Source: Treponema sp. (GTDB lineage Bacteria; Spirochaetota; Spirochaetia; Treponematales; Breznakiellaceae). From it: 34,564 nucleotides of DNA. Within the stretch, counting starts at the first letter, position 1, and every line of letters starts with the position of its first letter. The notes beneath the pieces are model-generated. The model was not told the DNA's origin, did not search any database, and saw nothing but the letters and a program-made list of their open reading frames with translations. The stretch is from assembly GCA_031278815.1 (NCBI GenBank), contig JAITJS010000050.1, positions 1 to 34,564 on the forward strand, given 5' to 3'. Positions 1 through 34,564 of this stretch are shown one piece after another. The position numbers were made by a program, and so were the translations under genes.

Positions 1-63
1 GCTTGACTTTTTCGATAGAAAATGGTTCTGGTAATAACCATGGAACGGAGTAATTTCTCTCAA

Positions 64-82
64 CCCCCCCCCCCCCCCCCCC
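64..82. repeat. Poly-C homopolymer tract (19 C)
   Basis: Nineteen consecutive C residues, seen directly. Tracts of this length are prone to slipped-strand change and are also a common place for sequencing error. It lies about 345 bases upstream of the small lipoprotein gene. No reading frame that could be switched by it is visible in the window. Confidence 0.95.
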
Positions 83-409
83 TGTAAGCAGAAATCTTGC
101 CAAGTATCCGATAATTCTACCCGAAGCGTATATTTTTTGCTTACCTCTTCCTCTCAAGAACAACGACAAGAGGATCGATGCAGGACGCCCTGCGTTGGGG
201 GAAGCGGGACCATGCCGAAAGGGAATCAATGGTTTTAACAGAGGCCCTGGGCCGCTGATTAGACAAAGAGGAACCCTGAAAACGGACGCCCTGCCAAGGT
301 AAACCGTTTCCAGGGTGAGCTAAACGCTTTTGGGAGTATACCTTGAAAGCCAAGAACCTCTCAAGGCGGGTAGCCTCTTTAATTACGTCCTTCCGTAGGG
401 GAGGGCATA
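83..409. other. Gene-free, hairpin-rich leader region
   Basis: No convincing coding sequence is seen here. There are strong local inverted repeats. At 273-285 and 304-316 a 13-base stem has one mismatch around an 18-base loop; GCAGG/CCTGC forms a small hairpin at about 180-193. The 11-mer GGACGCCCTGC occurs twice, at 183-193 and 284-294. The region could be a structured untranslated leader for the lipoprotein gene or a small RNA. It does not match the conserved cores of RNase P, tmRNA or SRP RNA that I could recall. Confidence 0.3.
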
Positions 410-427
410 TTGCAGAGGAGGACTTTT

Positions 428-781
428 ATGAGAAAGTACTCGGCCTTTATGACGGGAATACTCAGTCTTTTGTTGGTATTCGGATTTGCACTGACCGCTT
501 GTGATACCGGCGGCGACGATGACGATTCAACAACTCCCTTTGAGGGGACCTGGAAGGATGGGGACTATACCCTGGTGATAGGGAGTTCTGATTGGACCGG
601 GCTACATGATGGGGACAATATGGCAAAGGGGACCTACGAGTATGAGGGCGATACGGCCACCTTTGAACAAACCCACCAGTGGACAGATGGCAAATGGGAA
701 GAAATTCCGACTACAGAAATGAAGGCCACCGTTAATGGGGATACGCTGACCCTTGCCGGTGAAAAGTACAAAAAGGAGTAG
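428..781 (+). CDS. Small acidic lipoprotein
   Basis: The protein has 117 residues. The N-terminus is a lipoprotein signal: MRKY, a hydrophobic stretch, then the lipobox LTAC. After the lipidated Cys comes a flexible acidic linker (DTGGDDDD) typical of treponemal lipoproteins. The rest has alternating strand-like segments (FEGTW, YTLVIG, KATVNGDTLTLAG) like the small beta-sheet domains of secreted lipocalin-like proteins. ATG 428 is chosen because AGGAGG ends 6 bases before it; an upstream in-frame TTG at 410 lies over that site and is unlikely. A strong terminator follows at once. It is probably anchored in a membrane facing the periplasm or surface. Function unknown; no named family is claimed. 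Confidence 0.8.
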   Translation: MRKYSAFMTGILSLLLVFGFALTACDTGGDDDDSTTPFEGTWKDGDYTLVIGSSDWTGLHDGDNMAKGTYEYEGDTATFEQTHQWTDGKWEEIPTTEMKATVNGDTLTLAGEKYKKE

Positions 782-808
782 AAAACCCCTCCTTCAGCAA
801 GAATCTTG

Positions 809-3124
809 CTACGCGCGTCCCTCTGGTAGGGACGCGTTTTTTTTGCCTGGCCCGGGGCTACACCCACCGCAGGTGGTGAGTAACAGGCTTTTCCAATGCC
901 AAACCAGGGGACCCAGACGAATCCGTTCCCCTAAGGCCTCATGAAGGCGCGTAAAGTCCGCTTCTCCTAGGGCTCGGGCAATGAAAGCCCCCCAGGGAGA
1001 CTGGGCGGCGTCAAACCAGACGGATAGATCCCGCTCGGTTAAGAGACGGTCTTCCTTTTGCTCCAGATAGTGCAGCTTGGGACTAAACCCCGCTTCCCGA
1101 AAACACCGCTCCAGGGTCTCTCCGTCCCAGGTCCACCGGGCGGAAGCATCCCCTGCCGCGCCTTGACCGGTAAAAAAAGCCGTTTCTGCCCCTTCCAGCT
1201 TGGCCGCTAAGGCCCGGTCCCCAGGGCATTCCTCCCGGAGAATCCGGGAAATCCGTTCCCCCAACACCGGTGGAGACGTAAGAATCACCACATCCCCCCG
1301 AGGAGCCAGGAGCTTGCGCGCTCCTTCCGCAAAGGCCCGGAATACCGCTGCTCCACCGCCCCGTCGCCAGGGCTCCCGGGCAAGAATATGATCGAAAAGA
1401 GCGCAGGAGAACGTCGCTTCCCCCTCTTCCGGCGTGGGTAGGACATCCGGGGGAAACACCGCGATACGGGGCTGTTCAAGCTCGTCCAGAGAGGCGGCGT
1501 ACCGCAGGAGCGTATCCCGGGCCACCTCGCGGTCCACCAATGCGGCGCACAAACCCTCAGGGGTCCGGCGCAGGCTTTCCCACAAGAGCAGGCCGTCGTT
1601 GGCCGCCGGGATGAGGATGCGGTCATGCCGGGAAATAGCGCATTCCCCTAGGATCGCCTCCCGATCCGCTATGAGCGCCGCGCTTCTGCCGGACTCAAGG
1701 CGCTTAAACCACCCCTCCCGGCCTGGGGAAGCAGCGGACCAGGAAAGTCCCTCTCCTATATTCTCCCCGTCTCCCACAATCAGGGCCACTTGGATTTCCC
1801 GCTTCCGCAGGACCTCCTCCCGAATCCGGCCCTCATGGCCCATACGCGATGGGGTGTAAAAGGTCTTCCCTCGCAGGGTTTTGGGGAGGTACGGTTGAGC
1901 CGCCCAGTGATCCCGGTAGGCATGGGGGTAGATATAGCCCTTGCCGTGGCCAAAACTCTCGCTGTCTCGACTCGGATCCCGCAGATGATTAGGCACCTCC
2001 CCGTCTTCTGCCTCTACCGCCTTCAGGGCGTCAAAGAAGGCCATAGTAGTATTAGATTTAGGGGCCGTGGCGAGGTACAGGCAGGCATGGGCCAGGGGGA
2101 AATGCCCCTCCGGAAAGCCTATCCGGTCAAAGGCTTCGGCGCAGGAAATCACCACCCCCAGGGCCTGGGGGTCCGCAAGACCCACGTCTTCACTGGCGAG
2201 GATGATCATCCGTCTGAAGATGAAGGCCGGGTCTTCCCCGGAGCGGACCATCTTGGCCAGCCAGTACAAGGCCGCGTCCGGGTCGCTGCCCCGGACGCTC
2301 TTGATAAAGGCGCTAATGGTGTCAAAATGGTAGTCTCCGTCCCGGTCGTAGAGCACCGCCCGGCGCTGGATGCTTTCTTCCGCTGCTTCTAGGGATACCC
2401 GGATTTCCGTACCCTCCGGCGGGGGCCAGGGGATCGAGGTCTCTATTGCCAGCTCGAGAGCGTTAAGAAGGCTCCGGGCGTCTCCTCCGGCTACGGCCAC
2501 CAGGTGTTCCAGACCGCCCTCCTCAAAGGAGACCCGCCATTTCCCATAGCCCCGTTCCCGGTCCTTGACCGTTCGCAGGGCGGTTTCCCAAAGGGCCGCC
2601 TCGTCCAGGGGTTTAAGCTGGAAGATCCGGCTGCGGCTTACCAGGGCCCGGTTTACCTCGAAGAAGGGGTTTTCCGTGGTGGCTCCAATGAGAATGAGCG
2701 TACCGTTTTCCACCCAAGGAAGTAGGGCGTCTTGCTGGGCCTTGTTCCAGCGGTGCACCTCATCTACAAAGAGGATGGTCCGTTTGCCGTAGAGCCGCCG
2801 CCGCTCATCCGCGTGGTCGATGGCTTCCCGGATATCCTTGATGCCCGAGAGCACTGCGTTAAGGCTTTCAAAGGTACTTTTCGTGGTATGAGCAATGACC
2901 CGGGCGAGGCTCGTTTTGCCCGTACCCGGGGGGCCGTAGAAGATCAGGGAAGAGAGCCGGTCCGCTTGAATGGCCCGGCGTAAGAGCCGGCCTGGGCCGA
3001 CGATGTGATCCTGGCCGATAAGGTCGTCCAGACCTTGCGGCCGCATCCGATCCGCCAAAGGGCCCTCCGGAGGCAGGGCCCCCTGGGGTGTAAAGAGTTG
3101 CCTATCCACGTTCAATACCGCCAT
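809..3124 (-). CDS. rarA: RarA/MgsA AAA+ recombination factor with C-terminal methyltransferase-like domain
   Basis: The protein has 771 residues, about 330 longer than ordinary RarA. Residues 1-430 are classic RarA: PLADRMRP, Walker A GPPGTGKTS near 64-72, Walker B ILFVDEVHRWNK, GATTENPFFEVN sensor, then the clamp-loader-like C-domain ending YTPSRMGHEGRI. RarA acts at stalled replication forks and is related to clamp-loader ATPases. Residues about 445-771 form a second domain with features suggestive of a Rossmann-type methyltransferase fold (RILIPAANDGLLLWE; later GDVVILTSPPVLGERI). The same RarA-plus-unknown-domain architecture is known from cyanobacteria and spirochaetes. ATG 3124 has no Shine-Dalgarno sequence and sits at the edge of a palindromic repeat, so the start is uncertain. 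It lies downstream of the lipoprotein gene on the same strand. Confidence 0.93.
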   Translation of the reverse strand: MAVLNVDRQLFTPQGALPPEGPLADRMRPQGLDDLIGQDHIVGPGRLLRRAIQADRLSSLIFYGPPGTGKTSLARVIAHTTKSTFESLNAVLSGIKDIREAIDHADERRRLYGKRTILFVDEVHRWNKAQQDALLPWVENGTLILIGATTENPFFEVNRALVSRSRIFQLKPLDEAALWETALRTVKDRERGYGKWRVSFEEGGLEHLVAVAGGDARSLLNALELAIETSIPWPPPEGTEIRVSLEAAEESIQRRAVLYDRDGDYHFDTISAFIKSVRGSDPDAALYWLAKMVRSGEDPAFIFRRMIILASEDVGLADPQALGVVISCAEAFDRIGFPEGHFPLAHACLYLATAPKSNTTMAFFDALKAVEAEDGEVPNHLRDPSRDSESFGHGKGYIYPHAYRDHWAAQPYLPKTLRGKTFYTPSRMGHEGRIREEVLRKREIQVALIVGDGENIGEGLSWSAASPGREGWFKRLESGRSAALIADREAILGECAISRHDRILIPAANDGLLLWESLRRTPEGLCAALVDREVARDTLLRYAASLDELEQPRIAVFPPDVLPTPEEGEATFSCALFDHILAREPWRRGGGAAVFRAFAEGARKLLAPRGDVVILTSPPVLGERISRILREECPGDRALAAKLEGAETAFFTGQGAAGDASARWTWDGETLERCFREAGFSPKLHYLEQKEDRLLTERDLSVWFDAAQSPWGAFIARALGEADFTRLHEALGERIRLGPLVWHWKSLLLTTCGGCSPGPGKKNASLPEGRA
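814..844 (+). terminator. Rho-independent terminator of the small lipoprotein gene
   Basis: A perfect 9-bp stem (814-822 with 828-836), a 5-base loop and then eight T residues (837-844). It serves the plus strand. The 3' end of the convergent rarA fusion gene runs through this hairpin, so its last ten or so codons are encoded by the terminator DNA. Confidence 0.9.
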
Positions 3125-3130
3125 GGGGAT

Positions 3131-3196
3131 GGCAACGAAGCAATCCCTGGGATGCGCGACTAGATTGCTTCGTCCCTAGGATCCTTGCAATGACCC
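3131..3196. repeat. Imperfect palindromic repeat of the GAAGCAATC/GATTGCTTC type
   Basis: An exact 11-bp inverted repeat, ACGAAGCAATC at 3135-3145 and GATTGCTTCGT at 3163-3173, with a 17-base centre. The right arm continues as CCTTGCAATGACC, the signature of dispersed intergenic palindromes found in many bacterial genomes, often with several copies per genome (family knowledge; not checked for this genome). It lies directly upstream of the rarA start. An AAGGAG sequence (minus strand, 3227-3222) lies on the far side, about 100 bases from that start. Confidence 0.7.
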
Positions 3197-3295
3197 GGGC
3201 TGCGGCAGGGGAATCAAAGTACTCCTTCTTATGCATACCTAAGACCGTATTCATTTACCGTAAGTTCGACTGCTTCAGGGGACTCATGGTAAAAA

Positions 3296-4369
3296 TTAGG
3301 GTTCAGCATTCCATTGTTCATCCCGGTAAGACCAAAGGCCGTTCTTGGTAGTTCCCGCGAACAAGATCCCATCCGGGGCCTGCATCAGGGCAATCGCCGG
3401 GTGTTTCCCTATGGATGAATTGTATTTTTCATAGTCGGAAACGCTGGAAAGGGCTTCCTTTCCCGGGATTCTTATGCTCAAGGCCGCATCCAAGCCGCCT
3501 TCAGCATTCAAAAGAAGTTCCCGGTAGCCGTGGGTGGTGGAGGTAGAGGCCCCTTGTATGCCCAGAAGGAGCAGCTTTTTTTCCTCCGGTTCCGCCCCCC
3601 ATAAGGCCAGGGCCCCGGTAAAGGTTACGCCCATATCTTTCTTCCCTAGGTTTCCCTCTGGGCTCACCGTCACCAGGGTCTTCCCGCTTACCCCCACCAG
3701 AGTCTTGTCTTCCAGGGCAATCAGGCCTGAAAAGATATAGCCTTCGGCACTGGGAACCGGACTCAAGTTCTTTCCCTCAAGGATATACAAGCCCTCCCCG
3801 GCCAGGTAATAAGCGTCTCCAGTATAGGCCGCTCCCCGGAGAAATCCCTTGCCACCCTCAAGGAGCGTTAAGTTGTCGTTCTGAACGTACAGCATGGCGA
3901 AGGTGTCCGCATCGAGCATAGCACCGACAAATAGCTGGTCCCCGGCACCGTAGATGGACTGGATATTGGAATATCCCGGGGTAGAAGCAACATCCTTCCA
4001 AAGTGGCTTAGAACCCCTAAGATTCGTGGCATAATACAGCTGGGCAGCCCCTGGTTCTCCGGCCAAGGCGTAGAGCCTAGTAGTCGTGGCAGCCAGGGCT
4101 AAGATCGCACTCCCCGGTGTTTCCGAAAGGTTCTCCCAGGACCCGTCATAATACCTATGAATAGTTTTGCTGAAGATGCTCGTCGCGTAAAGGGCGCCAT
4201 CAAAGTACACCATAGCGGTAGGCCTCCCGACAATCCGGGGATCCACCGGCTCCACTTCCAGGGAAATACTATAGAAGATAGGGTCCTGGTTACAGGCACT
4301 CCATAAAAGCCCCCCTAAAACCATCATTCCCAAAGCGCCACTTGCTTTTTTCACCATCCGCATCATCAT
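3296..4369 (-). CDS. Lipoprotein with possible repeat/propeller fold
   Basis: The protein has 357 residues. An N-terminal signal (basic MRMVKK, hydrophobic core, then LLWSAC) has a relaxed spirochaete-type lipobox. The mature part contains repeated segments with aromatic and small residues (AMVYFDGALYAT, YDGSWENLSE, ADTFAMLYVQND, ILFAGTTKNGLWSY), which suggests a beta-propeller or other repeat fold (inference). ATG 4369 is preferred over the upstream GTG 4375 because AGGAG lies 7 bases before it. It starts 17 bases after the beta-barrel gene stop, so the two are probably cotranscribed. It likely sits in the outer or inner membrane facing the periplasm. Function unknown. Confidence 0.82.
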   Translation of the reverse strand: MMMRMVKKASGALGMMVLGGLLWSACNQDPIFYSISLEVEPVDPRIVGRPTAMVYFDGALYATSIFSKTIHRYYDGSWENLSETPGSAILALAATTTRLYALAGEPGAAQLYYATNLRGSKPLWKDVASTPGYSNIQSIYGAGDQLFVGAMLDADTFAMLYVQNDNLTLLEGGKGFLRGAAYTGDAYYLAGEGLYILEGKNLSPVPSAEGYIFSGLIALEDKTLVGVSGKTLVTVSPEGNLGKKDMGVTFTGALALWGAEPEEKKLLLLGIQGASTSTTHGYRELLLNAEGGLDAALSIRIPGKEALSSVSDYEKYNSSIGKHPAIALMQAPDGILFAGTTKNGLWSYRDEQWNAEP

Positions 4370-4386
4370 GTTCACGCTCCTACCCC

Positions 4387-5037
4387 CTAGAAGTGATACC
4401 GAGCTGCCAAGGTGGTCTCAAGGAAATGACCCTGCGCATCCTTAGCGCTCTCCCGGGTCCATTCAGGCACCCACCACCAGGCGGTATTAACCCCAAAAGA
4501 CCAGTTCGAGTTGAAACGGAAAAACCCCGATACCGTACCTTTCACAAACAAGCCGAAATAGCTCTCCTCCAGGTAGCGCTGGAGCGCCGCCCCGACGGTG
4601 AGGCTCAAGGGAAACTCAAAACGGCCCAGGATCGCCTGGTACCCGGCCCGGATACCGAAAGGAATCATATAGAGCATATTCTTACCCAAGGTTCCCGCGA
4701 ACATCAGGTCCAGTTCGCCCCCTACAAACACGTCGGAAGATACAAAATAGGTATATCCCAGGGAAAGGGTCCCACCGAAATCCACCTTATTATCCAAGAT
4801 TCCCTTATTCCCCACAAAAAGCATGGGAAAAAGCATCCCTAGAGAAATGTTTATGGTTTGGTCGCCCCGGGTATAGAGGGAAGTGGAAATCCCGGGCCAC
4901 TCGGAATCAATGGGAAGCTCTTCTGAGGGTTCCTCCCCCTCCTGGGCGCTTAAAGGAGCCGGTACAAGCCCCCCCAGGCACAGCATAAAAGCAAAAAAAG
5001 AAATGAAAAAGATACAAAAGGAACGTCTTTTTCTCAC
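4387..5037 (-). CDS. Small outer-membrane beta-barrel protein, treponemal type
   Basis: The protein has 216 residues, starting at GTG 5037 with GGGAG about 7 bases upstream. The earlier in-frame ATG at 5190 would add 51 non-signal residues and lies in the likely promoter, so it is rejected. A clear signal peptide (RKRRSF, hydrophobic core, LSAQ) is followed by an acidic linker. Then come alternating strands rich in aromatic and glycine residues, ending in ARYHF; a terminal Phe is typical of outer-membrane barrels. The segments TLGKNML, LGRFEFPL and NTAWWWVPEWT recall, from memory, the small barrel protein TP0733 of T. pallidum. It is likely an eight-strand barrel of unknown function. Confidence 0.83.
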   Translation of the reverse strand: MRKRRSFCIFFISFFAFMLCLGGLVPAPLSAQEGEEPSEELPIDSEWPGISTSLYTRGDQTINISLGMLFPMLFVGNKGILDNKVDFGGTLSLGYTYFVSSDVFVGGELDLMFAGTLGKNMLYMIPFGIRAGYQAILGRFEFPLSLTVGAALQRYLEESYFGLFVKGTVSGFFRFNSNWSFGVNTAWWWVPEWTRESAKDAQGHFLETTLAARYHF

Positions 5038-5160
5038 GCTATAACTCCCTTTTAAAAATTGGGCCACCTGCCCTGGGGCGTATGGAAGGCCGTGTGGTTT
5101 GGGTATATCCTGAGGATCCCCCGGTATCGTTACCATAAACAAACCGCCCAGCCTTTTGTT

Positions 5161-5190
5161 ACTATACCGGATAGGGAGCGCGCTGTTCAA
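5161..5190 (-). promoter_or_regulatory. Candidate sigma-70 promoter for the beta-barrel and lipoprotein genes
   Basis: On the minus strand TTGAAC (5190-5185), an 18-base spacer and TATAGT (5166-5161). It lies just past the stop of the SPFH-like gene and gives a leader of about 115 bases to GTG 5037. Confidence 0.5.
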
Positions 5191-5200
5191 TGAAGGCTTT

Positions 5201-6028
5201 TCAGTCCCCTAGCTCCCCCACAAAGATCCGGGGATTCTCCTGTTCCAGCTCGAGGAATTGGATCAAGATGGGGTATTTGGTCAGCAACTCCCCATACCGG
5301 GCAAGGTTGTCCAGGCGGAACTGGGTCTGCACCCGCGTTTCCGGCTTCAGGGTTGCCGCAGATTGGATATAGCGCTGCTGCCTGGCCAGATACCCGGAAT
5401 ATAAGCCCTTGAATTGCTGATAAAGGCTGATATCCGGGAAATCCCGGGTCTTGATGGAGCAGGTAAGGTTTTCAATGTGGGGAAACACCCGCAGTATATC
5501 GGCATTCACTGCGGCAATGGACCCGGAATCCACCATTTCTTCCAGCTTTGCTTGATCCCGGGCATAGAAGCGTAAGCGCTGCAAGGTATAGGTCTCGATC
5601 TGATCCCCTAAAGTTGTTTCATAGGCCTCTAAGTCCGGTTGATCCTGGATATGCCGGGTCTCTACCAAGCTCACTAAGGAATCCGGTTTCAGGGAAAAGG
5701 ATAGGTTGATATACAAATGATAGGAAAAATCCAGGGTAAATCCCGCGAAATCGGCGTACTCCTTTCCGGAAGGCAGGGTATCCCGCATACTCCAGTACCG
5801 GTTTATCTGGTTCAACGTAAAGGTCTGAATCTTCGCGTTGGTAGGAATCAGGGTATACCAGACCCAGCGGAATTCCCCACTGCGGATGATCTGGGGATCC
5901 ACACCGTGGGTTTTCGAGCGCAGGATACCGTACGCATCCAGGGGAACCATGAGCTGCACCCAACCCAAAAAGAACACCGTACCGCCGATGATGCTGACTA
6001 GGATGCTTATCACTATAAATTTCCTCAT
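5201..6028 (-). CDS. Membrane-anchored protein, tentatively SPFH/band-7-like
   Basis: The protein has 275 residues. One N-terminal membrane helix (about 4-26) is followed by a soluble domain. The segment VPLDAYGILRSKTHGVDP then SGEFRWVWYTLIPTNAKIQTF resembles the start of SPFH/band-7 domains in order and character, and the later part has charged helices (residues 140-240). This is a weak resemblance without a diagnostic motif. AAGGAGG lies 6 bases before ATG 6028, so the start is solid. It heads the minus-strand group with the barrel and lipoprotein, which suggests a cell-envelope role. Function not known. Confidence 0.78.
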   Translation of the reverse strand: MRKFIVISILVSIIGGTVFFLGWVQLMVPLDAYGILRSKTHGVDPQIIRSGEFRWVWYTLIPTNAKIQTFTLNQINRYWSMRDTLPSGKEYADFAGFTLDFSYHLYINLSFSLKPDSLVSLVETRHIQDQPDLEAYETTLGDQIETYTLQRLRFYARDQAKLEEMVDSGSIAAVNADILRVFPHIENLTCSIKTRDFPDISLYQQFKGLYSGYLARQQRYIQSAATLKPETRVQTQFRLDNLARYGELLTKYPILIQFLELEQENPRIFVGELGD

Positions 6029-6057
6029 AGCCCCTCCTTATCCGTATACTCATGGGC

Positions 6058-6086
6058 TTTATACCGGTCGACAGCAGTATTTTCGA
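6058..6086 (-). promoter_or_regulatory. Candidate promoter for the SPFH-like gene
   Basis: On the minus strand TCGAAA (6086-6081), 17 bases, then TATAAA (6063-6058). The leader to ATG 6028 is about 23 bases and contains the Shine-Dalgarno sequence. Confidence 0.4.
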
Positions 6087-6135
6087 GAGTAAACAGGGTC
6101 ATTACCTCACCAGAGCCCCTGCCTTGAGGGTTTTA

Positions 6136-6164
6136 TTGATTTTGAATACCTGCATGAGTATACT
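6136..6164 (+). promoter_or_regulatory. Candidate promoter for the membrane protein-aroH pair
   Basis: TTGATT (6136-6141), a 17-base spacer and TATACT (6159-6164). It is divergent from the promoter of the SPFH-like gene and leaves a leader of roughly 85 AT-rich bases before ATG 6255. Confidence 0.5.
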
Positions 6165-6254
6165 ATTGTCTTAATAGTTCTATATTTAATCATAAACGAA
6201 GCAGGAGCGCTTCGCAATAAGCACCGGTTCGGTTGCTTTTGAGGGAATCTTGTT

Positions 6255-6605
6255 ATGCAAACCCCACCCCCCCCAGAACAGAAGCCCATCATTCTTATGC
6301 TGGTAAAACGTACGGTGTTATTTTTCTTTGGCCTCGATGTGTTAAGCCTTTTTTTGTATGTCCTGGGCACAAACCAGGGTTTTATGGAGCGGACCCAGGT
6401 TATGCTGCTCTGGATGGCCGTGTGGATCGGACTTTTCATGGGGGTGGGTTCCTTTTATGGGATTACCCTGGACCTATCCCTGGTCTGCCATAAGCAATTC
6501 CGCTATCTTGCCGGCATTGGGGGGTATCTCTGCTTAGGGCTCTTTGGTATCATCATAGCGGGCCTCTGCTCATTCATCTTGGTTCTTGCGGAAGGAAACC
6601 TATGA
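6255..6605 (+). CDS. Small integral membrane protein with three predicted helices
   Basis: The protein has 116 residues and three hydrophobic helices, at about 14-38, 47-70 and 83-111, separated by short polar loops. The N-terminus starts with a proline-rich MQTPPPPEQKP. GAGGG lies 9 bases before ATG 6255. The stop overlaps the ATG of the chorismate mutase gene in an ATGA junction, so translation of the two is probably coupled. No family recognised. The pairing with an aromatic-pathway enzyme gives only a weak hint of function. Confidence 0.75.
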   Translation: MQTPPPPEQKPIILMLVKRTVLFFFGLDVLSLFLYVLGTNQGFMERTQVMLLWMAVWIGLFMGVGSFYGITLDLSLVCHKQFRYLAGIGGYLCLGLFGIIIAGLCSFILVLAEGNL

Positions 6606-7039
6606 AGCGCATCAAACGAAAAGAACGGAAACAGCAAAAAAGAATCTCCCGGAAACCGGTCCTTGTAGCGCTGCGGGGCGCGACCTGTTGCCGCAACGAC
6701 GCTGAAGATATGCAGCTTCAGGTCGGAGCCTTATACGACGAACTGCTCCATCAGAACCGTTTACGCGAACAGGACCTAGTCTCCCTCATCTTCTCGGTTA
6801 CGGAGGACCTGGACGTGGACAATCCCGCGTCGGTTCTCCGCCGTCTGGGTCGGGTTCAAGGGGCGGCTCTTTTTGTGGTCCAAGAAGCCGCAGTCCAAGG
6901 GGGAATGCGTTCTGTGGTCCGGCTCCTGGTCCACGCCTATCTTCCTCAGGGCGCAAAGCCCTGTCACATCTACCGCAATGGCGCTCAAACCCTCCGCCCC
7001 ACCGGAGGGTTTAAATTCCGCAACTGGCCGCGTGGTTAG
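6602..7039 (+). CDS. aroH: Chorismate mutase, AroH (monofunctional, trimeric) type
   Basis: The enzyme converts chorismate to prephenate, the branch step towards phenylalanine and tyrosine, in the cytoplasm. The 145-residue protein aligns by eye with B. subtilis AroH over residues 21-133. All the active-site residues appear in register: Arg25 in LRGAT (B. subtilis R7), Glu95 in VVQEAAVQGG (E78), Arg107 in VVRLL (R90), Tyr124 in HIYR (Y108) and Arg132 in TLRP (R116). A basic 20-residue N-terminal extension (MKRIKRKERKQQKR) is unusual for the family. The ATG overlaps the upstream stop by four bases (ATGA), which supports this start. Confidence 0.87.
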   Translation: MKRIKRKERKQQKRISRKPVLVALRGATCCRNDAEDMQLQVGALYDELLHQNRLREQDLVSLIFSVTEDLDVDNPASVLRRLGRVQGAALFVVQEAAVQGGMRSVVRLLVHAYLPQGAKPCHIYRNGAQTLRPTGGFKFRNWPRG

Positions 7040-7162
7040 GGACTGAGAAATATGCCGCCCTCGCGAAGGGGCATACTCATCATTGTGAGTGAAGCAACGT
7101 AATCCAGCACCGGAGATTTTTGTTAAGTGGACGGATGCCTACCGCAGGTGATGGAATTATGG

Positions 7163-7192
7163 TTGACATATATCAAAGGCTTGTAGTAATCT
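7163..7192 (+). promoter_or_regulatory. Candidate promoter of the RNase Y gene
   Basis: Consensus TTGACA (7163-7168), an 18-base spacer and TAATCT (7187-7192). The leader is about 38 bases with AAGGGG before the start codon. Confidence 0.55.
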
Positions 7193-7236
7193 AGTACGAA
7201 TTTTATTAACGTTGAAAAACGGTAAGGGGTAGAGTG

Positions 7237-8763
7237 ATGTGGATATGGTGGGTAGTCCTCCCTCTTGCCGGGTTAACCTTAGGCTGGACGATAAGATGGC
7301 TGTATGCCAGATTCCAATTAACCGCGTCGGAGCAGCAAGCCGAACGCATTAAACAGGATGCGATAAAAGAAGCTGAGGCTAAAAAGAAGGAGATCCTTCT
7401 TGAAGCAAAAGAACAAGTTATCAGTGAAAAAAACCAGCAGGAGAGGGAAACCCGGGAACGCAGGGCTGAATTGCAACGATACGAGCGGCGTGTCGTACAA
7501 AAAGAAGAGACCATAGATAAAAAAACGAATCAGTTAGAACGGATGGAACAGGGACTTGCCGAGAAGGAAAAGAAAATCCGGGAACGGGAAGGAGCTTTGG
7601 ATCGAGAAGAAGAACGGTACCGGGAAGAATTGAAACGTATTTCTGGGTTAAGTGTTGAAGCCGCAAAGGCGCTCATTATTCGGAACTTGGAGAATGAAGC
7701 CCGGCATGATGCGCAGGGTTTAATCAGCAAGATTGAACAGGATGCAACGGTTCAGGCGGAAAAAAAGGCCCGCAATATTTTAGTTGCCACCATTCAGCGC
7801 TTATCTACAGAAGTAACCGGAGAGGTCACCGTGTCCACCGTGACCTTACCCAATGACGAGATGAAGGGCCGCATCATAGGCCGGGAGGGGCGGAATATCC
7901 GTACCCTGGAGACCCTCACCGGGGTGGATATTATCATTGACGATACTCCGGAGGCAGTGGTTATCTCCTGTTTTGATCCAGTACGCCGGGAAATCGCCAA
8001 GGTTGCCTTGGAGCGGCTCATCATTGACGGCAGGATCCATCCTGCCCGGATCGAGGAAATCGTAAACAAGGTTACCAAGGACATTTCTCAGAAGATATTT
8101 GAAGAGGGAGAGAAGGTTCTGTTTGATCTGGGGATTCACAATATCAAATCTGATACGATCCGGGCCTTGGGACGACTCTATTTCCGTACCAGCTATGGGC
8201 AAAACGTGCTCTACCATTCCAAGGAAGTGGCGATTCTTACGGGCATTCTTGCCGCAGAAATCGGGGCCAACCGGGAACTGGCCAAGCGGGCGGCACTGTT
8301 GCATGACATCGGTAAAGGGGTAGAATCGGATTCGGATTTAAACCACGCGGAGATCGGCATGGACATGGCCCGAAAGATGGGAGAAGACCCTCGGATCATC
8401 AACGCCATCGGAAGCCATCATAACGACCTAGAGCCTTCCTGTATCGAATCGGTACTGGTACAGATTGCCGATGCGATTTCCGCGTCCCGACCCGGAGCCC
8501 GGCGGGAAACCCTGGACAACTACATTAAACGACTGGAGAATCTGGAAAATATCGCCGCCAGCTTTACCGGGGTGGAAAAGGCTTTTGCGATTCAGGCAGG
8601 CCGGGAGTTGCGGATCATCGTCAACAACGAGGTGATGAACGATGAGCAATCCCGGGAACTGGCCAAGCAGATAGCCAAACGGATCGAAATGGATCTCCGC
8701 TATCCCGGTAGAATCAAGATAACCATCATCCGGGAAACCCGGATCATTGAGTATGCCCGGTAA
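7237..8763 (+). CDS. rny: Ribonuclease Y
   Basis: This is a membrane-anchored endoribonuclease that starts mRNA decay. The 508-residue protein has the full family layout: one N-terminal membrane helix (about 3-20), a long charged coiled coil (about 30-135), a KH RNA-binding domain with GRIIGREGRNIR (near 211-222), and an HD phosphohydrolase domain with the catalytic pair in ALLHDIGKG (near 353-361), followed by SHHND and the C-terminal YPGRIKITIIRETR. ATG 7237 is chosen since AAGGGG ends 7 bases before it; the adjacent GTG 7234 is the alternative. It is followed by its own terminator, so it is probably monocistronic. Confidence 0.97.
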   Translation: MWIWWVVLPLAGLTLGWTIRWLYARFQLTASEQQAERIKQDAIKEAEAKKKEILLEAKEQVISEKNQQERETRERRAELQRYERRVVQKEETIDKKTNQLERMEQGLAEKEKKIREREGALDREEERYREELKRISGLSVEAAKALIIRNLENEARHDAQGLISKIEQDATVQAEKKARNILVATIQRLSTEVTGEVTVSTVTLPNDEMKGRIIGREGRNIRTLETLTGVDIIIDDTPEAVVISCFDPVRREIAKVALERLIIDGRIHPARIEEIVNKVTKDISQKIFEEGEKVLFDLGIHNIKSDTIRALGRLYFRTSYGQNVLYHSKEVAILTGILAAEIGANRELAKRAALLHDIGKGVESDSDLNHAEIGMDMARKMGEDPRIINAIGSHHNDLEPSCIESVLVQIADAISASRPGARRETLDNYIKRLENLENIAASFTGVEKAFAIQAGRELRIIVNNEVMNDEQSRELAKQIAKRIEMDLRYPGRIKITIIRETRIIEYAR

Positions 8764-8784
8764 GGACCAGGACGTGCTGTTGAG

Positions 8785-8819
8785 CGGGTCCGTCGAGTAA
8801 GAAGGGCCCGTATTTTTTT
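8785..8819 (+). terminator. Rho-independent terminator after rny
   Basis: A 7-bp stem (8785-8791 with 8804-8810, one G-T pair), a 12-base loop, then TATTTTTTT. Confidence 0.75.
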
Positions 8820-8845
8820 AAATCCGGTCCATCCCAGGAACGTGA

Positions 8846-8875
8846 TTGATTAGATACCCCGGTTACGAGTATAGT
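8846..8875 (+). promoter_or_regulatory. Candidate promoter of the clpP-mscS-fliL-like run
   Basis: TTGATT (8846-8851), an 18-base spacer and TATAGT (8870-8875), about 32 bases before ATG 8908. Confidence 0.55.
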
Positions 8876-8907
8876 GATCCTACTTTTTAATTACGAGGAG
8901 ATGCGCA

Positions 8908-9543
8908 ATGCAAACCAGGTATAGCCCCCCTAAAAACTACGGCAAAAAGGGATATGCTGAAGACCCCGAAGAAGAGGCTGAGGAAAAATCCTCCGGATCA
9001 GGACCAGACCCCCTGTTAGCCAAGATGCTTAAAACCCGGACCATCTTGTTGTCTGGAGAAATAAAAAAAGACCTCGCCGAACGGGCCATACGGCAACTCC
9101 TCCTCTTGGAGGATATGGGGGAAGAGCCTATCCGTATTTTCATTGATTCCCCTGGAGGGGACGCGGACGCGGGGTTCGCGATCTTCGACATGATCCGCTT
9201 TATTAAGCCTCCGGTGTGGACCATTGGCATGGGCCTTGTGGCCAGCGCCGCAGCCATCATTCAGCTTGCCAGCCCCCGAAACCAACGGGTAGGGCTCCCT
9301 AACAGCCACTACCTCATCCATCAGCCCCTTTCAGGAATTCGAGGAGTTGCGACGGATATTGAAATCCATGCCCGGGAATTGGATAAGCTGCGGGAGAAGA
9401 TCAACCTCCTCATCGCCGAAGAGACGGGCGCGCCCTTTAAGCAGGTGGAACAGGACACGGACCGGGACTATTGGATGAATGCGGAAGAAGCGGTCCGCTA
9501 CGGCCTTATCTCACGGGTTATATCCCGGCGAGCCGAGCTGTAA
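8908..9543 (+). CDS. clpP: ClpP-family serine protease
   Basis: This is a cytoplasmic peptidase that normally forms a two-ring chamber fed by Clp ATPases. The protein has 211 residues. Residues 1-35 are an acidic, lysine-rich extension not found in most ClpP proteins. The catalytic Ser is in GLVASAAA (Ser113), His in YLIHQP (His138), and Asp in the DTDRDYW segment (183-187). The usual IDSPGG oxyanion motif is at 80-85. GLVASAAA differs from the common GQAASMGA, so this is a divergent ClpP, perhaps a second paralogue. GAGGAG ends 7 bases before ATG 8908. No ClpX gene is nearby. The next gene starts 37 bases on. Confidence 0.93.
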   Translation: MQTRYSPPKNYGKKGYAEDPEEEAEEKSSGSGPDPLLAKMLKTRTILLSGEIKKDLAERAIRQLLLLEDMGEEPIRIFIDSPGGDADAGFAIFDMIRFIKPPVWTIGMGLVASAAAIIQLASPRNQRVGLPNSHYLIHQPLSGIRGVATDIEIHARELDKLREKINLLIAEETGAPFKQVEQDTDRDYWMNAEEAVRYGLISRVISRRAEL

Positions 9544-9580
9544 GAGGCCCCTTATGCGAGACGGCGGAGTGTGAAGAAGC

Positions 9581-10603
9581 ATGCACGAATTCTTACAGGT
9601 AAGCATTGGAGGCAATCGGGTACAGCAATGGCTGTGGGCCCTGGGTTTCATGGGAGGGGGCTTTCTTGCGGGAAAGCTTTGCACCCTGATCTTCTCCGTT
9701 ATGGTAAAACATATCTGCCGTAAAACCTCCAGTCCCTTAGACGATCGGATGGTAGAAATCACCAAACAGCCCTTAACCTGGCTGATTACCGTCGGGGGTA
9801 TTGGCTATGGCCTGAGCCTGTTGGATCTCCATGACCCCTCCCGGCTGTGGGTAAACCGGGTCGTGGCCTCCCTGATTATGGTGGTTCTTGCCAAGGGTGT
9901 GGCAGCCCTGTTTGATCTCTTAATAAGCCGCTATGTCCCGGTAAAGGCCTCGGGCCCCCTCTCAAAAAAAGAAACCGATATGCAGCCCCTCCTTAGGAAG
10001 CTCTCCAGTACCCTGATATGGATCATTGCCGGGGTGCTTATCCTACGGACCTTGGGTTATAATGTCAGTGCCCTCATGGCGGGTTTAGGATTGGGGGGTG
10101 CGGCCTTAGCCCTGGCCTCCAAGGACACCTTATCCAACTGTTTCGGGTCCATTACGGTATTTGTAGATCGGCCTTTTGCCATCAATGATAGGATTAAAAT
10201 TGCCGGTTATGACGGGGTGATTACCGACATGGGCATCAGGACCAGCAGGCTGCAAACCCTGGAAAATCGCACGGTGATCATTCCCAATAGCATCTTTGCG
10301 TCCACCCCGATTGAAAACATCAGTGCCGCACCGAATAGCAAGGTAATCCAAACCCTGGCGGTACAGACCAGCATCGGCTTGGAAAAAATCGAGGAGGCCC
10401 TGGTCCTGCTCCGGGAGATCGGATCCACCCTAGAAGGAACCGATGGGGTTCCTTCGGCAGGGCTCACTACGGTCAGTGGCCGTACTTGCCTCCTTACCTT
10501 CACTTTTCATATAGCTAAAGATGCGGATTATATGGCCACCCTTAATAGGGTAAACCTCGCAGTACTCCGGCGTTTTGAGGAAGCGAGGATCTTATTGGGG
10601 TAA
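9581..10603 (+). CDS. MscS-family mechanosensitive channel
   Basis: This is a membrane channel that opens under tension to release solutes on osmotic downshock. The protein has 340 residues. Hydrophobic helices lie at about 16-40, 64-84, 90-115 and 140-158. The Gly/Ala-rich pore helix is LMAGLGLGGAALALASKD (about 165-182), followed by the conserved FGSITVFVDRPFAINDRI leading into the beta domain. The C-terminal alpha/beta domain ends with LRRFEEARILLG. No strong Shine-Dalgarno sequence precedes ATG 9581. The FliL-like gene begins 7 bases after the stop, so the two are probably cotranscribed with clpP. Confidence 0.93.
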   Translation: MHEFLQVSIGGNRVQQWLWALGFMGGGFLAGKLCTLIFSVMVKHICRKTSSPLDDRMVEITKQPLTWLITVGGIGYGLSLLDLHDPSRLWVNRVVASLIMVVLAKGVAALFDLLISRYVPVKASGPLSKKETDMQPLLRKLSSTLIWIIAGVLILRTLGYNVSALMAGLGLGGAALALASKDTLSNCFGSITVFVDRPFAINDRIKIAGYDGVITDMGIRTSRLQTLENRTVIIPNSIFASTPIENISAAPNSKVIQTLAVQTSIGLEKIEEALVLLREIGSTLEGTDGVPSAGLTTVSGRTCLLTFTFHIAKDADYMATLNRVNLAVLRRFEEARILLG

Positions 10604-10610
10604 GCCCTGG

Positions 10611-11114
10611 ATGACCCTTCTATCCAAGTTGGGAAGGTTCCTATACCGGGTTCTGTGGGTTCTGGTTTTGCTTTTAATCCTGGTACTTGCAGGGGTAACC
10701 GTGTATGCCTTGGTTTTACGGAATCCCGGGGCCCCTCCCTTGTATACCCTGCCTACCCGGATGATTCCGGCTTTTTCCCGTAAGGAAAAACCGGAACTCC
10801 GGGCTATGGACGGGATGTTTACCGGTATCGGCCGGTTTCGGGTAGTTACCGCAGATAAGCCGCCTATGACCATCGTTATTTCTATTGCCTTTCCCTATCA
10901 GAGTGAAGATCGGGCTTTTGCTGAAGAACTGGACTCCAAGGTCCAGGATTTGAGGAATATCGCCTCGGCGTATTTTAGCGCCCATACCGCAGAAGCATTG
11001 CGTGAAACCAACGAAAGCCTTATAAAGGCTGAGATAGTACGCCGGTATAACGCCCTACTGCATCTAGGACAAATAGAAGTATTGTATTTCCATGATTTTA
11101 TGATAATCGAATAA
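10611..11114 (+). CDS. FliL-like flagellar basal-body-associated protein
   Basis: The protein has 167 residues. A short basic N-terminus is followed by one membrane helix (about 11-34) and a periplasmic domain. The C-terminal pattern, an acidic helix with LDSKVQDLRNIASAYFS, then AEIVRRYNALL, then IEVLYFHDFMII, matches FliL proteins, which sit near the stator and tune motor function. An earlier in-frame ATG at 10575 overlaps mscS and is less likely, since ATG 10611 follows the mscS stop by 7 bases. It lies outside any flagellar operon here and may be a second FliL paralogue. Treponemes have periplasmic flagella, so the function is plausible. Confidence 0.75.
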   Translation: MTLLSKLGRFLYRVLWVLVLLLILVLAGVTVYALVLRNPGAPPLYTLPTRMIPAFSRKEKPELRAMDGMFTGIGRFRVVTADKPPMTIVISIAFPYQSEDRAFAEELDSKVQDLRNIASAYFSAHTAEALRETNESLIKAEIVRRYNALLHLGQIEVLYFHDFMIIE

Positions 11115-11162
11115 ACGGAACCGTTTTGTCGAATCTTGCTGATTTTGAAGCAAGGCCCCAGA

Positions 11163-11191
11163 TTGACAATATAACAATTGAAACATACACT
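11163..11191 (+). promoter_or_regulatory. Candidate promoter giving a leaderless glucan phosphorylase mRNA
   Basis: Consensus TTGACA (11163-11168), a 17-base spacer and TACACT (11186-11191). The start codon ATG 11198 is only 7 bases after the -10 hexamer, about where transcription would start, and no Shine-Dalgarno sequence is present. Confidence 0.5.
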
Positions 11192-11197
11192 AAAATT

Positions 11198-13738
11198 ATG
11201 AAAATTGCTACTTATACGGTTAAACCGAAACTTCCGAGTGCCTTAAAACCTCTGGAAGAAATAGCCCGTAACCTCTGGCTTTCATGGAATTTTGACGCGG
11301 TCCAACTCTTTATCCGTCTGGATTATGATGCATGGCTTAAATCTCAGCAAAGTCCGATTCGGGCTTTAGGCATGGTCAGTCAGGACCGGCTCGCTCAAGC
11401 GGCTAAAGATGACTCCTATTTAGCGGCGCTTAATGAAGTGTACAAGCGTTTCCTCAAATATAAAAAGGGAGACACCTGGTATCGCGGATCCCGCAGGGAT
11501 GTGGTTGCTTATTTTTCTATGGAATACGGCATGGATGTCTCCCTTCCCATTTATTCCGGGGGATTGGGTATCCTTTCCGGGGATCACATGAAGACCTCCT
11601 CTGATATGGGACTTCCCCTGGTAGGGATAGGTCTCCTCTATCGGCAGGGTTATTTTAAGCAGGTCCTCAATGCCGATGGATTCCAGCAAGAAAGTTATCC
11701 TGAAAACGATTGGTATAATATGCCGGTGGAACGGAAGATCGGTAGAGACGGGGAGCCTTTAAAGATCACCGTTGAGTTGGCCGGCAGGGTCGCGGTAGCC
11801 CAGATCTGGGAAGTTAAGGTAGGCCGTTCTTCCCTCTACTTATTGGATACTAATATCGAAGAAAATGCTCAGGATATACGGAATATTACCGCTGCCCTCT
11901 ATGGGGGGGATAAGGAAACCCGGATTCAGCAAGAAATCCTCTTAGGTATCGGGGGCATTCGTGCACTCCGGGCTTTGGGGATCAACCCTGCGGTAACCCA
12001 CATGAATGAGGGTCATTCGGCCTTTCTGGGGCTGGAACGGATCCGGGAACTCATGCAGGAAAAGGGGTTTACCTTTGAGGAAGCTAGAGAAGCGGTATGG
12101 CCCACTAATATCTTTACCACCCATACCCCGGTTCCTGCAGGGAACGAGCGGTTTGACATCGGGCTTATGGAAAAATATTTCCGTTCATGGCCGGAAATAG
12201 TAGGTATATCCTGGAAGGACTTCCTGGCCCTTGGCCGGATACACCCTGAGGATGATCATGAAACCTACTGTATGACGGTTTTGGCCCTCAAACTGGCGGC
12301 CTATGCCAATGGGGTTGCCCGGCTTCATGGGACCGTGTCCCGAGATATGTGGAAAGGACTGTGGCCGGGACTTCCCCTGGATGAGGTCCCGATCGGGCAT
12401 GTTACCAACGGGGTCCATCCCCGAACCTGGGTTTCTAATGTGATGACGGATCTCTTGGACCGGTACTTTGGCCTCCATTTTGAGGAAGATCCCACGGATC
12501 TGGCTATTTGGAACCGGATGGACCGGATTTCCGACGAAGAACTGTGGCGTACCCATGAACGGCGGCGGGAACGACTGGTGGTTTTTGCTCGGGAACGGAT
12601 ACGGCAATACATTACCCACTCGGGGGCAGTGAAGCGGCGGCTTCAGCAGGCAGAGGATGCCCTTTCTCCGTATGCCCTAACCTTGGCTTTTGCCCGCCGT
12701 TTTGCCACCTATAAGCGGGGGAACCTCCTGCTTCGGGACCCGGAACGACTCCTCAGACTGGTCAAAGACAATGAGCATCCAGTGCAGCTCATCTTTGCAG
12801 GAAAGGCCCACCCCATGGACATGCCCGGCAAGGAACTGATCCGGGAGATCCTCCATTTTGCAGAAAAATACGATGTTACCAGCCGTATTGTTTTCCTGGA
12901 AAACTACGATATGACCGTGGCCCGGTATCTCACCAGTGGAGCAGATGTGTGGCTTAATACCCCCCGGCGCCCGTTGGAGGCTTCCGGTACCAGCGGCATG
13001 AAGGCTGCCATGAACGGGGTGCTCAACTGTTCTATTCTGGATGGCTGGTGGGATGAGGCCTATAACCCTGAGGTTGGCTGGGCCATTGGGCAGGGGGAAC
13101 AATACGAAGACACGAATCTGCAAGATGATGTGGAAAGCAAGGCCCTCTATGATCTTTTGGAACGGGACATCATCCCGCTCTTCTATCAGCGGGGCCGGGA
13201 CGGGCTGCCCAGAGAATGGATCCGGCGAATGAAGGCTTCCATGCAAGTGATTGGTCAATCCATGTCGAGTCACCGGATGCTGATGGATTATTCCAACCAA
13301 TTCTACTTTCCCGCATTAAAGAACTACCGCCGGATCGTGAAGGATGAGTACAGGGAATCCAAATCCTTAGCCGCCTATTTTCAGAGACTTCGGGCCTCTT
13401 GGGACAGCTTAAAGATTGTAGCCCTTGAATCCAATGCAAAACCGGTGATGCAGCGGGGGGATTCCCTTACGGTTACCGCTTCCATTGATCTGGGGCCGCT
13501 CCTGCCAGAGGAATTATTGGTTGAACTGTACCACGGTTCAGTATCGAATCAAAGTACCGATATTGAACATGCCCGGCGCTCTGAAATGAAGCCGGTGAAT
13601 CATCAGGGAACTTGCTACCAGTACCAGGTGCGGGTAGAATGTACGGATACAGGCTTTCAGGGACACACCGTGCGGATACTCCCTAAACATGATGCCCTCG
13701 TCCATCCTTATCGATCGAGTTTTATCAAATGGGCCTAA
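11198..13738 (+). CDS. glgP: Alpha-glucan (glycogen) phosphorylase, GT35
   Basis: This PLP enzyme releases glucose-1-phosphate from glycogen or maltodextrin in the cytoplasm. The protein has 846 residues. The N-terminal domain has LPSALKPLEEIARNLWLSW, typical of the short alpha-glucan family phosphorylases. SGGLGILSGDHMKTSSDMG follows, then HMNEGHSAF and TTHTPVPAGNERFD. The PLP-binding Lys is K602 in GTSGMKAAMNG, followed by LDGWWDEAY. ATG 11198 is preferred to the upstream TTG 11126 because family members begin with this sequence and a consensus promoter lies between the two. There is no Shine-Dalgarno site, so a leaderless mRNA is likely. Confidence 0.96.
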   Translation: MKIATYTVKPKLPSALKPLEEIARNLWLSWNFDAVQLFIRLDYDAWLKSQQSPIRALGMVSQDRLAQAAKDDSYLAALNEVYKRFLKYKKGDTWYRGSRRDVVAYFSMEYGMDVSLPIYSGGLGILSGDHMKTSSDMGLPLVGIGLLYRQGYFKQVLNADGFQQESYPENDWYNMPVERKIGRDGEPLKITVELAGRVAVAQIWEVKVGRSSLYLLDTNIEENAQDIRNITAALYGGDKETRIQQEILLGIGGIRALRALGINPAVTHMNEGHSAFLGLERIRELMQEKGFTFEEAREAVWPTNIFTTHTPVPAGNERFDIGLMEKYFRSWPEIVGISWKDFLALGRIHPEDDHETYCMTVLALKLAAYANGVARLHGTVSRDMWKGLWPGLPLDEVPIGHVTNGVHPRTWVSNVMTDLLDRYFGLHFEEDPTDLAIWNRMDRISDEELWRTHERRRERLVVFARERIRQYITHSGAVKRRLQQAEDALSPYALTLAFARRFATYKRGNLLLRDPERLLRLVKDNEHPVQLIFAGKAHPMDMPGKELIREILHFAEKYDVTSRIVFLENYDMTVARYLTSGADVWLNTPRRPLEASGTSGMKAAMNGVLNCSILDGWWDEAYNPEVGWAIGQGEQYEDTNLQDDVESKALYDLLERDIIPLFYQRGRDGLPREWIRRMKASMQVIGQSMSSHRMLMDYSNQFYFPALKNYRRIVKDEYRESKSLAAYFQRLRASWDSLKIVALESNAKPVMQRGDSLTVTASIDLGPLLPEELLVELYHGSVSNQSTDIEHARRSEMKPVNHQGTCYQYQVRVECTDTGFQGHTVRILPKHDALVHPYRSSFIKWA

Positions 13739-13774
13739 AGTAGATTGGTTTGGTAAGGTGTTTAGTGTGGTTTT

Positions 13775-14551
13775 ATGATGTGCATGGCTTCTTCTCGGTT
13801 ACCGTCTTCAGAGACTAAGGGAGCAACTCGTTTTTTGTATCTGGATCAGGTGATGGCTTTTTTTGTGGCTATTCTGCTGATGAGTAATGTGGCTTCTTCA
13901 GCGAAGATCCTGGATATGGGTTTTTCCCTTTTTGGCATTCCTCTGGCCTTTGACGGTGGTACCCTGCTCTTTCCCCTGTCCTATGTGTTTGGGGATTTGC
14001 TCACTGAAGTATACGGGTTCCGCGCTTCCCGCCGGGTTATCTGGACCGGTTTTGCAGTCCTGGCCTTGTCATGGGGGGTATTCTTCCTGCTTCGCATCCT
14101 TCCTGGGGAAGCCTCTTGGGAATCCTATGCGGGAAGTGCCGCATTTGACGCAATTTTAGGAGGCATGAGTAGCGGGGGCATTGTCCTGGCAAGCCTTTTG
14201 GGATACTGGATGGGGGAATTCGCCAATTCTGCGGTTTTGTCCCGTATGAAAATTCTTATGCAAGGCCGGATGCTGTGGGTGCGGACCATTGGGAGTACCC
14301 TGGTAGGAGAATTAGTGGACAGTCTGGTTTTTGTATGTATTGCAAGTCTCACCGGGGTCTTTGGGTGGGAACTCTTTGGTACCCTGGTGTTTACCAACTA
14401 CCTGTTTAAGTGTACCCTTGAGGTGCTGATGACGCCCCTCACGTACCTGGCAGCGTATAAGCTCAAACGGGCTGAAGGGGTAGATACCTATGATGTGGGG
14501 GTTACCCTTAATCCCTTTGCCAGGGGTTTTGTCAAGGAAAAGACAGGCTAA
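13775..14551 (+). CDS. yhhQ: Queuosine precursor transporter, YhhQ family
   Basis: This is an inner-membrane importer for the queuine/preQ precursors used in tRNA modification. The 258-residue protein has about six hydrophobic helices. Family hallmarks are ILLMSNVASSAKI, FPLSYVFGDLLTEVYGFR, RRVIWTGF and RTIGSTLVGELVDSLVF. The first 20 residues are polar, and three candidate ATG codons (13775, 13778, 13784) lie close together without a good Shine-Dalgarno sequence, so the exact start is uncertain. No other queuosine gene is in the window. Confidence 0.93.
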   Translation: MMCMASSRLPSSETKGATRFLYLDQVMAFFVAILLMSNVASSAKILDMGFSLFGIPLAFDGGTLLFPLSYVFGDLLTEVYGFRASRRVIWTGFAVLALSWGVFFLLRILPGEASWESYAGSAAFDAILGGMSSGGIVLASLLGYWMGEFANSAVLSRMKILMQGRMLWVRTIGSTLVGELVDSLVFVCIASLTGVFGWELFGTLVFTNYLFKCTLEVLMTPLTYLAAYKLKRAEGVDTYDVGVTLNPFARGFVKEKTG

Positions 14552-14582
14552 AATCGCTTATAAGTTCTTGAGGAGGGCCCCT

Positions 14583-15248
14583 TTAATACTGCATGCCTAA
14601 CCCTCCCAAGTGTACTATAAACCCTACGCTGAGGGGAATCACCAGGTTATCGTAATCGTTCAAAGGAAGCGCTTCTACCAGGGTGGTGGTTATTGCCGCC
14701 AGCAACGCGGTTTGGTAATTATAAGAGACGTGATAGGCAGTAAAAAAGACTGCGGTAAAACATGCCGCAGAGCCTTCTATACTCTTCCCTAAGAGAAAAG
14801 CAGGACGAATCCGTCCGAACATCTTTCCTACTAAACTTGCGAATCCGTCTCCAAAGGCTAAGGCGTATATCCCAATGGAAGCTGCGGGATCAGGGTATAA
14901 GAGCAACGCCAAGGAAGCGCCCAGTCCTAAGGTAACTGGCCCAAGGACAAAATGACCCTTATCCCGTGAACGGGAAGCCATAGTGGTCAGGGAAGAAATG
15001 AGGGGGATATCTACCCCAGCAAGCCTGGCAATTTCCATATAGGTATACACCAAGGTACCCATTATGAGGAGGGACATGGTGAAGGGCCGGCTTATCGCAG
15101 CCATACTAGGACTCAGGGCTATAAGAAAGTGTATAGATTTTCTGATAACTTCGGTTTTAAGCTCTCTGAGTTCGAGGTTTCCAGGGATCATACCGGGCCG
15201 TCGAAGCATAAGTACGTCGTTTTTTAGTACAGGTATTGCCTTCATCAT
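14583..15248 (-). CDS. Dolichol/phytol-kinase-like CTP-dependent membrane kinase
   Basis: The protein has 221 residues from ATG 15248; other starts are TTG 15263 and ATG 15191, and none has a Shine-Dalgarno site. Family marks of the SEC59/phytol kinase and CDP-diglyceride synthetase group are ELKTEVIRKSIHF near the N-terminus, the CTP-binding GDGFASLVGKMFGR with GKSIEGSAACF, and EALPLNDYDNLVIPL near the C-terminus. About six membrane helices are predicted. Such enzymes phosphorylate a prenol or lipid alcohol; the substrate is not evident here. It is convergent with yhhQ, with 31 bases between the stops. Confidence 0.87.
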   Translation of the reverse strand: MMKAIPVLKNDVLMLRRPGMIPGNLELRELKTEVIRKSIHFLIALSPSMAAISRPFTMSLLIMGTLVYTYMEIARLAGVDIPLISSLTTMASRSRDKGHFVLGPVTLGLGASLALLLYPDPAASIGIYALAFGDGFASLVGKMFGRIRPAFLLGKSIEGSAACFTAVFFTAYHVSYNYQTALLAAITTTLVEALPLNDYDNLVIPLSVGFIVHLGGLGMQY

Positions 15249-15272
15249 GCTTTTTAATAGCAAATTCTATAC

Positions 15273-15288
15273 CAGGACTCAAGTCCTG
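15273..15288. promoter_or_regulatory. Operator-like inverted repeat upstream of the lipid kinase gene
   Basis: CAGGACT-CA-AGTCCTG, a perfect 7-bp inverted repeat with a 2-base centre, 25 bases before ATG 15248 and next to TATAGA (minus strand, 15271-15266). Its position suits a repressor site. No regulator is known. Confidence 0.35.
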
Positions 15289-15462
15289 TCCGTTCAGTAG
15301 GGTATACATAAAGCATACCCATCTTTCATTAATACCTATAACGAATAGGGGTGGATAAAAAGATTGCTGACCTCAGGAATGCTCGGTACCGTCCTCCCAG
15401 GTTTCCTGATATGTATGAAAAAACATACGAGATACATTCAAAAATTACTACGGTACACCACA

Positions 15463-16815
15463 TCAAAACACCACCTCTGTGGCTCCCAGAGGCCGAATTT
15501 TCAAAGCGGTACATGCCCTAGGGCCGAAAACCGATTCCATAAGGGTCTTGTAGGAATCCAGGTCCTCAAAGGGTATATAGGCCTGGATAGTTCCCGCAAA
15601 TCCGCCGCCATGTACCCGACAGGCCCAGTGGTGCAGCTTGGTTCTCCCTGGGGTTTCAAAAAAGGCCCGGGTCAGAGCCAGGGCCAAGGGCAGTCCCTGA
15701 TCCTGCGGGTTTTCAGGGTCATAGAGATTTTGTAATAGTTTCCAAGAGGAATCCCCGGATTCGTTGACTAGGCGTAGATACTGCATAAGGGCCGCCGAAC
15801 GGGCGGTACCGAGAAGGGTCGTTGCACTTTCCAGGGCTTTTTGCATGGCCTCAACCCGTTGATTTTCATGGAAGAAATGCAAGGCCCGCAAGAACCCCCG
15901 ATCTCCTACCCGCTTCCGTATTGCTTCCGTATGGGCTAAGAGGGTCTGCACATCCAATTCCCGAAGTACGGATTTACCGAAAATCCGAGCTACTGCCTTC
16001 ATTTCTTGGGGGATTGTGGCATACGCTGAGGTTAAGTCGGTATGATTTCCTTGGGTATGGATTACACAAAGACATAAACCAAAAGATTCCATATCCAGAT
16101 GGATAGGTTTGACGTGTGGATTCTGTTCATCCTCAAAGTCGATGAGGACCGCTCCCCCGTAGGCACAGGCAATTTGATCCATAAGGCCAGAGGGTTTCCC
16201 AAAATAGATATTTTCCGCTTTTTGCCCAATCTTGGCCAGTTCCAAGGCAGAACGGGTTCCCTCCCCATAAAGATGATCAAAAATCGTACCAAAGAGGACC
16301 TCCATCGCTGCAGAAGAGGAAAGTCCTGAACCGGCAAACACCATGGAATCTGCATTCGCGGTAAACCCCCCAACTGCAAGCCCTTGAGTGGCCAATTCCC
16401 CGGCGACCCCTCGCAGCAGGGCTTGGGTGGTTCCCTGCTCAGCAGCCCGCGGGCTGAGGTCCGAAAGGTCGATCTGCACATCCGGATATCCGGTGGAACG
16501 AAAAAGTACCTGTTTATCGGTCCGGGGCAGAACACATGCAACCGCATCCAATTGAATGGCTGCAGCGAGAATCTTACCATGGTTGTGATCCGTATGGTTC
16601 CCACCGAGTTCGGTACGTCCTGGAGCAGTAAAGCAACGGATAGCGGTCTTTTCCCATGCTTGTTTCGGGTGTTCTTGGGAGACTACATCACGGATCCCCT
16701 GAATCAGGAATTTATACCGATACCGGGCCGATTCAAGTTCCCCTGGCCCGTAGAGGGAGGCCAAGATAGCCGTGGCCTGGGGGGAATCAAGGCGATGGAG
16801 TAATCTTTCGTTCAT
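15463..16815 (-). CDS. galK: Galactokinase-family (GHMP) sugar kinase
   Basis: The protein has 450 residues. The sugar-binding signature is APGRTELGGNHTDHNHG (64-80), a known variant of the PGRVNLIGEHTDY motif. The GHMP ATP loop is GSGLSSSAAM (162-171). PSGLMDQIACAYGG and the C-terminal VHGGGFAGTIQAYIP complete the family set. The enzyme would phosphorylate galactose with ATP as the first Leloir step; the altered signature leaves room for a related sugar. A 60-residue N-terminal extension precedes the catalytic start. AAGGA lies about 9 bases before ATG 16815. A weak promoter TTGCTT-17-TAGAGT (16869-16841, minus strand) precedes it. No galT or galE is nearby. Confidence 0.9.
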   Translation of the reverse strand: MNERLLHRLDSPQATAILASLYGPGELESARYRYKFLIQGIRDVVSQEHPKQAWEKTAIRCFTAPGRTELGGNHTDHNHGKILAAAIQLDAVACVLPRTDKQVLFRSTGYPDVQIDLSDLSPRAAEQGTTQALLRGVAGELATQGLAVGGFTANADSMVFAGSGLSSSAAMEVLFGTIFDHLYGEGTRSALELAKIGQKAENIYFGKPSGLMDQIACAYGGAVLIDFEDEQNPHVKPIHLDMESFGLCLCVIHTQGNHTDLTSAYATIPQEMKAVARIFGKSVLRELDVQTLLAHTEAIRKRVGDRGFLRALHFFHENQRVEAMQKALESATTLLGTARSAALMQYLRLVNESGDSSWKLLQNLYDPENPQDQGLPLALALTRAFFETPGRTKLHHWACRVHGGGFAGTIQAYIPFEDLDSYKTLMESVFGPRACTALKIRPLGATEVVF

Positions 16816-17200
16816 GAGGACCGTCCTTTACCACAACTTTACTCTATCCAGAAATAGAAAAAAAAGCAAGGACAAATCCGTAAAACTTCTGAGGGTATGA
16901 ACGCCTGTGTATCCCCTGGAGCGTTTTGAACGAGTCTTAGTTTAAGGTAATTTGTGTTTTTTTCTTGACGAACTATAGAAATGAAGTTATTTTTAATTAA
17001 GCAGTTAGGGTACGCAAATTTAGAGCTGCATGGATTGTTATGAAAGAGCATAGTATTTCATAAAGACGGCTCATTTTTTGTATGGTATTATTGGTTAATT
17101 ATATCTTTTTCTGCTTTTAATGTAGTGGTGAAGTAATTTGTATTGTCCGATTTTCATACCCCAATCAGAATTTTAACTTGAATTTATACGAGGAATCCTT
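16816..17200. other. AT-rich divergent intergenic region (galK/chemoreceptor)
   Basis: No gene is seen in 385 bases. On the minus strand a weak galK promoter (16869-16841). On the plus strand TTGACG-18-TATTTT (16964-16993) could serve the chemoreceptor gene but would leave a leader of about 200 bases. GAGGA at 17190-17194 is the ribosome-binding site of the chemoreceptor gene. A sigma-28 promoter was sought and not found. Confidence 0.4.
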
Positions 17201-19408
17201 ATGAAACTAAAATATCGTTTATGTATCATCGTTATTTCTATTTTAGTTGCCGTAGTGGCAGTCATATCCACCATTTTGTTGATCCGTGCCGCTTCTATTC
17301 AGATGGCTACTGCGCATGAAAGCCAAGAACGGCTTGCGGCGGAACAGGCCCGGCTCATTCAACAACGCTATGAATTCTATCTTCACATCGCCTATACCCT
17401 TGCCGATGCCCTCTCGGACTTTGATAAGGCTGATGTAGGCCAGCAGCGCCTGCGTTTTGAGCAGCTTATGGAATCGGTTTTGCACTCTGAACAGCGGCTC
17501 ATCGCTATCTTTGTGGTCTTTAAGCCCAATACCATTGATCCGGGTATGGACGCCTCTTTTGCCGGTATTCCTGGCAACACTGCAAGCGGTCAGTGGGCCC
17601 CCTGGTATACCCGTCGCTCTGGTACCGTTGAACAGCTCACCTTTAACGATGTACAGACCATTATGGATGAGCTTGCCGGAGAAAACGCTGGAAAAGAGCT
17701 CATTTACGATCCGGTCGCCCAAAATGTTGCTACTGCTCATACCTATACCGTGAAGATCACCGTGCCTGTTATCTACCGCAAAACCAACGAAGTCATAGGC
17801 CGCGTGGGGGTCAATATCAATATCGCCTATACGCAGCCGGTCATTGACCAGATCATCCAAAACCTACGGGACATCACTGCTATGACTATCTATTCCAATA
17901 ACAGCACGATTATTGCCAGTTATGAGACTGATCATATCGGTAACCTCCTTAAAGATGTACAAAGCACCCTCTATAAGACGAATATCCAGCAGGTCCAGCA
18001 AGCGGTCTTGCAAGGAACAAAACAGCGGTTCTCAGTCCATTCGGATTCCCTTGGCAAAGACTTGGAACTCATCTTCTATCCCTTTACCATTGGTGAGACC
18101 CTCAGCCCCTGGTCCCTTATGCTGGGTACTGAAAAGAACATCATCCTTGAAGAGGTCAACACCTTAACCTACTTTACGATCATTCTAGGGCTCACTGCGG
18201 CGTTTATCGCCGCGATCATCGTCTTCATTGTTTCTGGCAGTATTACCAAGCCTATCGTCAAGGTGGCCCTCACCCTCAAGGATATATCCGAAGGGGAAGG
18301 GGACCTCACCAAAAGCGTGGTCATCAATTCCAAAGACGAAATCAGCGATATGGCCCGGTACTTTAACGGGACCTTGGAAAAGATCCGGAACCTGGTGCTT
18401 ACCATTCAGAACCAGGTCGGTGCCCTTTTCAATGTGGGGAAAGCCCTTGCGGGGAACATGACCAAAACCGCTGTAGCAGTCAACCAGATCACCGGCCATC
18501 TCCAAAGCATCCAAGGCCGGGTGCTCAATCAATCCGCCAGTGTTACCGAAACCAAATCCACTATGGAACAGATCACCAACAACATCGGTAAACTCAAGGG
18601 TCATGTGGACCATCAGCGGGACAGCGTAGCTCAGTCCTCCTCGGCGGTGGAGGAAATGCTTGCCAATATCCAGTCGGTTACCCAAACCCTGGTCAGAAAC
18701 GCCGCCAATGTCAAAGAATTGATGGAGGCCTCTGAGGTGGGGCGAGCGGGGCTTCAGGAAGTGGTTACGGATATTCAAAAGATCGCCCGAGACTCCGATG
18801 GGCTTTTGGAGATCAATGGAGTGATGGAAAATATCTCCGGTCAAACCAATCTCTTATCCATGAACGCGGCAATTGAGGCGGCCCATGCTGGAGAAGCGGG
18901 GAAGGGCTTCGCAGTGGTGGCCGCGGAGATCCGGAAACTGGCGGAGAATGCCGGGAAACAGTCCAAGACCATTGCCACTGTGCTCAGGAAGATCAAAGAG
19001 TCTATCGACAAAATAAGCGAATCCACTGCCGGTGTCCTTAACAAATTTGAAGCCATAGACCGGGGAGTCAAGACCGTATCGGAGCAGGAAGAGCACATCC
19101 GGAACGCTATGGAGGAACAGGCTGTGGGGAGCAAACAGATCTTCGAGGCTATAGGCCAACTGAACGAGATTACCCGTATAGTCCAGGACGGGTCCCAGGA
19201 GATGCTTGAAGGGAGCAGACAGATAATAGAGGAGAGTAAACTCCTTGAACTGGTAACCCAGGAGATAAGTAACGGCATGAACGAAATCGCCGCAGGAGCA
19301 ACGGAGATCAACGAAACCGTAAACCGGGTAAACACCATAAGCGGGGAGAACAAGGAAAACATTGAAGTCCTGGTCCAGGAAGTATCAAAATTTAAAATTG
19401 TACCCTAA
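17201..19408 (+). CDS. Methyl-accepting chemotaxis protein with dCache sensor domain
   Basis: The protein has 735 residues. TM1 is at about 7-29, a periplasmic dCache-type sensor at 30-320 ([37 protein letters not shown]), and TM2 at about 325-345. A HAMP domain follows ([23 protein letters not shown]). The cytoplasmic signalling coiled coil ends near 735. Its conserved tip reads [20 protein letters not shown] and [19 protein letters not shown]. It would pass ligand signals to CheW/CheA in the polar array; no ligand can be named. GAGGA precedes ATG 17201. No che genes are adjacent. Confidence 0.96.
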
Positions 19409-19427
19409 CAAGGGGATGTACCACAAG

Positions 19428-19461
19428 CAGCGCCCCGGTAAAAGATCTCTCAGGGGCGCTG
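19428..19461. terminator. Hairpin between convergent chemoreceptor and uvrB genes
   Basis: A perfect 9-bp G+C-rich stem (CAGCGCCCC with GGGGCGCTG) around a 16-base loop. There is no T run on either side, so it may act as a bidirectional, weakly U-tracted terminator or only as a 3' stabiliser. Confidence 0.5.
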
Positions 19462-19492
19462 TGTCCTCTGCAGATTGAATAGACCCAAACCC

Positions 19493-21502
19493 CTATACCT
19501 TACCCATGTGGGTAATCTGCTGAATCTCATCACGGATTGCCGCAGCTTGCTCAAACTCCAGCTTCTTGGCGTGTTCCAGCATCTCCCTGTTCAAAGCCGC
19601 AATGAGCTGTTTTCGTTGGTTCGGAATGAGGAGATTGTAGGATTTTTTGAGGACCCCTATGGATAGGGCAGCGGCATCTTTTTCTTCTGCGGCATGGCGC
19701 ACCAGAATGGCAGCAATGGCCTTCTGCACCGTCCTGGGGGTGATGCCGTGGGCCTGGTTATAGGCCATTTGGATCTGACGGCGGCGGCTGGTTTCGGCAA
19801 TGGCTTGCTCCATAGCCTCGCTCATGCGGTCCGCATACATCACCACCTTTCCCGCGGCGTTCCGGGCTGCCCGGCCTATGATCTGTACCAGGCTCGTGTG
19901 GGAACGGAGGAAGCCGATCTTATCCGCATCCAGTATCCCAATAAACGAAACTTCCGGCAGATCTATCCCTTCCCGCAATAGGTTGATCCCTACCAAGATG
20001 TCGAAAGTCCCCTGCCGGAGCTGGGTAAGTATCTCCACCCGCTCAATGGTTTCCACTTCGCTATGGATGTACCGGACCTTGAGGCCAAGACCAGAAAGGT
20101 AATCAGTCAAATCTTCGGCCATCTTTTTGGTTAAGGTAAGGATCAGGGACCGCTCTCCTGCAGTGATACGACGACGCACCTCCCCGTAAATATCCTCCAT
20201 CTGACCCTCGCTGGGGCGGACCTCTATCTGGGGGTCCAAAAGTCCGGTGGGCCGGATAAACTGCTGTACCACCCGCGTTGACTGGTCCAACTCAAGTTTA
20301 CCGGGAGTGGCAGAGACAAACACGGTCTTGCCCAAACGCCGGACAAATTCATCGAAGCGCAGGGGCCGATTATCCAAGGCGCAGGGGAGGCGAAAACCAT
20401 AGTCCACCAGGTTCATTTTCCGACTGCGATCCCCGGCGTACATGGCTCCCAACTGAGGGACCGTAACATGACTTTCATCGATAAAAGTGAGGTGCCCAGG
20501 GTTACCATCCGCTGCCTTGGGGAAGTAGTCGATAAGGGTATCTGGCGCGGATCCTGGTACACGGCCTGCTAGGGGTGCTGAGTAGTTTTCGATCCCCGGA
20601 CAATACCCCATCTCGGTGAGCATCTCGATATCGTATTCCACCCGGGTCTTGAGCCGCTCTGCCTCCAGGAGCTTGCCGCTGGTCTTAAGCACATCCCAGC
20701 GCTCAGCAAGTTCGCGCTTAATCCGTTCCAGGGCATGGTGGATCATCTCTTGGGGGAGGACAAACTGTTTTGCCGGGTAGATCATGGCCCGATCCAGTTC
20801 TTCCAGGACCTTACCGGAAATCGGATCGAAGCTGCGAATCCGCTCGATCCGGTCCCAATCCAGGTCAACCCGGTAGGCTTCCTCCAGATAGGCGGGGTAA
20901 ATCTCTAGGGTATCCCCTCGCCGGCGGAAGCGGCCCCGCTCCAGGACCGCGTCGTTCCGCTCGTATTGCAGTTCCACCAAGCGCCGGGTAAGGGCCTCCA
21001 CATCAATGGTCTCCCCTTGGCTGAAGGTGGCGGTCATCTTCCGGTATACCTCTGGGGTAGCTAGGCCGTAGATGCAAGAAACCGTAGCAACGATGATCAC
21101 ATCGTCCCGTTCCATGAGGCTGCGGGTAGCAGAAAGGCGCAACCGTTCAATCTCTTCATTAACGGAAGCGTCTTTTTCGATGTACAGGTCCCGGCTTGCC
21201 ACGTAGGCTTCAGGTTGGTAATAATCGTAGTAGGAGACAAAGTACTCTACCGCATTATAGGGGAAGAAACCTCGAAATTCCCGAAAAAGCTGAGCTGCCA
21301 GCGTTTTGTTATGACTGATGATAAGGGTAGGCATCTGGACCGCTTCGATGATCTTCGCCATGGTGAAGGTCTTACCCGAACCGGTAACCCCTTGGAGGGT
21401 TTGGTAGGGATCCCCTGCTTTAATACCTGCTGCTAAGGTCTTTATGGCCTCCCCTTGATCCCCTGCAGGACTGAAAGGGGAAACCAGCTCAAATGCACGC
21501 AT
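19493..21502 (-). CDS. uvrB: UvrABC excision repair subunit B
   Basis: UvrB is a damage-verifying helicase-like protein of nucleotide excision repair that works with UvrA and UvrC. The protein has 669 residues, the normal length. Walker A GVTGSGKT is at 38-45, the damage-probing beta-hairpin is in SYYDYYQPEAYV, and TFIDESHV, FVSATPG and GINLLREGIDLPEV follow. The C-terminal UVR motif LEHAKKLEFEQAAAIRDEI is present. No Shine-Dalgarno sequence precedes ATG 21502. It starts 14 bases after the stop of hemerythrin A, so it is probably read on the same transcript. Confidence 0.98.
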   Translation of the reverse strand: MRAFELVSPFSPAGDQGEAIKTLAAGIKAGDPYQTLQGVTGSGKTFTMAKIIEAVQMPTLIISHNKTLAAQLFREFRGFFPYNAVEYFVSYYDYYQPEAYVASRDLYIEKDASVNEEIERLRLSATRSLMERDDVIIVATVSCIYGLATPEVYRKMTATFSQGETIDVEALTRRLVELQYERNDAVLERGRFRRRGDTLEIYPAYLEEAYRVDLDWDRIERIRSFDPISGKVLEELDRAMIYPAKQFVLPQEMIHHALERIKRELAERWDVLKTSGKLLEAERLKTRVEYDIEMLTEMGYCPGIENYSAPLAGRVPGSAPDTLIDYFPKAADGNPGHLTFIDESHVTVPQLGAMYAGDRSRKMNLVDYGFRLPCALDNRPLRFDEFVRRLGKTVFVSATPGKLELDQSTRVVQQFIRPTGLLDPQIEVRPSEGQMEDIYGEVRRRITAGERSLILTLTKKMAEDLTDYLSGLGLKVRYIHSEVETIERVEILTQLRQGTFDILVGINLLREGIDLPEVSFIGILDADKIGFLRSHTSLVQIIGRAARNAAGKVVMYADRMSEAMEQAIAETSRRRQIQMAYNQAHGITPRTVQKAIAAILVRHAAEEKDAAALSIGVLKKSYNLLIPNQRKQLIAALNREMLEHAKKLEFEQAAAIRDEIQQITHMGKV

Positions 21503-21516
21503 ATAGACCGAACGAT

Positions 21517-21966
21517 TTAAAAAAAGTGTTGCAAGGTTCCCTGTTTCTTGAGGGTCTTGATATATTCGGCATATTTTATATCAGACATGGCGATGTGGGT
21601 TAATACCCAGTCCCGTAGGAAGCGGACAAAGGCATTGGGTACAAAGCTCTTACCATGCTCGAAGTTCTTCACTTCTTCAAGGACCTGTTTGACGAAGTTG
21701 CTGTGCTGCACTTTATGGGTCGCCAATTCAGGGAAGTTGACCCGTTCCATGAGCCGTTCTTCCGAGGTAAAATGGAACTGGACATATTCCACAGCGCTCT
21801 TGATGGCTTCCTTGAAATATGCCCGGGCTGCTTCTTCCCCTTCATGGCAGGCATCATACAGCTTATTCGTGATGATGAGCAGTTCCTTATGCTGCTCATC
21901 AATGGAAGGGATTCCCACTGAATACCGTTCTTCCCATACCACAAAGATATCTTTTTCCTTTTCCAT
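21517..21966 (-). CDS. Bacteriohemerythrin A
   Basis: This is a single-domain non-haem di-iron oxygen-binding protein of 149 residues. All seven expected iron ligands are visible: His26 (SIDEQHKEL), His65 and Glu69 (FHFTSEERLM), His84 and His88 (THKVQHSNF), His124 and Asp129 (LTHIAMSD). Such proteins store or deliver O2, or sense it, in the cytoplasm. AAGGA lies about 10 bases before ATG 21966. It starts 73 bases after hemerythrin B and is followed by uvrB. Its closest relative in the window is the N-terminal part of the broken copy A'. Confidence 0.94.
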   Translation of the reverse strand: MEKEKDIFVVWEERYSVGIPSIDEQHKELLIITNKLYDACHEGEEAARAYFKEAIKSAVEYVQFHFTSEERLMERVNFPELATHKVQHSNFVKQVLEEVKNFEHGKSFVPNAFVRFLRDWVLTHIAMSDIKYAEYIKTLKKQGTLQHFF

Positions 21967-22039
21967 CTTTAATCCATCCTTAAATATAAATGAGTGCCAC
22001 CTATACCATAGGCGTTTTGTACTCTAAGAGCCGTGACCT

Positions 22040-22519
22040 TTAGCAAGGCTCCCCTTCCTTTGCAGGTTCTGCTAGGACAAACATATCCGCCACGGACTCT
22101 TCCTTCTTAGCATATTTAAGATAGTCCGCGTACTTTTGATCTTCTTTGGCGATATGGGTTAATATCCAATCCCGTAGGAACCGGACAAAGGTATTGGGCA
22201 CAATTCCCTTGCCAGTTTCAAACTTTTTCACATCTTCCAGTACTTTTTTTACAAAATGCTCATGCTGCTTCTTGTGCTCAGCTAATTCGGGAAACTCAAT
22301 CCGTTCCATGAGTCTTTCTTCTGCGGAGAAATGAAAACTTACGTACTGCACAATGTCATGTACAGCCCGCTTGAAATACAAGCGTCCTGACTCTGTCCCC
22401 TGCATACAAGCAGCATAGAGATCCGCCGTAAGTTGAACCAGTTCTTGATGCTGTTCATCAATCTTCGGTATACCTACTGAATAGATATTTTTCCAGGTAA
22501 TAAACGCAGTTTCTTTCAT
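22040..22519 (-). CDS. Bacteriohemerythrin B
   Basis: The protein has 159 residues from ATG 22519, chosen since AGGGG lies 6 bases upstream; a longer in-frame start at 22564 adds 15 unlike residues. Iron ligands are His24, His63, Glu67, His82, His86, His122 and Asp127, all present. The core is nearly identical to copy B' (RIEFPELAEHKKQHEHFVKK in both). The C-terminal tail VADMFVLAEPAKEGEPC differs from the B' tail. The product probably binds O2. It is the first gene of the second B-A pair. Confidence 0.93.
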   Translation of the reverse strand: MKETAFITWKNIYSVGIPKIDEQHQELVQLTADLYAACMQGTESGRLYFKRAVHDIVQYVSFHFSAEERLMERIEFPELAEHKKQHEHFVKKVLEDVKKFETGKGIVPNTFVRFLRDWILTHIAKEDQKYADYLKYAKKEESVADMFVLAEPAKEGEPC

Positions 22520-22589
22520 AAAACACCCCTTTATATACGGCCGGAAGCAGTAAGACCCCCTCATGAGTCCTTATTTTCGTAGTCGACTT

Positions 22590-22618
22590 AGTTTACTAGA
22601 GTCTATGGACTATGTCTA
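22590..22618 (-). promoter_or_regulatory. Candidate promoter of hemerythrin B
   Basis: On the minus strand TAGACA (22618-22613), 17 bases, then TAAACT (22595-22590). The same layout occurs before copy B' (23741-23713), which supports a functional element inherited by duplication. Confidence 0.4.
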
Positions 22619-22658
22619 GAGCATTAGAAAAAGATACTATAAAAAATACCCTGTTCCT

Positions 22659-23081
22659 CTAGATAACACCCATAGGCGAGGGGATCTCCGCAAGAAACGG
22701 AGAGGGACTGCACTGGATAGTGCCCTGGAGTCGCCAGCGCTTTAAGCAGCTTGAGATGAAAAGCTTGTCCCGGGCTCTGGTGATAGCCACATAAAAAAGA
22801 CGCCGTTCTTCTTCCAGGTCTCCCTCCACTTCTTCAAGGCTCCGGGTATGGGGGATGATGCCGTCCTCTGCGCCGGCAATGAACACCACGGGAAATTCAA
22901 GCCCTTTGGCGGCATGGATGGTCATCAGGTTTACCTTACCTTTATCTCCCGCTTCTTCCCCCTTTCGACAGGCATCATACAGTTTATTCGTTAGAACGAG
23001 CAGTTCCTTATGCTGTTCATCAATGGAGGGGATTCCCACTGAATACCGGTCTTCCCATACTACAAAAACCTCTTTTTCCAT
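22659..23081 (-). pseudogene. Hemerythrin A' fused in frame to a duplicated helicase fragment
   Basis: A 140-codon open frame. Codons 1-44 match hemerythrin A ([20 protein letters not shown], then [18 protein letters not shown]). From [10 protein letters not shown] on, the frame follows helicase motifs V and VI ([27 protein letters not shown]), as in the neighbouring pcrA-like gene. Only the first iron ligand is left and no complete helicase domain is made, so no activity of either family is expected. It is most simply a copy of A whose 3' two-thirds were replaced. The frame is intact, so a short protein could still be made. It starts 88 bases after B'. Confidence 0.9.
22680..22961 (-). repeat. 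Duplicated helicase segment (copy inside hemerythrin A')
   Basis: 282 bases align without gaps, at a constant offset of 1196, with 23876-24157 in the pcrA-like gene. I count nine mismatches, about 97% identity, clustered towards the hemerythrin junction. At the junction GCTTCTTCCCC (22951-22961) is shared by the helicase gene, hemerythrin A and the chimera. Confidence 0.95.
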
Positions 23082-23169
23082 CTTTAACTTTCTTATATAA
23101 CAAGATATAATAAATACTCCGCCTAAACTAGGCGTTTGTATTCTCCTCGAACTCGTAAAAGGTTAGCCC

Positions 23170-23646
23170 CTACTTGCTTACTTCCGAGGCAGATTCTGAG
23201 GAGATAAACACTTCTGCTGCTAAAGATTCCTTCTTAAAATATCTAATGTGGTTTCCATACTTTTGATCTTCTTGAGCGATATGGGTTAATATCCAATCCC
23301 GTAGGAACCGGGCAAAGGTATTGGGCACGATTGCCTTTCCGCTCTCAAACTTTTTCACATCTTCTAGTACTTTCTTCACAAAATGCTCATGCTGTTTCTT
23401 GTGCTCGGCTAATTCGGGAAACTCAATCCGTTCCATGACTTTTTCTTCCGCAGAGAAGTGAAAATGTATATAACGCACAATTTCATGTATAGCCTGTTTG
23501 AAATAAACCCGGCCTGCATCAGTACCATGCGTACAGGCTGCATACAGAGCGGCTGTGAGCTGCACCAGTTCTTGATGCTGTTCATCAATTTGCGGAATAC
23601 CCACTGAATACGTATCTTTCCAAGTAATAAACGTAATTTCGTTCAT
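23170..23646 (-). CDS. Bacteriohemerythrin B'
   Basis: The protein has 158 residues with the full ligand set (His24, His63, Glu67, His82, His86, His122, Asp127). It is highly similar to hemerythrin B in residues 1-130 and differs at the tail (LAAEVFISSESASEVSK). AGAGGTG lies about 5 bases before ATG 23646. It is the first gene of the B'-A' pair, placed just after the helicase gene, from which it is separated by 133 AT-rich bases carrying its own candidate promoter. Confidence 0.93.
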   Translation of the reverse strand: MNEITFITWKDTYSVGIPQIDEQHQELVQLTAALYAACTHGTDAGRVYFKQAIHEIVRYIHFHFSAEEKVMERIEFPELAEHKKQHEHFVKKVLEDVKKFESGKAIVPNTFARFLRDWILTHIAQEDQKYGNHIRYFKKESLAAEVFISSESASEVSK

Positions 23647-23712
23647 AAAACACCTCTTTCATACAGCCGAAAATAGCACAACAAAACTACATTACTCCTT
23701 ATACAGTGGTTT

Positions 23713-23741
23713 AGTCTACTATAGGGTTTTGGATATGTCTA
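23713..23741 (-). promoter_or_regulatory. Candidate promoter of hemerythrin B'
   Basis: On the minus strand TAGACA (23741-23736), 17 bases, then TAGACT (23718-23713). A perfect TATAAT also lies slightly upstream but has no matching -35. The arrangement parallels that before hemerythrin B. Confidence 0.4.
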
Positions 23742-23779
23742 TAGTATTATAAACAAAAACAGGATGCCGGGATGGAGCT

Positions 23780-25834
23780 TCAGGTGAATCGCTTTTTAAG
23801 CAAGGTAAGAACATCCTCTGCTTCAGCGGCGCAGGCCTCCTGAGTCTTGGACTCAGCGTATTCCACTAGATGGAGGGGGATCTCCGCAAGAAACGGAGAG
23901 GGACTGCACTGGATAGTGCCCTGGAGTCGCCGGCGCTTTAAGCAGCTTGAGATGAAAAGCTTGTCCCGGGCTCTGGTGATAGCCACATAAAAAAGACGCC
24001 GTTCTTCTTCCAGGTCTCCCTCCACTTCTTCAAGGCTCCGGGTATGAGGGATGATGCCATCTTCTGCGCCGGCTATGAACACCACGGGAAATTCCAGCCC
24101 TTTGGCGGCATGGATGGTCATCAAGTTTACCTTGCCCTTATCTCCCGCTTCTTCCCCATCCTCTCGGGCGATGAGGCTTATGCGGTTGAGGTAGGGATAG
24201 AGGGTGGGGTCCAGGTTATCTGGATCGTGCTCCCAGTGGGCGATAGATTCGATGAAGGAACTGATATTGGCAAATTTCCACCGAGCCACCTGTTCGTTCT
24301 TGCTGAATTCCGTAACGAGGTAGCCCCAATAATCGATATCTTCTATCAAAGCCCGGACTTTTTGGGAAAGTCCTCGTTTCCCCAGCATGGTTTCCTTACA
24401 GCCTTCAATGAGGGTCATAAAGCTATCAATATCGGCATGGTCGGTCTCCTGGAAGCTCTGGTCATTAAAGGTGTCGGTAGCATACCGGAGGGTACTCATA
24501 GCGCTCCAGAGGGAGGAATGGTTTTGCCGGGCTCGTTCAGCCAGGGCTGCCACAGTGGTTTTGCCGATGCCCCGCCGGGGCGTGTTAATGATCCGCAAGA
24601 GGTTCACATCGTCATCCGCATTGGCAATGACCTTAAGGTAGGAGATAATGTCTTTGATCTCCTTGCGCTGGAAGAAACCGGTTCCCCCGGAAACCCGGTA
24701 AGGGATGTTTTCCGCTAAAAAGGCTTCCTCAATACTGCGGGTCAGGGAATTGGTCCTAATGAGAACCCCAAAATCATTGTAGGTACGCCCTTCCTTGAGG
24801 CGGATCTGCCTGATCTCCCGGACAATAAAGTCCGCTTCATCACTTTCGTTTTGAGGGGTACCGATCACAATGGGTTTCCCCCCTCCATTTCCGGACCAGA
24901 GCTTTTTCTCTTTCCGGTTGGTATTGTTGGAGATGACCCCATTGGCAGCTTCCAGGATGGTGGTGGTAGAACGGTAATTCTGTTCCAGCTTGATTTCCAA
25001 GGTTCCGGGAAAATCCTGCTCAAACCTGCGGATATTCTCGTAGTTGGCCCCTCGCCAGGAATAGATCGACTGGTCATCGTCTCCTACCACGCAGACATTT
25101 TTTTCTATAGGGTCCGCAAGGAGCCGCATGAGCCGGTACTGGGTAAGGCTGGTGTCCTGAAATTCATCCACCATGATATACCGATACCGGCGCCGGTATT
25201 TTGCTAGGACCTCTGGATAGTGCTCGAAGAGTACTATAGGGATGACCAGGAGATCCTCAAAATCCAGGGCATTGAAGATTTTGAGGCGCTGTTGATACTC
25301 CTCATACACCGGCTCAAAAGCAGCATTAGCCCCTTGTCCCCAGCGGAGGCGACCTATCTTAATATTGGCAAAAAGCTGCCCCAGGGCATAGAGATCCACC
25401 CCTTCCGGGGAGAGCTTGCATTCCCGAAGGCTATCTTTGATGAGCTGTATCTTGTCGGTTTCATCGTAAATCGAGAAATTCTTGCGGTATCCCAGGCGTT
25501 CGATTTCATCCCTGAGGATCTTGACCCCGAAGGAATGAAAGGTGCTGACCGTCAAGTTTTGCAGCTTCTTCTTGGTAAGCCCTTTGACCCGCTCCTCCAT
25601 TTCCCGGGCCGCTTTATTGGTGAAGGTCAGGGCCAGGATCGCGGACTGGGGGATGCCTCGTTCCAACATATAGGCAATACGGTAGGTGATGACCCTGGTT
25701 TTCCCGGAACCTGCACCGGCAATGATCAAGACCGGACCATGGATGGACGTTACCCCTTGGATCTGGGGACCGTTTAAGGGTTCGGCTTCAAGTTCGCCGG
25801 CATGGGGGGAGAAGCGCTTTGGGTACACCCTCAT
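23780..25834 (-). CDS. pcrA: UvrD/PcrA-family superfamily 1 DNA helicase
   Basis: This is a 3'-5' helicase of repair and replication restart. The protein has 684 residues with motifs in order: Q motif LNGPQ (20-24), Walker A AGAGSGKT (39-46), [56 protein letters not shown], and [17 protein letters not shown]. It is somewhat shorter than typical PcrA and lacks the long C-terminal tail. Its start overlaps the rdgB stop in an ATGA junction, so the two genes are coupled. The 3' segment 23876-24157 has been copied into hemerythrin A'. The name pcrA rather than uvrD or rep is a judgement from overall layout. Confidence 0.95.
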   Translation of the reverse strand: MRVYPKRFSPHAGELEAEPLNGPQIQGVTSIHGPVLIIAGAGSGKTRVITYRIAYMLERGIPQSAILALTFTNKAAREMEERVKGLTKKKLQNLTVSTFHSFGVKILRDEIERLGYRKNFSIYDETDKIQLIKDSLRECKLSPEGVDLYALGQLFANIKIGRLRWGQGANAAFEPVYEEYQQRLKIFNALDFEDLLVIPIVLFEHYPEVLAKYRRRYRYIMVDEFQDTSLTQYRLMRLLADPIEKNVCVVGDDDQSIYSWRGANYENIRRFEQDFPGTLEIKLEQNYRSTTTILEAANGVISNNTNRKEKKLWSGNGGGKPIVIGTPQNESDEADFIVREIRQIRLKEGRTYNDFGVLIRTNSLTRSIEEAFLAENIPYRVSGGTGFFQRKEIKDIISYLKVIANADDDVNLLRIINTPRRGIGKTTVAALAERARQNHSSLWSAMSTLRYATDTFNDQSFQETDHADIDSFMTLIEGCKETMLGKRGLSQKVRALIEDIDYWGYLVTEFSKNEQVARWKFANISSFIESIAHWEHDPDNLDPTLYPYLNRISLIAREDGEEAGDKGKVNLMTIHAAKGLEFPVVFIAGAEDGIIPHTRSLEEVEGDLEEERRLFYVAITRARDKLFISSCLKRRRLQGTIQCSPSPFLAEIPLHLVEYAESKTQEACAAEAEDVLTLLKKRFT

Positions 25835-26433
25835 GGGGAGTTACCCATGTCTGTGGAAAGCAGCGCGGCCAGGTGCCTGGCTGCCTTTCCCCGATGGCTT
25901 ATGCGGTTCTTCTCTTCCTCGGTAAGCTCCGCCACAGTACGGCCCAGGCGAGGGATATAGAAGACCGGGTCATAGCCGAAGCCTCCGCGTCCCCGTGCTT
26001 CCCGGAGGATCTCCCCTTCCAGGGTTTCCTGGACCGCCACGAAGCGATCCCGGCTCAAGAGAACCACCATCGCGCAGACGAACCGGGCGCTTCGCTGCGG
26101 TTTATCGGCCAATGCTTGCAAGAGCAGGGCATTGCGCTCTGAGGCGCTGAGGGTGTTCCCGGCCCTTGCGCCATACCGGGAAGAATAAATTCCCGGCCTT
26201 CCCTCTAGGGCATCCACGCAGAGTCCTGAGTCGTCTGCAATGACCGGCTCTTTAAGGATGTGGTAGAGGGCTTGGGCTTTGATGAAGGCATTATCAAGAA
26301 AAGTCTTTCCCGTTTCAGGGGGATTAAAATCAAGGATCTCCCCTTCAGAGGGGATCTTAATGGTATGGCCGGATAAAAGGGCCGCTAGTTCTGTTTTTTT
26401 GTGGGTATTTCCCGAGGCAAACCAAAGGGTCAT
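25831..26433 (-). CDS. rdgB: XTP/dITP pyrophosphatase (RdgB/HAM1)
   Basis: This is a house-cleaning enzyme that removes deaminated purine nucleotides (ITP, dITP, XTP) before they enter DNA or RNA. The 200-residue protein has the family marks FASGNTHKKTE at the N-terminus, ADDSGLCVDALEGRPGIYSS, GRGGFGYDPVFY and ISHRGKA. ATG 26433 has no visible Shine-Dalgarno sequence, and the mRNA leader may be very short. It is divergent from rubrerythrin and coupled to the helicase gene downstream. Joining nucleotide-pool cleaning with a repair helicase is sensible. Confidence 0.96.
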   Translation of the reverse strand: MTLWFASGNTHKKTELAALLSGHTIKIPSEGEILDFNPPETGKTFLDNAFIKAQALYHILKEPVIADDSGLCVDALEGRPGIYSSRYGARAGNTLSASERNALLLQALADKPQRSARFVCAMVVLLSRDRFVAVQETLEGEILREARGRGGFGYDPVFYIPRLGRTVAELTEEEKNRISHRGKAARHLAALLSTDMGNSP

Positions 26434-26580
26434 AGTCTGATACTAGCATATCCGCTGCAGGAAGGCTACGCCCTCAAGGGGGTCCAGGTCAACCCTGCCG
26501 TAAGGAAGCGGAGGCTCACCTTTGCCGGGGTGTTACCTCAAGCCAAAGGGACCTGCTGGTATTCGAGTTTATGGGGGTCC

Positions 26581-26618
26581 TTGCATCTTGTAAGGTTCTA
26601 TATCATAATGAATTATCA
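26581..26618 (+). promoter_or_regulatory. Rubrerythrin promoter with a Fur/PerR-like operator
   Basis: TTGCAT (26581-26586), a 17-base spacer and CATAAT (26604-26609). Lying across the -10 is TCATAAT-GA-ATTATCA (26603-26618), a 7-2-7 inverted repeat with one mismatch, close to the ATAAT/ATTAT half-sites of Fur-family peroxide or iron regulators. Binding there would block the promoter. The leader is about 108 bases. Confidence 0.5.
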
Positions 26619-26723
26619 CTCCTTGGGGCAGAGGGGGGATAGGGCAAGCCCTAGGCGTTATAAATGCCTATCGGATCTCCCGCAAAACACCCCTTGCGTG
26701 TATCACGAGATAGAGAGGAAAAC

Positions 26724-27266
26724 ATGGCTGAATTAAAAGGATCCAAAACGGAAAAAAACTTGCAGGCGGCTTTTGCCGGAGAATCCCAGGCCCGTAATAA
26801 GTATACCTATTACGCATCCAAGGCGGAGAAGGAGGGCTATAATCAGATAGGAGCCCTTTTTAGAGAGACCGCCGAACAAGAGAAGGAGCATGCCAAGATC
26901 TGGTTCAAGCTGTTGCATGGGGATACCGTACCCGATACGATTACCAATCTCAAGGACGCGGCGGCAGGGGAAAACTATGAGTGGACCGATATGTATGCTG
27001 CCTTCGCCAAGGAAGCCAAGGAAGAGGGCTTCTCCCACATCGCCACCCTCTTTTCCTTGGTCGGCGCCATTGAGAAGACGCATGAACAGCGCTACCGCAA
27101 ACTCCTGGCCAATATTGAGGGGGGCCTGGTTTTCTCCCGGGAAGGGGACCAGGTCTGGCAATGCTCTAATTGCGGGCATATCGTGATTGGGAAGAAAAGC
27201 CCTGAGCTCTGCCCAGTTTGTAAACATCCCAAGGGGTATTTTCAGATCAAAGCCGAAAACTATTAA
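26724..27266 (+). CDS. rbr: Rubrerythrin
   Basis: This is a cytoplasmic peroxide-reducing di-iron protein of anaerobes. The protein has 180 residues from ATG 26724, chosen since AGAGAGGA lies just upstream; an earlier in-frame ATG at 26664 adds 20 unrelated residues. The ferritin-like four-helix domain carries Glu20, Glu53 and His56 ([17 protein letters not shown]), with further ligands in AKEAKEEGF and [10 protein letters not shown]. The C-terminal rubredoxin-like iron site is CSNC (147-150) and CPVC (163-166). With the hemerythrins it points to management of oxygen exposure. Confidence 0.97.
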
Positions 27267-27274
27267 TCCTCAAG

Positions 27275-27316
27275 CGGTGAGGGCTGGCCTGGAGACCGGG
27301 CCTAAAGCCCTCACCG
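27275..27316. terminator. Strong hairpin after rubrerythrin, no T run
   Basis: An 11-bp perfect stem (27275-27285 with 27306-27316) and an inner GGCC/GGCC pair. It lies 8 bases after the rubrerythrin stop. No T run follows, so it is a possible terminator or mRNA end stabiliser. Confidence 0.45.
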
Positions 27317-27560
27317 GATCCCGGATACATCCCCTATACCCAGCCCATACCTTACTATCCCGTAACCAAAACCCAGTATACTGATGTTGCAGGCCTTTAT
27401 TTTTTCTCCATAACGTAAAAATGAACGCGCCAATGAACAGAACCCAAAACACCAGCGAATGTACTTAGTCGAATAATTACCCATTGTGCAATCTCATCAC
27501 ACCCCATCTTGAATATCCGCATGTAGCCGCTGGTTGATGTCGTGCTATCACCACCCCCTA
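27317..27560. other. Gene-poor stretch with one 41-codon frame
   Basis: No convincing gene. On the minus strand a 41-codon frame runs from ATG 27522 to 27397; it contains IAQWVIIRLSTFAGVLG, a weak membrane-helix candidate, and follows the tail-fibre remnant. It could be a phage leftover. I see no family match. Confidence 0.2.
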
Positions 27561-28341
27561 TCAGTCCACTTTCAAGAATTCCACGTAACCGTTCCCTCCG
27601 TCTCCGGCCTTTCCGTTGTTGCGGTGGGAACCCGCATACCTATCTGCATACGGACTCCCACCGCCACAACCGGATTCGCCGTCCCTTCCGTTTATACTAT
27701 CGTATGTTCCTCAAGTCCCGCCCTTTTTCCCGTTTATTCCTCCTCCGGTGTTGCCTTTCCTCCCTGCCATAGGATCAAGCGGCCCGTCTTGTAACCCGTT
27801 ACCAACAGGTATCCATGAGTATTTTTTACTCCGGGTGTACCTTTCGGGTGATCTCCATTTACTCTTTCACCGATTCCTCCAACAGCGACTTAAGACGATT
27901 CCCCCTCTGGTGCATTCGGGTTGGCCGTCCATCGTGCTCCCGCAGCTCCTCCCTAGGCGATATTAATCCTCCCGTCGTCAAATCTTACCTCTGTGTTTCT
28001 CCCTCTTTTTCCTGCAACGCCACTCTGGTTTCCAGATGGTGTTGCTTGCCCTATCCCGCCATTTCCGCAAACGATATAGCATCGGGTCTATTGTTATCAA
28101 CCGAGCCCGCTGGTGACCCGGCACTACTGCCGCCACCAATAGCAACGACACGGTATATGCCCTTTGGGATAAACACGGGACCGCTTTCGGTAACCCTTTT
28201 GTTCAGTGTGCCAACCGCTCCTCTCTGACCAAAATTAAATACAGCTTGGACAAAGGCCGTAGTAGCGATCTGGGTGTTATTGGTCGTGGCTACTGCGGTT
28301 GGGGCAGTGGGAGCCCCCCCTCAGCGCCGGGTGTAATCTGA
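27561..28341 (-). pseudogene. Decayed phage tail-fibre gene, glycine-rich C-terminal part
   Basis: Read on the minus strand, one frame from 28314 to 28051 begins APTAPTAVATTNNTQIATTA followed by FVQA. This is the repeat signature of phage tail-fibre proteins (PTAP...NTTQIATTAFV). It goes on to GPVFIPKGIYRVVAIGGGSS. The frame then hits a stop, and the glycine-rich continuation moves to another frame (28060 to 27953 and on), with further stops at 27955-27953 and beyond. The last piece, NGRDGESGCGGGSPYADR to NGYVEFLKVD, ends at 27561. At least two frameshifts and several stop codons show decay. The 5' part is missing beyond a G7 run near 28314-28320. Host: a former prophage or phage-like particle. 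Confidence 0.7.
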
Positions 28342-28524
28342 CACAAAAAATAGGAATTGCTATGCTAAATCATAAAAACATTACTACATGTTATTAAACA
28401 AGTCTAATATATGCCGATGCGTTTGGAAAAGATTCGAACATTATAGACAAAAGGTATTTTGGAGTGTTATTGCGTACAACTTCCGAGTTATGACGGGAGT
28501 TGTATTAGCGGAAATTAATTGACT

Positions 28525-29174
28525 TTAGAGACAGACACTAATTACTTCGCTGGTGGTAACTCGCGATTGGTAAGCAAAATTATTGTCGGAATATTCAATC
28601 TTTATATCAAATGGCCGTAATAACGCTAAAAGTTCGTCCAGGTTTTCATGTTCTCCTGTGCCGAAATGAAACTCTAACGGCTCCCCGGTAGTATAGTCTA
28701 TTGCCAACCATAGCCAATACTGATGACTTTTGTCCCCGACAAAACTCCCCATTTCGACTTCATTAACCGATACTAACTCAACCGTAATATCCTCCTTTTG
28801 GGGTCTGCTTAAGTAATCGTAATTGCCATACCATAACAGCCCTTCGATACTCCTCAGCGCATCGGTTACCGTGTCCTTGGTTATCCCCAGTATTCTGTCT
28901 GTTGCCCTCATCCCGCTTCCATTGACTACAGAAAAAAATATCCCTGATCGTATATTCGGATCCTATGCGTTGTAGGTATAATACTCAACAAACGTCTTAT
29001 GCCGGCACTTTTCATTGCAGCACAAAAAGCGTTGTTTGCCATTCTTGGATGTCCCGTTTTTCTTTACCTTGTCGCTTCCGCAATGCGGACCTTTTACCGG
29101 CGCTAATACCCTGATAATTCCTCCCTGTCTTTACTTTGACAACTACAGTATCATGGCTTTTATCCGCTGGTCAA
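28525..29174 (-). mobile_element. Decayed IS1-family insertion sequence (transposase remnant)
   Basis: The InsA-like part is read from about 29112: APVKGPHCGSDKVKKNG, SKNGKQRFLCC, HKTFVEYYTYNA. It is followed by a TAG stop (28965-28963), a second stop and a frameshift. The InsB-like part reads VNGSGMRATDRILGITKDTV (frame from about 28920), EVEMGSFVGDKSHQYWLWLA, IDYTTGEPL and YSDNNFAYQS, then stops at 28525, well before the usual C-terminus. The first zinc-finger Cys of CPHC is Gly here (codon 29091-29089), and the start codon has changed to AGG beside an intact AGGAGG. An IS1-like promoter, TTGACC-18-TACTGT (29174-29145), survives. The terminal inverted repeats were not identified. Confidence 0.8.
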
Positions 29175-29300
29175 CGCCTTTCGCCCATCACCTAATTGTT
29201 GAGTGAATAACGCCGCTGGTTCTAATGAAAAATACATCAGAACCACCCTTGTTCAAGCAAAAAATAATCTTGTTCCAATAAACATAACTAATCTCTCCTC

Positions 29301-29316
29301 ATAAGAATATTCTTAT
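29301..29316. promoter_or_regulatory. Perfect 16-bp palindrome
   Basis: ATAAGAATATTCTTAT is fully self-complementary. It lies between the orphan minus-strand promoter (29410-29382) and the GAGGAG site of a 10-codon frame. It could be a dimer-binding operator or could fold over the ribosome-binding site. Confidence 0.5.
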
Positions 29317-29381
29317 ATTGACCCGATAAAGTTATATCTACTGCTTGTTGCAGTGAGATTATCACATTCTTTTCTGTTTTT

Positions 29382-29410
29382 ATAATAGCATACAACTTCA
29401 TTACGGTCAA
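29382..29410 (-). promoter_or_regulatory. Orphan promoter reading into the IS1 remnant
   Basis: On the minus strand TTGACC (29410-29405), a 17-base spacer and TATTAT (29387-29382). It lies about 150 bases beyond the stop of the nuclease gene and has no intact gene downstream. Confidence 0.5.
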
Positions 29411-29558
29411 AAGAAAATCAGTAGTTAGTGTGCGGAACGCGGGATGTTTCATCGTCCGAGCGATAGACTTACTATTGTGGAGATAATTACTTGATATGAC
29501 AGTAGGAACCCATTACCACTGCCGATACGTGAGCATAACACTTTGGAGTGTATACCCC

Positions 29559-31520
29559 TTATGTCTCGGGGTATTCCAGCTCTTGCATGACGGGGTATAG
29601 CTCCTTCCACAAAGGATCTAAGGTATCGGTCTTGGTATTTACCTGGATAATCCCATAGGAGATAGCCGGCTTATACTGCTGCGCTAAAGGGGAACTGTGA
29701 TACCGCTCGATAGGCGGGGCGTCATCTATCCGACCCTGCAGCAGCCATACCATCTTGATCGATTGCCCTGCTTCCCGGCCAGAGAGCTGACATCCGTATT
29801 TGATAATCTCCCGATCCATATAATACTGTTTGATACTCCAACGGGAAGAATACTTGGCGTCAAAGATCAGATAGCAGGAAGGAGTCGTTCTATCCCGCTG
29901 GAGTTTGATCATAAAATCCGGGGTATAAAAACCGTCTGCGGTAGTAGTTCGGTAGAGGCTTATATCGTTCTCAAAACGATCCGCACTGATAACCGGCTGA
30001 TAGTAGAGGGTAAGCAGCAATTCCCTGCGCCGTAACAGGTAGGTATTGGCCAGGTCTCCCCCGCGGTGTTCCTGGGCATGATAGGTAAAGGCGCGGGAGA
30101 CCTCTCCGGTTGCGGTAAACCCTGCATCTTTAAGGAGCACCAGGAGTCTGCATAAACAGTAATACTCAAAGAGCTTGTCCAAGGTCTTGGCATTCCCCAG
30201 CAAAGTTTCCTTCACCGGCGTGAATTCCCCAAAGTGATACCACCTCAGGATCTGTTCAAATACCTGTTGATAGGGCCGGACCTCCTGAAAGACCTTGGTT
30301 TTTTTAGGGATCCCCAAAAGCGGGGCATCTGCACAGGGGAGCATGTCCCGATACTTTGCGTATTGCCCGGCTAAGTTTAAAAGCAGCTCCTTAAGGGTGT
30401 TGAGTAGGGCCTGGTTCCGCTCCGCTTGGAGCTGCTTAATACCAATAATCGGCGCCCGGAATCCTTCCCGCTCAAGCCATTGCAGCTTATGAAGGACCTT
30501 GTATTCCTCGACTAACTGAAGGTGTACTTCTTCTATTACGGCCTTTAGGGTATTGCAGACCAATAAGAGAAACCCCAGTACCACCCGGTTTTCATACATG
30601 TCAAAGCTCTTGGTGGTTTTCTCAATGTACATCCGATAGGGCAGATAATGCCTACCTTGGATCTGGATGGCCGTGAGGCTTTTGGTGACCACCAGTTCCC
30701 CAGGGTTCTGGTACAACCATTGCAGGTTCCGGCGGCTGATGCTCTTGACCTGGTCATAGGATTGCAGGGAATCATGTTTGACGATCCGGTGTTTCGCCCC
30801 GCTTTTAAAGGCCGGGTAGTTTTCCTTATAACAGGTGTGGATGGAAGTGAGCAGTTGCATATAGGCGCTCAAGGATTTATAGGAGGCCTTGCGCTGCCGG
30901 GTTTGTTCCAGGTTTTCTGGTAAAAAACGATCCGGATCAAGAGGTACACCGGACTCTGGGGAAAACATCCAGGTACTGATGGTATCATCGTTAAATTCCG
31001 CTAGATACGTGATTATATCTTCAATGTTCTCCGCGTTAGCCCCATGTTTGCTTAAACAGAGCACATAATCGCTGGTGTACACCCGGGAACGCTCATCCTC
31101 CTGGACCTTGAGGGCAAACTGGACCAGATCGTAGTAGAGCAGAAAGGGCCTGCCTTCTTTGCGGTCTTCAAAATCGCCGCTCATCCCTTCGTTCAGGAAC
31201 TCCTTTCTAAACAGAATATCCGCGCTCTGTTCTCCCAAGGGTACATACCGCAGAGCCCCACCGAAGCCGATGGATTCTTCATTAAGAAACAGTTCCATCC
31301 CCTTTATGGGGCGATCCACCTGGGTGAAGAGGGCTGTGCAGGTATAGAGCCCTTCTGCGACCAGGCTTACGGTGTCCACTATCTCCTTGTGAGCGGTTAA
31401 AGTCAGGGGATACAGGGGGATGTCCCCGGAAGAGTCTATGCTGCCTGACTCGTGAGGCCCGCCTGGTTTTTGTTCCCTGTTTTTCCTGTTTTGCAGCCGT
31501 AAGCGAAGATAACATTCCAT
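29559..31520 (-). CDS. DUF2357-type McrC-like nuclease (PD-(D/E)XK)
   Basis: The protein has 653 residues. The middle carries SFDMYENRVVLGFLLLV (305-321), the ENR pattern of DUF2357 proteins. The C-terminal part is a PD-(D/E)XK nuclease: Glu452 in KLFEYYCL, Asp535 in YTPDFMIKL, and Asp554-x-Lys556 in LIFDAKYSS, so the catalytic set appears intact. McrC-type subunits supply the nuclease of type IV restriction systems and are driven by an McrB-type AAA+ partner. ATG 31520 has GGGAGG 6 bases upstream and lies 12 bases after the AAA+ gene stop, so the two form an operon. The target, modified DNA or RNA, cannot be told from the sequence. Confidence 0.83.
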   Translation of the reverse strand: MECYLRLRLQNRKNREQKPGGPHESGSIDSSGDIPLYPLTLTAHKEIVDTVSLVAEGLYTCTALFTQVDRPIKGMELFLNEESIGFGGALRYVPLGEQSADILFRKEFLNEGMSGDFEDRKEGRPFLLYYDLVQFALKVQEDERSRVYTSDYVLCLSKHGANAENIEDIITYLAEFNDDTISTWMFSPESGVPLDPDRFLPENLEQTRQRKASYKSLSAYMQLLTSIHTCYKENYPAFKSGAKHRIVKHDSLQSYDQVKSISRRNLQWLYQNPGELVVTKSLTAIQIQGRHYLPYRMYIEKTTKSFDMYENRVVLGFLLLVCNTLKAVIEEVHLQLVEEYKVLHKLQWLEREGFRAPIIGIKQLQAERNQALLNTLKELLLNLAGQYAKYRDMLPCADAPLLGIPKKTKVFQEVRPYQQVFEQILRWYHFGEFTPVKETLLGNAKTLDKLFEYYCLCRLLVLLKDAGFTATGEVSRAFTYHAQEHRGGDLANTYLLRRRELLLTLYYQPVISADRFENDISLYRTTTADGFYTPDFMIKLQRDRTTPSCYLIFDAKYSSRWSIKQYYMDREIIKYGCQLSGREAGQSIKMVWLLQGRIDDAPPIERYHSSPLAQQYKPAISYGIIQVNTKTDTLDPLWKELYPVMQELEYPET

Positions 31521-31532
31521 GGTAGGCCTCCC

Positions 31533-34076
31533 TTACTTGGCAAAGAACTGATAGAATCCCATATTCTCATCTGCGGCCTTGAGGATCCGGGTAATATGCT
31601 TGTGGCACAAGGGCATACTCTTACATTCTTCTTTAAGCCCTTTCAAGAGATTATGATACCGTTCCCCGGTACCATTTATGATGGGCAGGATCTTTTGGGA
31701 AACCGCATAATCCAAGGGGGCAAACCGGTTTTCCGAGGTCTGGGTATCCATATACTTGCAGGCAATGGCGCAATAGGTGTGGACCATTTTCAAATTCCGC
31801 GGCATGATGGGTAGCTTATACAGTTTGAAAATACTCTGGATCTTGCCCCATTTGCTGCTGATCCCTTCATCCCCAATGCCTCCATCTCCCCGGGACAAAA
31901 AAGCGGCGCTCAGGGCAGAGAAGGGAATGATGCTTTCCTTGTTCGGGGTCTCAAGCTGGGCCACTTCACCGCCCATAGTATCCGGATCCAAGGTGATGAT
32001 CCAGCTCCGATCCAGAAACCGGGGCGAGAGCTCTTCCGTGGTATGATCGAAATTCACCGTGGCCAGGAAGCGCAGGTGCCGGGGTATGCTCCAGTGGTGT
32101 TTTCCCCCCAGGCTTAAAGAGCGGCTATAGGTCGAATCCTCATCACACAAGCGGAGGAAAGCCGCCCAGTAGTGCTCCAGGGGACTTAAGTTAGCTTCAT
32201 CCAGGAGTATAAAAAACGGGGCATCTGCCTGGTGCTCATGTTCATAATGCAGCCGTTCCAGGGCATCGAAGACCCGGTTATTGCTTTTTTCCATCATCTT
32301 AGTGAGGGGATTGTAATAGCCGATGAAGTCCTTGTGGCTGGTCCAGCCCCGCTCCACGGATATGTCCACAAAGCGGCTTTGCACGTCGGAGCGGGCAAGT
32401 CCCAAGGATTTTGCCAGGATAGTACACAAGGAGGTTTTCCCGGTCCCCGGTTCCCCAGCAAAGGTGGTCATAAAGCCTTGCATGATACAGATGAGGTAAT
32501 TGGCCGTATCGTTGAGGCTGAGATCCCGGTTCGCCCCTTGGAGGTATTCATAGGTACGCCGGATAATCCGTTCCCCGGATAGTTCCATCTTAGACCGGGG
32601 TTTAAACAATAAGCGACTATCAAAGGAGATCAACTCTTCAAGGTCAGGCTTTTCCTCGCCCACTGCTTGCAGCACCTGGGTGAGCAGCTTACTGTCAATG
32701 ACCCGGGCAATAACCTGGACCTGATCCTTAAAGTGGGCCAGGGTGCGGTTGAGCTGCGTTTCAAGGCGGGCTTGTTCATCTTTATACTGATCGTATTCCG
32801 CCTGGATACGGGCAGTCTCTTCGTCCAGAAGGACCCTCTTTTTCGTGAGCTCTGCAATATCCTGGGCCGCCCCTACATACTGCTGGAGTTGCTGGTATTC
32901 GCTCTGTACTTGTTCCAGGGCAGTTTTCAGGGTCTTTTCTTCATGCTCAAGCTGCTGCATCAGTTCATGGTGTCGGGCCTGGGCTTCTTTGGTAAGGACC
33001 GTCTCATCACTCTTCAATTCCGCAAGCCGCTTCTCTTGGATCTCGAGTTCCGCCTGCAAGTGGGCTTTCCGTTCCCGGATCTGGATAAAGTCCCGGCTTT
33101 TTTCTTCGATTTTGTCAAGGTATTCATCACAAAACAAGGTAACCAACTGATCAAATGCCTCTTTATCATCAAAAATATTCGCCATAATGGTTTGTTTTAT
33201 CTCATCATGACGGATGACCTGGTCCAGCATTCCGGTAAGCCGTTGAAGCCGCTCTTCCGTGAGTTCCCTATCGTGATACAGGACAGAGGATTCAGCAATA
33301 ACGTTTTTTATCTGCCGAATTTGGGTCTTGGTATACCCATAGGCCGCGCTGGAAGCCAGCTTGAGGGTTGCATTCAAACCGTCTAGTAAGGTATTGTCGT
33401 TTATCCAGTCTATGTTCGGGGTACGGATCGCTATCCTTGCCAAAGAAGCCCGGGGGATAAAAGCAAGGGACGCCAACCCCTCTTCATCGGCAATGTACAT
33501 ATTGACCAGCGGGGTAATAGCCGCGGTCTCATAGGATTGGATTCTATAGTGGGATTCTTTCTTTCCAAAGAGCATGAGCTTTTGTTCTTGCGCTTCATAT
33601 TCCGCATCAAAGGGGCCGTAAAACGCGTCTCCACTTCGCAGGAGTACTTCGTTGGTATAGAGCGGTACCTCCGATACTATACACCGGTCTTTGGTAAGGG
33701 ATATAAAGTCTTTTGAGGTCTCAAAGAGCTGCATGAGCCCTTTTTCTTTGAAGCGGCTTATTTCTATCTCTGAATCCGCAAAAGCCGGATTGTATCGGAT
33801 CGAGGGATACCGGTCATCTTCATACCTGCGGGTAGGTTCAAAGTTAAATTTAACGGTTACCAGATGCCCATATTCTTCCACCACCTGTTCTGCTAAGACT
33901 CCATCTTGGGTAATACGGATATCGATCCGTTCATCCCCCTCTTGGAGCGATGCATAGGCCCCTCCAAGCTGTTTAAGATACCGTGGATAAATGTAACATA
34001 CCTTATTGGTTTCTCCGTAATAGTCTTTTTTATAGGTGAGCCATGCGATAATCGTCTTACCCATATATGCATCCAT
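31533..34076 (-). CDS. AAA+ ATPase/GTPase with central coiled coil, McrB-like
   Basis: The protein has 847 residues from ATG 34076, chosen because AAGGAGG lies just upstream; an earlier ATG at 34145 adds 23 residues without a site. Residues 1-310 are of unknown fold (FYGPFDAEY, PLVNMYIADEEGLASLAF). A long charged coiled coil spans about 317-452. The AAA+ domain has Walker A GEPGTGKTS (541-549), Walker B FFILLDEANLSPLEHYW (from 621) and a sensor/finger segment LATVNFDHTTEELSPRFLDR (from 671), a pattern of McrB-like and MoxR-like proteins. McrB has NTAD where this has NFDH, so nucleotide choice is unclear. The layout resembles CnuB of CoCoNuT systems (inference). It forms an operon with the nuclease gene. 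Confidence 0.82.
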   Translation of the reverse strand: MDAYMGKTIIAWLTYKKDYYGETNKVCYIYPRYLKQLGGAYASLQEGDERIDIRITQDGVLAEQVVEEYGHLVTVKFNFEPTRRYEDDRYPSIRYNPAFADSEIEISRFKEKGLMQLFETSKDFISLTKDRCIVSEVPLYTNEVLLRSGDAFYGPFDAEYEAQEQKLMLFGKKESHYRIQSYETAAITPLVNMYIADEEGLASLAFIPRASLARIAIRTPNIDWINDNTLLDGLNATLKLASSAAYGYTKTQIRQIKNVIAESSVLYHDRELTEERLQRLTGMLDQVIRHDEIKQTIMANIFDDKEAFDQLVTLFCDEYLDKIEEKSRDFIQIRERKAHLQAELEIQEKRLAELKSDETVLTKEAQARHHELMQQLEHEEKTLKTALEQVQSEYQQLQQYVGAAQDIAELTKKRVLLDEETARIQAEYDQYKDEQARLETQLNRTLAHFKDQVQVIARVIDSKLLTQVLQAVGEEKPDLEELISFDSRLLFKPRSKMELSGERIIRRTYEYLQGANRDLSLNDTANYLICIMQGFMTTFAGEPGTGKTSLCTILAKSLGLARSDVQSRFVDISVERGWTSHKDFIGYYNPLTKMMEKSNNRVFDALERLHYEHEHQADAPFFILLDEANLSPLEHYWAAFLRLCDEDSTYSRSLSLGGKHHWSIPRHLRFLATVNFDHTTEELSPRFLDRSWIITLDPDTMGGEVAQLETPNKESIIPFSALSAAFLSRGDGGIGDEGISSKWGKIQSIFKLYKLPIMPRNLKMVHTYCAIACKYMDTQTSENRFAPLDYAVSQKILPIINGTGERYHNLLKGLKEECKSMPLCHKHITRILKAADENMGFYQFFAK

Positions 34077-34268
34077 ACCAATCCTCCTTCCTTTGGGACC
34101 CTGACCGGGTACTGGTATTTCTTTGTTTGAAAAAACCGGGTACATAAGTACCAGGCTAAGCCTTGCAGGGGGGCTTATGAAGGAGCATAATAGCGGATCT
34201 TTAAGGAATACTCGATAGGCAGATTCAAGATAAACACCGGTTTTTTCTTAATTTCATAGTTTCATGGA

Positions 34269-34298
34269 GCTGTTTCAAAAGCATGCCTTTGAAACAGC
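34269..34298. repeat. Perfect 11-bp inverted repeat (GCTGTTTCAAA/TTTGAAACAGC)
   Basis: Arms at 34269-34279 and 34288-34298 with an 8-base loop containing GCATGC. No T run follows on either strand. It could be a dispersed hairpin repeat or a regulatory site between the two divergent units. Confidence 0.8.
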
Positions 34299-34477
34299 TT
34301 CTCATAACGTCTTTATTGTACACAAAGAAAGGGTAAACCGTCAACAATCCGCAATGCCTCAAAATAATTTTTTAACCCATGTTCTTCCAGCTTCCGGCTG
34401 GGCTAAGCTTCATCCCTCCTCAATAAAAAATCCCCGCCGCAGAGCGCTAAACTTGACCCACGGATTTTTCTGATTTG

Positions 34478-34486
34478 TGCTATACT
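34478..34486 (+). promoter_or_regulatory. Extended -10 promoter of the right-edge gene
   Basis: TG-C-TATACT, an extended -10 element, 33 bases before ATG 34520. A TTGACC lies 22 bases upstream of the hexamer, too far for a standard -35, so the extended -10 probably carries the promoter. Confidence 0.5.
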
Positions 34487-34519
34487 TTCTGAAAAGTCAG
34501 GAACTCTGGGGAGGGGAAT

Positions 34520-34564
34520 ATGGCAGAAGGAACAAGTTTTGACCTGAAAGAAGAATTTGCGGGA
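34520..34564 (+). CDS. Partial gene running off the right edge
   Basis: Fifteen codons, MAEGTSFDLKEEFAG, starting at ATG 34520 with GGGGAGGGG upstream and an extended -10 promoter before it. The frame is still open at the window end. Too short to identify; the acidic start looks cytoplasmic. Confidence 0.6.
   Translation, partial: MAEGTSFDLKEEFAG

Follow-up and report, generated by a model that had tools for sequence, protein, structure and literature searches.

Does a two-gene operon on the minus strand of a Treponema sp. contig encode a restriction system, and to which of the known types is it closest? The window, the whole stretch of DNA analysed here, is an entire contig of 34,564 nucleotides from a 2.72 Mb draft genome. 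A sequence-only reading had proposed that a coiled-coil AAA+ protein and a DUF2357/PD-(D/E)XK nuclease form a tight operon of McrBC/CoCoNuT-like character.

The operon, its two proteins and its leader

The first gene of the operon (31533..34076, minus strand) encodes an 847-residue McrB-like AAA+ NTPase of the NxD branch, and the downstream gene (29559..31520, minus strand) a McrC-like protein of 653 residues. The two open reading frames are separated by only 12 bp, which bears out the tight operon, and the McrC-like gene has its own AAGGGAGG site. The start of the AAA+ gene at 34076, already chosen in the sequence-only reading, is common to the relatives and is preceded by AAGGAGG. Mechanical ORF calling gave a longer start at 34145, which was ruled out by the conserved start. 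Both reading frames are open, every motif is intact, and no further operon genes were seen besides this pair.

The AAA+ domain covers residues 500-847 (31536..32579, minus strand), as judged from a Pfam AAA match (1.7e-06) and from McrB structures. Searched against the PDB, a profile of the NxD-branch AAA domains retrieved the McrB structures of E. coli and Thermococcus (6hz4, 9.7e-12; 6ut6, 1.9e-11; 6ut3, 7.8e-11), and the only entry ranking above them was midasin, a related AAA protein. On these profile matches, the domain is assigned to the McrB family. It carries a Walker A motif, GEPGTGKT (residues 541-548; 32433..32456, minus strand), and a Walker B motif, FILLDEAN (residues 622-629; 32190..32213, minus strand). 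Fifty residues further on, with no helical insert in between, the sensor-1 position is occupied by NFD (N675-F-D677; 32046..32054, minus strand). GxPGTGKT, LDEAN and NFD are invariant in an alignment of the close family (15 sequences), and N-x-D is retained in all 15 of the more diverse AAA domains aligned. The sequence-only reading had regarded NFDH as a departure from the NTAD of McrB. However, NxD is the published signature of a large branch holding the coiled-coil McrBC and CoCoNuT systems, in which the next residue is E or D "usually, but not invariably", so that H is allowed (PMC11090510). NFDH is therefore a known family mark. In a tree of the AAA domains collected here, those of the Treponema, Lachno-type, Klebsiella and Vibrio proteins form one separate clade (support 100/99). 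Three weak matches (L028-L030) were discarded as relatives, being Lon-like proteases.

N-terminal to the AAA+ domain, a coiled coil spans about residues 326-470 (32667..33101, minus strand). It is indicated by a continuous helix, predicted at about residues 305-459, and by coiled-coil profile matches. Its length differs among relatives; in the alignment it is about 60 residues shorter in sister genera.

In the partner protein, DUF2357, the McrB-stimulating N-terminal domain of McrC, was found at residues 216-334 (30519..30875, minus strand; PF09823, 3.7e-07), and a PD-(D/E)XK nuclease domain at residues 449-569 (29814..30176, minus strand; PDDEXK_7, PF04411, 2.6e-06). Both matches exceed the Pfam cut-offs. 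The nuclease residues E452, D535, D554 and K556 are kept in 11 of 11 aligned proteins from very different settings, so that the E-PD-DxK active site, earlier described as apparently intact, is indeed conserved. Because both domains are found and the nuclease residues are kept, we consider the partner as McrC-like. Compared by profile, E. coli McrC and this protein did not recognize each other.

The 5′ leader (34077-34344, minus strand) is conserved among genus-mates. It comprises a sigma-70-like promoter (TTGACG-N18-TACAAT; 34315..34344, minus strand) located about 240 bp before the start, a block that is near-invariant in the main subclade, and a terminator-like hairpin followed by U6 (34130..34155, minus strand) some 54 nt upstream of the start codon. 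Pairing of 34237-34242 with 34134-34139 would create a competing structure disrupting this hairpin, which is thus a possible transcription attenuator of the pair. In six sequences, all 36 cells of the antiterminator pairing are paired, with one compensatory change, and 83 of 500 shuffles were as good. Since one compensatory pair in six sequences does not beat shuffles, we treat the candidate attenuator as a lead only. A leader-peptide reading was rejected because neither its start codons nor its reading frames show conservation, and an Rfam search of the region returned nothing. The leader also contains a palindrome, GAAGCTGTTTCAAA..TTTGAAACAGCTC, at 34268-34299, which is missing from the leader of L036/L037. 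Close copies are found at intergenic positions elsewhere in the same genome (C59:18004 and C104:22471). The palindrome is thus probably a REP-like hairpin dispersed in the genome, and this recurrence makes a role as a specific operator unlikely.

The N-terminal region and comparison with known systems

The region preceding the coiled coil was described in the sequence-only reading as matching no recognized sensor domain. Pfam and the PDB were likewise blank: no convincing Pfam family was found for any member, the profile of the region had no PDB match, and CSD, YTH and EVE domains were matched in 0 of 15 members in either database. Two blocks can be distinguished. Residues 1-115 (33732..34076, minus strand) diverge fast and do not align across phyla. 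Residues 130-326 (33099..33689, minus strand) comprise first a beta-rich part, marked by an invariant G-P pair and then F, and next a helical part that starts with ID-W-I-N-D and whose ID motif is nearly invariant.

A profile built from Treponema-family sequences only was run against relatives from other groups. Over residues about 115-317, it matched the Klebsiella protein (8.1e-10), the P4-satellite protein (2.8e-09), the Lachno-type element (1.4e-07) and the prophage protein of L118 (7.7e-06). Shuffled sequences and other NxD McrBs scored 0.18 or worse, the module being absent from the latter. The Vibrio protein, at 0.14, was not separated from these controls. On this profile evidence, residues about 130-317 form a module that is common to several phyla and specific to the clade among the McrBs compared. 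On the other hand, residues 1 to about 115 were not recognizable across groups with the same profile. This fast-diverging block appears to be the best candidate for target recognition.

Structure prediction from the single sequence gave a pLDDT of 38. With 12 sequences, an AF2 model of residues 1-326 reached 51, the clade-specific module being partially modelled at about 50-78. The best hit of a PDB fold search with this low-confidence model had an E value of 0.15; the search is uninformative because the pLDDT stayed at 51.

Among described systems, the pair shares most with CoCoNuT Type I and the NxD coiled-coil McrBC systems (PMC11090510): a two-gene operon with the McrB-like gene first, NxD, a coiled coil N-terminal to the AAA+ domain, and a McrC-like partner with DUF2357 and PD-(D/E)xK. 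The module at residues 130-317 of its AAA+ protein was seen only in this clade among the McrBs compared. Type I CoCoNuTs have a cold-shock OB domain at the N-terminus of CnuB, often together with a YTH-like domain in I-B and I-C, and CnuC begins with an IG-like beta-sandwich. In Type I-A, a helical insert separates Walker B from NxD; this insert is absent from the pair, which is therefore not Type I-A. In Types II and III, the McrC nuclease is inactive or lost and HEPN, CnuH or CnuE genes are present, whereas the pair has an intact active site and no such extra genes. CoCoPALM also combines NxD with a coiled coil but has an FtsB-like transmembrane fusion. The pair has no transmembrane segment (maximum 19-residue hydropathy of the McrB-like protein, 1.08) and no third gene. 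By the features tested, Types I-A, II and III and CoCoPALM are excluded.

The resemblance to E. coli K-12 McrBC concerns the family, the gene order and, by analogy, an NTPase activated by a DUF2357-nuclease partner. However, E. coli McrB has the NxxD form (NTAD), an ADAM methylcytosine reader and no long coiled coil, and E. coli McrC has 348 residues compared to 653 here. In PADLOC, the best match of every AAA+ member scanned is PDC-M26 (model PDC-M26A), an uncharacterized phage-defence candidate, with 7.6e-29 for the AAA+ protein of the window. The match spans only positions 127-431 of 724, from the coiled coil to Walker B. The McrC-like protein had no PADLOC match, and we found no paper on PDC-M26. 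Finally, S. aureus PcdA is also a McrB-family AAA+ protein kept vertically in one lineage, but its Walker motifs are degraded and its McrC partner is gone, whereas the pair keeps both (PMC10602043).

Mobile relatives and a resident chromosomal locus

In other groups, the two-gene architecture is carried by mobile elements. It lies directly downstream of a P4-type integrase on satellite-like contigs (L119/L121), beside a phage lysozyme gene in a prophage (L118), on Klebsiella plasmids with integrase genes alongside (L042), and next to an integrase on one further contig. In a mobilizable element (L058), the pair has an integrase/Xre/MobV-like module on one side and a second integrase on the other; the MobV-like relaxase was named from its sequence and has no Pfam match. 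On a 110-kb contig, another pair is positioned just upstream of genes for a C5 cytosine methylase and Vsr (L117:13966-16120). Scanning viral contigs with a profile of diverse members yielded nine further loci; single-protein scans returned nothing, or the query only. A search of E. coli genomes found no close copy of the pair from Klebsiella. In a pair from a Salmonella IncR plasmid (L090) and in a treponeme protein (L027), a long stretch separates Walker B from the expected NxD, and both resemble CoCoNuT Type I-A.

The relatives found in the genome collection are Treponema/Spirochaetaceae MAGs, which we take to be of termite-gut origin going by isolate names. Within the genus, the AAA+ gene is present in 10 of 11 genomes. 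The sole genome without it, G067, has a completeness of 98% and is the nearest relative by UvrB. In six genus-mates, the pair is divergent from three ECF biotin-transporter-like genes (bioY, bioM and bioN, names assigned from sequence alone). In one other, its neighbours are genes for a Fur-like regulator and a rubrerythrin-like protein; the sister genera have it downstream of a recG-like gene. In the genome studied here, bioY is on another contig with different genes upstream, so that the pair has moved. Compared to close genus-mates, synonymous divergence is about 0.5-0.66 for the pair, 0.52-0.63 for BioM and 0.62-0.77 for UvrB, and dN/dS is about 0.14-0.28 for both genes of the pair. The similar dS values and the low dN/dS show that the pair is old, mostly vertically inherited and under purifying selection; its GC and GC3 are host-like. 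Hence, it is a long-resident, mostly vertical chromosomal locus in the genus. The sequence-only reading had named synteny conserved in all treponemes, with no defence neighbourhood, as an argument against a defence system. Such synteny is not what is seen: in this phylum, only a few genera, all from a single family, have the full-length pair.

In the window, the pair is flanked by degenerate sequence (27.5-29.5 kb). Downstream of the McrC-like gene, a fragment of an IS1-type DDE transposase was identified at 28525-28911 (2.9e-13), within a broken remnant extending over 28525-29206; related DNA is present in the genus-mates G215, G281 and G289. A degenerate reading at 28084-28323 (minus strand) contains a tail-fibre-like stretch (PTAPTAVATTNNTQIATTAFV), for which a tblastn search of the phage collection returned nothing at E 0.01. 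Thus, of the phage and IS remnants reported in the sequence-only reading, the IS part is confirmed and the phage part stays putative. As a clue to defence, this debris says little because the pair is present in 10 of 11 genomes, mostly vertical, and usually beside the biotin-transporter-like genes. Evidence for a defence role comes instead from the distant relatives riding on prophages, satellites and plasmids, to which the IS1 fragment adds little. No other defence genes were found among the annotated genes of the window, and the neighbours are housekeeping genes. Further away, three hemerythrin-domain genes (21517, 22040 and 23170) lie in a cluster (21517-25834) in which a UvrD C-terminal fragment (22659-23081) adjoins a full pcrA/uvrD-like helicase gene (23780-25834). 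This cluster looks like a tandem partial duplication.

Function of the pair

The AAA family, the partner domains, the gene order and the coiled coil were all tested and all support the McrBC/CoCoNuT-like reading. We therefore propose, with a probability of about 0.8, that the pair is a restriction system of McrBC type (Type IV-like) belonging to the coiled-coil NxD branch, most likely directed against phages and other invading nucleic acid. The N-terminus of the AAA+ protein, with its variable residues 1-115 and its GPF/helical module, would sense or bind a feature of the incoming nucleic acid or a signal of infection. The coiled coil may couple this sensing to the AAA+ ring, or set the geometry of the ring. 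By family resemblance, the AAA+ domain would then hydrolyse NTP to move nucleic acid or to remodel the complex; in classical McrB, the NTP is GTP. DUF2357 of the partner would dock on the ring and stimulate hydrolysis, as known for E. coli McrBC, and the PD-(D/E)XK domain, with its intact catalytic residues, would cut the target. In the Treponema genus, the pair would be expressed from its own promoter, possibly under transcription attenuation. When the NxD branch was described, no activity had been reported for any of its McrBs (PMC11090510).

A narrower form of this explanation, whose likelihood overlaps with that of the restriction reading, is that the pair is specifically a Type I-C CoCoNuT, or close to it, with a cold-shock OB fold and a YTH-like modified-base reader preceding the coiled coil, and that its target is RNA or modified nucleic acid. 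A two-gene system of the same layout has been described for Type I-C (PMC11090510), and the CnuB/CnuC order, NxD, the fusion of a coiled coil to the AAA+ domain, the intact PD-(D/E)xK, the absence of a helical insert before NxD and the roughly 330 N-terminal residues in two blocks all agree with it. However, the failure of CSD, YTH and EVE to match any of 15 members in Pfam or the PDB, and of the low-confidence model to match a fold, leaves this assignment tentative, at roughly one chance in three. Slightly less favoured, and still speculative, is the idea that the pair belongs to a distinct, unnamed NxD McrBC defence subtype whose range extends from spirochaetes to P4-like satellites and plasmids of enterobacteria. 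Its clade-specific N-terminal module, made up of the fast-evolving residues 1-115 and the GPF/helical module, would read a new feature of nucleic acid or a signal from phages; attenuation would tune its expression in Treponema.

Two other explanations depart further from restriction. A defence gene would not usually be near-universal in a genus and reside mostly at one conserved position of the chromosome, which leaves room for co-option of a former restriction system to chromosomal housekeeping in the Treponema lineage, as for the McrB-family protein PcdA, co-opted for cell division in S. aureus (PMC10602043). The vertical-like dS, the conserved neighbourhood and leader, and the host-like GC and GC3 point in this direction. 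Yet PcdA no longer has intact Walker motifs or a McrC partner, whereas the pair keeps all catalytic residues and the nuclease; in addition, G067, closest by UvrB, lacks the gene, the locus has changed position during the history of the genus, and in other phyla the relatives travel on mobile elements. These observations make co-option improbable. As to a decaying, non-functional remnant among mobile-element debris, the IS1 fragment and the degenerate sequence alongside are what would be expected, but the open frames, intact motifs and conserved leader argue otherwise and the selection test contradicts it, so that we give decay very little credence.

As a restriction system, the pair represents a clade of compact two-gene NxD McrBCs whose nuclease is intact and whose close relatives are carried by phage satellites and by plasmids of enterobacteria. 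It is testable in E. coli for what the coiled-coil McrBC branch recognizes and for whether it cuts DNA or RNA. Overall, termite-gut Treponema provide a clear case of a McrBC system kept near-core and mostly vertically inherited.
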